From: Leptolyngbya sp. SIO1E4 | GTDB taxonomy: Bacteria; Cyanobacteriota; Cyanobacteriia; Phormidesmidales; Phormidesmidaceae | NCBI GenBank assembly: GCA_010672825.2 | Contig: JAAHFU020000001.1 | Location: forward strand, 2,294,001-2,358,000 | DNA length: 64,000 nt | Direction: 5' to 3' | In this document: in pieces, positions 1-64,000 of the stretch | How the letters are laid out: each line of letters begins with the position of its first letter | How positions within the stretch are numbered: position 1 is the first letter of the stretch | Translations under genes and position numbers: made by a program | The notes under the pieces: generated by a model | The model's input: only the letters and a program-made list of their open reading frames with translations | What the model was told of the DNA's origin: nothing | The model's database searches: none

Positions 1-1
1 T

Positions 2-814
2 CCCGGATTTGCTTTCCTGCACGACTTCGCTATTACCCCTAACTACGCCATCTTTTTCCAAAATCCTGTCAGCTTTGATCCCCTATTGTTTGTATTGGGT
101 TTAAAAGGTGCTGGAGAGTGTGTTCAGTTCAATCCCAAGACTGCCTCAAAGGTGGTTGTGATTCCTCGGGATGGACAAAGCCCAGTACAGTTTTTGGATG
201 CCCCCGCTGGGTTCGTATTTCACCATGCCAACGCCTTTGAACAGGATGGCAAGGTAATCGTGGATTCTATTGTTTATCCTAGTCTGCCGACTTTAGATGA
301 GGGGGCAAGCTATGAAGAGGTCGACTTTTCCAAAGTGCCATCAGGGCAACTATGGCGTTTCACTCTGGAGTTAGAAACTGCTACCGTCAAGTCTACCTGT
401 CTAATTTCTCGCTGTTGTGAATTTCCCACCTTGCACCCTCGAAAGGTTGGGCAGCCCTATCGCTATCTGTACATTGGTGCGACCTATACACCCCGAGGTA
501 ATTCCCCGCTTCAGGTCTTGTTGAAACGGGATCTGGAAACTGGGGAAGAACAGATTTGGAGTGAGGCTCCCCGTGGGTTTATGGGAGAACCTATCTTTGT
601 ATCTCACCCCAATGGAACAGCTGAAGATGAAGGCTGGATACTCTGTTTGATATACAATGCTGCCCGCCAGTGTTCTGATCTAGTCATTCTGAATGCTCAA
701 GATATTGAGGCAGGCCCAATTGCCCGCCTCAAGCTTAAGCACCATGTGCCTTATGGCCTACATGGCAGCTTTACATCACAGTATTTTGGACCAAACTCTG
801 ATCTAGAGGCGTAA
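2..814 (+). CDS. Carotenoid oxygenase family protein, 3' portion (5' end outside window)
   Basis: The frame is open from base 2 and gives 270 residues, so the start lies upstream of the window. The family cleaves carotenoids or apocarotenoids oxidatively, using a non-haem iron held by four histidines. Three characteristic histidine blocks are visible: HDFAIT (base 20 on), FHHANAFE (about base 218) and LHGSFTSQY near the C-terminus. The acidic PEDEGWIL-like segment (AEDEGWILCLIYN) before the last block is also typical. The length matches the C-terminal half of a protein of about 470-490 residues. Cleavage site and substrate (apocarotenal versus full carotenoid) cannot be decided from this fragment. 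The gene converges on the coiled-coil gene that follows. Confidence 0.9.
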   Translation, partial: PGFAFLHDFAITPNYAIFFQNPVSFDPLLFVLGLKGAGECVQFNPKTASKVVVIPRDGQSPVQFLDAPAGFVFHHANAFEQDGKVIVDSIVYPSLPTLDEGASYEEVDFSKVPSGQLWRFTLELETATVKSTCLISRCCEFPTLHPRKVGQPYRYLYIGATYTPRGNSPLQVLLKRDLETGEEQIWSEAPRGFMGEPIFVSHPNGTAEDEGWILCLIYNAARQCSDLVILNAQDIEAGPIARLKLKHHVPYGLHGSFTSQYFGPNSDLEA

Positions 815-884
815 ACCTGCCTCTGTCGTTTAGTCCAAGGTTACAATTAAAATCCCTTCTCTGTTGCTTTTCAACCCTTAATAA

Positions 885-1370
885 CTACCCTGCCAACCGC
901 TGCCAAATCCGAGCGACTTCTGCGAGTAAAGTTTGAAAAGTCTCTCTGAATGCTCGATGTTCATTTTCATTGAGCGTGCGATCGCGTCTCAATTCCTCTA
1001 AGGTTTCATCAATTCGTTGTCGATCTGCACGGGCATCGGCGAGCAGGTTTTCAAAGCGCTGATTCGATTCACTAATCTGTGCGTCTTGTTCCTGAGTTTG
1101 CTCAGTCATCATTTCGACTACCTCAGAGATACCCTCTCTCAGTTCACGAATTTGTGTGCCTTGCTGCTGGATATTTTCTCTGAGTTCACCAATTTGCGTG
1201 CCTTGCTGCTGGATACTCTCCCTCAATTCACCAATCTGTGTGCCCTGCTGCTGGATACTCTCCCTAAGTTTGCCAATTTGCCCACCTTGTTGCCGTATTG
1301 CCAACAGGGAGGTTTCTGCTAGAGCTTCAAGGCGATCTAGTCGAGAGTCTGAGGTAGAGCCGTCGGTCAT
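885..1370 (-). CDS. Coiled-coil protein with 14-residue repeats
   Basis: The product is 161 residues and I recognise no enzymatic domain. Residues about 28-85 are near-identical tandem repeats of the 14-residue unit QQQGTQIGELRESI, at least three full copies plus degenerate flanks. This is matched at DNA level by a 42-bp repeat at about 1150-1290. Ile/Leu spacing and the high Gln/Glu/Arg content predict one long coiled coil, continuing through a less regular region to RDRTLNENEHRAFRETFQ. A structural or oligomerising role is the most that can be inferred. It converges on the carotenoid oxygenase gene. Repeat number may vary between strains. Confidence 0.7.
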   Translation of the reverse strand: MTDGSTSDSRLDRLEALAETSLLAIRQQGGQIGKLRESIQQQGTQIGELRESIQQQGTQIGELRENIQQQGTQIRELREGISEVVEMMTEQTQEQDAQISESNQRFENLLADARADRQRIDETLEELRRDRTLNENEHRAFRETFQTLLAEVARIWQRLAG

Positions 1371-1542
1371 TTTTGTGCAAGTGCAAGTGTGAAAATTTTA
1401 ACCTGCTTGATACCAGGCGCTAACCCCCTGCCCTTGAAACCTTCCTAACTAGCCTCAGGCAAGGCATCTTTCTAAATTTATGTGAGTTCAAAATTGCTCA
1501 GTTTATAAACGAAGTGCTCTTTCCCAAGCTGATAACAGCCGC

Positions 1543-2142
1543 CTAAACTCGCGCAAGAGTAACCTTCTCAGGCTGATCTTGATATTTACCACGTCGAGTT
1601 TCATAGCTAACCTCGCACGGTTCTCCTTCCAAGAAGAGAAGCTGCACGACACCTTCATTAGCGTAAATACGACAATCAGCACTAGAGGAGTTGGAAAATT
1701 CCAGCGTTAGGTGACCGCGCCAGCCTGCTTCAGCCGGGGTCAGGTTAGCAATGATGCCGCAGCGGGCGTAGGTCGATTTGCCAATGCAAATGACGCTGAT
1801 ATTGTCCGGTACCTGAATCCGTTCTAAAGCCACGCCTAAGCCATAAGAATGTGCTGGCAAGATGAAATAGCTGCCGCTTGTGTCCGTGCGCAACGGTGTC
1901 GGCTCTAGATTCTCAGGGTTAAATCGCTTGGGATCAACGACAGTGCCAGGAACGTGGCGAAAAATCCGAAATTCCGAAGGCGATAGGCGGATATCGTAGC
2001 CGTATGAAGAGAGGCCATAGCTGATGACCGGGCGTGTGGATGATAGCTCACCCAGATCGACATGACGAATTAGTTTGGGCTCAAAGGGCTGAATGAGCCC
2101 TTCTCTGGACATTTGGGTAATCCAAGCGTCATTTTTAATCAT
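1543..2142 (-). CDS. dcd: dCTP deaminase
   Basis: This enzyme converts dCTP to dUTP and ammonia, supplying dUMP for thymidylate synthesis in the cytoplasm. The 199-residue length is normal. The family blocks are present: SSYGYDIRLS near the N-terminus, the nucleotide-binding GKSTYARCGI, and the catalytic segment TPAEAGWRGHLTLEFSN with its central Glu. The C-terminal YETRRGKYQDQ tail closes over the nucleotide in this family. The ATG start gives the usual N-terminus, MIKNDAWI. A bifunctional dCTP deaminase/dUTPase is possible, but the motif pattern is that of the ordinary bacterial Dcd. It lies 66 bp downstream of the CobO-like gene on the same strand, so the two may be co-transcribed. Confidence 0.93.
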   Translation of the reverse strand: MIKNDAWITQMSREGLIQPFEPKLIRHVDLGELSSTRPVISYGLSSYGYDIRLSPSEFRIFRHVPGTVVDPKRFNPENLEPTPLRTDTSGSYFILPAHSYGLGVALERIQVPDNISVICIGKSTYARCGIIANLTPAEAGWRGHLTLEFSNSSSADCRIYANEGVVQLLFLEGEPCEVSYETRRGKYQDQPEKVTLARV

Positions 2143-2208
2143 GATTTTTATCTAGGTAGAGTGGCTAACATGCAAGAACAGGTCAGAACGAGATAGTGCA
2201 GGATGGGC

Positions 2209-2784
2209 TTACGACAAAAACTGGCGACGGAACTCTGTGACCTGATCCGCGATCGCTAGCAGCGACTCTGGCATATCTGGCCCCGTGAGAATCACATCCA
2301 CCTGTGGTGGGCGCTCTTTGAGTAGCTGTAATACTGCAGCTTCAGAAATCAACCCGAACTGAATTGCCAGGCTGAGTTCATCTAGCACCGCCATAGAATA
2401 ACGCCCTTGCATCACGACGGTTTCAGTATGCTGCCAAAGCTGCGCGATCGCGGCTCGCTCTGCTTCAGTGGCATCATCAGCCTTCAGGCAGCGGCCAATA
2501 TCTGCCCGCACCCATTCCAAACCTTGGCCAAACTGCATTGGGTGCTCGACGCCTTGCTCAATACCCCCCTTCAAAAACTGCACAATTAAGACTGCCTGAC
2601 CTTGTCCGGCAACGCGCATAGCCTGCACCATCACATTAGTAAAGAAGCTGCGGTGAGGCGAGGTAAAAACCTGGATTGTCCCTTCAATGGCATGGAGCCA
2701 GGGATGAGATTTCAGACGGGAAGATCGGCCTTGTGGCTGGGGACGAGGAGCGCGGAGCTGGGAAACCATTTTGGGAGGCAGCAC
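2209..2784 (-). CDS. CobO/BtuR-like P-loop-fold protein with degenerate Walker A
   Basis: This 191-residue protein has the overall plan of corrinoid adenosyltransferase CobO/BtuR: GTIQVFT, then AGQGQAVLIVQFLKGG, LDELSLAIQFGLI as Walker-B-like strand, and VDVILTGPDMPESLLAIADQVTE. In true CobO the VYTGDGKGKTTA loop binds ATP. Here residues 41-50 read TSPHRSFFTN, so the lysine and glycines of the P-loop are gone. From memory the same replacement occurs in other cyanobacterial homologues, so it looks like a conserved cyanobacterial variant rather than a recent mutation. ATP-dependent cobalamin adenosylation is therefore doubtful. The N-terminal 30 residues are basic and low in complexity. dcd follows on the same strand. 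Confidence 0.8.
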   Translation of the reverse strand: MLPPKMVSQLRAPRPQPQGRSSRLKSHPWLHAIEGTIQVFTSPHRSFFTNVMVQAMRVAGQGQAVLIVQFLKGGIEQGVEHPMQFGQGLEWVRADIGRCLKADDATEAERAAIAQLWQHTETVVMQGRYSMAVLDELSLAIQFGLISEAAVLQLLKERPPQVDVILTGPDMPESLLAIADQVTEFRRQFLS

Positions 2785-3152
2785 GTTTTCAGTAGGCTAA
2801 ATATAGCGCACTTTTTCTCAGGTAATTGAAAAAAACCCTATATCTATAGGTAGTGTGAAAGTACTATTGATTTCCACCATATTAGCCTGTCGGGCAGTCG
2901 CATATACACATGCGCCCTGACATTTACCTTGACACGAGAGGTGCTGCAATGAGTAAGTTCTGTCATTTGTCAAGCGCGGTAAATGTCAGCGCTAACTCTC
3001 ATGGGAAACTGAAGACACCCTGTAAGCATGGACTGGCTTTCCCAGCGTCAACTCTAGGTTCCGCTGCTAAGGATAGCGAACTTTAACCCGTTTGCCTCAG
3101 GGATACCCTGCTGTATCCTGAGTGAGGATTTTGGCAATTCGAGGCAGCATCT
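2785..3152. other. Divergent intergenic region with inverted repeat
   Basis: This 368-bp gap lies between the divergent CobO-like gene and rph. CTGACATTTACC (about 2918) is repeated inverted as GGTAAATGTCAG (about 2979), giving 12-bp arms about 50 bp apart. A related TGTCATTTGTCA sits between them. The arms could be regulatory sites for either gene, or a large cruciform. A 44-codon frame starting at 2949 has no clear ribosome binding site and I do not call it. Confidence 0.4.
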
Positions 3153-3875
3153 ATGGTATGGCAGCGTCCCGATGGTCGGCAGGCAAACGAGCTGCGACCC
3201 GTTTCCTTTGAACATAACTTCACTCGCTTTGCTGCAGGGTCTGTCTTGGCCCGATGCGGGAATACTCAGGTTCTCTGCACCGTCTCTGTGGAGGAAGGCG
3301 TGCCTTCGTTTCTTCGAGACTCGGGTCGGGGATGGCTGACTGCGGAATATCGGATGTTGCCGGGGGCAACGCCCCAGCGCCAGCGTCGGGAATTCCTGAA
3401 GCTTTCCGGTCGGACTCAGGAGATTCAGCGACTCATTGGTCGTAGTTTGCGCTCCACGCTGGATTTTGAAGCATTGGGAGAACGAACACTGCTGGTGGAT
3501 GCTGATGTATTGCAAGCAGATGCCGGAACCCGTACTACTTCGATTACTGGCGGCTATGTGGCGCTAAAAGATGCTATCAACGCCTTAGTGGCAGCGGGTG
3601 TTCTGCCACGATCGCCCCTCATCCATGAGGTGGCGGCTATTTCCGTCGGATTGGTAGAAGGAGAGGCCTTGTTAGACCTGAAGTACGAAGAAGACGTTGC
3701 TGCAGCGGTGGATTTTAATGTGGTGCTGAATGGCAACCTCAATATTATTGAGGTGCAAGGCACCGCTGAAGAGGGCAGCTTCTCACGATCTCAGATGAAC
3801 GAACTGATGGATTTAGCCGAGAAGGGAATTCAAGAACTCATCACCCTACAACGGCAGGCTTTTGATGGAGAATAA
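3153..3875 (+). CDS. rph: Ribonuclease PH
   Basis: RNase PH is a phosphorolytic 3'-5' exoribonuclease that trims tRNA precursors and works as a hexameric ring. The 240-residue length is standard. Diagnostic segments are present in order: the N-terminal [44 protein letters not shown], and the phosphate/metal-binding [19 protein letters not shown]. The C-terminus carries the usual VDFNVVLN and [13 protein letters not shown] blocks. The ATG start fits the family N-terminus (MVWQRPDGR). It stands alone with DUF58 following 115 bp downstream on the same strand. Confidence 0.96.
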
Positions 3876-3990
3876 CCCTGCGCGCTAGTTAGGGTGATGG
3901 GCTGGGCGGTAGGAGCTGATAGGCTGGGCCTCTACCGTTCGTATCGCTGACAGCCGTCCCATTTTGAAATGAGGGTGCTGGACTATATCC

Positions 3991-5148
3991 ATGGCTCGAC
4001 TTGGCAAATCTTGGCTGACCTGGCTAGAAACCCATTGGGTCGTACCGGCCTATGGGGGTGGGGTGTTGCTGGGGCTCACCATTGCCTTTTTTGGGGCCGC
4101 GATTAATACGATGTCAGGCTGGCTTTATGCCATCAGTGGTGTCATGTCAGCAATTTTGTTGATCAATATCTGGTCACCGCCCCGCAGCCTCATGGGTATT
4201 CAGGCGCATCGGAATCCCATGCGACCCATCAGTGTAGGGGAGGTCCTGGCGGTAGAGATCGTACTGGAAAACCTGACATCTCAGCCTAAGGTCTTGCTGC
4301 AAGCACGGGACAATGGGCCACCTCAGATGGGTGATGCTCCAGAAACGGCGATCGCTGTCATCCCTGTGGGGGCACAACATACCTGGCGCTATACCTGCCG
4401 ACCTACGCGCCGGGGCATCTATCACTGGGAAACCCTGTCTCTGCGAACAGCTGCCCCCCTGGGATTATTTTGGTGCCAACGTCCTAAACCAGCGCCCGCC
4501 CAGGCCACCGTCTACCCGAAAATTTTGCCCCTGACCCGGTGTCCCTTAATCGATCATCTGGGAATGTCTACCGGGCTGCGATGGCAAACTGCCCAGCGCG
4601 CTGAAAGTGCGAACGAAGGACTTACCCGTGCCCTGCGTCCTTATCGCTGGGGTGATCCAACCCGTCTGATTCACTGGCGCACCAGTGCCCGCTATGGTGA
4701 ATTACGCGTGCGCGAACTAGAGCAATTAACTGCGGACAATCAAGTACTGATTGGGCTGGATACGGGCGATCGCTGGTCTGAAGAGGCGTTTGAATTTGCT
4801 GTGACCACCGCTGCTAGTCTCTACATCTATAGTCTGCGTCGCCAACTATCTGTCGCTCTATGGCTGCCTCATACAGGCATTTTGCAAAACAAACATACAG
4901 TTCTGTCAGCCTTGGCAGCCGTTATGCCAGGGAAGCTGCCACCTAGCAGTCGATTCCCGGCCCAGCCAATGATCTGGTTGGGCAGCAGTGGGCAAGCCCC
5001 GCCAAACCTATCGCCGGGGAGTTTGTGGGTTCAGTGGTTAGACACCTCGCTGAATCAGTCGGCTAGCTCGCTCGGGCGACCAACGTTGTCTATCAACCTG
5101 TCTCAGCCGCTAACAGAACAGCTGCAGTCAGAGATCAAGGTTGGATAG
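3991..5148 (+). CDS. DUF58 domain-containing membrane protein
   Basis: The product is 385 residues. Two hydrophobic segments near the N-terminus (about residues 18-38 and 42-60) anchor it in the membrane. They are followed by a beta-rich region and the DUF58 signature YRWGDPTRLIHWRTSARYGELRVREL. DUF58 proteins have a von Willebrand A-like fold and in many bacteria sit beside MoxR ATPases and transglutaminase-like genes. No MoxR gene is seen here. The molecular role is not established, and links to cell envelope or stress are only family-level inference. The next gene starts 112 bp downstream on the same strand. Confidence 0.85.
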   Translation: MARLGKSWLTWLETHWVVPAYGGGVLLGLTIAFFGAAINTMSGWLYAISGVMSAILLINIWSPPRSLMGIQAHRNPMRPISVGEVLAVEIVLENLTSQPKVLLQARDNGPPQMGDAPETAIAVIPVGAQHTWRYTCRPTRRGIYHWETLSLRTAAPLGLFWCQRPKPAPAQATVYPKILPLTRCPLIDHLGMSTGLRWQTAQRAESANEGLTRALRPYRWGDPTRLIHWRTSARYGELRVRELEQLTADNQVLIGLDTGDRWSEEAFEFAVTTAASLYIYSLRRQLSVALWLPHTGILQNKHTVLSALAAVMPGKLPPSSRFPAQPMIWLGSSGQAPPNLSPGSLWVQWLDTSLNQSASSLGRPTLSINLSQPLTEQLQSEIKVG

Positions 5149-5260
5149 ACCTACCAATTGGATAGGCCGATAAAACGGTGGGCAGGTATCAGGATGGAGA
5201 GGTCAAGGAGGGCGAAATAGAAGGGAAACCTGATATGACAATGATGACGATGAGGAGCCA

Positions 5261-5950
5261 GTGACTCTAGTCATGAAAATTGCTAAACCGTTAGGGGCAG
5301 GAATTTTGATTCTGCTAGGATTTTGGTGTCTAGGCAGGGTCATGGAAACGGCCCTCGATCGCAGTCCTGATCGCCTCGACAAACGGGAAACTATCACAGC
5401 TGGCGTTTTGATAGGGGTGCCTGCCACTGCGGGGGGAGCCTGGTTAGCATTGGATACCCGTCGCCAGCGTCACCTGGCAGAAGGGAAGCGCCTCAGGCAA
5501 ATCTTTTTTAAGTTAGTGAAAGCAGGGCGAGGTAAGGTGACAGCTTTGCGATTCTCCATGGAAGCGCATATTGACGGTGATGCAGCCAAGGCATACTTAA
5601 ACACGCTGAGTCGAGAATATGACGCGACATTTCAGGTCGATAACGAGGGTGGCATTACCTACTGCTTCCATCTAGGGGATGTGGATAGTCGTTTGCTGAG
5701 GCCTGCTCCCCAGGTCATGTTTGATGTCATCTTAGAGGCTGTGCCCCCCGTCAAACAGCGGGAAGTGGTGAAAACGGTTCAAAAACTGACAGGGTTGGAA
5801 TGGAAAGCCGTGAAAGCTCTCATCCGTGATGTTCCCCAACCTATTCAACGAGGAGCCTCTCAAGCCACGGCGGAGGAGTTTAGGCAGGCACTGGAGCAAG
5901 TCGGGGCACAGGTGGCCCTGGTGTTAAGCGATCGCGCTGACACGCCTTAA
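5261..5950 (+). CDS. Membrane-anchored protein with ribosomal L7/L12 C-terminal-like domain
   Basis: The product is 229 residues. Hydrophobic stretches lie at about residues 10-25 and 47-63, then a basic linker (DTRRQRHLAEGKRLRQ) leads into the soluble part. The last 65 residues (VKTVQKLTGLEWKAVKALIRDV to AEEFRQALEQVGAQVALV) resemble the L7/L12 C-terminal domain, which in ribosomes docks translation factors. Here the anchor makes it a non-ribosomal protein of unknown role. GTG at 5261 follows GAGGAG closely; ATG at 5273 (MKIAKPLG) is the alternative start. The middle section, with YCFHLGDVDS, is unrecognised. Confidence 0.7.
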   Translation: MTLVMKIAKPLGAGILILLGFWCLGRVMETALDRSPDRLDKRETITAGVLIGVPATAGGAWLALDTRRQRHLAEGKRLRQIFFKLVKAGRGKVTALRFSMEAHIDGDAAKAYLNTLSREYDATFQVDNEGGITYCFHLGDVDSRLLRPAPQVMFDVILEAVPPVKQREVVKTVQKLTGLEWKAVKALIRDVPQPIQRGASQATAEEFRQALEQVGAQVALVLSDRADTP

Positions 5951-5991
5951 GCTTTGAGATACCCCAAATGGATATCTCAGAACTCGTATCG

Positions 5992-6957
5992 TTATCGATT
6001 GGCGTAGGCTGCGATCGGCTCCTTGATAAAGCGAATGTAGAGATGCTTGAACGTTGAGCGAAAAACGCGAGGTAAGCCAAAGTCAATGGGCATCAATTCG
6101 GCTGGAAATTGCCAGTCTGAGATCGCCAACTCCTCCGGTCGCTGCAGCGGAAATTCAATCTCTGCCAGGTGTGGACAGACGCCCAAACGCTGCGATTGAG
6201 CAATGGTCGGCACTGCGGCGGGGTCGGCACCTAAAATTTCCACCAAGGCTCGATCAAGGGCAAAAACATCCGTCGATGCTCCTAAGATCCCCAAGGCGCG
6301 GGGCTCACCGCCACTAGGGCCATTCCCTTCATGGCCGAGAATGCCATCCACAATGGTGAGTTGAGGGGAGATGGCGCGGGCAGTTTCGACTAGCATGGTG
6401 CCAAAACGATCGCGATCCTTGCCAGCTTCCATGTGCCACCAGGCTTTCATTTTGCCGGGGACGCAGCCGAACAGGTTTTTTACCCCTAGGGTTACAGTAA
6501 GCTGCATGTGGGATTTCACTTTGGGCAAATTAATCACCACGTCTGCATTCACGGCTTCTTTCGATAACCGTAGGTGAGCGAATTCACCACTGGCCTCCGT
6601 GGGGTAGCGGTGACCGTGCAGCTCTTGCACCGGCACCCCAGCTTTCTCTAGCCACGGCAGATAACCATTGGCTTTCGCGACCCCGTGGGCGCTGCCAAAG
6701 GCAGGGCTATCTCCCAGAAACGGCTGGCCCCCTGCGGCTTTTACCTGCTCAGCTACGCAGTAAACCAGTTCAGGTCGGGTGACACATTCTTTCGTCGGGC
6801 GTGACCCCGTGAGCAAGTTGGGCTTGAGGAGGACGCGATCGCCCGGTTTCACAACCGCTTCCATGCCACCGACAGGGGCTAGCAATTCTTGTAACGTGGC
6901 GGTGACTTCATCAATGGCATAGCTTTGGGCACGCAGCAAGGAAACGGTGGCAGTCAT
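5992..6957 (-). CDS. DUF362 domain-containing protein
   Basis: The product is about 321 residues from the ATG chosen here (MTATVSLLRAQSY). The frame stays open to 7029, but those extra residues lack family character, and AAGG precedes the chosen ATG. DUF362 blocks are clear: VKPGDRVLLKPNLL, INLPKVKSHMQLTVTLGVKNLFG, KMKAWWHM and DGILGHEGNGPSGG. In other members this domain is often fused to ferredoxin modules. No Cys clusters are present here, so it is the stand-alone form. Function is unknown; redox or iron-sulfur links are family-level suggestions only. It shares its strand with the downstream-facing ABC permease gene upstream. Confidence 0.85.
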   Translation of the reverse strand: MTATVSLLRAQSYAIDEVTATLQELLAPVGGMEAVVKPGDRVLLKPNLLTGSRPTKECVTRPELVYCVAEQVKAAGGQPFLGDSPAFGSAHGVAKANGYLPWLEKAGVPVQELHGHRYPTEASGEFAHLRLSKEAVNADVVINLPKVKSHMQLTVTLGVKNLFGCVPGKMKAWWHMEAGKDRDRFGTMLVETARAISPQLTIVDGILGHEGNGPSGGEPRALGILGASTDVFALDRALVEILGADPAAVPTIAQSQRLGVCPHLAEIEFPLQRPEELAISDWQFPAELMPIDFGLPRVFRSTFKHLYIRFIKEPIAAYANR

Positions 6958-7056
6958 AATTACCTTATCGATAGAAGATGGCTGATTACTTCCCCATAGA
7001 GTATGCAGGCTTTCTAGCGATCTAGCCACCCATTGAGTCTATGGAGTCCATGGAGG

Positions 7057-7965
7057 CTATTTCCAGTTTTCGCGACGCAGCAATGGGTTAACCAGTTCGT
7101 TCAATCCTTCCCCAACCAGGGATAGCCCTGTCACCATTAGCGTTAAGGCTAATCCAGGGAAGAGGGCTGTCCACCAGATGCCCGTTGGGAGAGCATCCAG
7201 CGCTTGTCGAATGTCGGCTCCCCATTCGGGGGTTTGTTCGGGTAACCCAAGCCCTAAAAAACCCAACCCACCGAGGACTAAAATGGCATCAGCTGCATTC
7301 AGCGTAAACAGTACCGGGATACTCTGCACCACATTCAAGAACAGGTAACGGCTGAGCACTGTCCATGTAGACGCGCCCATGGCCTGAGCCGCCTCGATAA
7401 ATAATTCAGTTTTGACGCTGACCGTGTGGTTGCGCACAACTCGGTAATACTGGGGCACGTAGGCGATACTCAGCGCCACCGCAGCATTGACCACCCCACG
7501 CCCCACCACAAATGCCAGCGTGACAGACAGCAGTAACCCCGGCAGGGTGTAGATGGTGTCCATAAAAAAGAGCAAGACCCGGTCTAACCTACCGCCCAGA
7601 TAGCCGCTGACCATGCCCAGCGGTACGCCCACAATCACGCTCATTGCTGTGGCCAACAGCACCACTTGCCAGGCAGCCCGTGAGCCAAATGAAACCCTCG
7701 CCAAGACGTCATAGCCCTGGCGCGTAGTCCCTAGCCAGTGTTCAGCTGAAGGAGGTTGGTGAATCGGATTCTGCAAGGCGGCGGTCGGATCTTGCAAGAG
7801 GCCCCAAGTTTGCAGTGTTGGCACTAAAAGTGCGACGAGGATAAATGCTCCGGTGATGGCTAACCCCCCCACCATGTAGAGCACTGAGATATTGGCACCT
7901 TGTCCTTTGGGTTTAATTAGCCGAAACAGGGCAACTGGAATTCTTGAGGCTTTGCTAGGAGTCAT
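7057..7965 (-). CDS. ABC transporter permease, OppC/DppC (peptide/nickel) family
   Basis: The 302-residue inner-membrane permease has about six hydrophobic segments. The N-terminal part has the family pattern of a TM segment, a periplasmic loop with HWLGTTRQGYDVLARVSFGSR, and then the core. The EAA loop that contacts the ATPase is EAAQAMGASTWTVLSRYLF. This type imports oligopeptides, nickel or related solutes together with an OppB-type permease, ATPases and a binding protein. None of those partners is next to it, so the transporter is dispersed in this genome, as is common in cyanobacteria. Substrate cannot be assigned. The ATG start at 7965 is consistent with homologues. Confidence 0.9.
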   Translation of the reverse strand: MTPSKASRIPVALFRLIKPKGQGANISVLYMVGGLAITGAFILVALLVPTLQTWGLLQDPTAALQNPIHQPPSAEHWLGTTRQGYDVLARVSFGSRAAWQVVLLATAMSVIVGVPLGMVSGYLGGRLDRVLLFFMDTIYTLPGLLLSVTLAFVVGRGVVNAAVALSIAYVPQYYRVVRNHTVSVKTELFIEAAQAMGASTWTVLSRYLFLNVVQSIPVLFTLNAADAILVLGGLGFLGLGLPEQTPEWGADIRQALDALPTGIWWTALFPGLALTLMVTGLSLVGEGLNELVNPLLRRENWK

Positions 7966-8081
7966 TGCACCACAGAAAAGCTTGCTAACGCTCCATTATT
8001 GCAGACCCCGCCAACATAGACTGGCGCTAGTTCATGGTCAAAACCAACCTGCTCACCGTTGCCATGTGTGGGTATTAATGG

Positions 8082-9005
8082 CTAATTCCTAAAGGTGCGA
8101 GGGCCTGTATATTCAGATGCCGCTGCTAAGACCTCTAACCGTTGGGCACCGCTAAAAAACTCACCGTTCACTTCCCATGTAGGGAATGCGGTGACCTCTC
8201 TAACGGATTGGCAGAGAGCGGTTTGAGCATCCTGGCCGTCCGGCGCACATTCAATATAAGGAATTGCTTTGGCCGCTTCCTGACCGAATAGCTGCTTTTG
8301 ATCATGGCAATGGGGGCACCACCAAGCACCATACATCTTGGCATCGACATTGGTCAGGTGTTGAGCTAGCTGCAGCTCAGCTTCTCCTGACGTCGTGGTA
8401 ACCGGCGGGCCTACTTCCCCAGAAATGTTGCTGTTTGCCGTTTGAGGGTTGTTGATAGGTGCATAGACAGCCAGCGTTCCTACCAGGGTAATGACCCCAA
8501 CAATCAACCCGATAAAGACAAGTTGCCCACCATCTTCCCAACGCCGACCCAGAATTGTTAACACAAACATAGATGCTGCAAACACTGCTGAGGTGATGCA
8601 ATACAGGCAAGCTGTTTTCAGCTCAAAGGCCAGTAGGTACATCAAGTAACCACTAAAGATCAGCATCGCCGTTGCACCCATGAAAAGCAGCGGCCAAGTC
8701 AGACTCTCTAGTTTGCGGCGCAGTTCTTTTTGCCGATCTGGGTTAATGGCAAAGGGGCCGAGGGCAAGGGTTGCCATGGCCAGGTAGCCCAAACAGCCAA
8801 AGATAGTTAGGGGGATGCCAAAGATAACGGCATAGTCGCTGGCAAGAACGCGATCGCAGCCTGCGGTAGGACAAGCTGCTGAACCGCCCATGACTTTTAC
8901 CACAGTTAGGTAGGCAGTTCCAACGGCCCCCATCAGGGCAATGGCACCGATAATCCAGCGAGACCAGAGGTGAATCCACAGTTTTTCCTGACGGCGACGT
9001 GGCAT
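8082..9005 (-). CDS. VKOR-thioredoxin fusion, disulfide-bond formation
   Basis: The product has 307 residues. It is a bacterial homologue of vitamin K epoxide reductase fused to a DsbA/thioredoxin-like domain, which makes protein disulfides in the lumen or periplasm and passes electrons to quinone. Membrane segments span residues about 15-180. The loop Cys pair is C45/C50 (ACPTAGC) and the quinone-side active site is C133-LY-C136. The C-terminal domain carries WC230PHC233, plus C253 and C265. This full set matches the characterised cyanobacterial fusion architecture, which in Synechocystis is needed for oxidative folding and photosystem II function. It is monocistronic by position. Confidence 0.93.
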   Translation of the reverse strand: MPRRRQEKLWIHLWSRWIIGAIALMGAVGTAYLTVVKVMGGSAACPTAGCDRVLASDYAVIFGIPLTIFGCLGYLAMATLALGPFAINPDRQKELRRKLESLTWPLLFMGATAMLIFSGYLMYLLAFELKTACLYCITSAVFAASMFVLTILGRRWEDGGQLVFIGLIVGVITLVGTLAVYAPINNPQTANSNISGEVGPPVTTTSGEAELQLAQHLTNVDAKMYGAWWCPHCHDQKQLFGQEAAKAIPYIECAPDGQDAQTALCQSVREVTAFPTWEVNGEFFSGAQRLEVLAAASEYTGPRTFRN

Positions 9006-9123
9006 AGCTTTATACTCCGCGGCAAGTCTTTGAGAAAAATATCCTTCCTATTCTGCCCTATGGGATTGCTCTGTGACAGGTTAGGCTTCTATGTCTTTTA
9101 TCTATGCCCGCGAGAACAATGCC

Positions 9124-9969
9124 TCACGGCGTCGCCACGGGCTCTAGTTTGGCCGCAGATTCACGGATTGAGACGCCCGCTTCCAATGCCTCGACAAACT
9201 GCCGTACCCGAATTGGATCAATAGATTGGGTAATGTCCCCTTTTCGTTTCAGGGAGCTGGCCACAATCACGCCGTCCGACGACTGGATCAGCTTCCCAAT
9301 GTTTTCCCACGTTGCACCGCTGCCAATGAAGACAGGGGCTTCTTTCGCAGCCGCTTTGGCAAGTTCTAAATCTTCAAAGCTGGGCGGGCTACCAGTAGCC
9401 CAGCCAGAAAGGATAATGCCGTCTGCCAGGCCCCGTTCAATGGTTTCTTGTACGGCTGTCGTCAGATTAGGCGACCCAAGTGGCCGGGCATGTTTCACTA
9501 AAACATCGGCCAGAATCTTGACGTTGCTGCCCAGCTCTCGTCGGTAACGCAACAGGTCATGGGCACAGCCTTCAATCAGGCCTTGGTCAGTGGCCATAAC
9601 GCCTGTTAAAACGTTAACCCGAATAAAGTGAGCCTCAACGCAGGTGGCGATCGCCAACGCACTGCGCGCATCGTTGCGCAGCACATTGATACCGACTGGA
9701 ACCGTCACTAGCTGCTGCAGGCGATGCACAATCAGGCTCATGGCGCTGACAATCGCAGGATCGACCTGATCTTTGGGAAAGGGGGCATCAAAAAAGTTCT
9801 CAACGATGATGCCACTGACCCCCCCTGAGGTCAGGGCAGTGGCCTCTTGCTCAGCCCGGTCAATGACTCGCTGAAGGTTCCCTCCCCAGCGTGGAGAGGT
9901 CGGCAAAGGCAAGAGGTGAACGACCCCGATAACGGGTGTTGAGGTCTTAAAAATAGTCGTTAGGCTCAC
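9124..9969 (-). CDS. btpA: Photosystem I biogenesis protein BtpA
   Basis: BtpA (BtpA/SgcQ family) is an extrinsic thylakoid protein required to stabilise photosystem I reaction-centre proteins in Synechocystis. The 281-residue product has the TIM-barrel-like family blocks: PVIGVVHLLPLPTSPRWGG at the N-terminus, GVSGIIVENFFDAPF, VPVGINVLRNDARSALAIA, FIRVNVLTGVMATDQGLIEG, and GSGATWENIGKL with DGVIVASSLKR near the C-terminus. The biochemical activity of the family is not known. ATG at 9969 gives the usual MSLTTIF start. It is divergent from rimO across a 341-bp region. Confidence 0.93.
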   Translation of the reverse strand: MSLTTIFKTSTPVIGVVHLLPLPTSPRWGGNLQRVIDRAEQEATALTSGGVSGIIVENFFDAPFPKDQVDPAIVSAMSLIVHRLQQLVTVPVGINVLRNDARSALAIATCVEAHFIRVNVLTGVMATDQGLIEGCAHDLLRYRRELGSNVKILADVLVKHARPLGSPNLTTAVQETIERGLADGIILSGWATGSPPSFEDLELAKAAAKEAPVFIGSGATWENIGKLIQSSDGVIVASSLKRKGDITQSIDPIRVRQFVEALEAGVSIRESAAKLEPVATP

Positions 9970-10310
9970 GTGGACTGGTCTCGAATGCGAAGACTAATTA
10001 GCCTGTCATCCACAACGACACAAGGCCGCTGCTCTTACCCAATTTACCCCAAGCTATCCCCTTCTTGGTGCGACTTATTGGGTCAACCTGGGATGGGCCA
10101 TTGGTTCAACCAACACAAGTGCCAGTAAAAGCTTTACGATGAGGGTTTGGAAAGGGCTGTGCAATTGTCCATAATCGATGTCAGCAGTTCCCAGAAATAT
10201 CCATATCTCTGGAGACGGATTGATTAGGGGCAAACCGACAAGCTACCTTCTGACGGTCAATCCATGTTTACGGTTCATACATTTTTTACGGTTCATACAT
10301 TTTCATTGCT
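9970..10310. other. Divergent btpA/rimO intergenic region
   Basis: These 341 bp should hold promoters for btpA (leftward) and rimO (rightward). I see no confident -35/-10 pair. The last 44 bp contain an exact 18-bp tandem duplication, annotated separately. Short frames crossing it lack coding character. Confidence 0.4.
10267..10302 (+). repeat. Exact 18-bp tandem duplication just before the rimO start
   Basis: TTTACGGTTCATACATTT occurs twice without a gap (10267-10284 and 10285-10302), ending 8 bp before the rimO ATG at 10311. The copies occupy the normal Shine-Dalgarno position, yet contain no purine-rich SD-like sequence. Either translation begins without an SD or the duplication separates the gene from its original leader. 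Confidence 0.85.
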
Positions 10311-11639
10311 ATGAGTGCTGCTGCCCAACCCACCATTGCCGTTACCCATCTGGGATGTGAGAAAAATCGCGTTGACACTGAGCACATGCTGGGGCTGCTT
10401 GTGCAGGCTGGCTATGCAGTAGATGCTAATGAAGAGCTAGCTGATTATGTGCTGGTCAATACCTGCAGCTTTATTGAGTCTGCACGGGAAGAATCGGTGC
10501 GCACCTTAGTAGAATTAGCCGCTGCCAATAAAAAAATTGTGATTACGGGCTGTTTAGCTCAGCACTTTCAAGAAGAATTGCTGCAGGAGATTCCAGAAGC
10601 GGTCGCACTTGTGGGGACTGGCGACTATCACAAGATTGTTGATGTGATTCGACGCACAGAGGCAGGAGAGCGGGTCAAGGAAGTCTCTTTGGAACCTACT
10701 TACATTGCTGATGAAACGGTTCCCCGCTATCGCACAACCAGCGAGGGTACCGCTTATATGAGAGTGGCTGAGGGGTGTAACTATCGCTGTGCGTTCTGTA
10801 TTATTCCTCATCTGCGGGGCAATCAGCGATCGCGTTCAATTGAGTCGATTGTGGCTGAAGCTCACCAGTTAGCCTCTGAAGGGGTACAAGAGCTAGTTCT
10901 CATTTCTCAAATCACAACTAACTATGGGGCAGATCTCTATGGTTCCCCGCGCTTAGCAGAGTTACTGTACGCCTTAGGGGAAGTCGATATCCCCTGGATT
11001 CGGATGCACTACGCTTACCCGACAGGTTTGACGCCAGAGGTGATTCAAGCGATTCAGGCGGTGCCTAATGTGCTTCCCTACCTTGATTTGCCGCTGCAGC
11101 ATTCCCATCCAGATATGTTGCGAGCTATGAACCGTCCGTGGCAGGGCCGGGTAAACGATGACATTATTCACCGCATCAAAACAGCACTGCCGGAAGCCGT
11201 CATGCGCACCACCTTTATTGTTGGCTTCCCTGGAGAGACGGAAGCACACTTTGAGCACCTGGTGAACTTTGTGGAACGCCATGAGTTTGACCATGTAGGG
11301 GTATTTACGTTCTCTGCGGAGGAAGGTACCCCCGCAGCCACCTTGCCGAACCCGATTCCCCAAGCCGTGATGGATACCCGTCGCGATCGCCTGATGCGCA
11401 CCCAACAACCCATTTCCCTCAAGCGCAATCAGGCAGAGATGAGCAAGATAGTTGATGTCTTGGTTGAGCAAGTGAACCCGAGCAATGGTCAAATGATTGG
11501 GCGATCGGCCCGTTATGCTCCGGATGTAGATGGCCTGGTTTATCTCAAAGGGCAGGCAGCCCTAGGGCAGATTGTCAAAGCTCAGATTGAGTCTGCGGAT
11601 GTTTATGATCTTTACGGGTCTGTACTCAACGTTCATTAA
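10311..11639 (+). CDS. rimO: Ribosomal protein S12 methylthiotransferase RimO
   Basis: RimO is a radical-SAM enzyme that adds a methylthio group to the conserved aspartate of ribosomal protein S12. The 442-residue product has the N-terminal domain with auxiliary-cluster cysteines C16 (HLGCEKNR), C52 (NTCSF) and C81 (TGCLA). The radical-SAM motif C156-NYR-C160-AF-C163 and a C-terminal TRAM-like domain follow. RimO-specific text such as [17 protein letters not shown] and EGTPAATLP separates it from MiaB. The annotated ATG lies directly after an 18-bp duplication with no SD sequence. The next gene on the strand begins about 180 bp downstream. Confidence 0.96.
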
Positions 11640-11820
11640 CAGAAAGTAAAGCCAGCGCGTCAGGGGCTTAACTATAGCAATCCTTTGCGTACCTGCTGTT
11701 AAGCTGTGTATTTCTCTACACAATCCGCTGAAGGTGCTGCATTAGAATAAAGCATAAACACAGGCAAATATCCCTGTCTGAGTAGTATTTGGGGGGTAAT
11801 TTTTTATGTTGGTTGTAATC

Positions 11821-12003
11821 ATGAACGACCAGCTTCTGTCTCCCGAAACGGTTTGTCAAAGTTGCTTGATGGCAAATCAGCGGGGGCAACCACGCTTCCA
11901 TCATGGACATTTAACATGTGGGCGTTTGCTGGCAAAAATTCACGAAGGTCAGTCGGCACAGTATGAGTGCCAGATGGGCTTTCGTATAGCAAGTATTAAC
12001 TGA
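11821..12003 (+). CDS. Small four-cysteine protein, cyanobacterial unknown
   Basis: The product is 60 residues from the ATG at 11821, or 65 from ATG 11806. I chose 11821 because MNDQLLSPETVCQSCLMA looks like the conserved N-terminus of similar cyanobacterial proteins, as far as I recall them. Four cysteines (CQSC, then single Cys in LTCGRL and YECQMGF) could bind zinc. No known domain is assigned. It sits between rimO and tic20 on the same strand with spacing over 100 bp on each side, so it probably has its own promoter. The G-run GGGGGG 10 bp before 11806 leaves the upstream start possible. Confidence 0.6.
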   Translation: MNDQLLSPETVCQSCLMANQRGQPRFHHGHLTCGRLLAKIHEGQSAQYECQMGFRIASIN

Positions 12004-12116
12004 AAATTAAGATACGCCTGTTTGAGAAGGATGTTTGAGAGGGCTCTCTGCCACTTACACTCATCCTCAGTTAGCATAAATAAAGCCGTAATTTCGATAG
12101 AGGCATCGCGCTTTCA

Positions 12117-12620
12117 ATGACTTGGCGTAGTACAACAACAGCACAAGATAGAGCCTTCGGTTGCCTTCCTTATTTGCTTCCGCTTATCGAGGTCTCACTA
12201 TTAGCGGTGTCTTTTGCTATGGGATACAACATTGGGCTCTTTGCTCAATTTCCTGTTCTGAGCCTGATCCTAGTTCCGTTATCTCCTTTAATTCAGATCT
12301 ACACAGGTTTCCCATTTGCTGGGTTGATTGTGTTCATCCTCCTATTGACCCTAGTGGTTCGTAACACCAACATCAGCCACTTTATCCGCTTCAACACCAT
12401 GCAGGCAATTTTGCTGGATATCCTGCTGATCTTAGGGCGAATTATCCTCAGCATGGTTATAGTTCCTGTGGCAGGGGCGAGCTTGATTACAGATACTATT
12501 CTCAATATCGTTTTACTGGGTATTTTGGCAGCTATCGCCTACTCAGTTGTGCAGACGGTTCGTGGTCAATACGCTGAGATTCCAACCCTTTCTGAAGCGG
12601 TTTATATGCAGGTTCGTTAG
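12117..12620 (+). CDS. Tic20 family membrane protein
   Basis: The 167-residue integral membrane protein has four hydrophobic segments. Its pattern matches cyanobacterial homologues of the chloroplast inner-envelope import protein Tic20: DRAFGCLPYLLPLIEV at the N-terminus, VVRNTNISHFIRFNTMQAIL in the middle, and VVQTVRGQYAEIPTLSEAVYMQVR at the end. In cyanobacteria the role is not settled, since there is no import complex; protein translocation or membrane protein assembly has been proposed. The ATG start matches the family length. It is convergent with the FAH-type gene. Confidence 0.9.
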   Translation: MTWRSTTTAQDRAFGCLPYLLPLIEVSLLAVSFAMGYNIGLFAQFPVLSLILVPLSPLIQIYTGFPFAGLIVFILLLTLVVRNTNISHFIRFNTMQAILLDILLILGRIILSMVIVPVAGASLITDTILNIVLLGILAAIAYSVVQTVRGQYAEIPTLSEAVYMQVR

Positions 12621-12776
12621 CGTTCGGCTAGTTTATATGCTCAATCCGAAGCTCTATGATGACCGGATTGAGGCTCAGTGCTAGCTGCGAAGTGCTTCAG
12701 ACCGGGTTTCATTGAAAGGATGTTTCTGTGGAGTCAAGCCTCTCCTAAGAAATTGCAAGGGTAATCCGATGTTCCG

Positions 12777-13598
12777 TTAAGCTCCAGCTTTTTGGGCATC
12801 TGCTGTCAGAGTTCTGACGGGCATAGAGCGTGTTTGCACGTCATTTTCTAGGGAGCCGATACCTTCGATTTCTACTCGGATGCGATCGCCGATTTGGAGG
12901 GGGCCTACTCCTTCGGGGGTTCCTGTAAGCACAACATCTCCTGGGAGTAACGTCATGACCTGGCTGATATAGGCAACTAGCGTTTCTGGTTTGAAGACCA
13001 TGTCGCTGATGTTGCCCACTTGTACAGGGTCAGAAGACTCATTCAAAAACGTTTGAATGCGGGCTTCTGGATTGAGTTCCCGAACAATCCAGGGTCCTAA
13101 AGGACAAAAAGAGTCAAACCCTTTTGCCCGAATCCACTGGCTATCGCGTGCTTGCAAATCCCGTGCCGTTACGTCGTTGGCAATGGTATAGCCCCAAATT
13201 TTGTCTTTGGCGGCATCTTCATCACAATCAACGCAGCGCTCACCAATCACCAGAGCCAGCTCTCCCTCGTAATCTACCCGTTGAGACTGCAGCGGATAGT
13301 AAATAGGCATGTTTGCCGACGTCACTGCTGTCGAAGGCTTCATAAACAGCAGAGGCTCTTTAGGAACGCCCCCTCCCATTTCTGCTGCATGCTTAACGTA
13401 ATTTTTGCCCACCGCGATGATTTTTGACGGGGCACAGGGAGCTAGCAGCTTATAGGTATTGGAGTCTAAGACAGTATCTGTCAACTCCCCTTGTAGCCAG
13501 GGTGGCGCATCAAGTACGTGAACGCTGCGATCAGATTGTAAAAGACCGTAGTGAAGCTGTCCTGATTGCGATTGAACTCGAACGTAGCGTTGCGCCAT
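12777..13598 (-). CDS. Fumarylacetoacetate hydrolase family protein
   Basis: The product has 273 residues from the ATG at 13598 (MAQRYVRVQSQ), preceded by AGGA. The frame extends four codons upstream from another start. The family contains metal-dependent C-C or C-O bond enzymes: fumarylacetoacetase, 2-hydroxyhepta-2,4-diene-1,7-dioate isomerase, acylpyruvases and oxaloacetate decarboxylases. Metal-ligand text is visible: IAVGKNYVKHAAEMG, RVDYEGELALVIGERC, WGYTIANDVTARDLQARD, and the C-terminal LTGTPEGVGPLQIGD. Without neighbours from an aromatic pathway, an acylpyruvase or oxaloacetate-type housekeeping role is most likely. It is divergent from rpsF. Confidence 0.9.
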   Translation of the reverse strand: MAQRYVRVQSQSGQLHYGLLQSDRSVHVLDAPPWLQGELTDTVLDSNTYKLLAPCAPSKIIAVGKNYVKHAAEMGGGVPKEPLLFMKPSTAVTSANMPIYYPLQSQRVDYEGELALVIGERCVDCDEDAAKDKIWGYTIANDVTARDLQARDSQWIRAKGFDSFCPLGPWIVRELNPEARIQTFLNESSDPVQVGNISDMVFKPETLVAYISQVMTLLPGDVVLTGTPEGVGPLQIGDRIRVEIEGIGSLENDVQTRSMPVRTLTADAQKAGA

Positions 13599-13732
13599 AG
13601 ATTCCTGCAAATACTGGTATGATTGTAAATCCTTGTCTTTGCTCTAAGGTTCTCAGGAGCGTTCCCCTAGATCAGGAACTTCTTAAGGGAATTTTGAGCT
13701 GCGAAGACCATTTGTCCACAAGGAGTGCTTTG

Positions 13733-14107
13733 ATGAAAGAATACATGTACGAAACAATGTACATCTTGAGGCCTGATATCGGCGAAGAGATTGTAGACGA
13801 AGAAATTGCCAAATACCAAGGCATTTTACAAGAGCAAGGATCAACCATCCTCGAAACCCAACACCGAGGTAAACGACGCCTAGCCTATGAAATTGCAAGG
13901 CATCGTGAAGGGATTTATATTCAGATGAATTATCAGGGACCTGGCCAGGTCATTGCCATTATGGAGCGGGCCATGCGCCTGAGTGAGAACGTCATTCGAT
14001 ATCTTACGATCAAGCAACCCTTTACCGAGGATCTTGAAGATGAAGAATCTGAACTGTCTGGAGCAGAGGCTCCGGGCATTTCTGCTCCTCCACCGGGTGC
14101 ATCTTAG
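13733..14107 (+). CDS. rpsF: 30S ribosomal protein S6
   Basis: S6 binds 16S rRNA in the central domain of the small subunit, as a partner of S18. The product is 124 residues from ATG 13733, preceded by AGGAG at 13721-13725 with 7-bp spacing. The frame is open further upstream, but that part is not S6. The core reads [28 protein letters not shown] and [18 protein letters not shown], followed by an acidic, Pro-rich tail found in cyanobacterial S6. No rpsR or ssb gene follows, unlike many bacteria. A strong terminator follows at 14152-14198. Confidence 0.96.
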
Positions 14108-14149
14108 GAATATCTACATTAAGCCAGTGGCCGTTTCAGGATGCTGATT

Positions 14150-14200
14150 TTATCTCCGTTGCCCCTTGATAACTTCAAGCAAGGCAACGGAGATTTTTGG
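14150..14200 (+). terminator. Rho-independent terminator of rpsF
   Basis: A perfect 12-bp stem (ATCTCCGTTGCC at 14152-14163 with GGCAACGGAGAT at 14183-14194) encloses a 19-nt loop. The run TTTTT at 14194-14198 follows. It lies 45 bp after the rpsF stop. Confidence 0.88.
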
Positions 14201-14786
14201 TAGAAGCATGAAATTGTTCCAAGGGCAAAAAATCGAGACTATACACCTGCGATTCTAAACGCTGAGTGCATTAGGCAATAGGGTTTTGGGTTAAAGCTCC
14301 TGCAAAGTTAGAAGTCACCTAAAACAGCGAAATCAGTCTGGAAGATTTTTATACTAGCAAAAGCCTGAATCCATGAGGCTTGCAGCCACAAAAACCAGCG
14401 TAGATCTTCATGGAAGCGCTGACCAATATTAGGGGCGAGCAGCGCATCAGCCGACCAGTTATCAAGGCAATACCTCCAGGCAATAAACCTTGGTCCGTGT
14501 TGACGCGGGTTATTGCGGCTGAAATGTTGAAGAACTCTAACGATCTGCCCAAATGCTTCTAGTTCTTGCCATCAAGGAGTGGCATTTGTGGTATGAGGTG
14601 CTAAAGTATCAGCATTCATTCAAGGATGTTGCCTTCGCTAGTGCTTCAGGGATAGGAGCTTGGGGCTTAGACGCTATATTTAGCGTTGATTGTTGCCTGA
14701 AAATCGTAGTCAGGGCAGTTTAGAGGCAGGGTTGTGTTTGCAAGTCATAGACTTTTGAAGAGTTTTGCAAGGCTGGGGTTAGTAGT
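14201..14786. other. Long non-coding stretch with a 16-bp palindrome
   Basis: About 590 bp lie between the rpsF terminator and the next gene. Frames here have no convincing coding character. ACGCTA (14671-14676) and TAGCGT (14681-14686) form an inverted repeat around TATT, about 100 bp before the next gene, and could be an operator or promoter element. Nothing else is recognised. Confidence 0.4.
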
Positions 14787-15338
14787 GTGACGCAAATGAT
14801 GAATTCTTCCTACTCTACCAACCAGGTTGAGGTGGCTAGGCTCCGGGAGGAGCTGCAGATGCGTGATGAGTTAGTTCAGCAACTCTCACGGGAGCTCTTC
14901 CGTTTAGTCAAAGGACATGCAGGCCTAGCGCCAACGAGTGATGCCTCTGAGCAGCACCAAGCTGAGGTGCGCGCTTTGAGAGAGCAACTGCAGGGCGTTG
15001 AACAACAAGTTACTTTCTATCAAGGGCAGTTAGAAGAGCGGAATACGGAAGTTGTACAGCTGCGGCAAACCGTTCAAGAGTTGACTGACCGTACCCGCAT
15101 GCTAGAGCAGGTGGTGCAAGAGTTACCTAAGGTTTATCGCCAAAAGTTTGAAGAGCGTATTGAGACTGTTCGGGATAAGGTCAGACGGCTGCAGCAAGAA
15201 AATCGCCAATTGCAAGCAGAGTTACAGAGCGTGAGTTACCGATTGGCAGTCCGTACTCGGCGATCTCAACAGTTAGATCTTCCCAGTTTTGCCGGAGATG
15301 AATTAGGCGGCGTCGGCTTGCCTAGTTTTAGCAATTAA
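14787..15338 (+). CDS. Coiled-coil protein, likely Npun_F5560 family
   Basis: The product is 183 residues, mostly helical. The N-terminal part VARLREELQMRDELVQQLSRELFRLVKG and the long heptad-rich section to about residue 155 predict a coiled coil. The C-terminus has a conserved-looking short tail (LDLPSFAGDELGGVGLPSF). From memory this pattern matches the cyanobacterial family named after Npun_F5560; I cannot check it here. No function is known. GTG/ATG alternatives near the start (MTQMMNSS) leave the exact first residue uncertain. It converges on the SLH gene. Confidence 0.7.
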   Translation: MTQMMNSSYSTNQVEVARLREELQMRDELVQQLSRELFRLVKGHAGLAPTSDASEQHQAEVRALREQLQGVEQQVTFYQGQLEERNTEVVQLRQTVQELTDRTRMLEQVVQELPKVYRQKFEERIETVRDKVRRLQQENRQLQAELQSVSYRLAVRTRRSQQLDLPSFAGDELGGVGLPSFSN

Positions 15339-15377
15339 GGATGTTAGAGCGCGTACGCTGATAGTCATCACGATCGC

Positions 15378-16445
15378 TCATTCAATTGGCTCTACTTTGC
15401 CCATGTATGTAAGGGCATGGTAAAGCATGGCTGCAACTTCTGCTCGCGTTGCAGGTGCATTTGGGCGAAGCTGAGCCGTTCCGTCAGCAGGCGGGGTAAT
15501 AATCCCCGATTCCAGAGCTGCAGCAACTTTGTCTCTTGCCCACTCTGGGATTGCCGACTGGTCTTGGTAAGGTTGCAAAGTTCCTGCTGAAATGGGGGAT
15601 TCTGGGAGTGATAGCCCTGTTGAAAGGGCTACTAGTACCTGCACCCTTGGGACGGTTTGATTAGGTTGAAACACCTGATTTGGATAACCCTTCATAAAGC
15701 CCGTCGCTACAGCCTCATCAATGGTGGCGGCGGCCCAGTAGTCTTGTGGAATATCTGTAAATAATTGTGGATCTTGCGTAGGTTCCACCTCAAATGCTTG
15801 GGCAACTTGCACAGATAACTCTGCGCGGGTCATCGGTCGATCCGGGGCATAAGACCCATCTGGCAGACCATTTAAGATGCCACGGGCTGTCAGGGCATCA
15901 ATATAAACCTTTGCCCAGTGGGTATCAGGCACGTCAGAAAAGACCAGGGGAGCACGCGTTACAGGAACATCAGAAGCTGGGTCATTCGGTACTCTAGGGG
16001 GCGGTACGTCGACTGAACTATCGGGTGAGACAGGTGATGTTTGAGGGCTTTCTTCGCTCCCAGTAGAGACAGCTGAACCAGATGCATCAGCTTCTCTATC
16101 GGTCATCAAGTCTGACGGAGATGTGGTCGGCGAGGCCGCAGTCTCTGCAGTGTCTTCTTCCGTTGTCAGCTCCTGTGTTGCAGAAACTTCTCCTGCGGCC
16201 TCTCCTGCGGCTGCGGTATCTGGCAGCTCGCTTTCCTCGGGCTCAGTCATCAGTGAGCTTTCAAAACGCTCGACATTAGCACTATCATCGTTGATGGCTC
16301 CTAATTGCAGCGGAGGCAATCCACCAAATAAAATCCACCCTGCTGTTCCTCCCAAGACGCCAAGAGCAACCAGAATTGCAATCCATTCGTCTTTGTCACG
16401 AGGGGACTGGGGGTTAGGGGTATTTGAGTTAGGAGGCGTAAACAC
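15378..16445 (-). CDS. Membrane-anchored protein with three SLH domains
   Basis: The product is 355 residues. A short Pro/Asn-rich N-terminus precedes one hydrophobic segment (about residues 22-44, WIAILVALGVLGGTAGWILFGG). A Ser/Thr/Glu/Pro-rich linker runs to about residue 170. Three S-layer-homology repeats follow: FSDVPDTHWAKVYIDALTA, FTDIPQDYWAAATIDEAVA and YQDQSAIPEWARDKVAAALE, each with the TRAE-like second half. SLH domains bind cell-wall polymers or peptidoglycan. Here they probably tether the inner membrane to the wall, since no outer-membrane porin barrel is present. The gene is divergent from the next. Confidence 0.87.
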   Translation of the reverse strand: MFTPPNSNTPNPQSPRDKDEWIAILVALGVLGGTAGWILFGGLPPLQLGAINDDSANVERFESSLMTEPEESELPDTAAAGEAAGEVSATQELTTEEDTAETAASPTTSPSDLMTDREADASGSAVSTGSEESPQTSPVSPDSSVDVPPPRVPNDPASDVPVTRAPLVFSDVPDTHWAKVYIDALTARGILNGLPDGSYAPDRPMTRAELSVQVAQAFEVEPTQDPQLFTDIPQDYWAAATIDEAVATGFMKGYPNQVFQPNQTVPRVQVLVALSTGLSLPESPISAGTLQPYQDQSAIPEWARDKVAAALESGIITPPADGTAQLRPNAPATRAEVAAMLYHALTYMGKVEPIE

Positions 16446-16618
16446 TGTAAGATTCCTATTCCTGCTTTTTTATGCTTTATCTAGAAAGCTATTTTGACGA
16501 CATTCTTACAGAAATTGTCTGTCCTAAACTGAAATGTGATCAACAGATTGAGCAGATCAGCAGGAAAATCTAAGTGTTCCCCCTGTAGATGTCAGACCTT
16601 TATTGTGTCGGTAGCCCC

Positions 16619-17338
16619 ATGAAGCGAGTCAAACTGATAAGTGCTGTGACTTTAGTGAGTGGACTTTTGTTCAGTCTCATGATGGTCAATGATCCACTGA
16701 CTTCAAATCGAGCTAACTCTGCTAGCCGAGAGAATTCCCGTTCCTCTCAGACTTCGAAAACAACTGCTCGTCATGCCCTCAGGCTGCTCCAAGTGGCAGC
16801 CAAACCCTTAGCTCACTTTCCCACGATGCAGCGGGCGATCGCTGCCCCTTACCCCGATGATTTGAAGGCCGATGCTGCTTTTGAGGATGCTGCCGTTTCC
16901 CTCATTGGTGTAGGGCCGCTGCGGATTGGCATGACCCTAGAAGATGCCGCCAATGCCCTGGGGCTGCCCTTAGTTCCACTCGGGAGCAATTTGGGAGGCG
17001 AGTGTGCTTATTACCAACCCCAAACTCAAGCTCAAGCCTTGGGGTTGATGGCCGTTGATGACCGCGTTATTCGGGTAGATGTTTGGCCTGGCAGCACCCT
17101 GCCTACAGTCAGCGGGGTGATCATTGGTACTTCTGAAGCAGAGGTGCTGGAATTATATCCAGGGCAAATTGAAGCGACACCCAATCCTTACACCCAAGGT
17201 AAATTTTTGACCCTGACCCCGAATGATCCAGAGCTGTCTCTCTATCGTCTTGTGTTTGAGACCGATGCTGACGGCAAAGTGATTCAGTATCGTACGGGGC
17301 AGTTCCCGGCTGTCACCTGGCCCGACGGCTGTGTGTAG
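16619..17338 (+). CDS. Exported protein of unknown function
   Basis: The product is 239 residues from ATG 16619 (MKRVKLISAVTLVSG), where a typical signal sequence begins. The frame also opens ten codons upstream. After the signal and a Ser-rich, basic low-complexity part, the core from about residue 90 reads VGPLRIGMTLEDAANALGLPL, GGECAYYQPQ and VIRVDVWPGSTLPTVSGVIIGTSEAEVLELYPG. This GIRIGMTxxEA-like pattern is found in several secreted unknowns. Two Cys (GGEC and the C-terminal DGCV) might pair. The DUF255 gene follows 36 bp later on the same strand, which suggests co-transcription. Confidence 0.7.
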   Translation: MKRVKLISAVTLVSGLLFSLMMVNDPLTSNRANSASRENSRSSQTSKTTARHALRLLQVAAKPLAHFPTMQRAIAAPYPDDLKADAAFEDAAVSLIGVGPLRIGMTLEDAANALGLPLVPLGSNLGGECAYYQPQTQAQALGLMAVDDRVIRVDVWPGSTLPTVSGVIIGTSEAEVLELYPGQIEATPNPYTQGKFLTLTPNDPELSLYRLVFETDADGKVIQYRTGQFPAVTWPDGCV

Positions 17339-17374
17339 GCGCTAGATTGAGAGGGATGCTTCGAGAAGCCCCCC

Positions 17375-19441
17375 ATGCCCAATCATCTCGCTCAAGCTCA
17401 GAGTCTCTATCTACGCAAACATGCTGATAACCCGGTCGATTGGTGGCCTTGGTGTGATGCTGCCCTAGAGGCGGCCCAGCAAGACAATAAGCCCATTTTC
17501 TTATCGATTGGCTACTCCAGCTGCCACTGGTGCACGGTGATGGAGGGCGAGGCGTTTTCAGACCCTGAGATCGCAGAGTACCTAAATGCCTACTTTATGC
17601 CTATCAAAGTTGATCGGGAAGAACGTCCCGACATCGATAGCATCTATATGCAGGCATTGCAAATGATGACTGGGCAAGGGGGCTGGCCACTCAATATCTT
17701 CCTTACCCCTGACGATCTCATCCCTTTTTTTGGGGGAACCTACTTTCCTGTTGATCCTAAATATGGCCGCCCTGGATTTCTGCAAATTCTGCAAACGCTC
17801 CGTCGCTTTTTCGATACGGAAAAAGCGAAAGTCAGTACGGTCAAGACTGAAATTCTAGAGAATCTCCAGAAATCGGCTGAGCTGCCAGCAGCCGACGACT
17901 TAAGCCAAGCGGTGTTAGAGCGTGGGCTAGCGTCAAGCGCTCAAATTTTAGAACCGACGGGTTATGGAACTTGTTTCCCCATGATTCCCTATGGCACCAC
18001 GGCGCTGAGAGGTAGCCGCTTCACGCTAGTCGGAGAAGTTCCCGAGAGCCTCTCCGTCTGTACTCAGCGGGGGTTAGACCTGACCCTGGGGGGTATTTTT
18101 GATCATGTGGCTGGGGGGTTTCATCGCTACACTGTGGATCCTACCTGGACAGTTCCTCATTTTGAGAAGATGCTCTATGACAACGGTCAGATTATGGAGT
18201 ATCTGGCCGATTTGTGGAGTCTGGGCGTGCAGGAACCCGCCTTCCAAAGAGCGATTACTCACACCGTGCAATGGCTAACTCGAGAAATGACAGCCCCTGA
18301 AGGGTATTTCTATGCGGCTCAAGATGCCGACAGCTTTATGAATCCGGATGCGGCTGAACCGGAGGAAGGGGCTTTTTATATTTGGCATTACTCGGAGTTA
18401 CAAACCCGTCTCGGTGAGGAATCACTCGCATCGCTAGCCGAGCACTTTACCGTGACAGAAACGGGTAACTTTGAAGGCTGGAATGTGCTGCAGCGGAAAC
18501 AGCCTGGACTATTGGAAGGGCAGATCGAAGCCGATTTAGCGACCTTGTTTCAAGCGCGCTATGGTCAGTCTCTCAACGAGCTTGAGCAGTTTCCGCCAGC
18601 GCGTAATAATCAGGAAGCCAAAACTCATCGTTGGCCAGGACGGATTCCAGCCGTTACAGACACGAAAATGATCGTGGCTTGGAATAGCCTGATGATTTCT
18701 GGTTTGGCCAGAGCTGCTGAGGTTTTGGGCCGCAAAGACTACTTTGATATTGCGGCCCGTGCAGCCCACTTCATCTTGCAGCATCAGGAAGTCAACGGTC
18801 GCCTACATCGCCTCAACTATGAAGGCACGCCTACAGTGCTGGCTCAATCTGAAGATTATGCCTTTTTCATCAAAGCCCTACTAGATTTATATCAGGCGGC
18901 ATGGGTATGGCCGCTCCATGCCAATGAAACCCCCTGGTTAGACCATGCTCTGAGAATACAGTCAGAATTTGATCAGTGGTTATGGAGTGAGACAACAGGC
19001 GGTTACTACAATACCGCTAAGGATGCTAGCAACCAGCTACTGGTTCGAGAGCGCGCCTATCAGGATAATGCCACCCCAGCTGCGAATGGGTTAGCCATTA
19101 CCAATCTGGTTAAACTGGCTCTGCTGAGTGAAGATTTAAGGTACTTAGATCGAGCTGAACAAGGCTTACAAGCCTTTGGGGCTGTGATGGTGCAGATGCC
19201 ACGTGCCTGTCCAAGTTTATTGGCTGCCCTTGATTGGTTTCGCCACGCCACTCTGGTGAGAACCCTCCCGGAGCATTTAGGAACGCTGATTGCTCAGTAC
19301 GCTCCGACAGCCGTATTTAAACCTTCAGAGACATTGCCATCAGGGACCGTTGGGATGGTATGCGAAGGTCTTTTCTGCAAAGAACCTGCGGTGAGTTTGG
19401 CCATACTGCAGCAACAGCTCCAGGCCAGCCAGCAGCTGTAA
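17375..19441 (+). CDS. Thioredoxin domain-containing protein, YyaL/SSP411 (DUF255) family
   Basis: The product has 688 residues, full length for the family. The N-terminal thioredoxin-like domain carries C50-HW-C53 (SSCHWCTVM), then KVDREERPDIDSIYM and GGWPLNIFLTPD. The middle and C-terminus form an alpha/alpha toroid like N-acylglucosamine 2-epimerase, with GGIFDHVAGGFHRYTVD, PHFEKMLYDNGQIMEYLADL and YAAQDADSF. Activity is not established; a redox or carbohydrate role is suggested only by the domains. The segment EPTGYGTCFPMIPYG, with its extra Cys, replaces the GGFGGAPKFP of most bacterial members and appears to be the cyanobacterial form. The exported unknown lies just upstream. Confidence 0.92.
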   Translation: MPNHLAQAQSLYLRKHADNPVDWWPWCDAALEAAQQDNKPIFLSIGYSSCHWCTVMEGEAFSDPEIAEYLNAYFMPIKVDREERPDIDSIYMQALQMMTGQGGWPLNIFLTPDDLIPFFGGTYFPVDPKYGRPGFLQILQTLRRFFDTEKAKVSTVKTEILENLQKSAELPAADDLSQAVLERGLASSAQILEPTGYGTCFPMIPYGTTALRGSRFTLVGEVPESLSVCTQRGLDLTLGGIFDHVAGGFHRYTVDPTWTVPHFEKMLYDNGQIMEYLADLWSLGVQEPAFQRAITHTVQWLTREMTAPEGYFYAAQDADSFMNPDAAEPEEGAFYIWHYSELQTRLGEESLASLAEHFTVTETGNFEGWNVLQRKQPGLLEGQIEADLATLFQARYGQSLNELEQFPPARNNQEAKTHRWPGRIPAVTDTKMIVAWNSLMISGLARAAEVLGRKDYFDIAARAAHFILQHQEVNGRLHRLNYEGTPTVLAQSEDYAFFIKALLDLYQAAWVWPLHANETPWLDHALRIQSEFDQWLWSETTGGYYNTAKDASNQLLVRERAYQDNATPAANGLAITNLVKLALLSEDLRYLDRAEQGLQAFGAVMVQMPRACPSLLAALDWFRHATLVRTLPEHLGTLIAQYAPTAVFKPSETLPSGTVGMVCEGLFCKEPAVSLAILQQQLQASQQL

Positions 19442-19496
19442 GAGAATGCTGATATGGAACGTTGATTTTCAAAACTCAAGCAAGCCGGTTGCGCCT

Positions 19497-20648
19497 TCAC
19501 CGATCTGCGATCATGGCGGTCGGTGAAGGTTCCTCTGACATTGACGGTGTCTTAGGGGTCAATTGGGGCGATCGCTGCTTACGTTCGGCCATTAATTTGG
19601 GCCGAAGATACAGATTCTCAAGTAGAACAGCTCCCCCAGCAATCCAGGGTGGAACAATCAACGCTCCAATAATGCCTAAAACCTGCGTTCCCCCTAAAAC
19701 AGCTAAGAGCTGATAGAGCGGATGAATACCCACGGAAGAGCCGACCAGTAAGGGATCCAAAATATAGGTTTCCAGGTTTTGAATCACCACGTAGAGAATC
19801 AACACCCACAGAATCGTCCAGCCTCCTTGAGAAATCGCCACAACCAGCGCTGGGATTGCCCCCAAAATTGGGCCGAGAAAAGGGATGAGGTTGGTAACCC
19901 CAGAGATGGCCCCTAAGCCCAGGGCAAAGTCTGAGAGACCGAGCACGCTCAAGCTTACAGTGGTCGCCAGGGCTAAAATCGTTGATACCAGCAAGCGACT
20001 ACGGATATAGCTGCCCATACGATTACTGGCTGGCCCCACTTGGGCCGCAATGCGATCGCCCCATGGTTGGGGTAAAAGGCGGACAAAATTGTTTACCAAC
20101 GTTCGACTGTCTGCCAGCATGTAGCCAGACAAGAACAGCGCCAGGATGAGGCTGAAAAAGCCCCCTAAAATTCCTGTGGTAACCCCGTAGGAGCGGATGA
20201 GCAGCTGCTGACTAGAGCGAATAACCCAGCGCGTTAAGCCTTGAACATCGATGAGCTGATCAATCAACTCACTGGCAAAGTCAGGTCGTTCATCGTTGAA
20301 GGCAACAATCCAGGTTTCGGCATACTCCAACACCTGCTTGAGTGAGACTGGAATTTGTCTAAGCAGGCGTTCGATTTGCTCAACCACAGTGGGCCCAACC
20401 AAAAGCCCAATCCCCGTAATGACGGCGAGGATAGATAAATAAGTGAGAACAACTCCCAGCCAGCGAGGGATGCGGTAGCGTTCAGCCCAGTCCACAACAG
20501 GTGCGATTGAGGTCGCTAGGACGATCGCGATCATGAGGAGTAAAGCTAGACTACGCAACTGCCACAAAAGCAAGAGCAGAGGAATCGCCAGCAATAATCC
20601 AACCAAACTGCTGAGGGAGAGTGTGATCCGTTGTTCGTTAGAGGGCAT
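19497..20648 (-). CDS. AI-2E family transporter (TerC/TqsA-like permease)
   Basis: The 383-residue polytopic inner-membrane protein has hydrophobic pairs at both ends. The family core is present: a long extracytoplasmic-like stretch around residues 95-160, then GFFSLILALFLSGYMLAD, GLGAISGVTNLIPFLGPILGAIPALVVAI and NLETYILDPLLVGSSVGIHPLYQLLAVLGG. The family includes TqsA and Na+/H+ antiporters, so autoinducer export should not be assumed. The last 30 residues are soluble and Pro/Ser-rich. The gene is convergent with the DUF255 gene; the two stop codons are 55 bp apart. Confidence 0.9.
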   Translation of the reverse strand: MPSNEQRITLSLSSLVGLLLAIPLLLLLWQLRSLALLLMIAIVLATSIAPVVDWAERYRIPRWLGVVLTYLSILAVITGIGLLVGPTVVEQIERLLRQIPVSLKQVLEYAETWIVAFNDERPDFASELIDQLIDVQGLTRWVIRSSQQLLIRSYGVTTGILGGFFSLILALFLSGYMLADSRTLVNNFVRLLPQPWGDRIAAQVGPASNRMGSYIRSRLLVSTILALATTVSLSVLGLSDFALGLGAISGVTNLIPFLGPILGAIPALVVAISQGGWTILWVLILYVVIQNLETYILDPLLVGSSVGIHPLYQLLAVLGGTQVLGIIGALIVPPWIAGGAVLLENLYLRPKLMAERKQRSPQLTPKTPSMSEEPSPTAMIADR

Positions 20649-21001
20649 TCAAGAGTAGCACTACAGCCATGAGAAACCTTTCCATTGATCTATAGCAGAT
20701 CTGTCATCGTCCAGTGTCCCTAAGGCCCAAAAGATCCCAGATCAGTGAGCATAAGCGTGACTGAGACAAAAAAGCGTGTCTGCGTAGTACAGGGTGCTTA
20801 AGCCGGGGAACTTCCGATAGGAATTCACATTCAAACACAGTATCAGGGCCAAACATGAAGTTTGATGATGAAAAGGGCGTAAATACTGACTCGAATGTAA
20901 AGCCTGGGAAAAAAGCTCAATCGGGTGCAGCCGCTCCCATTCGGAATAGCGGTAGTGTAGTGTGAAAAGTCTTGTCTTTGGGTTAGCGACGGCTGCCTTA
21001 C
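20649..21001. other. Divergent intergenic region, AI-2E/SLC13
   Basis: This 353-bp gap must hold promoters for both flanking genes. I see no recognisable operator, hairpin or repeat. A 96-codon minus-strand frame (20742-21032) overlaps the SLC13 start and lacks coding character. Confidence 0.35.
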
Positions 21002-22792
21002 ATGGAACCAAATATCTTTGTGACGCTCGCAATTACCGCTGCTGCTCTCCTTTTATTTGTACTTGAGTGGCTGCCTGCAGATATTACGGCGTTCCTGGTC
21101 ATGGTGGTTCTGATGCTGACCAAGCAAGTGACCCCTGCTGAAGGCATCCAGGGGTTTAGCAACTCCGCCACCCTGACTGTGATGGCCATGTTTATTCTAA
21201 GTGCCGGAATTGCTCGCACCGGTGCGCTCCAAAAAGCAAATGAGCTGTTACTGCGCTGGTCGGGTAAGCGCACCTCTCAACAGGTGATGGCATTGGGCAT
21301 GATTACAGGGCCGATGTCAGCGTTGGTCAACAATACCGCAGTCGTCTCCGTCTTTTTACCCTTGGTAGAAGATTTGTGCCGTCAGAAAGGGATTTCGGCA
21401 TCCAAGCTGCTGATGCCGCTATCGTTTATCACGATTATGGGCGGCATGTTAACCGCGATCGGCACCTCTACCAATGTTTTGGCGAGTGGCCTTTCGTCTC
21501 AACTGGGCTACGGGGAGTTTAGCCTGTTTCAATTTACCCCCTTGGGATTAATTGTATTTGGGATTGGTTTACTCTATCTGGTTTTGGTAGCGCCAGCGTT
21601 GCTCCCTAGCCACACGCCTCCAGATATCCTCAGTCAAGATTATGGTCTCAAAGAATATGTGAGTGAGGCGGTGGTTACCCCTCGTTCTAGCCTGGTGGGT
21701 AAAACCTTGGGCGAAAGCCAGTTGCAGCGCAGATTTGATTTAGATGTGCTGGAATTGATTCATAATGGCAGTCGCTTTGCCCAACCGTTGGGGGATAAAA
21801 CCCTATCAGCAGGCGATATCTTAATTGTGCGCTGCAGCCGGAATGACCTGCTGGGGATTCGCGATAGTGAAGGGTTAGAGATTCTACCCGATGTGCAATT
21901 TGGGCAAAAGTCATGGCAGGCAGATTTATCGTCAGGGGAAGAAGGAATTGCTGAAGTGATGGTAGCTGCAAACGCTAACCTAATCGGCTCTACCTTGAAG
22001 GAACTGCGCTTTCGCCAGCGATATAACGTGACTGTTTTGGCGATTCGGCGCGGGCAGGAAGTGGTGCGCGATCGCCTCGGCAAAGTCCCGTTGCGATTTG
22101 GGGATTTACTGCTGATGCAAGGTCCCAAACAAAGCTTTGTGGGCGTGCAAACCAGCCGTGACCTGCTCTTGCTAGAGCAGCAAAACGTTGAAACACTTCG
22201 ATCTCATAAGGCCAATACCGCTATTGCGATCGGGCTAGGGGTTGTAACGTTAGCAGCGACCGGGCAATATCCAATTTTGGTGTCCGCGCTAGCAGGGGCG
22301 GTCTTAATGGTCCTCACAGGATGTTTAAAGCCTGGTGAGCTTTATCAGTCAGTGCGGTGGGATGTCATTTTTCTGTTAGCCAGTTTGATTCCTCTTGGGA
22401 CAGCAATGGGGCATTCAGGCGCAACCCGGTGGCTAGCAGACCAGTTGGTCGTGTTCAGTGGGCAACTCTCTGGCTATTGGATGATAACTCTGCTGTTCGT
22501 GGCAACTACGCTCATGACAGCCGTGTTATCAAATTCCGCGGCCATTATTTTGTTGTTGCCTGTAGGGGTTCAGGTGGCCAACAGCATCAATATCAATCCC
22601 CTCACGGTTATGTTTGTGATTACCTTTGCCGCCTCAAACAGTTTTTTGACTCCGATCGCATATCAGACCAACACGATGGTTTATGGCGCTGGCAGCTATC
22701 GGTTTCTAGATTTTGTCAAAGTTGGAGGTCCTCTGTGTCTTCTTATGACTCTGGTGACTCCACCCTTGGCAATCTGGCTATATGGCCTTTAG
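21002..22792 (+). CDS. SLC13-family permease with two TrkA-C domains, probable sulfate transporter
   Basis: The product is 596 residues. About five N-terminal and five or more C-terminal membrane segments flank two soluble TrkA-C/RCK domains (about residues 215-300 and 310-390; RSSLVGKTLGESQLQRRFDLDVL and NANLIGSTLKELRFRQRYNVTVLAI). Transport signatures are GPMSALVNNTAVVSVFLP and GGMLTAIGTSTNVLASG in the first half, and the matching VLSNSAAIILLLPVGV and FLTPIAYQTNTMVYG in the second. This architecture is found in the algal and cyanobacterial SAC1/SLT sulfate permeases. cysC follows 133 bp downstream on the same strand, which supports sulfate as substrate, but other anions are possible. Confidence 0.88.
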   Translation: MEPNIFVTLAITAAALLLFVLEWLPADITAFLVMVVLMLTKQVTPAEGIQGFSNSATLTVMAMFILSAGIARTGALQKANELLLRWSGKRTSQQVMALGMITGPMSALVNNTAVVSVFLPLVEDLCRQKGISASKLLMPLSFITIMGGMLTAIGTSTNVLASGLSSQLGYGEFSLFQFTPLGLIVFGIGLLYLVLVAPALLPSHTPPDILSQDYGLKEYVSEAVVTPRSSLVGKTLGESQLQRRFDLDVLELIHNGSRFAQPLGDKTLSAGDILIVRCSRNDLLGIRDSEGLEILPDVQFGQKSWQADLSSGEEGIAEVMVAANANLIGSTLKELRFRQRYNVTVLAIRRGQEVVRDRLGKVPLRFGDLLLMQGPKQSFVGVQTSRDLLLLEQQNVETLRSHKANTAIAIGLGVVTLAATGQYPILVSALAGAVLMVLTGCLKPGELYQSVRWDVIFLLASLIPLGTAMGHSGATRWLADQLVVFSGQLSGYWMITLLFVATTLMTAVLSNSAAIILLLPVGVQVANSININPLTVMFVITFAASNSFLTPIAYQTNTMVYGAGSYRFLDFVKVGGPLCLLMTLVTPPLAIWLYGL

Positions 22793-22925
22793 CCAATAGT
22801 CAGGGATTTCCCATAGTCTGATGTCTGATGGATGTTTACCAGAAGACATCGGGCACTCTGGATTAACGTCCTAAGAGTTGGAAAATCGTTTTGTCCACGC
22901 AACGTTAGGAGAATATCTATAAATC

Positions 22926-23474
22926 ATGGAACATCGTGGTGTAACCATCTGGTTTACCGGACTCAGTGGCTCAGGCAAGAGCACGATCGCCCATGCTCTG
23001 GCACAGCACCTGCGCGAGCGCAACTGCAAACTAGAAATTTTAGATGGTGATATTGTGCGAACCAACCTCACGAAGGGGTTGGGCTTTAGCAAGGAAGACC
23101 GAGATACCAATATTCGCCGAATTGGCTTTGTGTCTCACTTGTTGACCCGGAATGGCGTTGTTGTTCTGGTTTCCGCTATTTCTCCCTATCGAGTGGTGCG
23201 CGAAGAAGTGCGAGAGAAAATTGGAGACTTCTTTGAGGTGTATGTCAATGCGCCCCTTGAAGTCTGCGAATCCCGTGATGTCAAAGGTCTTTACAAGCGG
23301 GCACGGGCGGGTGAAATTAAGCAGTTCACCGGGATTGATGATCCTTACGAACCGCCGATGAATCCTGAAGTGACCTGTCAAACCGATCAGGAAACTTTGG
23401 AAGAAAGTGTCAATAAGGTGATTAGCAAACTAGAAGAGATGGGCTACATCACACCGATGGCCACAGCGGTGTAG
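22926..23474 (+). CDS. cysC: Adenylyl-sulfate kinase
   Basis: CysC phosphorylates adenylyl sulfate to PAPS in sulfate assimilation. The 182-residue product has the Walker A loop GLSGSGKST (residues 12-20), the substrate segment [44 protein letters not shown], and the lid region [25 protein letters not shown]. The ATG start gives the normal N-terminus. AGGAG lies 13 bp upstream, a rather long spacing. It probably shares an operon with the SLC13-type permease. A strong terminator follows. Confidence 0.96.
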
Positions 23475-23500
23475 AGCGAATTCTCAGAAATGTTTGCAGT

Positions 23501-23538
23501 CCCGTAGAGACGTGAATTTCTCGTCTCTACGGGATTTT
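23501..23538. terminator. Terminator between cysC and the CHASE2 gene
   Basis: A perfect 12-bp stem pairs CCCGTAGAGACG (23501-23512) with CGTCTCTACGGG (23522-23533) around a 9-nt loop, followed by ATTTTT. It is 26 bp after the cysC stop. The gene on the other strand ends at 23545, so it may act in both directions. Confidence 0.85.
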
Positions 23539-23544
23539 TAGCAT

Positions 23545-25167
23545 TTAAGATTCCTTTTGATCAGGTTTATCTGAGTCAGATTTATCTGAGTCAGAGGCTT
23601 TTAGACGACGGGCCTCTCGCTTTAAATTATCAAAGTAATCATCCATGTTTTCAGAGGGGTCTGGCGTTGTTGATCGCGGCAGCTCTTTTTTGGGCACTCG
23701 TTTACCCTGAGAAGATTGAGACTCTCGCTGTTGTCGCAATTGGCGGGCTTGCTGTTGCAAACTGTTGAAATATTCGGTTTCTGTGATCTCAGCCACTTGT
23801 TGGCCAAGCCGCGTTGTGTCGATTTCAATATCTAGCCTCAACAGACTTTTCATCTGCTTATAAACTGCTTTGCCATAATCGCTCTTGTTAAAGCGATCAA
23901 GCAGTACTACCCCACCCGCAGCCAAAGTTAGGACTAAAGCGGGCGGGACGATAGGCACCCATCCCCCCTGCAAAAAGAGAAGATAGCTGGCTCCATATAA
24001 GCCGCCCAGGAGAACACCTGCACCTAAAGCAAAGCAAATCGGCCGTCGGACATACCAAGCAAACAGGGCTCCTCCCAACCCCCAAGCAATGAGCCAAAGC
24101 CCTTCGCTGAAAGAAGACCAACTCCATATCAATGAACGACCCTCTAGCACAGCACTGAGGATTTGACTCACAGCCTGAGCGTGAACGATCACACCTGGCA
24201 TTTTCTGGCTGTCACGCAACCCACCGCTGTAAGGCGTGTAGAAGGTGTCTTTAGCTTGCGGTGTGGTGGCACCAATCAAAACAATGCGATCGCGGATTTG
24301 GTCTGGCGTTACCTGACCCGATAGCACCTCACTTAAACTTACCTGGGGAACTGCATCGCGGGCTGATCTGAAATTGAGCAGGAGCTGATACCCCGAAGCC
24401 TCCACATTGTGATAACCACCAACATGAGGATCGAGTCGCCGCAAAACAGTTTCTTGCAGTTTAATCTCCTGATTAGGCGTCAGTTCTGGGTTAATTCCCT
24501 CCCCTGCTAAATATCGCAGCGCCAGTTGCAGGCTGAACGAAAACAATTGCGCATTCGGATCGCTGCAGAGGTGGTCAACAACGGCACCGGATTCTTCAGG
24601 CGGTAAAGCGAGCAACAAACTCCGACGTAAAATGCCGCCTGAATCAACCACCAAATCAGAGAAACCTACTTGGGTTTCCGGCGTACCTGATGGGGGCGGG
24701 ACGCCGGGGGTGTCTGGGCTACTAATTTTGCAAACTGGAACGACCTGATCGTTTGTCTGAATTTGCTTTAGAAGCGCCTCATGGCCTTCGCCAATGGGGA
24801 CATCACGAAAAATATCCAGACCAACGGCACGAGGATTACCCGCAAGTACAACCTCTAAGACTTCTGAGAGCGTACTGTCTTGAATCGGCCATTCGCGCCG
24901 TGACTGAACATCCGCTTCGCTAATGCCAACTACTAGGATGCGCTCATCTGGGTCTAGCGCTGGCCGAAGCCGCATCATTTGGTCATAGACCCCTAACTCT
25001 AAGCCTTGTAAACCTCCAATCGCACGAATGCCGAACACGACCGCGCTGGTTGTGATCGTGGAAAGGACGATAGGGTGCCCCAATCGACCGACCCAATTCA
25101 AACACTTTTGAGCCCAAGGCATTAACTTTGGGGCTTTATGGGGTGGCGTATTGGCCATGAGGGTCAA
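23545..25167 (-). CDS. CHASE2 domain protein without a recognised effector domain
   Basis: The product is 540 residues. A hydrophobic segment at about residues 32-50 is followed by an extracytoplasmic CHASE2 sensor region (YDQMMRLRPALDPDERILVVGI, NPRAVGLDIFRD, VVLIGATTPQAKDTFYTPYSG). Three membrane segments follow at about 345-430. CHASE2 normally feeds a kinase, cyclase or GGDEF domain. Here the cytoplasmic tail is only about 110 residues, charged and coiled-coil-like (LQQQARQLRQQRESQ, ending in SDSDKSDSDKPDQ). It may signal through a partner protein or be a structural membrane protein. It is divergent from a DUF928 gene, a pairing I recall from other cyanobacteria. Confidence 0.87.
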   Translation of the reverse strand: MTLMANTPPHKAPKLMPWAQKCLNWVGRLGHPIVLSTITTSAVVFGIRAIGGLQGLELGVYDQMMRLRPALDPDERILVVGISEADVQSRREWPIQDSTLSEVLEVVLAGNPRAVGLDIFRDVPIGEGHEALLKQIQTNDQVVPVCKISSPDTPGVPPPSGTPETQVGFSDLVVDSGGILRRSLLLALPPEESGAVVDHLCSDPNAQLFSFSLQLALRYLAGEGINPELTPNQEIKLQETVLRRLDPHVGGYHNVEASGYQLLLNFRSARDAVPQVSLSEVLSGQVTPDQIRDRIVLIGATTPQAKDTFYTPYSGGLRDSQKMPGVIVHAQAVSQILSAVLEGRSLIWSWSSFSEGLWLIAWGLGGALFAWYVRRPICFALGAGVLLGGLYGASYLLFLQGGWVPIVPPALVLTLAAGGVVLLDRFNKSDYGKAVYKQMKSLLRLDIEIDTTRLGQQVAEITETEYFNSLQQQARQLRQQRESQSSQGKRVPKKELPRSTTPDPSENMDDYFDNLKREARRLKASDSDKSDSDKPDQKES

Positions 25168-25439
25168 CTAAAAACGTTTACAAAGACGGCAAGTGCCTAT
25201 TGATTTTAACGGGTACTCAGGCCGGAACCTTTTATCTATAAATTCACTCAAAATCTGTAACGTTTACCTGAAATACCAGAATCTTCCAGTGTAAATAGTA
25301 GATGAAGACATTCTGCTATTCGTAACATGGAGATCTTAACGCTGGATGCCTTGTAAAGTGGGTGATCATGAGTTCTCAAGTATGCAATTTGCTGACCAAT
25401 ATTGCTTTGCCTACTTGATATCTGGGTTAATTAAGTTCT

Positions 25440-26195
25440 ATGAAAAACCGTCGTCACATACACCGATTTATTTTCTGGCGCATCGCGGGCATCTTGCTAA
25501 GTGGCAGTTTAACGGTGGGATCCCTGCCTGCGATCGCCCAAGCCCCCTTTCGCCTCAATTTGCCTGATTTAAGAGCACCGGGTAATCGCGAGTCCGGTTC
25601 TACCCGCAGTACCACGTGCATTGATCCAGATGAACAAGTCATTGCCTTGGTCCCCCAAAGCAATTACGGCCAAACGCAAGATGGCTATCCCACGTTTTAT
25701 TTCTACTTACCCCCCACCACTGCCCAGTATGTGAAGTTCCGTATTGATGATGGAACGACCAACGAAACCTTCTACGAGGGCCAGTTTAGTATTACTGGAG
25801 ACTCAGGTATTTTTGGTCTGACGTTGCCCGCTGGTGGCGTTCAAAAGCCTTTAGAAATTGGACAGTCCTACTACTGGTACCTCACGGTTGTCTGTGAGGT
25901 CGGCACCGCTGATCGCACCGGCGACGTTACCATCGACAGTACGGTAGAGCGGGTTCAGCCACTCGTAGACAGTACGCAAACTGCCCGCGCAGACTTACCT
26001 CGGCTGTATGCTGAAGCCGGGTTATGGTACGACGCGCTTGCGGTCTCCGCAGATCTCAAACAAGCCGATAATGCTGCCCCTTGGAACACCCTATTAAGTG
26101 CCGTTGAATTAGAGAACTTACTGCCTGTACCGGTTCTGTCTGGGGAATTGGCTTTCGAAGACTCTGCCGTTCTGGGGGGTGAAGATGTCAACTAG
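25440..26195 (+). CDS. DUF928 domain-containing exported protein
   Basis: The product is 251 residues. A signal peptide ends near LPAIAQA (about residue 35). The mature part has the DUF928 pattern: CIDPDEQVIALVPQSNYGQTQDGYPTFYFYLPP, ETFYEGQFSITGDSGIFGLTLPAGG and LEIGQSYYWYLTVVCEV, with a helical C-terminal half (LPRLYAEAGLWYDALAVSADLK). A fold of beta sandwich plus helices acting in the periplasm is likely. Function is unknown. The divergent CHASE2 gene shares a 272-bp regulatory region with it, so a signalling partnership is plausible but untested. Confidence 0.87.
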   Translation: MKNRRHIHRFIFWRIAGILLSGSLTVGSLPAIAQAPFRLNLPDLRAPGNRESGSTRSTTCIDPDEQVIALVPQSNYGQTQDGYPTFYFYLPPTTAQYVKFRIDDGTTNETFYEGQFSITGDSGIFGLTLPAGGVQKPLEIGQSYYWYLTVVCEVGTADRTGDVTIDSTVERVQPLVDSTQTARADLPRLYAEAGLWYDALAVSADLKQADNAAPWNTLLSAVELENLLPVPVLSGELAFEDSAVLGGEDVN

Positions 26196-26217
26196 CCAGT
26201 GCAGGTGTCCTCAAAAT

Positions 26218-26245
26218 ACCTGCTGCTTAAGACCTGCTGCTTAAG
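26218..26245 (+). repeat. 14-bp tandem duplication
   Basis: ACCTGCTGCTTAAG occurs twice in direct succession in the short convergent gap between the DUF928 gene and stpA. It has no terminator structure that I can see. Confidence 0.7.
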
Positions 26246-26270
26246 GTAGACGTCTTTAGGGCTGGCGGTC

Positions 26271-27551
26271 TTAAGGTTGGCGCTGTCGTGCAGCGGCTTG
26301 AAAGGCCCCACAGTATTGTTGATGCCCTCCTGGAAATACCAGATTGAGAACCAGCGGATCTGCCTGATCTAAGGGATCGCCGGGGCCTTCAATCACCTGC
26401 TCTGAACCCTCTACAGTGTCTAGCCGCAGCGCTTTACGATTTTTGAGCTCGCCACCACTACTATCGATGTAAACGACGACGTTGCCCGTGTCAAAGGCAC
26501 GGCCAATGTCTTGTACAAGGTGCAGAAAGTTGCGATCGCTGCCGCCTCGTTTTGCCACTAACTGCCCGCTAGTTGTCTCAACTTTGCTAGTGACAGTGTC
26601 GCCAACCCCCACTATGAGCGGCATATGGGCTGGGTCAAAATGGGTGGTCACGAGATCAAGGAGTTCTCCGTGGCTGTGAGGTGCTTGGCGCACGTTAAAG
26701 TCGCGACCTAGGGGGTAAGTTCCGACATGCTGCCCGTAGTAACGGTTCAGTAAAGCGAGCACACCCGCTTCTTTAATGGCCCCACGCAGCATGAATTGAA
26801 AATCTGTGGTACCAGATTCATGCGCTTGACTAAACCAGATAATTTCTTTGCCATCCGCATCACGCCCATGGTTCGGGGCATAGTGCACGAAGAAAGAACC
26901 CTCTAACCCCTGTTCCATCGCCTCCGTTAACAGCCTGTCCATGAGACCTTGCATCGATTTTTGTAGCGCGACGTAGGTATCGCGATCGCCCTGCAAAGCT
27001 TCGTGGAACGTGTTTAAGTTCGCCGTAGGGGATGCCAGATTATCTAGTGCTGAGGCCTGAATACAATGCGTTAATGTGGCGTCGTCTAAGGTAAGCGCAT
27101 GGTTTTCAGCAAAGGCCTGAAGAGTGCTGCAGATGCGATCAGGAACCGTTTTGAGGAAAGCCAACTCAGCCTCGCTGACACCCGGATGGGAGATAGCGCC
27201 ATGCCGGTTTTGCCATTGCACCCCTCCAGCTGCGAGGCCTGGTAAATAATGTCCCTGTTGCTGAACTTGGGTAGCATCGCCAAAGGCCCGCTCGATAATG
27301 CCATTGACCCCCCTAAGACCCATGTGCTCACCATTGGTCAGAACGTAAAAATGTTCGTCAAATGCCTGCGTAGCGTTCACGTAAGCGGTTTCAATCTGAC
27401 GGTTGAGGGGGTCTTTCACAAGCCCCATACACACCCCATCCAAGTCTTGAATAATCAGCAGATTGTGTGTCGTGGCCAGAAGTTTGATGAAGCGATCGTG
27501 CTGCAGCGAATAGGTTTGCTGATGTAAAGGCAGGCTGATGGCAGAGGTCAT
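26271..27551 (-). CDS. stpA: Glucosylglycerol-3-phosphate phosphatase
   Basis: StpA removes phosphate from glucosylglycerol phosphate, the last step of making the compatible solute glucosylglycerol, and is essential for salt tolerance in Synechocystis. The 426-residue product is of the expected length. It carries the family segments LLIIQDLDGVCMGLVKDPL (HAD-like DxDG near residue 37), FYVLTNGEHMGLRGVNGIIERAFG, FFVHYAPNHGRDADGKEIIWFSQ and LIVGVGDTVTSKVE, plus NFLHLVQDIGRAFDTGN. ggpS, the synthase gene, is not in the window. The presence of stpA suggests a moderately halotolerant host. Confidence 0.93.
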   Translation of the reverse strand: MTSAISLPLHQQTYSLQHDRFIKLLATTHNLLIIQDLDGVCMGLVKDPLNRQIETAYVNATQAFDEHFYVLTNGEHMGLRGVNGIIERAFGDATQVQQQGHYLPGLAAGGVQWQNRHGAISHPGVSEAELAFLKTVPDRICSTLQAFAENHALTLDDATLTHCIQASALDNLASPTANLNTFHEALQGDRDTYVALQKSMQGLMDRLLTEAMEQGLEGSFFVHYAPNHGRDADGKEIIWFSQAHESGTTDFQFMLRGAIKEAGVLALLNRYYGQHVGTYPLGRDFNVRQAPHSHGELLDLVTTHFDPAHMPLIVGVGDTVTSKVETTSGQLVAKRGGSDRNFLHLVQDIGRAFDTGNVVVYIDSSGGELKNRKALRLDTVEGSEQVIEGPGDPLDQADPLVLNLVFPGGHQQYCGAFQAAARQRQP

Positions 27552-27891
27552 GATTTGTGGAGGTTACTTCAGGTCAAGCCTACCAAGGGATCGAGATGGC
27601 AGGGGGGCGATCGCCATGAGGAAATTTTCGAGCCACATTATTTCTAACCCGCTAGTTAATGAGCGATGACAGCTACTCTGTGCTGTTCCAAATGGAGCCT
27701 GAAAGCCTAATGTCTATTGTTCTCACTGTATTCGTCCCATAGCATTTCCCAATCTAGTACGGTCATACTCTAGACCCCAGACCCTATCTCCACCAACATG
27801 TATCGCGCCTGATCGAAAAGGGTTGCCCTATTCTGGACTGCTTAACACCAGGCATGTCTACATTTCAATTGCATAAGCTGAGTACAGCTCG
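27552..27891. other. Intergenic region upstream of stpA
   Basis: This 340-bp stretch should carry the stpA promoter, and the 3' end of the TPR/unknown pair abuts its far side. I see one HIP1 site but no recognisable salt-response element, hairpin with T-run or repeat. Confidence 0.35.
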
Positions 27892-28221
27892 CTATTGTGA
27901 TCTGATCCATTTGAATAACTCGCCACCGTAACCGTCTTGAGTGTTGAATCTGATTTCTCCCGTTTCCATATTGTGAAACCTGAGTAACAGCTTCACTTCT
28001 CCATTCGGCGTATCTATACTCCAAGGAGAAGCTGCAAATAAAGCGTCAGCGTCTAACCTTTCTCCATGTTCATCTAGATACCAGAACTCATCTTCTAGAT
28101 CAGCTAAACTGTCCATTTTTTCAGCTTGTTGCTCATCAAGCTGAAGGAATCCCTTTATTCCCAAGTCAGTCGCTTCTAAAAGTCGAAGTTTAAATGCTTT
28201 GCCGTGATATTTGATGATCAT
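27892..28221 (-). CDS. Conserved small protein of unknown function
   Basis: The product is 109 residues from ATG 28221 (MIIKYHGKAFKLRLLE). A TTG four codons upstream is an alternative start. The protein is soluble, acidic and has no Cys. KGFLQLDEQQAEKMDSLADLEDEFWYLDEHGERLDADALF and the C-terminal FNTQDGYGGELFKWI suggest a compact alpha/beta domain that I do not recognise. It follows the TPR gene by about 26 bp on the same strand, so the pair probably forms an operon. Confidence 0.6.
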   Translation of the reverse strand: MIIKYHGKAFKLRLLEATDLGIKGFLQLDEQQAEKMDSLADLEDEFWYLDEHGERLDADALFAASPWSIDTPNGEVKLLLRFHNMETGEIRFNTQDGYGGELFKWIRSQ

Positions 28222-28247
28222 ATGCGTAACCAAAGTGATGAATCGAA

Positions 28248-28673
28248 TTAGGAGCCTTGTTGGTGAGTAGAATTAGACAATTTACTGATCATTTTTTCAA
28301 TTTTCATTGACAATTCAGGAGAACAGGTTTTGGCCTTTAATTGAGCATTCAAAAGCGCTAAAGCAGATCGAGTGTCTCCTAAATTGATATAGGCAAGTGC
28401 TCGAAAGCAGCAGAGTTCTTCTGTACCGGGGTCGCCAATTTTTTCGGCTTGACTAAAAGCAGCGATCGCTTCCTGATAACGCTGCATTTCAATCAAGACC
28501 TCGCCTTTAAAGCGGTAGCTTAGGGCCACACTGGGGGCAGCTTGGATCATGGCATCAGCCCGCATCAGGGCTTCTTGATAATTTCCCTGTTTGTAGCACT
28601 CAACTGCCTGATTAGGGTCGAGCAGACTTTCATTTTTTGCCTGTGATGCTTTCTGTTTGAAAAAATTGAACAT
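28248..28673 (-). CDS. TPR-repeat protein
   Basis: The product is 141 residues. Two to three tetratricopeptide-like units cover residues about 22-125: AVECYKQGNYQEALMRADAMIQAAP, ALSYRFKGEVLIEMQRYQEAIAAFSQAEKI and LCCFRALAYINLGDTRSALALLNAQLK. TPRs mediate protein-protein contacts. The N-terminus MFNFFKQKASQAKNE is amphipathic. It is the first gene of a probable two-gene operon, and its leader contains three 15-bp tandem repeats. Confidence 0.75.
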   Translation of the reverse strand: MFNFFKQKASQAKNESLLDPNQAVECYKQGNYQEALMRADAMIQAAPSVALSYRFKGEVLIEMQRYQEAIAAFSQAEKIGDPGTEELCCFRALAYINLGDTRSALALLNAQLKAKTCSPELSMKIEKMISKLSNSTHQQGS

Positions 28674-28675
28674 TA

Positions 28676-28720
28676 TTTGCTCCAGCTACATTTGCTCCAG
28701 CTACATTTGCTTCAACTACA
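28676..28720 (-). repeat. Three 15-bp tandem repeats in the TPR gene leader
   Basis: Two identical TTTGCTCCAGCTACA units (28676-28690, 28691-28705) and a variant TTTGCTTCAACTACA (28706-28720) lie directly before the start codon at 28673 on the minus strand. They would be transcribed as part of the 5' leader, where the SD should be. Confidence 0.85.
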
Positions 28721-28863
28721 GTCACTTAATAAATCTAAAATCAAGTGATGTTCAACTAAACTTCCAGTTCAGAGATGAGTCGATTGGCATATCTTCCGTT
28801 GCCCTCTCATGATTCGTCAGTGGCAAGAGTGTTTTATGATGCCCTCATTGCTACCTGTACCCA

Positions 28864-29476
28864 CTGCTGGTCAATCGCTCAATGTTCCTAAAACCCCAAT
28901 TAGCTGCAAAGTTGCTCGCCTGGATGCAAATTTAGGGACCCGACTACTGTGCATCGCACTACTCGCCATTTGAACCTGACAGACGTAGGGCGCATTTATT
29001 TATGACCAATGCACGCGTATTCTTTCAGACCTGGAAGAGGCCAATCTGATGGTGACAGCCCGTCAGGAAATTCCTCACGTTACCTTGCGACTGACAGCTC
29101 CAATGCATCATTGAGCAGCCGTAAGATCTGTGATCTGCCCTATTGGGTGTGTGCCAGCCCAACTTATCTCCAGGCGTATGGTGTGCCTGCAGACCCTTCT
29201 GATTTACGGCATCACCGCTACATTTGTTTTGCCACAATGAATGTACCCAACGGTTATCCGAGGCGATTTAAGCAGGGTCATGAAGAAATTGAGATGACCC
29301 TTTCAGGGCGGGTACTGGTGAATGGTATGGATGAAAAAGCCAACGTCTTGATTATTGCCGACCACTCCCAAGCCTTCGGCTTTGAGATGCTGAGCGTGCT
29401 TCTGCAAATTAATTTCACTGCTATCGCTGATGGCGAGTACATGTCGTCTCTCCACCTGCTGCTGGCAAAGGACTGA
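28864..29476 (+). pseudogene. Decayed LysR-family transcriptional regulator
   Basis: Pieces of a LysR regulator occur in order but in changing frames. The helix-turn-helix (SLNVPKTPISCKVARLDANL) begins near 28870. HRTTRHLNLTDVGRIY follows in another frame. YDQCTRILSDLEEANLMVTA is in a third and ends at a stop near 29114. The substrate domain resumes as DLPYWVCASPTYLQAYGVPADPSDLRHHRYICF, then SGRVLVNGMDEKAN, and ends at 29476. About 20 N-terminal residues and parts of the effector domain are missing. At least two frameshifts plus deletions make it non-functional. The divergent TPR pair is unrelated. Confidence 0.8.
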
Positions 29477-29525
29477 TGTATTAAGTGGCAGATCTCTACC
29501 AGAGAGGAATAGCATCAAAGGCCCG

Positions 29526-30080
29526 CTACTTTAGGTCTAAGAGCCCCTCTTCTTTGAGCTTAGGATTAAACCGCAAATCCATTTTGACTCCTCGGGTCTC
29601 TAGCGTTTTGACAATTTGGGCTTCCAGGCGTCGAGCCACCTTTTTCAGGTATTTAATCTGCTCAATTTCCCCAAGGGCGGCATACTCAGCTTGCTCTGCT
29701 GCTGTCATGGTCTGCTTGGCATCAATCGCGTCGGCCCAGGCAGCTTCCTCTTCAGGGCTTAAGGAAAAATCACCGCTTTCCGTGATCCAAGCTTGTCGCC
29801 AAGCTTCTAGGGTGCTACGGCTAGGCCGGTCGATCGCTTGCAGCTTGTACCACCAACAGGCTTCGGGTTGGCGTACGAGATGTTGCTTGAGACTTTGGTA
29901 AACATCTCGGGAATACCCCACATACCGTAGCGACTGGTCGCGATCGAAGATGGCATAAATCCCAATCTGACGTTGCAAATCAGTCGGGAGACCACCCTCG
30001 TGATTCAGATAAGGGCAAAATGGCAGGTCAGCCAGGGGCGATAAAGCAGCTTGAGGGGGCATTGGCTTGATATCTGGCAA
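29526..30080 (-). CDS. GIY-YIG nuclease family protein
   Basis: The product has 184 residues. A GIY-YIG-like core is at about residues 38-80: QIGIYAIFDRDQSLRYVGYSRDVYQSLKQHL, with GIY and YVG as the two signature strands. The C-terminal half is charged and helical (SLSPEEEAAWADAIDA, IKYLKKVARRLEAQIVKTLETRG). The catalytic Arg (SRDVYQSL) is present. The expected Glu is not evident, so nuclease activity is uncertain. Similar proteins are common in cyanobacteria without known function. It converges on the LysR remnant. Confidence 0.75.
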   Translation of the reverse strand: MPDIKPMPPQAALSPLADLPFCPYLNHEGGLPTDLQRQIGIYAIFDRDQSLRYVGYSRDVYQSLKQHLVRQPEACWWYKLQAIDRPSRSTLEAWRQAWITESGDFSLSPEEEAAWADAIDAKQTMTAAEQAEYAALGEIEQIKYLKKVARRLEAQIVKTLETRGVKMDLRFNPKLKEEGLLDLK

Positions 30081-30219
30081 AGGGTAGTGAGCTTAGACTA
30101 TCTTGCTGATCGCATTTCTGTCAGGGATCGCCGTTGAGTTGTAAAGAATCCTTGCCACTCTTCCCCACAGCGCGCAGGGTATTGAAAGGTGTAGAAACTG
30201 TGATAAATAAAACACGATC

Positions 30220-30339
30220 ATGATGAATTTTGTTCGCAATGCTTTCAATATCTTCGTGATGATCTTCCTATTAACCTTTATTGCCTTGAACCTGTTTCAG
30301 TTAGGAAAATTCTTGCTGTCGTCCCAGGGCTTGATTTAG
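30220..30339 (+). CDS. Putative 39-residue membrane peptide
   Basis: A short frame starting at ATG 30220 (or ATG 30223) encodes MMNFVRNAFNIF followed by VMIFLLTFIALNLF, a single hydrophobic helix, and ends QLGKFLLSSQGLI. One basic residue before the helix and one after it, and the compositional contrast with the surroundings, suggest a real small membrane protein. I see no strong SD and do not recognise a family. It precedes the capA-like gene by 39 bp on the same strand. Confidence 0.4.
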   Translation: MMNFVRNAFNIFVMIFLLTFIALNLFQLGKFLLSSQGLI

Positions 30340-30378
30340 GGGCTGTTGCGGTTCTGAATCAATCTAGAGGGCAGCCGA

Positions 30379-32220
30379 GTGCTTTCTGTTGATACCTCCC
30401 GTGAGCAGACCCTGGCAGCTGCCCAACAAGGTCAAGGGCGGGCGATCGCAACCTTATTGAATGATGCGATCGCACCCGACCCCGCGATCGAAGTTTCTGG
30501 GCAGCCGCCTACGCTTCATATCTTTATTGCCCACGATACGACTGAGGCTAAGCGTACCCTTGTGGCGCGCATTGAAAGCACCTTGCAAACCTTGAGGGTA
30601 GGGGCTTTCCGGGATGTTCATGTCTATACGACTGAGGCTCCGACCGCAGCTCCGCGTCTGATTCATCAGTTTTCTTTGGAGTCTGTGCCCCTCAGGCTCA
30701 ATCACCACCACGGGTCATCCACAGCAATTGTGGATGACCCGCACGTGGGTCAAGATTTCCCCAAACCGACACAGCGTCTACCCATCTTTTCTGCTGCATC
30801 TCGTTTAGGGCAGCAGCAACAGATCCCTGGGGCGGTGACACCGACCCCAAAAAAGCCTTGGGTGCTGGGAACGCTTGCCCTGATCTTGATCAGTGTTGCT
30901 GTGGGAGGGGCGATCGCCCAGCGACAGCAATGGCAGCCCTTGAATTCTACGCTGCCGAAAATCGCTGCACCGTCACGCAGCAACGGCAGCAACGGCAGCA
31001 ACAATGACACCGATAATGTGCCAACGTTAGCCCCGGCTCCTGAGGCGTCATCGCCTCCGCTTGAGGGCACTCCGCTGCCTGAGCGCCCTGTGACCGCACC
31101 GCTTGAGGGCATGCCTGAGGCAGATACTTCTCTTCCGGTATTACCGGAACCCGGGAATATTCCCCTTGTCCCGCCTCCATTGCTGCGGCCCATCACACGA
31201 CAAACCGGATTGGGCGCTGCAGCCTCGCTGCTGGCGGCACCGCCAGCGCCGACGGTTGCGGTTACCCTCAAGGCCGTCGGTGACATCATTCCAGGGACGA
31301 ATTATCCCAATTACCGGCTGCCAGAGGATCCTAACTACCTGTTCAATAGTGTTAAGCCCTTTCTGGGGGAAACCGATATCCTCTTCGGCAACTTTGAGAG
31401 TACTTTGACCGATTATCCCTACAGCGCCAAAGATATTAGCCGGGGTATGACCTTTGCCTTTCGCACCCCCCCGAGCTTTGCCACGGTACTTCAAGACGCT
31501 GGGTTTGATGTTTTGAGCGTAGCCAATAACCATTCCTTTGATTTTGCTGAAGCGGGTTTCAACGATACCATCGCGTTCATAGAACAGGCTGGCATGCATG
31601 CGGTTGGCCGTAAAGGGCAAATCGTTACCGTCGAGGCCAATGAGTATGCGATCGCCTTTATCGGCTTTAGCTATCTAGCAGATCATAATTCCATGCATGA
31701 TTTGGCCACGGCCACCGCCCTTGTCCAGACGGCTGAAGAACAGGCAGATATTGTGGTGATCTCGGTACACGCAGGTGCAGAAGGCACCGATGCCCTCTCT
31801 GTCAAAGACCGCACAGAGTTTTTCTTCTCAGAAAACCGGGGCAACCTGGTGCAGTTTTCCCGTGCCATGGTGGATGCGGGGGCCGATGTCATTTTGGGTC
31901 ATGGCCCCCACGTGCCCAGGGCGTTAGAGCTTTATCAAGACAGGCTCATCGCCTACTCTTTAGGAAACTTTCTAGGCTATCGAACCCTGTCCACCGTTGG
32001 GCCGTTGGGCACTTCCTTGATTCTGCAACTTGAGATGGATGAGACCGGGAATTTTATGGGTGGACGCGTGATCCCCGTAGCGCTAGATCCCAATGGCGTT
32101 CCCTATATTGATAATTTTTTTCAGAGTGTCGCCCTGGTACGGCAACTTACAGCCCAAGATTTTCCCAATACAGCGCTCGAAATCGATGAGATGGGCTACA
32201 TTCTGAGAACCCAGCAGTGA
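30379..32220 (+). CDS. CapA family protein with cyanobacterial N-terminal domain
   Basis: The product is 613 residues from a GTG start. Residues about 10-105 form a small alpha/beta domain (GRAIATLLNDAIAPDP, PPTLHIFIAHDTTEAKRTLVARIESTLQTL). I recall this domain at the N-terminus of many cyanobacterial membrane proteins. One membrane segment lies at about 161-180, then a Pro/Ser-rich linker. The CapA/PgsA metallophosphatase-like domain follows from about 300: LKAVGDIIPG, LFGNFESTLT, SVANNHSFDFAEAG, ISVHAGAEG and DVILGHGPHVPRALE. CapA proteins act in poly-gamma-glutamate or capsule assembly, but no capB/capC genes are near. The catalytic domain should face the periplasm. Confidence 0.88.
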   Translation: MLSVDTSREQTLAAAQQGQGRAIATLLNDAIAPDPAIEVSGQPPTLHIFIAHDTTEAKRTLVARIESTLQTLRVGAFRDVHVYTTEAPTAAPRLIHQFSLESVPLRLNHHHGSSTAIVDDPHVGQDFPKPTQRLPIFSAASRLGQQQQIPGAVTPTPKKPWVLGTLALILISVAVGGAIAQRQQWQPLNSTLPKIAAPSRSNGSNGSNNDTDNVPTLAPAPEASSPPLEGTPLPERPVTAPLEGMPEADTSLPVLPEPGNIPLVPPPLLRPITRQTGLGAAASLLAAPPAPTVAVTLKAVGDIIPGTNYPNYRLPEDPNYLFNSVKPFLGETDILFGNFESTLTDYPYSAKDISRGMTFAFRTPPSFATVLQDAGFDVLSVANNHSFDFAEAGFNDTIAFIEQAGMHAVGRKGQIVTVEANEYAIAFIGFSYLADHNSMHDLATATALVQTAEEQADIVVISVHAGAEGTDALSVKDRTEFFFSENRGNLVQFSRAMVDAGADVILGHGPHVPRALELYQDRLIAYSLGNFLGYRTLSTVGPLGTSLILQLEMDETGNFMGGRVIPVALDPNGVPYIDNFFQSVALVRQLTAQDFPNTALEIDEMGYILRTQQ

Positions 32221-32316
32221 CGATGACGACTTAATCCGTGCTTTGGGGGGGCCAGGCATTGGGTTGAGGACTCAGTAAACGTGACTGTTGAGGCTAATGG
32301 TTAAAGGTGAGCAAAG

Positions 32317-33123
32317 ATGCGATCGCATAGGGTTTCTTGGGGGCTGATGGTACTTCTATTGCTTGCGATCGCGGGCAGTTGTCGACAACAACAATCCTCC
32401 CCCCAATCCTCCCTGACGGCTTCCAGCCCGCGTGATGTGCCGATCTCCCGGGAGTCTTCTCCGCCGACAACCTGGCCAGGGTTGCCTCAGCCGTCTTCAG
32501 CCTCTGAGACTGAGGACAGCTCATCGGGACAGGCTAGGGGTGATGGGGCAGAGTTTGCGGTAATTACGGCCCAATCCTCGGATGCGCAGGTCAATGTGCG
32601 ATCGCAACCATCCCAAGATGCAGAGTCTATCGGATATGCCCTGGTCGGGGATGGGGTGAATCTGGGGCGTTCAGAAGTTGCCGAAGATGGCCACAGTTGG
32701 TACGCCGTCACCCTACAGAACACGGCGACTGCCGGATGGGTGCGCAGTGACTTCCTGGATATTCAATCGTCTATTGCTGAAGACCAAGCACTGGCCGCAG
32801 TGCCCCAAAGCGATGTCCTCAAAGAAGCGCTAGATGAGCACTGCGGTGGCCCTGAGGCCATTAGCGCTTATTTCACGACACAAAACTACATTATCTATCT
32901 CTGCGAAGTCAGAGGTAAGCTGCTGTATCTATCCCAGGAAAAGGGAACGAGCCAAGTCATTGTTGCCGACGAAACCCGAGCCCTGGGAGGGGGCTACATT
33001 ATCGTCAACGGCAACTATGAATATCGTCTCGACTCCAGAACCTTCGTGGTTTTGCGCACGGATGGCCATGTTGAAGATACCGAGATTGTGCGAGAGGCCG
33101 TGGTCCACTCAGAACGCTATTAG
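32317..33123 (+). CDS. SH3-domain lipoprotein
   Basis: The product is 268 residues. A signal sequence ends in LLLAIAGSC (Cys at about residue 22), an acceptable though not ideal lipobox, so membrane attachment is likely. A Ser/Pro-rich linker runs to about residue 80. A bacterial SH3 domain follows (DAQVNVRSQPSQDAESIGYAL, GHSWYAVTL, AGWVRSDFLDIQ). The C-terminal 90 residues (HCGGPEAISAYFTTQNYIIYLCEVRGKLLYLSQ) are an unrecognised beta-rich module with two Cys. SH3b domains often bind cell-wall peptides. It is 96 bp after the CapA gene on the same strand. Confidence 0.82.
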   Translation: MRSHRVSWGLMVLLLLAIAGSCRQQQSSPQSSLTASSPRDVPISRESSPPTTWPGLPQPSSASETEDSSSGQARGDGAEFAVITAQSSDAQVNVRSQPSQDAESIGYALVGDGVNLGRSEVAEDGHSWYAVTLQNTATAGWVRSDFLDIQSSIAEDQALAAVPQSDVLKEALDEHCGGPEAISAYFTTQNYIIYLCEVRGKLLYLSQEKGTSQVIVADETRALGGGYIIVNGNYEYRLDSRTFVVLRTDGHVEDTEIVREAVVHSERY

Positions 33124-33132
33124 ATAGCGATC

Positions 33133-33162
33133 TGTAGCCACCGCACATGTGCGGTGGCTACA
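33133..33162. terminator. 30-bp perfect palindrome between convergent genes
   Basis: TGTAGCCACCGCACA is followed immediately by its own reverse complement, 15 bp per arm. It lies 10 bp after the lipoprotein stop and 50 bp from the hpnH stop, so a bidirectional terminator or mRNA-end hairpin is likely. There is no T-run. It could equally be a genome-wide palindromic repeat. Confidence 0.5.
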
Positions 33163-33212
33163 GCGACACAGTGACAGACATTAGGAATCTGGCTGGCCTC
33201 AGCGACCATGGC

Positions 33213-34235
33213 TTATTGGACGGCACCAAAAACGCTCCCCAGCGATCGCACCATGTTCTGAGGCTGCATTGCATCAACCGCAGCGGTCGGTTCGTAACCG
33301 CAGTGAACCATGCAATCAGCACATTTAGGGTTGCCGCTCTTCGTGCCGTACTGCTCCCATTCTGTGTTGTCGAGCAATTCTTGGAATGTTGGGTAGTGCC
33401 CTTCATTCAGCAGATAGCAGGGCTTCTGCCAGCCCAGAACGCTATAGCTGGGGCTACCCCATGGGGTGCAGTCATAGTCTTTTTGGCCAATGAGAAAATC
33501 CAGAAATAATGGATTGTGATTAAACTGCCACGCTTTCTGACCTGCGTAAAAAGGCGCTAAGATTTCTCGGAACAATGCCTTGGTTTGCTTCCGCTGGAGG
33601 AAACTATCTTGATCAGGTGCCCATTCATAGCTATACCCCGGAGATACCATCATGCCATCCACACCCAGGGTGGTGAGGTAGTCAAACAAATCTTGAATCT
33701 CTTTGGGATCAGCCCCGGTAAAGACGGTGGTATTGGTTGTCACACGGAAACCCCGAGCTTTAGCCGCTCGAATGGCGCTGATCGCAATATCAAATACCCC
33801 TTTGCGGTCCACGCAGTGATCGTGCAGTTCTTTCATGCCATCTAGGTGAACACTGAAGCTAAAGTAAGAAGAGGGTGTAAACTTATCAAGGCTTTTCTCT
33901 AGTAGCAACCCGTTGGTGCACAGGTAAACGAACTTTTTCCGATCAACTAGGCCCTGCACGATCTCATCGATCTGGGGATGAAGTAGGGGTTCTCCCCCTG
34001 GGATCGAAACCACTGGGGCACCGCATTCTTCTACAGCGGCAAAGCATGCTTCAGGAGAAAGATTTTGTTTCAGAATTTCTTTAGGATGCTGAATTTTTCC
34101 ACAGCCAGAACACGCTAAATTACACCGAAACAGCGGCTCTAGCATCAGCACCAAAGGATATTTTTTCCGACCTTTGAGGCGCTGAGTGACCAGGTATTTC
34201 CCGACTGTAATCGCCTGCTGTAGATGGATTCCCAT
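33213..34235 (-). CDS. hpnH: Adenosyl-hopene transferase HpnH
   Basis: HpnH is a radical-SAM enzyme that joins the 5'-deoxyadenosyl group to diploptene, forming adenosylhopane, the precursor of extended hopanoids. The 340-residue product carries C38-NLA-C42-SG-C45 for the SAM cluster, then [37 protein letters not shown] and [20 protein letters not shown]. The C-terminus has further conserved cysteines ([34 protein letters not shown]). A strong SD, AAAGGAGGAG, precedes the ATG. The neighbouring squalene-synthase-like gene is divergent. Confidence 0.95.
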
Positions 34236-34637
34236 GCGTTTTCACTCCTCCTTTTGTTAACCGGCCTTTAGGAAATTAAAAATCTTCTTTGAGCCTATAC
34301 ATCCAGCGCCTTGCTGAGGGTGCTGGTTCCGGCCCAAGGTTGTGAGCCGTGACACGAGTATTCATCCACCCTAATGCATTTTTGAGAGAATCACAGTTGT
34401 CGCGAAATGACTGAGCAATCACAGGAGGGTGCGCAAAGGGATAGCAGTATCGTCTGAGGAGAACTGAAGCTGCCATAAAAAGCGAAAAAGTCAATAAATC
34501 CAATACACTTTTGTAAATTCATCCATTGCTCATGGAATTTAATCCATCGCTCATGGAAATTAATCCATTGTTAATTCTCATGGGATGCAATCCCAGCAAG
34601 ATTGTTGGCAGCTCTGCACATGTGAGGAGATAATCAA
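34236..34637. other. Divergent region between hpnH and the squalene-synthase-like gene
   Basis: This 402-bp gap holds promoters for both lipid genes and the 21-bp repeats annotated below. A 75-codon minus-strand frame (34276-34503) is open, but has no SD and no recognisable domain; I do not call it. Confidence 0.4.
34521..34570 (+). repeat. 21-bp tandem repeats containing CCAT-N5-ATGG
   Basis: ATCCATTGCTCATGGAATTTA (34521-34541) is repeated with two changes at 34542-34562, and a third unit begins ATCCATTG at 34563 before diverging. Each full unit contains the inverted half-sites CCAT and ATGG. The 21-bp period equals two helical turns, so repeated sites would lie on the same DNA face. The array is 70-115 bp before the squalene-synthase-like start. 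Confidence 0.75.
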
Positions 34638-35459
34638 ATGCTTTCTGTCAGTACGGCACTGGACTTGCTAAAAGCGACTAGTCGAACTTTCTACATTCCC
34701 ATTAGCTTATTACCGCCAAAACTGCAGGAGGCTGTCGCATCTGCCTACCTGTGTATGCGCTCAATTGATCAAATCGAGGATCATCCCACTTTGGATTACG
34801 CTGTCAAAGCCAAGCTGCTGAGGCAGATTAGCCTGAACTTGCAGGCCGGTACAGAGTTGTCTAAAGTTGATGATTTTGCCCAAGGGCTGAGCGGTTTTGA
34901 TCGTGAACTTGAGGAGGTGACCCTACGGATTGGAGAATGGGCATTACTCGCACCCGATACCATCGCACCTCGGATTTGGGATGCCACAGCAGCGATGGCG
35001 GATCGCATGGCTTACTGGGCAGAGCGTAACTGGCTGGTGGAAAATGAAGCCGACCTCGATCGCTACACCTTTAGCGTGGCTGGGGTTGTTGGTTTAATGC
35101 TGTCAGATCTCTGGGCCTGGTATGACGGCACTGAAACTAGCCGCATTCAGGCAATCGGTTTTGGACGAGGGTTGCAGGCGGTGAATATCTTGCGCAACCA
35201 TGCCGAAGATCTCACCCGGGGCGTTGATTTCTTCCCCCAGGGATGGACCGCAGAAGACATGCATTGCTACGCCCAACGCAATTTAACCCTGGCGGATGCC
35301 TACACGGCTGCCTTACCCAAAGGCCCAGCGCTGCTATTTTGTAGAATTCCACTGGCGCTGGCCCATGCCACTTTGCATGCCCTGTCTCAGGGGCGAGAAA
35401 AGCTCAGCCGCAGCGATGTGATGGCGATTGTGGCCCCCCTCAGTCAGATTGCTAGCTAG
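34638..35459 (+). CDS. Squalene/phytoene synthase family protein
   Basis: The product has 273 residues and the SD is GAGGAGA. Family members condense prenyl diphosphates head to head, giving squalene, phytoene or relatives. The N-terminus (ATSRTFYIPISLLPPKLQEAV) and first Asp-rich motif (RSID44-QIE-D48) resemble squalene synthase more than phytoene synthase. The second motif, normally DxxxD, reads ILRN187HAED191, so the first Asp is Asn. RGVDFFPQGW follows. This may be a subfamily feature or may alter metal binding. The position opposite hpnH suggests a role in the hopanoid pathway, but I cannot prove squalene formation. Confidence 0.82.
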   Translation: MLSVSTALDLLKATSRTFYIPISLLPPKLQEAVASAYLCMRSIDQIEDHPTLDYAVKAKLLRQISLNLQAGTELSKVDDFAQGLSGFDRELEEVTLRIGEWALLAPDTIAPRIWDATAAMADRMAYWAERNWLVENEADLDRYTFSVAGVVGLMLSDLWAWYDGTETSRIQAIGFGRGLQAVNILRNHAEDLTRGVDFFPQGWTAEDMHCYAQRNLTLADAYTAALPKGPALLFCRIPLALAHATLHALSQGREKLSRSDVMAIVAPLSQIAS

Positions 35460-35774
35460 GCCGCTGTTGAACTAGGGGCATTGGCCGCCTCTGCCCCTGG
35501 TTCAATGCGGCCCAGAGCATGCTTGAAGGCTTGCAAATTTGAAGATCTGCAAAATCATGATTCAGCCTTACCCAGCAGCAGCTAGCTCAGGTTCGAGCGG
35601 GCTCAGATATGCCCTCAGAATTCTCTTCTCAGAATGATTTCTCACGAAATATGCGGACATAGGGGCTCACCCTTTGTAAAACACTGAACTGAGAGTTCTG
35701 CAAAAGACTCTGTACACCTTAGTCCTGAGGGAACACGATAGGATAGCAGCAATCTCGTTCTCTCACCTGCTCAG
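35460..35774. other. Intergenic region before the RND gene
   Basis: These 315 bp separate two co-directional genes and probably carry the RND promoter. I see no convincing terminator for the upstream gene, no repeat and no small gene. Confidence 0.35.
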
Positions 35775-38555
35775 ATGCCCCGCCCTAACCTTGATTTGAT
35801 TCGAGAACGTCTAAATATTTCTAGGTTAGCTATCCAGAATTCTTGGCTGACGGTCTGCTGCTGGATGGCGATCGCAGTGGCTGGGCTGTTTGCCTTTAGC
35901 TCTCTGAAGTATGCGCTCTTTCCGGATATCACATTTCCGGTGGTGGTGGTGAATGCGACAGCACCCATCGAAACCGCTTTAGAGAGCGAGGCACAACTCA
36001 CCATCCCCCTTGAAACAGCGCTGCAGCCGCTTGCTGAACTCAACACGATTGTGTCCTCAACCTCTGCGGGCCGGGCTGTGCTCAACCTGCGCTTTCGGGT
36101 GGGTACGTCGCTGGCAGACTCAACTGTTGCTGTTGAGCAAGCGATTGTAGAGGCTGATCTGCCGCTAGAGGCAGAGGCAGAGGTGACCCCCCTCAATCTC
36201 AATGAAGCCACTGCCGTCAGCTATGAGCTCTCTAGCGAAACACTCACCTTAGACGCCCTTGCCGATGTGGCTGAAGCGGAGATCTTGCCGCCGCTGCGAG
36301 AGATTATGGGGGTCTTGCGGGTCGATTTGCTGGGCACGGGTACTCAGGCAGAGGCCGAGACAGATGCTGCCGACGGCAGTTTTTTGGCTGAGTTAGAAAA
36401 CCCTGCAACCTTGATTCGCTTCGAGCGTGAGGACGCGCTGGCTCTGCAGGTGGTGAAGCAGGGAGATGCTAATACCCTAGAGGTGGTCGATCTCGTGGAG
36501 ACCGCGATTCAGCAACTCCAGGCAGACTTCCCAGAAGTCCAGCTGACTCTAGCGGCGACCCAGGCAGATTACATTCGCGCGGCCACACAGTCCACCATTG
36601 ATTCGCTGCTGGGCGCGATTTTGATTGCGGTGCTGGTAATTTTTGGATTTTTGCGCAGCTGGCGAGCCACATTGATTACGGCACTAGCCATTCCCCTATC
36701 TTTACTGGGCACCAGCATTGTCATGGCGGTCTTTGGCTTCAATCTGGAGACTATTACGCTGCTGGCACTAGCCCTCGTCATCGGCATTATTGTTGACGAT
36801 GCCATTGTTGAAATTGAAAATATCATTCGCCATATTGAGCTGGGGTCTAGCCCGCGTCAGGCGGCGCTGCTGGCTACGCAAGAAATTGGCTTAACGGTTT
36901 CAGCATCGACCCTGACGATTGTGGCGGTGTTCCTGCCGGTGGCGTTGATGGGCGGCACCGTAGGGCAGTTCTTCAAACCCTTTGGGCTGACGGTATCAGC
37001 AGCGGTACTGACTTCGCTACTGGTGGCGCGCACCCTGTCTCCTGTGCTGGCGGCGTACTGGCTACAGCCTAAAGCGCAGTCGTCAACCGCCTCTGAAATG
37101 GCCACTGAAGCTACCTTAGAGGCTGCCGATCAGCGCCTGCCTGATCTGCTGGCTGCGACCGGGGAAACAGTACCCACTTCGCGACTGGAGCGAGGCTACA
37201 GCCAGCTCCTGTTTTGGGCGCTGCACCACCGCTGGATCGTAGTCGGGGTGGCGATCGCCAGTTTCGCCGCGGGGATTGCCATTATTCCCTTGATTCCTCA
37301 AGGCTTTATTCCCCAGCTAGATCGCGGAGAGTTTTACCTCAACTACACAGCGCCCCTGCCCGAAATTCCCCCAGGAATTGCCCCTGGAGTCGCCGCAGAC
37401 GCCCCGGCTGATTTGGCTCAAGCGCCCGATCTGGAGACTGCTCAAGCACTCCCGGTTGATCCGAGAGGCCAGATTCTGCAGCAAACCCTAGAAGAAGCAG
37501 AACTTCTGGAAGGAACCGTTGTTCAGATTCCTGAGGTGGCCTCCATCTTAACTACTGTGGGCGGGCAGGGCCGCCCCAATGAAGGGCGTCTCTACATCAA
37601 GTTGCAAGAGGATCGCGATCGCGATACGGCGGCTGTGCAAGCCCAACTGCGACAGGCGTTGTCTGAGTTAGACGGGGACGTCACCACCAGCGTTGAAGAT
37701 GTGCAATTTGTGGATACCGGCGGCGAAAAACCCTTGCAGGTTGCCTTGCTAGGAGACGATTTGGTGGCGCTCAAGCAGGCGGTCACTGATATCCAAACTG
37801 AGGTGGAAGACTTGTCCGGTTTTGCGGATGTTCTTGTCTCTGGTGCCGATAACAGCGCCGATGAAATTGTCGAAATCACCCGGCAAGGGGGGCAGCGTGT
37901 CGCCTATGTCAGCGCTAATTTGAGCCAGGGTAAAGCCCTGGGGGATGCCACTGAACAGGTAGTAGACATTGCTCAAGCCGTGATTCCGCCCGGTATCAGT
38001 CTTGATTTAGGGGGCGACTCTGCCCGCATTGGCGAAGTCCTGGGCAGTTTTAGCCGCACCCTGGTCTTGGGGGTGGTTTGCATGCTGGTGGTGCTGATGA
38101 TTCCCTTTGGGCGGCTGTTGGAACCAGCGGTCGTCGGCCTTTCCCTACCGTTGTCTGTGGTGGGGGCGATGATTGCCCTGCTCATCACCCAGAGCAATTT
38201 TGGCATCGTTTCCCTGCTGGGGCTGCTGTTTCTGTTGGGGCTGCTGGATAAAAATGCCCTGTTGCTGATGGACTATGCTAATCAGCTGCGGCGGGCGGGG
38301 CTAAAACGGACAGATGCCGTCCTTAAAACTGGCCTAGTGCGGTTGCGTCCCATCTTAATGACAACGGCCTCAACGGTATTGGGCATGGTGCCTATTGCTC
38401 TGGGCTTGGGGGCTGGGGCTGAATTACGTCAGCCGATGGCAGTGGCCATCATTGGTGGGTTGCTGACATCGACGCTGTTGAGTCTAGTGGTGGTGCCGGT
38501 GCTTTACACCCTTCTGGAAGATAGCTGGCTCCGGTTGACCCGGCGTTCATCTTGA
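35775..38555 (+). CDS. RND efflux permease, compact form
   Basis: The 926-residue inner-membrane permease belongs to the HAE1/AcrB-like RND superfamily. It has TM1 (SWLTVCCWMAIAVAGLFAF), the TM4 proton-relay pair in GIIVDDAIVEIENI (near residue 340) and the TM10 region LLGLLDKNALLLMDYANQL (Lys near 825). Typical members have about 1,030-1,060 residues. The shortfall lies mostly in the first periplasmic loop, about 230 residues instead of about 300. No adaptor (membrane-fusion) gene is adjacent. The second loop contains a Pro/Ala-rich stretch (PEIPPGIAPGVAADAPADL). The ABC exporter gene starts 7 bp after its stop, so they are co-transcribed. Confidence 0.9.
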   Translation: MPRPNLDLIRERLNISRLAIQNSWLTVCCWMAIAVAGLFAFSSLKYALFPDITFPVVVVNATAPIETALESEAQLTIPLETALQPLAELNTIVSSTSAGRAVLNLRFRVGTSLADSTVAVEQAIVEADLPLEAEAEVTPLNLNEATAVSYELSSETLTLDALADVAEAEILPPLREIMGVLRVDLLGTGTQAEAETDAADGSFLAELENPATLIRFEREDALALQVVKQGDANTLEVVDLVETAIQQLQADFPEVQLTLAATQADYIRAATQSTIDSLLGAILIAVLVIFGFLRSWRATLITALAIPLSLLGTSIVMAVFGFNLETITLLALALVIGIIVDDAIVEIENIIRHIELGSSPRQAALLATQEIGLTVSASTLTIVAVFLPVALMGGTVGQFFKPFGLTVSAAVLTSLLVARTLSPVLAAYWLQPKAQSSTASEMATEATLEAADQRLPDLLAATGETVPTSRLERGYSQLLFWALHHRWIVVGVAIASFAAGIAIIPLIPQGFIPQLDRGEFYLNYTAPLPEIPPGIAPGVAADAPADLAQAPDLETAQALPVDPRGQILQQTLEEAELLEGTVVQIPEVASILTTVGGQGRPNEGRLYIKLQEDRDRDTAAVQAQLRQALSELDGDVTTSVEDVQFVDTGGEKPLQVALLGDDLVALKQAVTDIQTEVEDLSGFADVLVSGADNSADEIVEITRQGGQRVAYVSANLSQGKALGDATEQVVDIAQAVIPPGISLDLGGDSARIGEVLGSFSRTLVLGVVCMLVVLMIPFGRLLEPAVVGLSLPLSVVGAMIALLITQSNFGIVSLLGLLFLLGLLDKNALLLMDYANQLRRAGLKRTDAVLKTGLVRLRPILMTTASTVLGMVPIALGLGAGAELRQPMAVAIIGGLLTSTLLSLVVVPVLYTLLEDSWLRLTRRSS

Positions 38556-38562
38556 GGACTCT

Positions 38563-40200
38563 ATGAGCCTGATTGCCTTTCTCTTGCAGTCTTCTTGGCG
38601 GGCGGTGGCGATCGCCCTGGCAACGGGCTTTATCAGTGGTGGCTGCAGCGCCGGTTTGATTGCTCTGATTAGCCGTACGGTGGTGCAAGAGGTGTTGCCG
38701 TCGGGGGCGATCGCTGCAGCCTTTGTCGGGTTAGGGATCATCGCGCTGATGACAGCCATGATCTCCCGCATTCTGCTGGTGCAATTTTCTCAAGCGGCGG
38801 TGTTTGGGCTGCAGCTACATCTCAGTCGCCAAATCCTTGCCACCGAGCTTAAACCTTTAGAAACCCTGGGGTTACCCCGTCTGCTGGTGACCCTGACCGA
38901 GGATATTCAGGCGATCGCCACTGCTGCCGGGGTTGTCCCAGTGCTCGTCATCAACATCGCCAGCGCCGCCGGATGTATGGTGTACATTTCCTGGTTGTCT
39001 TGGCAGGTGCTAGTGTTGGTGCTGCTGATCACGGTGGTGGCTTCGGTGAGCTGCCGCTGGTTTTTGGTGCAGGGGCGACATTGGCTGACCCAAGCCCGTG
39101 AGCAGCAAGACCGCCTATTCCAGCACTTTCGTAGCTTGATTGAAGGGGTCAAAGAACTCAAACTGCATTACTTGGGCCAGCAGGACTTCTTGCAGGCCGA
39201 TTTGGAGCAAACGGCCCTTCGGGTCAAGGGCTACAACAGCCGAGGGCTTAGCCTGTTTGCTGTGCTCGATAGCTGGGGCAAGTTTATTTACTTTTTTGCG
39301 GTGGGCCTGGTGCTTTTTGCCTTACCTCGTTGGATGGGGATCAGCCCAGAAACCCGCTTTGGCTATGTGCTGACCTTTACCTACGTGTTGGGGCCGATGG
39401 AAAGCCTGGTGAATAAGCTGCCGTTTCTCAGTAAAGCCAGCGTCGCCCTGAAGAAAATTGAAGCCCTCGGCCTCAGCCTGAACGCCCCTGATGTCGGTGC
39501 CAACATCCCTACTCCGGCAGCTGTTTGGCAGTGTCTGAAGCTTCAAGGTGTCACCCATGCCTATCGCACTGACCAGGGGGAGAACGAATTTACTCTGGGG
39601 CCTGTGGATCTCGCCGTGCATCCGGGGGAGCTGATTTTTATCATCGGTGGCAATGGCAGCGGTAAATCTACGCTCGCTAAGCTGCTCACAGGTCTTTATC
39701 AACCCCAGTCAGGCGCGATCTGGCTCGACGACCAGCGGATCACGCCGGAAATGCAGATATGGTATCGTCAGCACTTTTCAGTGGTGTTCTCAGATTTTTA
39801 CCTGTTTGATCGCTTACTGGGGTTTGATAGCAGCGCCGATGATGTGCAGGCGCGTGCCTATCTCGAAAAGCTACAGCTCGACCACAAGGTCAGCATCGAA
39901 CATGGCCAGTTTTCGACCACAGCATTGTCTCAAGGTCAGCGTAAACGATTGACCCTGCTCACGGCCTACCTGGAAAATCGTCCCATTTACTTATTTGATG
40001 AATGGGCTGCCGATCAAGATCCAACCTTTAAGAACATTTTCTACACGCAGTTTTTGTCAGATCTCAAAGCACAAGGGAAGACAATATTCGTCATTAGCCA
40101 TGACGATCATTATTTTCATCTGGCTGATCGCCTGATTAAGCTGGACTACGGCCAGGTCGAGTATGACCACCCCACTCCCCACTCAGCCTATGCCCCCTGA
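38563..40200 (+). CDS. Cyclic-peptide-export type ABC transporter (SyrD/PvdE family)
   Basis: The product is 545 residues, a half-transporter with a six-TM domain fused to an ATPase. Walker A is GGNGSGKST (about residues 361-369). The signature loop is the family variant LSQGQRKRLTLL, and Walker B is YLFDEWAADQDPTFK. The switch His is in VISHDDHYF. SyrD-like exporters carry lipopeptides or siderophore precursors (PvdE) to the periplasm, but no NRPS or RiPP precursor is nearby. It starts 7 bp after the RND gene and overlaps the next gene, so the three form one operon. A lipid-linked substrate is only a guess. Confidence 0.9.
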   Translation: MSLIAFLLQSSWRAVAIALATGFISGGCSAGLIALISRTVVQEVLPSGAIAAAFVGLGIIALMTAMISRILLVQFSQAAVFGLQLHLSRQILATELKPLETLGLPRLLVTLTEDIQAIATAAGVVPVLVINIASAAGCMVYISWLSWQVLVLVLLITVVASVSCRWFLVQGRHWLTQAREQQDRLFQHFRSLIEGVKELKLHYLGQQDFLQADLEQTALRVKGYNSRGLSLFAVLDSWGKFIYFFAVGLVLFALPRWMGISPETRFGYVLTFTYVLGPMESLVNKLPFLSKASVALKKIEALGLSLNAPDVGANIPTPAAVWQCLKLQGVTHAYRTDQGENEFTLGPVDLAVHPGELIFIIGGNGSGKSTLAKLLTGLYQPQSGAIWLDDQRITPEMQIWYRQHFSVVFSDFYLFDRLLGFDSSADDVQARAYLEKLQLDHKVSIEHGQFSTTALSQGQRKRLTLLTAYLENRPIYLFDEWAADQDPTFKNIFYTQFLSDLKAQGKTIFVISHDDHYFHLADRLIKLDYGQVEYDHPTPHSAYAP

Positions 40201-40879
40201 GAAAACGCGAATTCAGCTGATTCTGGTGCCCGCTGGCGCAGAATATCAGGCGGTAAAACGGGCTATAAATCGGGTTCAGAATGGGCCGCAGTTGGTTGCA
40301 ATTCCTGCTGGATCCCAGGCTGTGCAACGGTTTTTTGACACTTGGCAATCCCCTCTGACGGGTGGGGTATTGCTCATGGGCCTGGGTGGCAGTCTCTCGA
40401 CCCATTACAACACTGGAGATGGGGTACTGCTGGAGACGGTATGGCCTGAGGAATCAGCAGGGGCAATCTCCTATGACTGCGATCGCCCCCTGACCCAGTG
40501 GCTAGCCCAGCAGCTAACCGATATTGCTTTAGGCACTGGGGTCACCTGCAATCACGTCATCACCACCGCTGCAGAAAAACGGCAGCTGCGCGATCGCTAC
40601 GGGGCCGATGTTGTAGACATGGAAGGGGCTGCCCTGCTGCAGGCATTACCCAACTGCCCCATTGCCATCCTGCGGGTCATCAGTGACGACTGCCACCACG
40701 ATTTGCCCGATCTCTCGACGGTTATTGGGGCCGACGGAACCCTAAAGCCGATTCCCCTGACGCTAAGCTTCCTCCAGCAACCCCTGGCGGCATTGCGCTT
40801 GATTCGAGGCTCGCTTAAAGGTTTGCAGACCTTGGAGCAGCTAACGGTTGAGCTATGCCAATCAAGGCGTGAGCCCTAG
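40163..40879 (+). CDS. Nucleoside phosphorylase superfamily protein, possibly HpnG-like
   Basis: The product is 238 residues from ATG 40163, overlapping the ABC gene by 38 bp. ATG 40190 (MPPEKTRIQLILVPAG) would reduce the overlap to 11 bp. The fold markers are a Gly-rich strand (GGVLLMGLGGSLS), the ribose-binding VVDMEGAALLQAL and the catalytic-Asp segment ILRVISDDCHHDLPDLS. The superfamily includes MTA/SAH nucleosidases and HpnG, which removes adenine from adenosylhopane. Given hpnH about 6 kb away, an HpnG-like role is attractive. The family is broad, and I would not assign it without a phylogeny. Confidence 0.75.
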   Translation: MTTPLPTQPMPPEKTRIQLILVPAGAEYQAVKRAINRVQNGPQLVAIPAGSQAVQRFFDTWQSPLTGGVLLMGLGGSLSTHYNTGDGVLLETVWPEESAGAISYDCDRPLTQWLAQQLTDIALGTGVTCNHVITTAAEKRQLRDRYGADVVDMEGAALLQALPNCPIAILRVISDDCHHDLPDLSTVIGADGTLKPIPLTLSFLQQPLAALRLIRGSLKGLQTLEQLTVELCQSRREP

Positions 40880-40905
40880 GCCTGGGTGTTTGCTGAGAAA
40901 GCAAA

Positions 40906-40933
40906 TATAGCGGTTTGCATTCAGATTCCCTAG
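40906..40933 (-). repeat. Right-end fragment of the TATAGC/GCTATA element, reversed
   Basis: TATAGCGGTTTGCATTCAGA is the reverse complement of the element's right end (TCTGAATGCAAACCGCTATA), placed between the phosphorylase and DJ-1 genes. Only this end is present. Confidence 0.55.
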
Positions 40934-41529
40934 ACGGGAGCCAGTTCCCGATGTTCAATCTGAGTCCCTAAGACCTTCAAAAACTCAGCTAACCAGCGAG
41001 GATGGGCGGGCCAAGCAGGGGCCGTGATCAGGTTGTTATCTGCGATCGCCTCTGTCACTGGAATCTCAACATAGTGACCCCCTGCTGCTGTGACTTCTGG
41101 CCCACAGGCGGGGTAGGCTGAACAGCGCTTCCCTTGAATAACATTGGCCGCAGCCAGGAGTTGGGCTCCATGGCAGATGGCGGCAATGGGCTTATGGGCC
41201 TGGGCAAAATGTTGTACGGCTGCAATCACTGCTGCATTCAGACGAATGTATTCGGGGGCACGACCACCGGGAATCACCAGTGCATGGTAGTCAGCTAGGT
41301 TAATGTCGGCAAACGTCGCATTCAGGGTGAAATTATGGCCCGGTTTTTCTGAATAGGTTTGATCCCCCTCAAAATCATGAACGGCGGTGCGCACCGTTTC
41401 CCCTGACTTTTTGTCGGGACAAACCGCATGAACGGTATGCCCTACCATCTGCAATGCCTGGAACGGCACCATCACTTCGTAATCTTCAACAAAATCACCC
41501 ACCAGCATCAAGATTTGCTTCGCGGCCAT
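40930..41529 (-). CDS. DJ-1/PfpI family protein
   Basis: The product has 199 residues from ATG 41529, which is preceded by AGGAGGAGC. The frame stays open to 41580 but that part is not conserved. The blocks are [40 protein letters not shown] and the nucleophile elbow [16 protein letters not shown]. The C-terminus has [16 protein letters not shown]. Family members act as glyoxalase/deglycase, protease-like or chaperone proteins, often in stress defence. The Cys of AICHG is the predicted nucleophile. It converges on the phosphorylase gene. Confidence 0.9.
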
Positions 41530-41732
41530 ATTGCTCCTCCTGGATCCGTTATTGCTGACGGTAGAGCAGATGCCAGACACTTAGGTACAGCAGTAATGAA
41601 GTGTAATTTGCCTGTCTAGGATAAAAAGCGCCCGTGACCCGATCGTTCCTGCTGGTGGCTGAACCCTTCTCTCTAGCGGCATGAAATGGCGGTAGAGACA
41701 CGCAGTTTCCTGTTGTCGCGGCTATCTAGGGT

Positions 41733-42047
41733 CTACTCCCAGATCTCATCTTCAGCGGCCCAGGTGCTGACGAGGCGCAGAACTTCGGGAATCTCTGCCG
41801 CTGGGGGGAACTCTAATAAGGTTTCGCGATCGCCCAAGTAGCCGGATGCAGCAAATGACATCAGCATCCGACAGAGGGCAACCCATACGGTTTCATCAAA
41901 GACCCAGTGCTGAGCGAAACGCGCCTCATCGGCAATCGACCGTAGCGCCCAAAAATAACTGTTGCGCACTACAGAACCCGGCTTTTTATACTGCGGGACA
42001 TCCGCTTGGTGCACCAGCAAAATTGGTAAATCAACGCAGCAGCGCAT
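41733..42047 (-). CDS. Unknown protein
   Basis: The product is 104 residues from ATG 42047 (MRCCVDLPILLVHQ), or 119 from 42092. I chose the shorter form, because the upstream 15 residues have weak coding character. It is a soluble, acidic protein with Trp-rich segments (NSYFWALRSIADEARFAQHWVFDETVWVALCRML, STWAAEDEIWE). No domain is recognised. It is divergent from the ABC ATPase gene with about 140 bp between, and stands alone. Confidence 0.5.
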   Translation of the reverse strand: MRCCVDLPILLVHQADVPQYKKPGSVVRNSYFWALRSIADEARFAQHWVFDETVWVALCRMLMSFAASGYLGDRETLLEFPPAAEIPEVLRLVSTWAAEDEIWE

Positions 42048-42185
42048 GGCTACCCTCAACGCGATAGCATATGGCCCTATCTCCCCTGTCACCTTCGACT
42101 TGAAGAAGGATGGCCAAGCTTTTACCTTAAGTCCATAGGGACTTAGATTCCAACCGCCTCTCCGTTCAATTTATTTAAGACACAT

Positions 42186-43037
42186 ATGACAGCGGCAGTT
42201 TGCGTTCAGAATGTACACAAGGTTTACAACAATGTTCACGTCGTCAATGACCTCTCTTTGATGATTGACCCTGGGGAGAGTTTTGGGCTCTTGGGGCCAA
42301 ACGGGGCGGGAAAGTCCACCACAATTCGCATGCTAACCACCCTGACAAAACCTTCCGATGGCCATTTGGTGGTGGCTGGGTACGATGTCCAGCAAGATCC
42401 CACAGACGTCCGGCGGCAAATCGGCGTCGTGCTGCAACAAACCAGCGTGGATGGTGACCTTTCTGTTTGGGAGAATATGGAGTTCCACGGACTCATGCAC
42501 CATATCCCGAACACACAGCGGCAGCGACGCATTCGAGAATGGCTGGCCTTCGTAGAACTGATTGATCGCCGCGATGACAAGGTCAAAACCCTCTCAGGGG
42601 GCATGAAACGACGACTCCAGATTGCCCGAGCCCTGCTGCATGATCCCAAAATTCTCTTTCTTGATGAGCCTACCGTTGGGCTTGATCCTCAAACTCGACG
42701 GCGTCTGTGGGAGCTGATTCGCAGCCTCAACCAGCAAGGGATGACGATGCTGCTTACAACCCATTACATGGAAGAAGTCGAATGCCTCTGCGACCGTATC
42801 GGCATTCTTGACCAGGGTCAGCTGATCGAACTTGGAACGCTAGATGAACTGCGCCGCAAGCACGGAGAGGGGATCGTCATGCAGCAGCAGGGCGATCGCT
42901 GGCAATACACTTTCTTTCCTACCCTGATAGATGCTAACCACTACCTCGATCAGCAACCCGATAAAACAGGAATGATGACTCGCCCATCGAATTTAGAAGA
43001 TATCTTTGTAGAACTTACGGGTCGCAATCTGGACTAG
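42186..43037 (+). CDS. ABC transporter ATP-binding protein (DrrA/NatA-like)
   Basis: The 283-residue soluble ATPase has Walker A GPNGAGKST (near residue 40), Q-loop GVVLQQTSVDGDLSVWEN, signature LSGGMKRRLQIARALLHDP, Walker B ILFLDEPTVGLDPQTRR and switch TTHYMEEVECL. The C-terminal section (PSNLEDIFVELTG) is typical of ABC-2 exporters such as DrrA. No ABC-2 permease is next to it. Instead scpB starts 9 bp after its stop, an unusual pairing. The cargo is unknown. Confidence 0.92.
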   Translation: MTAAVCVQNVHKVYNNVHVVNDLSLMIDPGESFGLLGPNGAGKSTTIRMLTTLTKPSDGHLVVAGYDVQQDPTDVRRQIGVVLQQTSVDGDLSVWENMEFHGLMHHIPNTQRQRRIREWLAFVELIDRRDDKVKTLSGGMKRRLQIARALLHDPKILFLDEPTVGLDPQTRRRLWELIRSLNQQGMTMLLTTHYMEEVECLCDRIGILDQGQLIELGTLDELRRKHGEGIVMQQQGDRWQYTFFPTLIDANHYLDQQPDKTGMMTRPSNLEDIFVELTGRNLD

Positions 43038-43046
43038 AACGCCTCT

Positions 43047-43649
43047 ATGGCGAGACTGGCAAGCGTAATCGAAGCCATTTTGTACCTCAAGGGACGCCCC
43101 TTGAGTATTTTGCGCATTGCAGAATATGCTGGCTGTGATCGCGACATGGCAGCAGAAGGGCTCATGGAGCTGATGAATGAATATGCCCATCGTGAAAGTG
43201 CCCTAGAAATTGTTGAAACAGATGAAGGGTACTGTTTGCAGCTAAAATCAGGATTTCGCCATCTTGTCGATACGCTCATTCCCTTAGATCTAGGGGTTGG
43301 TGCCTTAAGAACCCTGGCTGCGATCGCCCTCCGTGGCCCTATGGCACAGACGGACTTGGTGGATCTGCGCGGTTCTGGAGCCTATCAGCATGTTCAAGAA
43401 TTGGCGAAGCTAGGTTTTGTGCGCAAGCGTAGACAATCCGACGGACGCTCGTTTTGGTTACAGGTCACTGACAAATTTCACCAACACTTTGAAATTGACC
43501 AGTTGCCTAAAATTCCACCCAAAGTCTCTCAAGCAACTTCAGAGAATGCGGAAACCGTTGAAAAGACGGAGATTTCAGAGTTGGATCTCAGTGAAAATAC
43601 GCCGATAGACCGTGCAGATACGGCAACCTCTACAGAAATCTCTCCTTAG
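43047..43649 (+). CDS. scpB: SMC-Scp complex subunit ScpB
   Basis: ScpB is the winged-helix kleisin partner that works with SMC and ScpA in chromosome condensation and segregation. The product has 200 residues. The first winged-helix domain starts ASVIEAILYLKGRPLSILRIAEYAG, and the second contains LRTLAAIALRGPMAQTDLVDLRGSGAYQHVQELAKLGFVRKRRQSDGRSFWLQVTDKF. The conserved R-G-S turn is GSGAYQHV. The Ser/Thr/Glu-rich last 45 residues are disordered. It follows the ABC ATPase by 9 bp on the same strand. Confidence 0.9.
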   Translation: MARLASVIEAILYLKGRPLSILRIAEYAGCDRDMAAEGLMELMNEYAHRESALEIVETDEGYCLQLKSGFRHLVDTLIPLDLGVGALRTLAAIALRGPMAQTDLVDLRGSGAYQHVQELAKLGFVRKRRQSDGRSFWLQVTDKFHQHFEIDQLPKIPPKVSQATSENAETVEKTEISELDLSENTPIDRADTATSTEISP

Positions 43650-43828
43650 GAGTCTGTTAATCATTTGTTAGAGTGGTACAACACACTACTTAGTAAATGC
43701 CTGCGTTTAATCGTTCGCAAAGCCGGTTTCCCCAGAGTCATGGGGCTTGTAGGGTTTCTGGTTTCTCCGATGACTGGAATAATTAGGCCATCGGATCTAA
43801 GGTAAGGAGATAGGTAACCAGAGTTTCT

Positions 43829-44179
43829 ATGACATTTGACCCTGAGCGCGTTGATTTTGTTGGTCTGCATGTCGATGAGGAGTCTGCTAATCAACTATTG
43901 CAATATCTCAAACATCAGTCTCCTGAAGTTTTGAGTCGAGTTGCTCAAGCAGTTAGCCCTGAGATCAAACAAATCATTTCTCAGAATGTGCAAGGCTTGA
44001 TTGGTGTTCTACCCAACGATGGTTTCAACGTCCAGGTCACAACGGATCGTGAAAACCTAGCCGGGTTACTGGCATCTGCCATGATGACTGGGTACTTTCT
44101 CCGCCAGATGGAACAGCGAATGGAGATGGAAGTGTCTCTCACGGGCTCAATGTCTTTCGATACCGACCTTGACGAATAA
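43829..44179 (+). CDS. DUF760 domain-containing protein
   Basis: The product has 116 residues. DUF760 is found in cyanobacteria and in plant plastid proteins. The core is SANQLLQYLKHQSPEVLSRVAQAVSPEIKQIISQNVQGLIGVLP, followed by FNVQVTTDRENLAGLLASAMMTGYFLRQMEQRMEME. It is a mostly helical soluble protein with no known enzymatic motif. Plant relatives are linked to chloroplast stress response, but the bacterial role is not known to me. The ATG follows AAGGAG with suitable spacing. It stands alone. Confidence 0.9.
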   Translation: MTFDPERVDFVGLHVDEESANQLLQYLKHQSPEVLSRVAQAVSPEIKQIISQNVQGLIGVLPNDGFNVQVTTDRENLAGLLASAMMTGYFLRQMEQRMEMEVSLTGSMSFDTDLDE

Positions 44180-44388
44180 CGCCGAGCATTTTGGCACAGT
44201 CAAGAATTAGGCTTTTATTGACTCAGCTGTCTGCAATGGCTGTTACCTTTCAGGGCAGCTACAGCATCATACCCTCATTTTGCAGCGTCTAAAGCGGTTG
44301 CTAGCTCAACTAGGGTGAAATTTCTAGGAATTTGGATGTGTGACTAAGCATCAGAGCTGCACGCGGTGTCTTGTCCCAAATAGCTGCC

Positions 44389-45063
44389 CTAGAGATCTGA
44401 ATTGGGTGTGATTTTGTAGGCGCATCGCTGGTCACCAGAAACCAGATGTTCTGTGCGCTCTACAGTAACCTCCCTTCCCAGCACTGCCTGAAATACCGTC
44501 AGTTCCTCAGAGCACAGGCCTGTACAGGTGGTCGCCACCGTACAGATAGGGCAGTGCTTTTCTATCAGCAGCACTGAGCCATCGGCTTGTAGCTGCACAT
44601 CTGCCATATACCCTTCATGGGTGCGAATGTCTGCCAGCACTGCAACGCGTTCTTGCCACTGCTGGCTTTCCTGAATTTGCGCTCGATAGGCCTCAATCTG
44701 CTGGCGAGTTCTCACTTTGAGAAGACGATCTAACCCCTCATTGCCAAATGCTTCGGCCACTGATTGCACTAAGCTCAGGGTCAGCTCTGCATAGCCTTCT
44801 GGAAAGAAGCGGTTAGCAGCAGGGGTCAAATACCAGAGTTTAGCCGGTCGTCCCATCGGGCGAGGTTCTTCACGATAGGCAATGAGATGCTCAGCCTGCA
44901 AAGCATAAAGATGCTGTCGCACTGCCATCGCTGAGATACCGAGCTGCTCGGCTAATGACTGAGCATCCATCGCACCTTCCTGCTTGAGCAAATGGATGAT
45001 GGCCCGCCGGGTTCGGGGGGCATCTTTCTGTGAGCGGGAGCGGTTGTTGGGTTTTTGAGTCAT
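44389..45063 (-). CDS. SufR-like (COG2345) winged-helix regulator with altered cysteine set
   Basis: The product has 224 residues. The N-terminal winged helix (residues about 18-80; MDAQSLAEQLGISAMAVRQHLYAL, PMGRPAKLWYLT) and C-terminal region (TVERTEHLVSGDQRCAYKI) match the SufR/COG2345 family. As I recall it, true SufR has four Cys with spacing 12, 13 and 14. Here C171, C184 and C214 align, the third is Val199, and extra C174 and C180 create HCPICTVATTC. Iron-sulfur or other metal sensing is still possible, with different ligands. No suf genes are near. The gene is divergent from an MFS transporter, its probable target. Confidence 0.8.
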   Translation of the reverse strand: MTQKPNNRSRSQKDAPRTRRAIIHLLKQEGAMDAQSLAEQLGISAMAVRQHLYALQAEHLIAYREEPRPMGRPAKLWYLTPAANRFFPEGYAELTLSLVQSVAEAFGNEGLDRLLKVRTRQQIEAYRAQIQESQQWQERVAVLADIRTHEGYMADVQLQADGSVLLIEKHCPICTVATTCTGLCSEELTVFQAVLGREVTVERTEHLVSGDQRCAYKITPNSDL

Positions 45064-45440
45064 AGCAGCATTTTAAAGTTTTTTCTTTACAAAGTCGAAT
45101 GAGATTATTTATGATGGTTTTTAAAGATAAATCTTTAGTAAGTTGCAGCCCCCATTTCAGAGTAATAGAAGGTGGTGATGGCAAATCTGTTGCGTGTAGA
45201 GGCCAGAGGTAACTTGGGGCCGGTCTTTGCTGAGGGCTTGCTAAAGCCTAAAGACCGGGGTTGGCTGGTGGCAAAGAAGCTTTCCCATGCTGTTCATGAT
45301 GTGGGTGTAAGACCGCTGTGGGTTAAGGCGGATGGGTCTGCGACGACGCCTAAATTGACCCTATGGAGGTGTTCGATGCCTTCCCATGGGGAAAGCGCAG
45401 ATACCTGCTATGGCAGATGGCGGGGCTTAGGAGATTTCTT
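45064..45440. other. Shared regulatory region, SufR-like regulator/MFS
   Basis: This 377-bp region lies between the start of the regulator (45063) and the MFS start (45441). It contains the palindrome annotated next. A 91-codon frame (45172-45447) crosses the MFS start but shows no family features, so I treat the stretch as leader or non-coding. Confidence 0.45.
45122..45137. promoter_or_regulatory. Candidate operator, 7-bp arms
   Basis: TAAAGAT (45122-45128) and ATCTTTA (45131-45137) form a perfect inverted repeat around AA, 59 bp upstream of the SufR-like regulator's start. It is AT-rich and suits a dimeric winged-helix regulator controlling itself and the divergent MFS gene. Confidence 0.5.
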
Positions 45441-46691
45441 ATGGTGAAGACAGGGTGGCTACCCCGCCTCAATGCTCAGGTGTGGGTGTTGGTAGGGGGG
45501 CGATTTTTTTCTCAAATTGGCTCGGGCATCGTGTTGTTTTACGTGCCCATCTATTTCGTTAATCAGGTCGGGCTGTCGGCGACAGCGGTCGGAGGGGCGT
45601 TGAGCAGTGCGGCGATGGCGAGCGTTGTCGGGTATTTTCTGGCCGGTGCCATGACCGATATGCCGATGTGGGGACGGCGACGTACGCTCATGGTGTCTTG
45701 TCTGCTCTCTGTTGTGGCAGATGGGGTATTCTTGGCTGCCCACGGATTGTCTTTGCTCGTTCTGGCGAACGTGCTGATGGGGTTGGGGGATAGCCTCTAC
45801 TGGCCTGCTTCTGGGGCCGCCATCACAGATTTAACCGACAATGATGAGCGGGATACCGCCTTTGCCGTGTCAGGATTGGCGGATTCTTTAGGATCTGGCT
45901 TGGGCATTGTGGTGGGTGGGCTGCTGATTACCATGAGCGGCTCTTATTCTGTGCTGTTTATGGTGGATGGCATCACATTCCTGATTTTTCTGGGTGTCTT
46001 AGCCGCTATGGTCAAAGACTGTGATGTTGTAGTGCCTTCTCAAGAGGCCAAAACAGGGGTGCGAGCATGGCTTGCAGTCTGCTCCAATCCGCTGTTTCTT
46101 CTATTTGCGATCGCTAATATTCTGTTCACCACCTACATGAACTGGATGGAGAGTAGCCTGCCCCTTTACGTGACAAAGTTTGTGGGCAATCAAGGGACAG
46201 GCCTGGCCCCCGCAACGGTTGGCCTGTTGTTTTCTAGCTACGTGATTTTGGTGGCCGTCTGCCAGCTTCCCATCGTGCGCTGGCTCAGTGCCTACTCTCG
46301 AGTTCGGGCGTTGCGGCTGTCAATGCTTCTCTGGGGGGGTGGGTTTGGGCTGGTCGTGCTGGCGAGTGTTTTACCCACCGGTCAAGGGGTGCTGGTGATG
46401 ATAGCTTTGGGTGTGTTGGCGATCGCGAATGTGACCTATAACCCCTTTGCAGTGGCGTTAGTCAGCGAAATGGCTGCGCCTAGTTCCAGAGGTCTATATC
46501 TTTCGTTGAATGCTCAATGCTGGTCAGTTGGATATCTGGTTGGCCCTCTACTTGGCGGTTGGGCGTTGGATCAATCAGCAACTGCTGCCCATGGGTTATG
46601 GGCAGGTGCGGCGGTCAGCACGCTGATAGGGTTCTTGATTTTGGGGCAGCTCAGCCGACAGCAATACCTGGCTGAGAAACCATCGGCTTAA
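45441..46691 (+). CDS. MFS transporter
   Basis: The product is 416 residues from ATG 45441, which has AGGAG at 45429-45433 (7-bp spacing). The frame stays open to 45363, but that part is poor. Twelve hydrophobic segments are visible. The loop between TM2 and TM3 reads GAMTDMPMWGRRRTLMVS, the MFS G-x3-D-x2-G-R-R pattern. TM11-12 regions (YLSLNAQCWSVGYLVGPLLGGWAL) complete the fold. It resembles drug or metabolite exporters, and substrate is unknown. It is divergent from the SufR-like regulator and is likely under its control. Confidence 0.9.
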   Translation: MVKTGWLPRLNAQVWVLVGGRFFSQIGSGIVLFYVPIYFVNQVGLSATAVGGALSSAAMASVVGYFLAGAMTDMPMWGRRRTLMVSCLLSVVADGVFLAAHGLSLLVLANVLMGLGDSLYWPASGAAITDLTDNDERDTAFAVSGLADSLGSGLGIVVGGLLITMSGSYSVLFMVDGITFLIFLGVLAAMVKDCDVVVPSQEAKTGVRAWLAVCSNPLFLLFAIANILFTTYMNWMESSLPLYVTKFVGNQGTGLAPATVGLLFSSYVILVAVCQLPIVRWLSAYSRVRALRLSMLLWGGGFGLVVLASVLPTGQGVLVMIALGVLAIANVTYNPFAVALVSEMAAPSSRGLYLSLNAQCWSVGYLVGPLLGGWALDQSATAAHGLWAGAAVSTLIGFLILGQLSRQQYLAEKPSA

Positions 46692-46716
46692 GCGAGGCCA
46701 TGGCCCTTGTAATGGC

Positions 46717-46778
46717 GTTGTTCAGTTGAGCCCAGGCATCGTTTCTGTATATAGCGCAGATCTTTGTATAGCGCAGAA
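46717..46778 (+). repeat. Fragment related to the TATAGC/GTTCAGT element
   Basis: GTTGTTCAGTTGAGCCCAGG resembles the left part of the repeats near 52.1-52.4 kb. It is followed by two direct TATAGCGCAGA copies, but lacks the G-rich core. It probably represents a decayed or truncated copy between MFS and crp-like genes. Confidence 0.5.
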
Positions 46779-46798
46779 TCAACATCGCTTGCCGTATC

Positions 46799-47431
46799 CT
46801 AATCGGCCTGCAGGCTGCTGTAGGGTTGATGGGGCAGCAGAATGGCTCGCCTGGATGCAGAGAAAGAGGGCCCCTTGCCTGCGACTCTACTGGGCCTAAC
46901 TAGCTGCCCTTGGTTTTCTAAAGCGGCCAGTAGACGGGTCACCGTGACCCGCCCCGCCGAAATGATTTCGGCTAACTGCTGGTGGGTCAAGAGCGGTTCG
47001 AGTAAATATCCTTGAGGCACCGATTTCCCAAATCGTTGGGCTAGCCAATACAGCAGTTGAATCAGGCGTTCTGCCACAGAAGGCTGATGAATGATTCTCA
47101 GTAACTCTTCACTACGCCAAAGATGTTTCAGCAGGGCATCTTGCCAATACCCACCATGGCTACCTAAGGGCACATCATTCGCGACAACAGAGGTTAAGCA
47201 CTCTAACTGATAGGGTTGAATCTGCGTGAGACACTGACCCACAATATCGCCACGTCCCCATAGGCCAAAGGTGGTGACGTGACCCTGTTCATTCCAGGTG
47301 AGGGTGCGTACAATGCCGGTCTCGATGCGCCACACGCGATCGCGGATTAGGGGCAAAGACTCTTTGCGGCGAAAGGATGTCAGGACGGCTAGTGGGCTGC
47401 AGGGGTGAGAAGCTTTATCTGGCAAGGACAT
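46799..47431 (-). CDS. Crp/Fnr-family transcriptional regulator
   Basis: The product has 210 residues. The N-terminal cNMP-binding-like barrel is recognisable (VWRIETGIVRTLTWNEQGHVTTFGLWGRGDIVGQ). The HTH of the Crp C-terminal domain is LLTHQQLAEIISAGRVTVTRLLAALENQGQL. The cyclic-nucleotide phosphate-binding Arg pattern is absent. The FNR cysteine quartet is also absent (isolated Cys only, in SHPCSP, GQCLTQ and LECLTS), so the ligand is unknown. It is the last of five same-strand genes headed by the chlorophyll antenna gene, and is the obvious candidate to control that group. Confidence 0.85.
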   Translation of the reverse strand: MSLPDKASHPCSPLAVLTSFRRKESLPLIRDRVWRIETGIVRTLTWNEQGHVTTFGLWGRGDIVGQCLTQIQPYQLECLTSVVANDVPLGSHGGYWQDALLKHLWRSEELLRIIHQPSVAERLIQLLYWLAQRFGKSVPQGYLLEPLLTHQQLAEIISAGRVTVTRLLAALENQGQLVRPSRVAGKGPSFSASRRAILLPHQPYSSLQAD

Positions 47432-47454
47432 GGAGAGGAATGAGGGTGGAGGAG

Positions 47455-47512
47455 CAGGAGAGAGGGAGGGGACTGGGGGATTAGGGGATTGGGGGGGTAG
47501 GGTAGGGGATAT
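47455..47512 (+). repeat. G-rich heptamer-like repeat (STRR-like)
   Basis: The plus strand reads GGGGACT, GGGGGAT, TAGGGGAT, TGGGGGGG and TAGGGTAGGGG in succession. The opposite strand has the CCCCAAT/CCCCAGT style of heptamers described as short tandemly repeated repetitive sequences in cyanobacteria. It separates two genes of the antenna group and could fold as a G-quadruplex. Confidence 0.65.
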
Positions 47513-47839
47513 TTAACGGTTGAGGAGCAGCCATCGTTTGCCGTGTGGCTTGGATGGAATAACCCGGATTTGAGGCTGTTTAGGCTCGTAGTCGCAGCAG
47601 TGAAGGGCGTCTTCTGAAAAGGCGGAGACTGGATTTACGGTGCATTTTAAGTAAGCGCTGCCGGTGTAATACTTGCAGCGGTGGCAGGGGATTTGGTGTA
47701 GTCGTCTGAGCTGCTGAATCGCGTCTTGCACGGTTAAGCACAGGGTCAAAATAAACGCAAGCAGAACCGCCCAGATGACTAATGGGACAAAGAGTGCCAG
47801 CAGGCTATCGAAGGCTGGGCTTGAAACTTGCAGAATCAT
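47513..47839 (-). CDS. Small membrane protein with Cys-rich C-terminus
   Basis: The product is 108 residues from ATG 47839, two bases after the hydrolase stop. An earlier start at 47902 would overlap the hydrolase. A long hydrophobic stretch (FDSLLALFVPLVIWAVLLAFILTLCL) is followed by IPCHRCKYYTGSAYLKCTVNP and ALHCCDYEP. That gives a CxxC and two later Cys sites that could bind zinc or a cluster on the cytoplasmic side. No known family is recognised. The 2-bp spacing implies translational coupling with the hydrolase. Confidence 0.7.
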   Translation of the reverse strand: MILQVSSPAFDSLLALFVPLVIWAVLLAFILTLCLTVQDAIQQLRRLHQIPCHRCKYYTGSAYLKCTVNPVSAFSEDALHCCDYEPKQPQIRVIPSKPHGKRWLLLNR

Positions 47840-47841
47840 AA

Positions 47842-48660
47842 TTATGAGTAAGCAGATTGCAGACAAATAGACGGGGTAGCCTGTGGGTCTGTAGTGTCCC
47901 AAAAGCTAAAAATTTGGTTGGCGACGCGCTGGGGGTGGGTGGCATGAAAAAAGTGTCGTCCGCCTGGGCATAACCACATGCGATCGCCTGGCTTGAGCCA
48001 GGGTTGCCAGCCCTGAAGTTGTACTGGATCAACAATGGCATCGTGATGGCCCCCGCAAACTAGTAAGGGCACGGGTACACTTGCTGGGAATAAACTGAAC
48101 CGTTGCATTAAAGAATGAAGCGAAAAGGACTGGGTCAGATCTGCTTCTAGCAGCTCCATCCAGCCTTTCAATGCATGAACTTGCTGACGCCCAAATAAGG
48201 TATAGACCATCTGCGTCAGCACCCGGGAGCGAGTGCAAGGTAGCAATTCTAACTGGGTATAGTAGTGAGCCTTCCAGTCCACCGCTGGATTCACGCCCAC
48301 CGATAGCACGGTGAGTGACTTGACCCGACGAGGAAACTGGCGAGCATAAAGCAATCCTAGGAGCCCACTTGTGCTGTGCCCGACGAGGTGTAGGGGGCGA
48401 TCGCACCCTTTGACGTAATCATGTAAGAGCGTTAAAGCAACTTCTAGCGAACTTGGCTCATCCGGAGTTTGAAAATAGGCCCAGTGAGCGACTCGGCTGC
48501 GGTTGGCTAGGCAAAGTAAGAGTTTCTGGTCTAACCGCTGAAAGCTCGGGCTGACATTTAGCCATAGAACCTCTGGGGTCGTGGGCTTCTCGTGCAGCGC
48601 TTCAGCAACTCCTTCGGGGTAACCCGTTTGGCTGCCATAGGACAACGCAATTCTGCTCAT
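47842..48660 (-). CDS. Alpha/beta hydrolase
   Basis: The product has 272 residues from ATG 48660, which is preceded by GAGG. A TTG four codons upstream is less likely. The nucleophile elbow is GHSTSG (about residue 94). The acid region is LLVCGGHHDAIVDPVQLQGW, and the catalytic His is in CPGGRHFFHATHP. These give a complete Ser-Asp-His triad. The length suits a small-molecule esterase, lipase or haloperoxidase-like enzyme. Its place in the chlorophyll-antenna group invites a pigment- or lipid-ester role (chlorophyllase has the same fold), but the sequence does not show this. Confidence 0.85.
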   Translation of the reverse strand: MSRIALSYGSQTGYPEGVAEALHEKPTTPEVLWLNVSPSFQRLDQKLLLCLANRSRVAHWAYFQTPDEPSSLEVALTLLHDYVKGCDRPLHLVGHSTSGLLGLLYARQFPRRVKSLTVLSVGVNPAVDWKAHYYTQLELLPCTRSRVLTQMVYTLFGRQQVHALKGWMELLEADLTQSFSLHSLMQRFSLFPASVPVPLLVCGGHHDAIVDPVQLQGWQPWLKPGDRMWLCPGGRHFFHATHPQRVANQIFSFWDTTDPQATPSICLQSAYS

Positions 48661-48759
48661 TTCAATCCTCAACGTATCAACAACAATCGAAGGCTGTTTT
48701 CGGTAACGTCTCCCTGACTGGATTCACCGAGGTCACTCAGTCTCAGGGGGTAAGAGAGG

Positions 48760-48921
48760 TTAAATATCTTCGGAGAAAGGCGGTAAGAGAACAGGATTTC
48801 GGTTTCTCCCTTGTTTCGTCTGCAGTAATGGCATGACCTGACGGCAGGTAGGGCAAACCCAATAGAGGCCACCTTTGTCGGCATGGCGAAGCAGGGTGTC
48901 AGAGCAGCAAGGACAGTTCAT
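48760..48921 (-). CDS. 53-residue zinc-ribbon protein
   Basis: A short frame from ATG 48921 encodes MNCPCCSDTLLRHADKGGLY, then WVCPTCRQVMPLLQTKQG, and ends PPFSEDI. The two CPxC knuckles (NCPCC and VCPTC) are spaced as in a zinc ribbon. AGGA lies 7 bp before the ATG. The frame sits between the antenna gene and the hydrolase on the same strand. An overlapping longer frame (48669-48884) has no motif and is rejected. Zinc ribbons of this size often bind nucleic acids or act as adaptors. Function here is unknown. Confidence 0.7.
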   Translation of the reverse strand: MNCPCCSDTLLRHADKGGLYWVCPTCRQVMPLLQTKQGRNRNPVLLPPFSEDI

Positions 48922-49009
48922 TTCAAATCCTGACTAATCTTTTTAGGAAAGGGGGCAGTGTGGGTAGGAGTCCGGGCTGCCCCCAGACCAAGACGATTAG
49001 CCTAAATGC

Positions 49010-50035
49010 TTAAGATTCAACGGCACTCAGCGCTTTTTCAACGCGACGAAAATCGAATCCGATCGCCCGCAGGGCGTGCCACAGATGACCTTGTAGGAAG
49101 AAAAAGGCCAGGAAAAAGTGAGCATTGGCCAACCAGCAGCGAGACGTATGCGCATTCAACGGCAAATGAATCGTGTCAGCAAAATAAGGGGTGATGCCGA
49201 GTTTCACTTCTAGGGGAGCACCGTAAAATTCCACAGGATAGGCCAAGGTATTCACGGCACAGAAGTAAGCGGCTACAAAGCCTGCGAGGGCGATTCCCCC
49301 TAAGGAATAGGACAAAATGGCTTCTCCCGAAAACTGCAGTACGTTTCTGGCCCACTTCAACGGTGGTATCAAGATGTGCCAGACCCCGCCTGCAATCAGC
49401 AAGGCCCCTACATAAACGTGACCGCCGACAAGATCTTCCAGGCTGCTAATACTGGCAAAGTGAGTTTGGTAACCATAGATGACCAATGGGTCAAGGGTTG
49501 GCTGAACTAATCGCACTGTTTGACTCGTGGCATCGTACAGACCACCCCAAGTCGTTGCTTTAGCCACCAACAACAGAGCCCCTACCCCTAAAAACAGTAG
49601 GTGATGACCCAAAATTAGCCCCAACTGCGCTGGGTCATCCCAGTCAAAATGGAATTTCTGGGCTTGGCCTTTTGCGTCTTGCAAATTTGCGGGAGCCTTA
49701 AAGGTATGAAATAACGCCCCTGCACCCAAAACAGCGGAAGAAATAAGATGCAGCGCCCCGATTACAAAGTAGGGATAAGTGTCAACAATTTGCCCGCCCT
49801 CACCGACGCCAAACCCGAGAGTGGCTAAATGAGGTAATAAGATAAGTCCTTGCTCACCCATCGGGAGGCTGGGGTCAAACCAGGACAGTTCAAACAGGGT
49901 AAATGCGCCTGCCCATAGGGTAATCAGAGCGGCTTGCGCGACGTGGGCTGCAATAAACAGTCCTGACTGTTTGGTAAAGCGGGCATTGCCTGCCCACCAG
50001 TCATAGATCACGGCCGTATTGCCATAGGTTTGCAT
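49010..50035 (-). CDS. Chlorophyll-binding antenna protein, Pcb/IsiA (CP43-prime) type
   Basis: The 341-residue thylakoid protein has six membrane segments and conserved chlorophyll-ligand His residues. The N-terminus [35 protein letters not shown], the middle [17 protein letters not shown] and [23 protein letters not shown], and the C-terminus [26 protein letters not shown] are all characteristic. It lacks the large lumenal loop of PsbC. Family members form antenna rings around photosystem I or II, under iron or other stress. Whether it is IsiA or another Pcb clade needs a tree. A 23-bp palindrome lies 43 bp upstream of the start, and four same-strand genes follow. Confidence 0.9.
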
Positions 50036-50545
50036 CGCAATTGAATTCCTTAACGAAAGCGTCCAACTTGAGAAAGCTTATTGACAAAATTTGTCAATAA
50101 CTGATTTGAACACAGATCAGAATAAGTCGCAATAAGAAGGCGATGAAGTTTTATGTCCTTTCCGATGTAGGTGCTTGACCTGCCGTGAGGAATGCGTCTT
50201 CGCGAGGCGTCGTCAAGTCAGCTGCTTGAACCCTTAGGCGCTGATATCAATACAATTTCATTAATCTTGAAGCTTTCTCATTGCAGGCAGCATCTTATTC
50301 AATTGAGAATCCATCTTTCATAGACTTTTGCCGAATTCCATCAACCTGGTTATTCCTAATGATATTTAGTTGCGATAGCTTTGTTTTTCTGATAACACTG
50401 GTTTACAGGTGATTGCTACAGTCTGTACCCTCGGCAACTGCTAAATGCTCGGTGCATGGCTGTCCATGAAGCGACTACCTGGGGATATCGAGAAGAGATC
50501 TCCTGGTTGGCAGGGTGATCCTTAAATGTTTGCTCCTAACCTAGT
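50036..50545. other. Upstream region of the antenna gene
   Basis: More than 500 bp lie between the antenna gene and the rightward genes. The 23-bp palindrome is at its left end. GCTTGAC (50173) and GTCAAGTC (50212) form a looser inverted pair. An ATTCAATTGAGAAT segment near 50300 is partly palindromic. No gene is recognised. Confidence 0.4.
50078..50100. promoter_or_regulatory. Perfect 23-bp palindromic operator before the antenna gene
   Basis: The arm TTATTGACAAA is followed by a central A and then TTTGTCAATAA, its exact reverse complement. On the gene strand it contains a TTGACA hexamer, so it may overlap the -35 box. It begins 43 bp before the antenna ATG. The TTGAC half-sites are separated by 7 bp, unlike the 4 bp of the FNR consensus TTGAT-N4-ATCAA, so a different dimeric regulator or a distinct Crp/Fnr subtype is likely. 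Confidence 0.75.
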
Positions 50546-50563
50546 GTGGTGGTACGGGCTGTC

Positions 50564-50779
50564 ATGGAAAATCTCTCGAAAAGTCGCTTAAATGTAGCTA
50601 CGATGCGGCCCGGTGAAATCCTGGTTACTTCTGCAGTGGTTACTTCTGCAGCCGCTGACATAGAGTTGCACTCTGGAGTGGTCAGTTTGCCCTGGTGGGA
50701 TGGTGACTATCGTCGTTGCGATCGCATGGGTAGCAACCATCTCGTAATCAACAGTACAGCGTGGTTAACCCATGAATAA
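50564..50779 (+). CDS. Possible small upstream reading frame
   Basis: The frame gives 71 residues from ATG 50564, or 77 from GTG 50546. Its stop overlaps the methyltransferase start in an ATGAATAA arrangement (8-bp overlap), which would allow translational coupling. A 15-bp duplication (GGTTACTTCTGCAG) gives the repeated VTSAVVTSAA. No domain, hydrophobic segment or clear SD is visible. It could be chance. Confidence 0.25.
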   Translation: MENLSKSRLNVATMRPGEILVTSAVVTSAAADIELHSGVVSLPWWDGDYRRCDRMGSNHLVINSTAWLTHE

Positions 50780-51593
50780 CTCGTCTCAAGCAACGGCTCT
50801 GGCTGGAGTGCCACGAACTCTACTGATGACGACTCGGGCACGAGTTGAGGAACATGCGCGTCCTGATGGCATCTTCCGAGACCCTCGAGTTGCTGAGTGG
50901 TGGCCGTCTTTGCCATGGGATCCGGATCTGGAGTCAATGTATAGTCCGATGACCCAGCTAGGGTGGGCGGTGCGTGCTCATCTGTTTGATGAAGTGGTGC
51001 AACGGCACCTATCTACCTATGCCAATGCGGTTGTTGTCGAACTGGGGGCAGGTTTATCTACCCGCTATTATCGGGTCGGGCAGCGTTGCGGTTGTTGGCT
51101 AGAGCTGGATCTCCCGGAGGTCACTGCGTTGCGCCGTTGCCTTGATACCGAGAGTGAGCATCATCGGTTTCTGAGCCGTTCGGTTCTGGATTTTACCTGG
51201 CTTGATGAGGTGCCAAAGGGCCCTCCTGAAACCTGTTTGCTGCTTGCTGAAGGGTTGCTCATGTATTTTGAGCCCGACCAGGTACAGGCCTTAATCACCC
51301 AGCTAAAACAGCGCTTTTTAGGAGCAGTCCTCGTATTTGATGCCGTTGGAGGCGCTACGAAAGGCAGTGGGGCAAAGCAGCTCGCTCAATTAGGGGCACC
51401 TCTGAAATGGTTTATTAACAACGAGCAAGACATTGCAGCGCTGGGCTTATCTATAGTGGAAGCGCGATCGCTCGTGCAAGAAAACTGTCGCTATCCCCAC
51501 CGCATTGGCGGGTTCCGCTGGGTTCCCTGGCTCAGTCAACTACCCCCTCTCCGAAATGCTTCCTTAATTTTGGAGACTCGGCTGAAAAGCTAG
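50772..51593 (+). CDS. Class I SAM methyltransferase, LCM/PpmA-like O-methyltransferase
   Basis: The product is 273 residues. The leucine-carboxyl-methyltransferase plan is clear: an N-terminal cap (PRTLLMTTRARVEEHARPDGIFRDPRVAEWW), the SAM loop VVELGAGLSTRYYRVG, WLELDLPEV as the acidic strand, and CLLLAEGLLMYFEPDQVQALI, the family's AEGLLMYL motif. Members methylate carboxyl groups or polyketide-type acids. No polyketide genes are near and the substrate is unknown. The next gene begins 54 bp downstream on the same strand, suggesting an operon. Confidence 0.87.
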   Translation: MNNSSQATALAGVPRTLLMTTRARVEEHARPDGIFRDPRVAEWWPSLPWDPDLESMYSPMTQLGWAVRAHLFDEVVQRHLSTYANAVVVELGAGLSTRYYRVGQRCGCWLELDLPEVTALRRCLDTESEHHRFLSRSVLDFTWLDEVPKGPPETCLLLAEGLLMYFEPDQVQALITQLKQRFLGAVLVFDAVGGATKGSGAKQLAQLGAPLKWFINNEQDIAALGLSIVEARSLVQENCRYPHRIGGFRWVPWLSQLPPLRNASLILETRLKS

Positions 51594-51647
51594 TCTCAAT
51601 GGAATTCCCACGATGGCATCCTCATCCTATGGCACGGAGTCTGAATC

Positions 51648-52088
51648 ATGAACCCATCGATTGATATCGCCTGTGGATTTTTAGGCGGAACTATTCTCTC
51701 CGTTGAAGGGGGCTATCGGGTGTTGCAGCATCCTCGCCCTGAGCGCGTATTCGATCGCATCGCTGATGCTCGCTGGTTTCTGGCGGTTAACTGGTGCGAT
51801 CAGAGCTTTACCCCCGCTGGCATTCTCACCCATGCAGGGCAGCTCTCCTTTCAAAATCAGGCTGCTTTAGCGGTCGGCGAAACCGCCTTTTTGCCCTTAG
51901 AGCACCGCAAAGCCGTCTTCAATGACTGCCTATCCCTCATGCCGGGAGAATCTACGACCTACACAATTCACTCGCCGCGCCATCGATTCTGTCATCAGGT
52001 ACAAATTCTGGGGCTTGAAATTGATCCCCGCTATGGCAAAGTTGCCCTTGTTAAAGCTCTAGAAACGGAATCAGTGACGGAGTTATAG
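51648..52088 (+). CDS. Unknown protein
   Basis: The product is 146 residues and I recognise no family. It has a beta-rich look (CGFLGGTILSVEGGYRVLQHP, ARWFLAVNWCDQSFTPAGILTHAGQLSF) and conserved-looking acidic and aromatic residues near YTIHSPRHRFCHQVQILGLE. There is no signal peptide or membrane segment. It follows the methyltransferase on the same strand. The stop codon TAG lies inside the TATAGC end of the first repeat element, so the insertion may have set the present C-terminus. Confidence 0.55.
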   Translation: MNPSIDIACGFLGGTILSVEGGYRVLQHPRPERVFDRIADARWFLAVNWCDQSFTPAGILTHAGQLSFQNQAALAVGETAFLPLEHRKAVFNDCLSLMPGESTTYTIHSPRHRFCHQVQILGLEIDPRYGKVALVKALETESVTEL

Positions 52089-52202
52089 CTGTGTTCAGTG
52101 GAGTCTAGGATATCTGGGTTAAGGCAGGGTCTAGGGTTTGGGGTCTAGGGTTTGCTTGATCCAAATGTAAACTGCTCGATATCCGAATGGCGCTGACCTA
52201 TA
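52084..52202 (+). repeat. TATAGC...GCTATA element, copy A
   Basis: This is the first of three tandem copies. It begins TATAGC overlapping the stop codon of the preceding gene. GTTCAGTGGAGTCTAGGA follows, then a G-rich core with tracts GGG, GGG, GGGG and GGG separated by TCTA or TTT. The right end has decayed (ATCCGAATGG) and runs into copy B. Confidence 0.75.
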
Positions 52203-52301
52203 GCCTTGTTCAGTTGAGTCCAGTACATCTGGGTCAAGACAGGGTCTAGGGTTTGGGGTTTGGGGTCTAGGGTGTGCCTGATTAGCCTGCATACCGCTAT
52301 A
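52199..52301 (+). repeat. TATAGC...GCTATA element, copy B
   Basis: This is the best-formed copy, 103 bp. It starts TATAGCCTTGTTCAGTTGAG and ends CATACCGCTATA, giving 6-bp terminal inverted repeats (TATAGC/GCTATA). The core has five G-tracts. No open frame crosses it. Confidence 0.8.
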
Positions 52302-52394
52302 TGACTTTGTTCAGTGGAGTCTAGGATATCTGGGGCAAGGCAGGGTCTAGGGCTTGGGGTCTAGGTGTGCTTGACCAGCCTGTATATCGCTATA
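52298..52394 (+). repeat. TATAGC...GCTATA element, copy C
   Basis: The third tandem copy is 97 bp and shares TATA with the end of copy B. It begins TATATGACTTTGTTCAGTGG, keeps the G-tract core, and ends TATATCGCTATA. Confidence 0.78.
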
Positions 52395-52913
52395 AGCCGT
52401 TCTGAATTGCTGAAAGTTTTGATGGTCGGTAAGTCGGGCACTGTTCACCGCCTCTAAATCAATGCGATTCCTCTGTATTCAGCCTTGGATATAGAAACTT
52501 TACACACGCACTATTACACCTGAAAGACTCGTTAGGACAATTGGATTTCCTGAAATCCTGATGCAGCAAGGTCTTTATTCCTGCCTTCTGCCTATATGGG
52601 TCTGTGTACCGCCATTCTGAACAGACTGACGGTAGCGAAGCTTTTCAGCACTGGCTAGTGCGCGTGGCTGCTTGAATGATGCAATGCAGCAGTGCGGGTA
52701 ATACAGATTTGATACAAATTGCTGACGCTACATGGCGAGTGCTGCTGCAAATGCTTGCTGAACGGAAGCTAGCGCCTGCTCAATAGATGGTCGCTAGATA
52801 GTACAAAACTGAATTTGGCAACAGTGCTTGACACTTTGTAACATTATTCGTTACATTTATTTACAGTTGAGCAATTCAAGCGCACTGGGGCGACCCCAGT
52901 AGGAGGCAAAGCG
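52395..52913. other. Non-coding stretch and pgr5 promoter region
   Basis: The 519 bp between the repeat array and pgr5 hold no gene I can support. The last 90 bp contain a promoter-like TTGACA (52828-52833), an 18-bp spacer and TACATT (52852-52857). The inverted pair TGTAAC (52837) and GTTACA (52850), 7 bp apart, overlaps the spacer and -10. Confidence 0.45.
52828..52857 (+). promoter_or_regulatory. Promoter with overlapping inverted repeat, pgr5-psb35
   Basis: TTGACA and TACATT are 18 bp apart. Within them, TGTAAC and GTTACA form a 6-bp inverted repeat around 7 bp, a likely repressor or activator site. The 57 bp to the pgr5 start leave room for a short leader. Confidence 0.55.
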
Positions 52914-53111
52914 ATGTTTGCACCTGTGATTCTCTTGGTTCGTAATGTGATGGGAGATCCTAAATTCTTGAAGCTGCGAGGGCAGGCGATCGCGCTGCAC
53001 TCTAAAGCCATCACCCATTTTTGTAATCGCCTGGGTATTGAGCGCTCCCGTCGTCAGTCCATGATTCGCTTAGCCCGGGACAACGGCAAGCGGTTGGGGC
53101 TGTTGGCCTAG
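52914..53111 (+). CDS. pgr5: PGR5 family protein (cyclic electron flow)
   Basis: The 65-residue product matches the conserved core of plant PGR5: MFAPVILLVRNVMG, KFLKLRGQAIALHSKAITHFC and a C-terminus RLARDNGKRLGLLA, like the plant IRLAKKNGERLGFLA ending. PGR5 supports antimycin-sensitive cyclic electron flow around photosystem I and protects it in changing light. In Synechocystis the homologue is small and soluble, as here. AGGAGG precedes the ATG with good spacing. psb35 follows 78 bp later. I recognised the family by memory of the plant sequence. Confidence 0.88.
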   Translation: MFAPVILLVRNVMGDPKFLKLRGQAIALHSKAITHFCNRLGIERSRRQSMIRLARDNGKRLGLLA

Positions 53112-53189
53112 ACAATCTCTGGCCGCCCTTTTGCGTTTCTAACGCAACGATTTGTTCAAAACTTTGTATCTGAAAACGGAGAAACTCAA

Positions 53190-53423
53190 GTGTTTACACT
53201 GTTAACTGTTTTTGTCATCGTTGGTTGGGCTGCTGCAGCATTGATTGGCACTCAGGCTTACTTTCGTGGTGAGCAAACCAAGCCGATTCATGAGCGCAAC
53301 TGGCGTTCCGCATCCTTTGAAAAGCTGGCTCGTTCCTTCACCGGCTACGCAACGGATTACAACGAGCGCATTCCTGCTTATGGTGCAGATGCTTATGTCA
53401 GCAAGAACTTGCCGACCAAGTAA
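53190..53423 (+). CDS. psb35: Photosystem II assembly-associated protein Psb35
   Basis: The 77-residue product starts at GTG, with GGAG upstream. One N-terminal membrane helix (LLTVFVIVGWAAAALIGTQA) is followed by YFRGEQTKPIHERNWRSASF and a soluble tail. I recall this pattern from Ssl2148/Psb35, which stabilises the CP47 assembly module with high-light-inducible proteins in Synechocystis. The name rests on memory and should be confirmed by search. It is in a likely operon with pgr5 and ends at a strong terminator. Confidence 0.78.
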   Translation: MFTLLTVFVIVGWAAAALIGTQAYFRGEQTKPIHERNWRSASFEKLARSFTGYATDYNERIPAYGADAYVSKNLPTK

Positions 53424-53466
53424 GTCATACACATCCTGTGAGCTTGAGAGAGTCTAACAGCTGAAT

Positions 53467-53500
53467 AAACCCCCTGGACAAATCGTCCAGGGGGTTTTTT
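53467..53500 (+). terminator. Terminator of the pgr5-psb35 unit
   Basis: AAACCCCCTGGAC (53467-53479) pairs perfectly with GTCCAGGGGGTTT (53485-53497) around a 5-nt loop, followed by more T. It lies about 44 bp after the psb35 stop. The GH57 gene converges on it from the other side. Confidence 0.9.
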
Positions 53501-53568
53501 ATCGTCATCAAGCGTCGCTTTCGAGGTGTGCCGATTGCTTAGGATTAAAGTAGACGGGATTCGTGACT

Positions 53569-55158
53569 TTAAAGCGATCGATACACGTGGTAATCGATGT
53601 TGGGGAAGATATTGTCAATGGCTTCCACTTTGACCAACCACCCCGAATCAATTTTGCCCATCCGAATATCTTCCCAAAGTTTGTTGAAACGGACGAGGTG
53701 CGATCGCGTGCGGCGTACTGCATAGGGCACCATGGTTCCTGTCCGCATAATGAATGCCCAGTCAGACGATTGCGCCAAAAGCAGTTCTCGCGCTGCCTGG
53801 TTGAGTGCCCGTAATTCCAATTCATCAGCAGGCTCTCGCTTGGCCAATTCAATCATGCGCTCTGCTGCTTTATGAAGATGGGGATAGATCCAGGCATTGG
53901 TTTCATTGAGCCAATATTCGTGGAAGCCTTTGTATCCCCAACTAGACTGAGAGGGTCGGGAAACTTGCTGGTTGGGGTTATTGCGCAAGTAGTCGGCCAG
54001 GTGAGTCATCTCATAGGTATTTTGGTCATACCAGCTCTTGCGGAAGAGATAATCTAAAAACCATGGCCCCTCGTACCACCAGTGCCCAAAGAGTTCAGCA
54101 TCGTAAGGAGAAACAATGACGGGGGGCCGATGCATGATGTCGTGCAGATGCTCTACCTGGCGCTCGCGATTAAACATAAAGTTGGCTGCGTGCTCAGCCG
54201 CTTTTTCCCGCGCCCAGTAAGGGTCATACCATTCCTTATCGGAGAGACCTAACCCTTTACCCGTAATTTTGTGATACTTGATACCGACATTTTTCCGCTG
54301 ACCATTGGGCATGATGTAGGGCTTGATGTATTCATATTCTGCGTCCCAACCCAGGTCACGGTAAAACTCTCGATACTCTGACGCACCGGGATAGCCCACT
54401 TGGGATGACCATACCTGTTGTGACGATTCGTGGTCACGTCCAAATGCGGCCACTCCTGTCTCAGTGAAGATAGGAGCATAGGCACCAAAGCGGGGGCGCG
54501 GGCGGGCATAGAGAATACCATGTCCATCCGTCAGGAAATAGCGCAGGCCAGCGTCGGCCAACATCCGCTCTAGCCCTTCGTAATAGGCACACTCAGGCAA
54601 CCAGATGCCATTGGGAGGGCGATCAAAGTGTTCGGCGTAGCTCTCACAGGCTACCTGAATCTGTGCCCAGACGGCTTCAGGGTACATCTTCATCAGCGGC
54701 AGATAACCATGGGTGGCACCGCACGTAATGATTTCGAGATTATTGCTGTCCTGAAACTTCTTAAATGCCTTAACGAGATCGCGATCGTACTTTTCCCAAA
54801 TTTGGCGGACGTGGTTAAATTCCTTAGCGTAGGTTTCTGCTAGATAGCGCAAGTGCCCGGTATGGACGTTGCGTTCAGCTTCTAGCTCAATCAGTTCTTC
54901 TAGCTTAGTGAGATGGTCGTCGTAGCGTTCTTGCAGCAGCGGATCCCGCAGCATAGACACCAGCGGTGGGGTCATGCTCATGGTGATCTTGAAATCGATT
55001 CCGTCCTGTTTGAGCCCCTCAAACATGGTGATTAGGGGGACGTAGGTTTCGGTAATCGCCTCAAATAGCCACTCTTCCTCAAGCACAAAGTCGCTTTCTG
55101 GATGTCGGACAAAGGGAAGATGGGCATGAAGAACAAGGGCGAGATATCCGATACTCAT
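53569..55158 (-). CDS. GH57-family 1,4-alpha-glucan branching enzyme
   Basis: The product is 529 residues, the normal length for this GH57/DUF1957 type. The enzyme makes alpha-1,6 branches in glycogen. Motifs are HAHLPF (residues 11-16), the nucleophile Glu in GIWLPECAYYEG, and the acid/base Asp in SPYDAELFGHWWYEG. The C-terminal helical domain (NQAARELLLAQSSDWAFIMRTG) is also typical. It should act in the cytoplasm with glycogen synthase and GH13 GlgB. No other glycogen gene is in the window. The ATG start has the family MSIGYLALVLHAH. It is monocistronic. Confidence 0.93.
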   Translation of the reverse strand: MSIGYLALVLHAHLPFVRHPESDFVLEEEWLFEAITETYVPLITMFEGLKQDGIDFKITMSMTPPLVSMLRDPLLQERYDDHLTKLEELIELEAERNVHTGHLRYLAETYAKEFNHVRQIWEKYDRDLVKAFKKFQDSNNLEIITCGATHGYLPLMKMYPEAVWAQIQVACESYAEHFDRPPNGIWLPECAYYEGLERMLADAGLRYFLTDGHGILYARPRPRFGAYAPIFTETGVAAFGRDHESSQQVWSSQVGYPGASEYREFYRDLGWDAEYEYIKPYIMPNGQRKNVGIKYHKITGKGLGLSDKEWYDPYWAREKAAEHAANFMFNRERQVEHLHDIMHRPPVIVSPYDAELFGHWWYEGPWFLDYLFRKSWYDQNTYEMTHLADYLRNNPNQQVSRPSQSSWGYKGFHEYWLNETNAWIYPHLHKAAERMIELAKREPADELELRALNQAARELLLAQSSDWAFIMRTGTMVPYAVRRTRSHLVRFNKLWEDIRMGKIDSGWLVKVEAIDNIFPNIDYHVYRSL

Positions 55159-55384
55159 AACAGTTGCGTCTCTTTGAAGGACGGGTCAAGGAATGCAGAA
55201 CCTAAGCTGTTAGGGCTTTACCAAAAAGCTTTGCCAAAATTGTAAAGCAAACCTAAACATTTATCGGTGCTTAAATAACTGACAGCGAGAAAACCGATGG
55301 TGTACATTGCGAAATCGCGTTCACTTAGCGAGACGTTGCAGTCTCGAAAAAGTGCGATGTTTGTAGGGTTGTAAGCAGGACTGA

Positions 55385-56428
55385 TTAGTCTGTCTTCAGT
55401 TGACGCTTCAGTTTTCGCAGGGTTTGATACATTTCAGGCAACCGGCTAAACACGGCAGAGGCTTTCAAGAAAACCTTATGGGGCAGGGCCGGAATCCCAG
55501 TGACAATTTCACCCGGTTTCACGTCGCTATGAATGCCTGCTTTGGCGGTTGCGATCGCCCCGGTGCCAATTTTTGCCTGGTTTGAGATCCCCACCTGCCC
55601 CGCCAAGATGACTCGATCCCCGACAGTCACGCCCCCTGCCATGCCTACCTGTGCGGCCATCACTACCCCCGCGCCGATTTCACAGCCGTGGGCAACGTGC
55701 ACAAGATTGTCGAGCTTGGTTCCCCGCTTAATGCGGGTTTCGCCCACCGCTGGACGATCCACCGTTGAGTTACAGCCAATTTCTACGCCGTCTTCTAAGA
55801 CCGTCCTGCCAGACTGTTCCATTTTTTCCCAGCCTGCAGCCGTGGGGACAAAGCCAAACCCTTCAGAGCCGATGGCGGCACCGCTGTGAATCACACAGTC
55901 AGTCCCGATGCGCGTGCGCTCATGGATGACGCAATTGGCGTGTAGAACGGTGCGATCGCCCACGCTGGCATGGGGATAAACGACTACGTTGGGGTGCAGG
56001 CAGGCACCATTGCCGATCGTCGCCCCTGCCTGAATCACCACATGGGCCCCAATAGCAACCTCGGCGCCAATCTGGGCGGTGGGGTCAATCTGGGCGGTGG
56101 GGTGAATGCCAGCCGCCAGCCGAAAGGGTTCATAAAACAGCGCGATCGCTCGGGCAAATCCTAAACGAGGATCCGCGGTACTCAGCCAGGCAATCCCCCG
56201 TTCATCGGCCTTGGCCTGTAGCGTTTCGTCCTGGGGCAAAATCAAAGCGCTGGCCTGGGTTGTCTCGACGTAAGCACTAAATTTGCCGCCCTCAATATAG
56301 CTAATGGTGTCTGTTGATGCTGTTTGAACCGCAGCCACCGCTGTAATGTCAGGGTCACGGTCGGGAAAGGCTGCCAGGCTAGAGTGCTCAGTGATGCCAA
56401 TATTTTGGGCGATTGCGCTGAACTTCAT
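55385..56428 (-). CDS. lpxD: UDP-3-O-acylglucosamine N-acyltransferase
   Basis: LpxD transfers the second acyl chain in lipid A synthesis. The product is 347 residues from ATG 56428 (MKFSAIAQNIG). The frame opens 41 codons further up, but that part is the end of the upstream intergenic. An N-terminal uridine-binding domain is followed by a left-handed beta helix of hexapeptide repeats (IHPTAQIDPTAQIGAEVAIGAHVVIQ and on). The active-site His lies in LDNLVHVAHGCEIGAGV, and GSEGFGFVP is the family loop. The C-terminal KLKRQL tail is helical. It starts 26 bp after the rlmD stop, so they are co-transcribed. Confidence 0.92.
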   Translation of the reverse strand: MKFSAIAQNIGITEHSSLAAFPDRDPDITAVAAVQTASTDTISYIEGGKFSAYVETTQASALILPQDETLQAKADERGIAWLSTADPRLGFARAIALFYEPFRLAAGIHPTAQIDPTAQIGAEVAIGAHVVIQAGATIGNGACLHPNVVVYPHASVGDRTVLHANCVIHERTRIGTDCVIHSGAAIGSEGFGFVPTAAGWEKMEQSGRTVLEDGVEIGCNSTVDRPAVGETRIKRGTKLDNLVHVAHGCEIGAGVVMAAQVGMAGGVTVGDRVILAGQVGISNQAKIGTGAIATAKAGIHSDVKPGEIVTGIPALPHKVFLKASAVFSRLPEMYQTLRKLKRQLKTD

Positions 56429-56454
56429 ACCGTTGCTATCAGGGAAGGGCCTTC

Positions 56455-57825
56455 TTAAGCTACCAGAAACGCGACACACTCCACATGAGCAGTTTGTGGA
56501 AAGAAATCTGCGGGTTGAACGCGTTTCAAATGATATAACCCTTCGCCACACAACTGCTTTAGATCACGAGCCAGCGTAGCCGGGTTGCAGCTCATGTACA
56601 CAATTCGCTGGGGGTGCAGTGCCATCAGCGCTTCGAGCACCTGGTGCCCACAGCCCTTGCGGGGGGGATCGAGCACGACAATATCTGGCGTTTGATCTCG
56701 CAGGGAGGTGGTCACGTGAGGTAGTAGCTTGGCGACATTGCCGGTCTGAAAACGCACATTTCGGATACCGTTGAGCTTGGCATTTTCTTTGGCCATTTCT
56801 ACGGCATCTTCCTGCACTTCCAGCCCTAAGCAGTAGCCAGCTCGCTGAGCGATCGGCAATGTTAGCGTACCGATCCCGCTATAGGCATCCACCACCGTTT
56901 CTGTTCCTTGCAGCTTCAGCTCCTCTAAAATCACGCGTAGAAGCTTCTCTGCCTGCTCGGTGTGCACCTGGAAAAAAGTGGTGGGGTAAATGTGGAAGCT
57001 GAGTCCGGCAAACTGCTCTTCCAGATAAGGTTGTCCTAAAACGTAGCGGGTTTCTTCCCCCCAAATGGCGTTGCCTGGCTTGCGATTCCAGTTGATGCAA
57101 ACTCCAGCTAAGTCAGGATACTGCTCCTTCCACTGTCCGCACTGCTCTTCCAGACCGGGCAGATCCCAAGTGGTGCTTACGAGAGTGAGCAAAATTTGCC
57201 CTGTCCGGCGGCCAATCCGTAAGGCTAGATGGCGCAGTGCCCCTTGGCGAGTCTCTTCATCGTAAATAGACCATCCTCGCTGTTGAATATCTCGCTTCAC
57301 CTCAGCTAATAGGGGATCGAGGCGATCGTCCTGCACGGGGCACTGGTTTAGGTTGACAATTTGGTGTGTTCCCTTGCGAAAATAGCCTGCCTTGACGATC
57401 CCTTCTGCAGAGAGCGCGAGGGGGTAGGTGGCTTTATTGCGGTAACCCAGTGGGTGATCGGCACTCAGAATGGGCGTGACCGTGGCATTGGTAAAACCGC
57501 CAATCCGAGCGAGGGCATCGGTAACCTGTTGCTCCTTAGCGGCTAATTGTGCGGGATACGCGACTGGTTGCCACTGACAGCCGCCACATTTGTCCGCCAC
57601 GATACAGGCTGGGCGAACGCGATCGCCTGCAGGTTGCAACACCTGCATCAGCTTGCCGCGGCCAAAAGTCGGTTTGACGCGCACCAAGCGCACCTGAACG
57701 TGATCTCCCGGCACCGTATCTGGCACAAACACGACGCGGGTTTCCCAACGCCCTACCCCATGGCCTTCACTGCTGAGGTCAGTAATCTCTAGTTCGAGGG
57801 TTTCCCCTTGTTGCCAATGTGTCAT
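56455..57825 (-). CDS. rlmD: 23S rRNA (uracil-C5)-methyltransferase RlmD
   Basis: The 456-residue enzyme belongs to the RumA/RlmD family, which makes m5U in 23S rRNA. An N-terminal TRAM domain (EITDLSSEGHGVGR) precedes cluster cysteines C74, C80 and C83 (KCGGCQW). The SAM fold includes FFQVHTEQAEKLL, VVDAYSGIGTLTLPIA and LDPPRKGCGHQVLEAL. The catalytic Cys is in YMSCNPATLARDL. Bacterial relatives act on U747 or U1939; which one cannot be told. lpxD follows by 26 bp on the same strand. Confidence 0.9.
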   Translation of the reverse strand: MTHWQQGETLELEITDLSSEGHGVGRWETRVVFVPDTVPGDHVQVRLVRVKPTFGRGKLMQVLQPAGDRVRPACIVADKCGGCQWQPVAYPAQLAAKEQQVTDALARIGGFTNATVTPILSADHPLGYRNKATYPLALSAEGIVKAGYFRKGTHQIVNLNQCPVQDDRLDPLLAEVKRDIQQRGWSIYDEETRQGALRHLALRIGRRTGQILLTLVSTTWDLPGLEEQCGQWKEQYPDLAGVCINWNRKPGNAIWGEETRYVLGQPYLEEQFAGLSFHIYPTTFFQVHTEQAEKLLRVILEELKLQGTETVVDAYSGIGTLTLPIAQRAGYCLGLEVQEDAVEMAKENAKLNGIRNVRFQTGNVAKLLPHVTTSLRDQTPDIVVLDPPRKGCGHQVLEALMALHPQRIVYMSCNPATLARDLKQLCGEGLYHLKRVQPADFFPQTAHVECVAFLVA

Positions 57826-58000
57826 GGGATGGGCGGTTAGAAGGGTGGATGGGCAAGGGGGATGGGCTACTCGTGATTCATCATCAGTCGCCCATCATGG
57901 GCTATGAACCCATAATGAACAACCAAGGACGAATAACCAATGAGACTATTACTCTAATTTGTTTTCCGTCGAGAGGATACGTGAATCAACCTTGTCCCTG

Positions 58001-59047
58001 CTAGCGCGTCATCGCCTGCAGTTCTGCGACGGGATCGCCTGCCAACACAGAACCATCCGGTGCTTCGAGGACAAATCCGGCGTCACGGATCATCTCGAAG
58101 TCAGCTTGGGCAGCTTGCCCGGGGGTGGTCAGGTAGTCGCCAATGAAGATGGAATTTGCGGCATAGAGCCCTAAGGGTTGGAGCGATCGCAAATGCACTT
58201 CCCGCCCCCCAGCAATGCGAATTTCTTGACTGGGGAGCAAAAACCGGAAGAGACACAGCATGCGCAAACATTGCCGGGGATTGAGCCTGCTAGTGCTGGC
58301 AAAGGGGGTACCGGCAATGGGAATCAAAAAGTTAATAGGAACGCTGGTGACCTCTAGTTGGCGTAGAGACAGGGCTAAGTCAATGACATCGTCTGGCGAT
58401 TCACCCATGCCCAAAATGCCGCCTGAACAAGTGGTTAGGCCCGCATGTTTAACCGCTTCTACCGTCGCCATCCGGTCTTGAAAGGTGTGGGTGGTGCAAA
58501 TATTCTCGTGATGGCCCTCAGCTGTATTGAGATTATGGTTGACTCGATCGACCCCCGCTTCTGCGAGTCGATGGGTTTGCTCACTGTCGAGTAACCCCAG
58601 ACAAGCACAAATCTTCATGGGATATTGTGCTTTTACCGATCGCACCAGATCTAAAACTCGGTTAAACGTGGATTCAGCGGGCGATCGCCCTGAAATCACC
58701 ATGCAGAAGGTGCCTGCTTTCAAGGTATGGGCGCGTTCTGCCGCTGCTAGCACCTTGTCTCGAGTCATGAGGGGATATTTGTCAATCTCAGCCGTCGAAA
58801 TTTTGGACTGAGAGCAATAGTGGCAATCTTCAGGGCACAACCCACTCTGAGCATTGAGTAGAAAGTGCAGGCGTACCCGGTTACCCCAATAGTGTTGACG
58901 CACCCGGTAAGCCGCATGGAGTTGAGCCAGCAACTCCCCATCGGGTGCATCGAGAACCCGATGGGCATCGTCACGGCTGATGACGTCCCCAGACAGTGCC
59001 TGATCAGCTAGGAGGATCCAATCGGGTAAGGTTAACAATGGGGTCAT
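58001..59047 (-). CDS. bioB: Biotin synthase
   Basis: BioB inserts sulfur into dethiobiotin by radical-SAM chemistry. The product is 348 residues from ATG 59047 ([10 protein letters not shown]). The radical-SAM cysteines are in [12 protein letters not shown] (about residues 71, 75 and 78). Auxiliary-cluster residues follow in KICACLGLL and [13 protein letters not shown], and IAGGREVHL carries the conserved Arg. The TTG three codons upstream is an alternative start. Other biotin genes are not in the window. Length and order fit known enzymes. Confidence 0.95.
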
Positions 59048-59192
59048 AGTGTGCAAAAGGGATAGAAGGCCAACCTATAGGCTAATACGCGGGTAGCCCC
59101 TAGGATGTTAAAAACCGCCATCTCACCCTTACCGATTCGATCAGGGGAAAGCGCTCTCACCCGTCAGTTCGATGGGGTCGCGCACGCCTTGC

Positions 59193-59732
59193 TCAGCTGG
59201 TCTCTTCTACAACACGTACGCCCACCACGCTGGTGTTGAAGTCATAGAATTCGCCTTCAAGTTCAATTTGTGTGCCAATCTTGACCTTGCTGTTACCAAA
59301 AACAGGCCCGTTGTCTGTCATGACTGCATCATCGGCTAAGGTCACCAGCAGGTCGATGGTGTAATTCAGCTCAGGGCGCGGATCTGGAAAAGATTTAACA
59401 CTGCCATCCGGTTGAGGAACCGCCTGACTCCGAGGCAGTCTTGTCACTTCTTTAACCTGTACATTGCCAGCGGGCTGATTTCGAATAACGATGCTGGTGG
59501 TCTCCGAGTCTTTCAAGGTCTGAAACAGCGCTTCAGGATCAGACACCGTCAGCCCCCGCACCATCACATCAACTTCTATGGGTTGAGTGGCACTGCCAAC
59601 ATTGGCCACTGAGCCCCCTGTCCCTGGGACAAAGAAGACCCCCACAATGACCATGAGAACAATTAGGGCTGCCCCAATATCCAGCAGACTCACTTTGCCA
59701 AATAGCCGACCTTTTGCATCCAAAATTGCCAT
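59193..59732 (-). CDS. DUF4330 domain-containing protein
   Basis: The product has 179 residues. The N-terminus MAILDAKGRLFGKVSLLDIGAALIVLMVIVGVFFV is a single membrane anchor. The rest is a beta-rich extracytoplasmic or lumenal domain with PIEVDVMVRGLTVSDPEALF, IVIRNQPAGNVQVKEV and GNSKVKIGTQIELEG. This matches the cyanobacterial DUF4330 family, whose function is unknown. Conserved neighbours are not evident. It is divergent from the M48 peptidase gene, with 220 bp between. Confidence 0.88.
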   Translation of the reverse strand: MAILDAKGRLFGKVSLLDIGAALIVLMVIVGVFFVPGTGGSVANVGSATQPIEVDVMVRGLTVSDPEALFQTLKDSETTSIVIRNQPAGNVQVKEVTRLPRSQAVPQPDGSVKSFPDPRPELNYTIDLLVTLADDAVMTDNGPVFGNSKVKIGTQIELEGEFYDFNTSVVGVRVVEETS

Positions 59733-59954
59733 CTTCTTTATCCTCTTACGGCTGATATAGGCTCCTGTTACGGCCTTGCCCCAGTTGAAATGAGTAATCG
59801 CTAGTATTTAAGCATCCGGGCAGGCAACTTGGAAGTCGGCTGTAACGTCATAAAAGTTACAGGCCTCGTGCACGGGTAAGGTTATAGACACCGAGCACGG
59901 GCACCCTGACGAATATTAACAACGAAAAAACCGAATTGGGGGCAGGAGGAACAT

Positions 59955-60803
59955 ATGCGAGAACCCTGGTTTAAGCAGCTACGTCGTCTCAGTAAACGAT
60001 GGGTGTATGGCGTGATCGCCCTGATTGTAGCCTCCGGGCTAGTAATGGCCACGCCCAAACCTTCAAATGCCAACATTTTTGACTTAATTTTTAACGGCAT
60101 TCAGTATATCCAGCTTTCTAACCTCAACGATGAGCAGGAAGTACAACTCGGACGACAAACCGATCAGGCCCTCAGACGCCAAGGGGTGCGGATCTACAAT
60201 CGCAACTCAGACGTGGTGGCCTATGTCAATGACATTGGGCAACGCCTGGCCGAAAACAGCCGCCGCACTAACGTTCCCTATACTTTTCAAATTGTGGATG
60301 ACGATGGCGTCAATGCCTTCGCAACCTCAGGGGGCTATGTCTACATCAACAAGGGGCTGATTCGAGAAGCAGACACCGAAGCTGAACTGGCGGGGGTCAT
60401 GGCGCACGAAATTGGTCATATTGTTGGTCGCCACGCAATTAATCAAATGCGCGAAATTACCCTGGCTAATGGCATCGCCGGAGCCCTGGGCGTTTCTGAA
60501 GATGATCTGGTCAATATTGGTGTACAGCTGGCTCTGTTTTTGCCCAATAGCCGTGGGGCTGAGTATGAAGCGGATGAGCTTGGCTATGAAAACATGGGCG
60601 AGGCAGGCTATGACCAGCGAGGGCTGATCACATTTATGCAAAAGCTAGCCGAGGGCGGGTCTCCACCCGAGTTCTTTAGCACGCACCCAGATCCTGATAA
60701 CCGGGTAAATCGGCTGCAAGCAATGTACGACGAATCTCACCAGGCGAGTGCCACCGACGGCAGTAATGCCCAGGCTTACCGGTCTAGAATCAGCGGTCTG
60801 TAA
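59955..60803 (+). CDS. M48 family metallopeptidase
   Basis: The product has 282 residues. A basic N-terminus and membrane segment (VYGVIALIVASGLVMA, about residues 18-35) precede the protease domain, probably as signal or anchor. The zinc site is HEIGHIVGRHA with the third ligand in EYEADELGYENM. NAFATSGGYVYINKGLI is the family substrate-side strand, and FFSTHPDPDNRVNRL closes the domain. Relatives such as BepA/LoiP act in the periplasm on outer-membrane protein quality. The SD is GGAGGAA. The gene overlaps coaX on the other strand by 14 bp. Confidence 0.92.
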   Translation: MREPWFKQLRRLSKRWVYGVIALIVASGLVMATPKPSNANIFDLIFNGIQYIQLSNLNDEQEVQLGRQTDQALRRQGVRIYNRNSDVVAYVNDIGQRLAENSRRTNVPYTFQIVDDDGVNAFATSGGYVYINKGLIREADTEAELAGVMAHEIGHIVGRHAINQMREITLANGIAGALGVSEDDLVNIGVQLALFLPNSRGAEYEADELGYENMGEAGYDQRGLITFMQKLAEGGSPPEFFSTHPDPDNRVNRLQAMYDESHQASATDGSNAQAYRSRISGL

Positions 60804-61635
60804 AGCTAGACAGCAGAAACTGACGACAACATTGCATCCCCCCAAACATGAGGCCCAGATCTAGCTGTAGGGGGGGTGTTCGATCGCTCATCGTCAACCA
60901 CGGGAATAACCGTGCCCCATCTCCCCCTGTGAGAATCGCAGGCGCGTTAGGATACCTGCGGTGCCAATCTGCCAGGAAATCATGAATGGTGGCCAGGGTA
61001 CTGTACAAAATCCCGCTCTGAATCGCGTCTGGTGTATTGTGTGCCCAGCGCTGGGGCAGGCGCTCACCAGCGTGAGCTTGGGGCAAGTTGGCCGTATACT
61101 TTCCCAACGCCTGAAACTGCATCGTCAAGCCAGGCAAAATGGCCCCTCCCATCAGGGCACGGGTGTCTCCTGCAGTGAAGGTGAGGGCTGTCCCGGCATC
61201 AATCACGAGCACAGGCCAACCGTAGCGATCGCCTGCGCCCAATAAATTCAAGGCCCGATCAATCCCTAGGGTTGGGTAAAGGTTCTGCAGTGGAATCTGA
61301 TCTAGGTGCAGCTCTCGGGAGCCAGGATAAATGGACCACAGCGCCGCCTGCGCTGGAACAACAGAGGCGATGTAAAGAGGTAACTCGGCGTTGTGAAGCC
61401 CATCATCCTCTGCGTGTCCTGGCGTTGGCAGTAATGGAACCGAATCAGTTGTAAAAGGTGCCCAACTGTTGGGGATGAATTGCTGCTGGATAAGAGACGC
61501 CACGTCTGTAGCATTGAGATGGCGAGTATGCCAAGTCGTTTGAAGTACGTTGTCAACGAAAGCCGCCCAGTGCAGGCGCGTGTTGCCGATGACGAGGGCA
61601 AGCCAGGGATGCAGCAGTGGGTCAGGGGCAGACAT
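60790..61635 (-). CDS. coaX: Type III pantothenate kinase
   Basis: CoaX phosphorylates pantothenate in the first committed step of CoA synthesis. The 281-residue product has the ASKHA-fold motifs LVIGNTRLHWA, the catalytic region YPTLGIDRALNLLGAGDRYGWP, VIDAGTALTFT and GGAILPGLTMQFQAL. The C-terminal LTGGDGARLFPWL is also typical. It overlaps the M48 gene by 14 bp tail to tail. The start codon lies on the TATAGC edge of repeat copy D, so the leader of this gene is made of repeat DNA. The family is insensitive to CoA feedback. Confidence 0.92.
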   Translation of the reverse strand: MSAPDPLLHPWLALVIGNTRLHWAAFVDNVLQTTWHTRHLNATDVASLIQQQFIPNSWAPFTTDSVPLLPTPGHAEDDGLHNAELPLYIASVVPAQAALWSIYPGSRELHLDQIPLQNLYPTLGIDRALNLLGAGDRYGWPVLVIDAGTALTFTAGDTRALMGGAILPGLTMQFQALGKYTANLPQAHAGERLPQRWAHNTPDAIQSGILYSTLATIHDFLADWHRRYPNAPAILTGGDGARLFPWLTMSDRTPPLQLDLGLMFGGMQCCRQFLLSSFTDR

Positions 61636-61731
61636 ATAGCCTTGTTCAGTGCAATCCAGGACAGCTTGGTCAAGACAAGGTTCTAGGGTTTGGGGGCTAG
61701 GGTGTCATTTATCCGAATGCAAGCCGCTTTA
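61635..61731 (+). repeat. TATAGC...GCTATA element, copy D
   Basis: This 97-bp copy begins TATAGCCTTGTTCAGTGCAA, has G-tracts GG, GGG, GGGGG and GGG in its core, and ends ATCCGAATGCAAGCCGCTTTA. It shares the base pair of the coaX start codon edge. With the tandem set at 52.1 kb it defines a dispersed family. Confidence 0.78.
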
Positions 61732-61758
61732 GGATTGGGCGATCGCCTCCACAGGGCT

Positions 61759-63021
61759 TCAGGCTTCAATCAAAATGGCGCGGAAGTCGTTGACGTTGGT
61801 GAGGGTGGGGCCAGTTTCAACCAGGCCATTAACAGCTTGAAAAAAGGAATAGCTGTCGTGGCGGTCTAGAAAATCAGTAGCCTTGAGACCCAGATCGCGC
61901 CCCTGCTGCAGGATGGCTGGGGTCATGGTAGCACCCGCATTCTCTTCGCTGCCATCAATGCCGTCAGTGTCGCAGGCGATGGCCCACACGCGATCTAACC
62001 CTTTGAGAGCCACTGCCAAGGAGAGCAAAAATTCGCTATTTCTGCCGCCCTTGCCGCAGTCCCCGGTCACTGTGACGGTGGTTTCACCCCCCGATAGGAT
62101 GACGCAAGGGGGAGCCACTGGCTGCCCGTATTTCACCACTTGCCGCGCAATGCCTGCATGAACAATGCCTACTTGTTGAGCTTCTCCTTCAATTGCGTTG
62201 CCTAAAATCAGGGGGGCATAGCCCATTTCCTGCGCTAAGGCGGCAGCGGCGGCTAAAGATTGCTGGGGCGTTGCAATGAGATGGTGGGTGGTTGTCTTCA
62301 GCCGAGGATCCTCTGGCGACACGACAGGGTTGGGGTCTTTTTCCAGATAAGCCTGCACTTCTGAGGGAACTGAGAGGTCGTATTTCTGGAGAATTTGCAG
62401 CGCCGCTTGGGCCGTGACGGTATCACCCACGGTGGGGCCAGAGGCGATCGCCCTTAAATCATCGCCGGGCACATCAGAAATCAGCAACGACACGACCTGG
62501 GCCGGATAAGCCGCTGCCGCTAACCGCCCGCCACTGGAACGAGACAGGTTCTTCCGCACTGCGTTCATTTCCCCAATGTCTGCCCCGCAGCGCAGCAGTT
62601 GCCGGTTCAAATCGGCCAAAACTTCTAAGGAGATGTCTGGAGGGGGGAGGGTCAGCAGCGCTGACCCTCCCCCGGAAATCAAGCAAATGACCAGATCCTC
62701 TTCACCCAGGGGCGTCACTGTTTGCAAGATCCGCTCTGCCGCAGCCATTCCCTGGGCATCTGGGACTGGATGTGCAGCTTCTAGCACGGTGATTGTCTGT
62801 GTCTTGACGCTGTGCCCATAGCGGGTGACGACCACCCCCGAGAGATCACCCTGCCAGGCCTGTTCGACCGCATGAGCCATGGCGGCAGCGGACTTGCCCG
62901 CCCCAACGACAACGGTTTTGCCAAGGGGTGGCTTGGGCAAAAATTCGGGAATGCGGCGATCGGGCTGAGCAGCGGCAACGGCAGCGTCAAAAAGCGCCTG
63001 CAGGATATCGGTGGGAGGCAT
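61759..63021 (-). CDS. Glycerate kinase, GckA/MOFRL (DUF4147) family
   Basis: The product is 420 residues from ATG 63021 (MPPTDILQAL); a TTG three codons upstream is an alternative. The enzyme phosphorylates D-glycerate, usually at C2. Motifs include VVVGAGKSAAAMAHAVE, the phosphate-binding ICLISGGGSALLTLPPP, GEMNAVRKNLSRSSGGRLAAA, and the C-terminal MOFRL domain with GGRNSEFLLSLAVAL and IACDTDGIDGSEENAGA. Older annotations call it hydroxypyruvate reductase (TtuD). It could serve photorespiratory glycerate, but cyanobacteria also use a 3-phosphoglycerate-forming kinase. Confidence 0.9.
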   Translation of the reverse strand: MPPTDILQALFDAAVAAAQPDRRIPEFLPKPPLGKTVVVGAGKSAAAMAHAVEQAWQGDLSGVVVTRYGHSVKTQTITVLEAAHPVPDAQGMAAAERILQTVTPLGEEDLVICLISGGGSALLTLPPPDISLEVLADLNRQLLRCGADIGEMNAVRKNLSRSSGGRLAAAAYPAQVVSLLISDVPGDDLRAIASGPTVGDTVTAQAALQILQKYDLSVPSEVQAYLEKDPNPVVSPEDPRLKTTTHHLIATPQQSLAAAAALAQEMGYAPLILGNAIEGEAQQVGIVHAGIARQVVKYGQPVAPPCVILSGGETTVTVTGDCGKGGRNSEFLLSLAVALKGLDRVWAIACDTDGIDGSEENAGATMTPAILQQGRDLGLKATDFLDRHDSYSFFQAVNGLVETGPTLTNVNDFRAILIEA

Positions 63022-63182
63022 CGGCAGCAAGATTAAAGGTCGGTAGAGCGTTACAGCAAAAACTCAGGTGTTGTTTCCCGCCTACAGTACTGCATAGGAG
63101 GGTATCTGCAATGTATTGAGACTTAATCTAGTCTCATCCACCCTAGATCTATCTCCCTTGTCTAAACGCGCTTCTCTAATCT

Positions 63183-64000
63183 CTATGGCCGTGCTTTTGC
63201 CTCTAATTCCTCTAAACGGCTTTTCATTTCCTGGTTGGCCTTTTTCAGTTCCTCTAAATCCTTTTGTAGTTTTTCAACGGCGGCATCCTTTTCAATCGCC
63301 TTTTGCACCTTCTGCACTGCTTCTTCAGCCCGGCGTCGCACGCGACCATCATCAATATGGTCAGCAATGCCCTGCAAGACCCTGACCGCTCCCACATCTT
63401 CCATCATGCTGAGGGCAGCAATCACCGTCATTTGAGTCAAGAATTGAGGTTCTCGCGAGATTGCTTCCAGGCGTTCTAAGATGCGTTCAACATTCGGCTT
63501 ACTCTGACCGGTTGAAATCGCGCCTAAGGCTCGGACGGCGCCTAAGCGCAACATCGAGGGCACGGCGGGTTCGGTATATCGCAGAATCAGTGCTAAGGCA
63601 GGGCCGGAAGTTTTAAATTGACTAATGCCCCCTAACGCACCAGAGCGCACAACCTCGTTCCATCCTGCTCGCTCCCGGAGCACCGTTTCTAAAATGGCCA
63701 GCGTTTCTGCCTGATCGGGAATGCCGGGGAGCTGAGACGCTCCAATCTTGCCAAGGGAACGGGCGGCGGCTGCTTCCACATAGTAGCTGGCGTCTCCCTG
63801 GTTCACCGCCTCCGTCAGGGCTTGATAGCTGCTCGGTGTCTTCACGCTGCCGAGTGCCGTCATTACTGCACGGCGAACCTTGGGATGGGGATCGCGGAGT
63901 CCTTGAAGTAGGGCCGTCACTGCCTGATCTAGTTTTAGATCCGCCAGCTGCTCAGCAACCTCTGCCCGAACTCCCCAAAAGCGATCGCCTGTCAGCGCCT
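63183..64000 (-). CDS. M1-type aminopeptidase/HEAT-repeat protein, C-terminal part (5' end outside window)
   Basis: The frame is open to the window edge, giving 272 residues. The first visible part, LTGDRFWGVRAEVAEQLADL, and what follows are HEAT repeats: LLQGLRDPHPKVRRAVMTALGSV, SYYVEAAAARSLGKIG and MLRLGAVRALGAI. A C-terminal coiled coil follows (VEKLQKDLEELKKANQEMKSRLEEL). From memory this matches the C-terminus of cyanobacterial M1 peptidases, where the zinc HExxH domain lies N-terminal and outside the window. If that domain is absent, it would be a plain HEAT protein. Confidence 0.75.
   Translation of the reverse strand, partial: ALTGDRFWGVRAEVAEQLADLKLDQAVTALLQGLRDPHPKVRRAVMTALGSVKTPSSYQALTEAVNQGDASYYVEAAAARSLGKIGASQLPGIPDQAETLAILETVLRERAGWNEVVRSGALGGISQFKTSGPALALILRYTEPAVPSMLRLGAVRALGAISTGQSKPNVERILERLEAISREPQFLTQMTVIAALSMMEDVGAVRVLQGIADHIDDGRVRRRAEEAVQKVQKAIEKDAAVEKLQKDLEELKKANQEMKSRLEELEAKARP

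What the first reader, a model, noticed from the sequence alone, without database searches (positions are those of the whole stretch)
46799..50035. Five-gene antenna cassette: chlorophyll protein, zinc ribbon, alpha/beta hydrolase, membrane Cys protein and Crp-like regulator
All five genes run on the minus strand, two are only 2 bp apart, and a single strong operator precedes the first. I know of no described unit that joins a Pcb/IsiA protein with a 53-residue zinc ribbon, a hydrolase with an intact triad and a dedicated regulator. A stress-induced antenna with pigment-ester or lipid processing is possible. The functional link is inference from order only; gaps of about 80-90 bp separate some genes.
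Basis: inference. Interest (0 to 1): 0.66.

Follow-up and report, generated by a model that had tools for sequence, protein, structure and literature searches.

The report
Iron-stress isiA operon without flavodoxin
The five genes are a local version of the well-known cyanobacterial iron-starvation (isi) operon, in which a chlorophyll protein is switched on when iron is scarce; it is mostly known biology, with a little-noticed small zinc protein and a 'hydrolase' whose family often lacks its catalytic residues.

Summary
In detail: five minus-strand genes, 2 to 99 bp apart, behind a conserved promoter region. The first protein is plain IsiA (TIGR03041 493 bits, cut-off 335; the five best PDB matches are IsiA). 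The unit is therefore an iron-stress isi operon, not a new cassette. Relatives carry subsets of isiA, zinc ribbon, isiB, hydrolase, 4-Cys membrane protein and Crp-like regulator. Here isiB is missing; flavodoxin sits 0.58 Mb away with a second hydrolase and 4-Cys gene. In Trichodesmium, a hydrolase/hypothetical/Crp-Fnr cluster, adjacent to isiAB by locus tag, is reported as over 100-fold up at low iron (PMC12090762). The operator is one of two Fur-box-like sites 35 bp apart, a type also common where no regulator is linked. The window hydrolase has an intact triad, but its family does not: Ser in 30, His in 52, full triad in 18 of 75. That argues against ester hydrolysis as the shared function. 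In 2 of 3 Synechocystis-like loci a zinc-ribbon frame lies between isiA and isiB.

The parts
49010..50035 (-). isiA, iron-stress-induced chlorophyll-binding protein (CP43'), 341 aa
   Evidence: TIGR03041 493 bits, cut-off 335; top five PDB matches all IsiA; 81% identical to the IsiA of PDB 6nwa over residues 1-338
48760..48921 (-). 53-aa zinc-ribbon protein (C3/C6 and C23/C26)
   Evidence: Pfam zinc-ribbon models only below cut-off; these Cys conserved in 14-16 of 16 homologous loci; only match in the genome; same position in 2 of 3 Synechocystis-like loci
47842..48660 (-). alpha/beta-hydrolase-fold protein, IsiC-type, 272 aa, triad S96-D207-H236
   Evidence: Abhydrolase_1 38.3 bits, cut-off 25.8; model pLDDT 87; PDB Z up to 20.6; triad mapped on lipase 4opm
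47513..47839 (-). 108-aa membrane protein with one long helix and four invariant Cys
   Evidence: C52, C55, C66, C81, P70, A73, D83 invariant in 63 of 63 aligned; helix 8-48 in the model
46799..47431 (-). Crp/Fnr-family regulator, 210 aa, weak cyclic-nucleotide domain
   Evidence: HTH_Crp_2 37.8 bits, cut-off 27; cNMP_binding 15.3, below its cut-off 27.5; PtrA model 73 bits, cut-off 300
50079..50099 (-). perfect 21-bp palindrome, Fur-box-like site 2 (near the inferred transcription start)
50114..50134 (-). Fur-box-like site 1, over the inferred -35 element
   Evidence: 14 of 20 positions; paired sites 32-39 or 45 bp apart in 43 isiA promoters, window included
50104..50132 (-). inferred promoter: TTGCGA (50127-50132), 17 nt, TCAAAT (50104-50109)
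   Evidence: read by eye from the sequence and from relatives; not found by the consensus scan
48951..48984 (-). 8-bp G+C hairpin after isiA, terminator/attenuator-like
   Evidence: z = -3.0, 2 of 200 shuffles fold as well; same-type hairpin after isiA in Nodosilinea relatives

Best explanation
This is an iron-starvation isi operon of a cyanobacterium with a large (8.2-Mb) genome, in a form without isiB at this place. When iron is sufficient, a Fur-type repressor sits on two boxes over the -35 element and the start site and keeps it off. When iron is scarce the boxes are freed and isiA is made strongly to build an antenna around photosystem I. A hairpin after isiA lets only part of the transcription run on into the zinc ribbon, the IsiC-type protein, the 4-Cys membrane protein and a Crp-like regulator. 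The regulator most likely acts as a second-stage iron-stress regulator. The IsiC-type protein uses an alpha/beta-hydrolase fold whose shared role is probably not ester hydrolysis. Shown: gene identities, conserved neighbourhood, Fur-like boxes, hairpin, erosion of the triad in relatives. Inferred: repression by Fur, attenuation, co-transcription, the regulator's role, and the function of the last four proteins.
For: IsiA identity. Conserved neighbours: among the 80 nearest named isiA loci, same strand within 5.5 kb downstream, 4-Cys protein in 45, hydrolase in 36, flavodoxin in 28, regulator in 13, zinc ribbon in 11; among the 63 with at least 4 kb held downstream 40, 32, 24, 11 and 10. The full set isiA-ZN-isiB-HYD-MEM-REG occurs in a relative, L135. 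In the 291-genome sample, of 76 genomes with both a listed isiA and a listed hydrolase, 47 have them within 3 kb (117 of the 150 listed isiA rows used, those of 67% identity or more, and the 150 listed hydrolase rows). Fur-like boxes: 57 of 89 isiA upstream regions reach 14/20 against 37 of 1780 shuffles. With the published Anabaena FurA consensus 49 of 89 reach 13/19 against 14 expected (consensus from PMC4005646, passage). Literature: Synechocystis isiA, isiB and sll0249 called co-transcribed and iron-induced (PMC3516471, passage); Trichodesmium hydrolase/hypothetical/Crp-Fnr more than 100-fold up at low iron (PMC12090762, passage). The own second unit isiB-hydrolase-4Cys has an 18/20 Fur-like box and lies beside ExbB- and TonB-like reading frames (the ExbB/TonB reading is mine from the sequence).
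Against: No expression data for this organism. Exactly this five-gene order (no isiB, with zinc ribbon and regulator) was seen in no other of the 75 hydrolase loci. In 29 of the 76 genomes with both a listed isiA and a listed hydrolase they are not within 3 kb, and 56 of 132 genomes with a listed hydrolase have no listed isiA. The regulator family is broad: 256 of 291 genomes have a match at 1e-12, and in only 19 genomes is a listed one within 2.5 kb of a listed hydrolase (best-150 lists). The 20-position Fur motif was partly composed from these promoters, so one search is not independent; one search is, and is weaker. The window site matches the published consensus at 14 of 19 at best. The inferred promoter is not found by the consensus scan.
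Confidence: 0.88

Rival explanations
1. The palindrome at 50079-50099 is the site of the linked Crp-like regulator, which controls the unit itself.
For: Regulator and operator are in one unit; the palindrome is perfect here. FurA-type sites are somewhat more frequent with a linked regulator (11 of 16) than without (38 of 73).
Against: Such boxes occur at the same places in many isiA promoters whose fetched locus holds no regulator. The 21-bp odd-length symmetry fits the 7-1-7 model discussed for FurA (PMC4005646).
Confidence: 0.12
2. The hydrolase is a working serine esterase acting on chlorophyll phytyl esters or thylakoid lipids during iron stress.
For: Window copy and its paralogue keep S96, D207, H236; best folds include lipases and C-C bond hydrolases.
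Against: Residue 96 is Gly in 45 of 75 and residue 236 is Tyr in 23 of 75 family members; the full triad is in 18 of 75, with 15 S/G and 9 H/Y changes on a tree built without these columns. The Synechocystis-like copies have Ser but Tyr for His.
Confidence: 0.2
3. The last four genes are separate from isiA and merely lie downstream, behind a terminator.
For: Strong hairpin after isiA; gaps of 81-99 bp.
Against: Recurrent neighbours across families; reported induction of the same kinds of genes with isiAB in Trichodesmium and of sll0249 in Synechocystis. The scan found no sigma-70-type promoter in the gaps, but it also missed the inferred isiA promoter, so this counts for little.
Confidence: 0.15

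Closest known systems
Synechocystis sp. PCC 6803 isiA-isiB-sll0249 (isiC) operon
   Same: IsiA first; the same hydrolase family downstream of isiA and isiB in a genome whose IsiA is 99% identical to PDB 6nwa; a zinc-ribbon frame between isiA and isiB there too
   Different: Window has no isiB here; it has the 4-Cys protein and the regulator, neither of which was found in the 6.5 kb of the Synechocystis-like locus. PCC 6803 itself was not compared
Trichodesmium erythraeum Tery_1667-Tery_1663 (isiA, isiB, hydrolase, hypothetical, Crp/Fnr)
   Same: isiA, isiB, hydrolase, 4-Cys protein and regulator stand together in a Trichodesmium MAG (L113); the T. erythraeum genes are reported as iron-stress induced
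   Different: Window lacks isiB and has the zinc ribbon; the IMS101 proteins themselves were not compared here
Nodosilinea / Leptolyngbya-type isi operons (L135, L042, L043)
   Same: isiA, hydrolase, 4-Cys protein, regulator, two Fur-like boxes 36 bp apart; hairpin after isiA in L135 and L042
   Different: They keep isiB between isiA and the hydrolase; in these three residue 96 is Gly

Membership tests
IsiA (CP43') | Passes the antenna family cut-off and is closer to solved IsiA than to CP43 or Pcb-type antennas | tested here: met
   TIGR03041 493 vs 335; psbC model 320 vs 603, not reached; PDB order IsiA 598-629 bits, other antennas 378 and below, CP43 318. No tree of antennas was built
isi operon | isiA followed on the same strand by isiB | tested here: not met
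   No flavodoxin frame in the window stretch 42001-54000; the best flavodoxin match is at G000:C1:1760883-1761347
isi operon | isiC-type hydrolase downstream of isiA | tested here: met
isi operon | Induced by iron starvation | not testable with these tools
   No expression data for this organism
Fur-regulated promoter | Fur-box-like sites over the promoter, conserved in orthologues | tested here: met
Fur-regulated promoter | Fur binds there | not testable with these tools
   Needs a gel shift or ChIP
Serine hydrolase of the alpha/beta fold | Ser-Asp-His triad in the window protein | tested here: met
   S96, D207, H236 (the stretch that places D207 and H236 is weak)
Serine hydrolase of the alpha/beta fold | Triad conserved across the protein family | tested here: not met
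   18 of 75 have all three
PtrA (NF053664) | Score over the curated cut-off of 300 | tested here: not met
   73 bits for the window protein; 64.5, 74 and 84 for three relatives
NtcA | TIGR03697 score over 244.95 | tested here: not met
   31.9 bits
IdiB (S. elongatus iron regulator; recalled) | Orthology to IdiB | not tested
   No IdiB sequence at hand
Zinc ribbon | Two CxxC knuckles, conserved | tested here: met
   C3/C6 and C23/C26, 14-16 of 16; no Pfam zinc-ribbon cut-off reached; zinc binding not tested

The most novel reading that the evidence does not exclude
IsiC is a non-hydrolytic alpha/beta-hydrolase-fold protein (a binder of pigment, lipid or protein) that works with a membrane 4-Cys protein and a zinc ribbon, and the Crp-like protein is the missing positive regulator of isiA in the lineages that carry it. 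The operon would then be a self-amplifying iron-stress module, of which only IsiA and flavodoxin are understood.
Probability: 0.3. Interest if true: 0.6.

Novelty: new variant of a known kind. Interest (0 to 1): 0.36.

Why it matters
The IsiA review (passages read) reports a proposed but unidentified activator of isiA besides Fur. A Crp/Fnr-type regulator that recurs in isi operons is a concrete candidate that can be deleted and tested. The erosion of the triad in the IsiC family redirects work on isiC, whose Synechocystis mutant is reported as sensitive to oxidative stress (PMC7968678, passage), away from esterase assays. The zinc ribbon may be a little-noticed member of a much-studied operon.

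Tried and rejected
Rejected: the membrane 4-Cys protein as the ssl0461 orthologue. The Synechocystis-like locus L207 has no 4-Cys motif frame in the 6.5 kb read; the gene after its hydrolase is an 83-aa frame without that motif, followed by a frame that I read as Dfp (that name is from recall).

Not supported: the palindrome as a site specific to the regulator. Rejected: H239 as the catalytic His; it is the more conserved His (72 of 75), but the profile alignment to lipase 4opm puts the catalytic His at H236 (that second aligned stretch is weak, i-Evalue 0.93, so this is supported, not proven).

Led nowhere: PDB fold search of the 4-Cys model, 0 matches at E<=10. The promoter/terminator scan found neither the inferred promoter nor the hairpin: its rules want A at position 2 of the -10 hexamer and a loop of at most 8. 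Stems after isiA were counted without a shuffled control (62 of 99 antenna frames), so I lean only on the fold and the likeness in the Nodosilinea group. Paper searches for isiC with hydrolase, IdiB, small proteins near isiA/isiB and the Crp/hydrolase/flavodoxin set gave little beyond the papers cited; older subscription papers are not held, so the zinc ribbon may be described elsewhere. The test of correlation between loss of Ser and loss of His had 6 usable independent pairs and no power.

Rows dropped: hydrolase set limited to frames of 230-360 aa, score over 250 and distinct tails (90 to 75; 75 again). Of the isiA-search rows listed, only the 117 of 67% identity or more were used. The flavodoxin count depends on the rule: 45 of 80 loci from 3 kb before to 7 kb after isiA on either strand, 28 of 80 when only downstream on the same strand. 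In the regulator tree 'isi-linked' was judged within short fetched loci, so some rows called 'other' may be linked; L076 is one such (one search shows isiA, hydrolase, zinc ribbon and regulator in that locus).
Full report
What is there. The five frames are real, all on the minus strand, with gaps of 88, 99, 2 and 81 bp. The antenna is IsiA: it passes TIGR03041 by a wide margin and misses the CP43 equivalog. The five best PDB matches are IsiA at 598-629 bits; the next antennas reach 378 bits and CP43 318. The zinc ribbon is the only match of its kind in the genome. The hydrolase passes Abhydrolase_1 and Abhydrolase_6; the regulator passes HTH_Crp_2, with a cyclic-nucleotide domain below its cut-off. 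The membrane protein has no Pfam family above cut-off, one long helix in a model of mean pLDDT 82 and pTM 0.53, and four Cys invariant in 63 of 63 aligned.

Neighbourhood. The nearest 80 named isiA loci were annotated with profiles built here. Downstream on the same strand within 5.5 kb: 4-Cys protein in 45 of 80, hydrolase in 36, flavodoxin in 28, regulator in 13, zinc ribbon in 11; 9 of the 63 loci with at least 4 kb held downstream have none of the genes searched for. Among 75 distinct hydrolase loci the commonest arrangement is isiA-isiB-hydrolase-4Cys (11). The full six-gene set with zinc ribbon and regulator occurs 3 times, and the window arrangement without isiB once. The closest relatives without isiB at this place are Oscillatoria sp. 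CS-180 (isiA-ZN-hydrolase-4Cys) and G196 (isiA remnant-ZN-hydrolase-regulator). In a sample of 291 genomes of the class, 178 have the hydrolase at 1e-15, 130 an IsiA-like match at 1e-120, and 256 some regulator relative at 1e-12. In the listed rows, 47 of the 76 genomes with both isiA and hydrolase have them within 3 kb and 29 do not; 19 genomes have regulator and hydrolase within 2.5 kb.

The missing flavodoxin. The genome's best flavodoxin match lies at C1:1760883-1761347, directly upstream of a second hydrolase and a second 4-Cys gene whose start overlaps the hydrolase's stop by 4 nt. A Fur-like box of 18/20 begins 289 nt upstream of it. The unit is beside frames that read as ExbB and TonB (my reading of the sequence). 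The isi genes are thus split over two places. The second hydrolase groups away from the window copy on the tree, so it is not a recent duplicate.

Control. Two 21-bp sites precede isiA, 35 bp apart. Of 89 distinct isiA upstream regions, 57 have a site of 14/20 or better, against 37 of 1780 shuffled sequences. With the published Anabaena FurA consensus (PMC4005646, passages read) 49 of 89 reach 13/19 against about 14 expected. Spacing of paired sites is 36 bp in 18 and 35 bp in 9 of 43 cases; the rest range from 32 to 45 bp. Sites are frequent both without a linked regulator (38 of 73) and with one (11 of 16), the second share being higher but from few loci. The -35/-10 reading places site 1 on the -35 and site 2 near the start; this is inference. 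The hairpin after isiA folds at -32.3 kcal/mol with its flanks, z = -3.0, and a similar G-run/C-run hairpin follows isiA in Nodosilinea-type relatives. Monocistronic isiA and dicistronic isiAB messages are described for Synechocystis (PMC8635728, passages read), which fits attenuation.

The regulator. Isi-linked regulators are clustered on a tree of 44 homologues but do not form one clade: 10 changes against 14.9 in shuffles, 2 of 500 as low. It is not PtrA or NtcA by the curated models. [quoted passage not shown] I take the regulator as a second-stage iron-stress regulator; that is inference.

The hydrolase. The model is good (mean pLDDT 87) and matches many alpha/beta hydrolases about equally: Z 20.6 for CarC, 20.1 for ABHD6, 19.9 for lipase 4opm. 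No substrate can be read from the fold. Alignment to 4opm puts the triad at S96, D207, H236 (strong for S96, weak for the other two). In 75 family members D207 is invariant, residue 96 is Ser in 30 and Gly in 45, residue 236 is His in 52 and Tyr in 23; the full triad is in 18, among them the window copy and its paralogue. On a tree built without these columns there are 15 Ser/Gly and 9 His/Tyr changes (16 Ser/Gly on an earlier tree); shuffled means are 23.5 and 20.0, so the states are partly inherited in blocks but still change many times. Meanwhile W60, Y62, H95, V121, W129, G157, D207 and F237 are invariant. A fold kept under constraint while its catalytic residues come and go points to a shared role other than Ser-His hydrolysis. 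That is inference, and the window copy could still be active.

The zinc ribbon. In two genomes whose IsiA is 99% and 97% identical to that of PDB 6nwa, a 59-aa frame matching the same profile (about 31 bits) lies between isiA and isiB; a third, at 86%, has none there. I did not see it described in the listings of searches; the library lacks most subscription papers.

Verdict. A real, conserved unit of a known iron-stress kind, in an isiB-less variant. The open and testable points are the regulator, the degenerate hydrolase family and the zinc ribbon.

Noticed in passing
L130:5212-5496; L142:5509-5811; L143:5366-5488; L144:5779-5963; L160:5917-6395: In five relatives isiA is a remnant at its usual place while other isi genes remain beside it. 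In two of them (G196, G243) the remnant is an open frame of 94 and 101 aa that holds an N-terminal and a C-terminal piece of IsiA.
   Followed up: partly
G000:C1:1759749-1761362 (L126:4750-6363): Second isi unit of the same genome: flavodoxin, second hydrolase with intact triad, second 4-Cys protein, beside ExbB/TonB-like frames and with an 18/20 Fur-like box.
   Followed up: partly
L146:6405-7214 and L147:6453-7196: A further hydrolase paralogue (Gly at residue 96) lies on the other strand next to a row of three IsiA-like antennas, one of them a 520-aa frame.
   Followed up: no
G000:C5:263764-267705 (L127:5765-9706) and G000:C1:781816-783414 (L128:5817-7415): The genome has three further CP43-like antennas in a row, one fused to PsaL (520 aa), and a lone 532-aa antenna whose C-terminal extension gave no other Pfam match at 0.01.
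   Followed up: partly
window 44389-45063 (-): SufR-like regulator (TIGR02702 136.8 bits, cut-off 178.8) near the isi unit, separated from it by an MFS transporter gene on the other strand.
   Followed up: no
window 46799-47431, residue C78: A Cys in the N-terminal part of the Crp-like regulator is conserved in 43 of 44 homologues; redox or metal sensing is possible.
   Followed up: no
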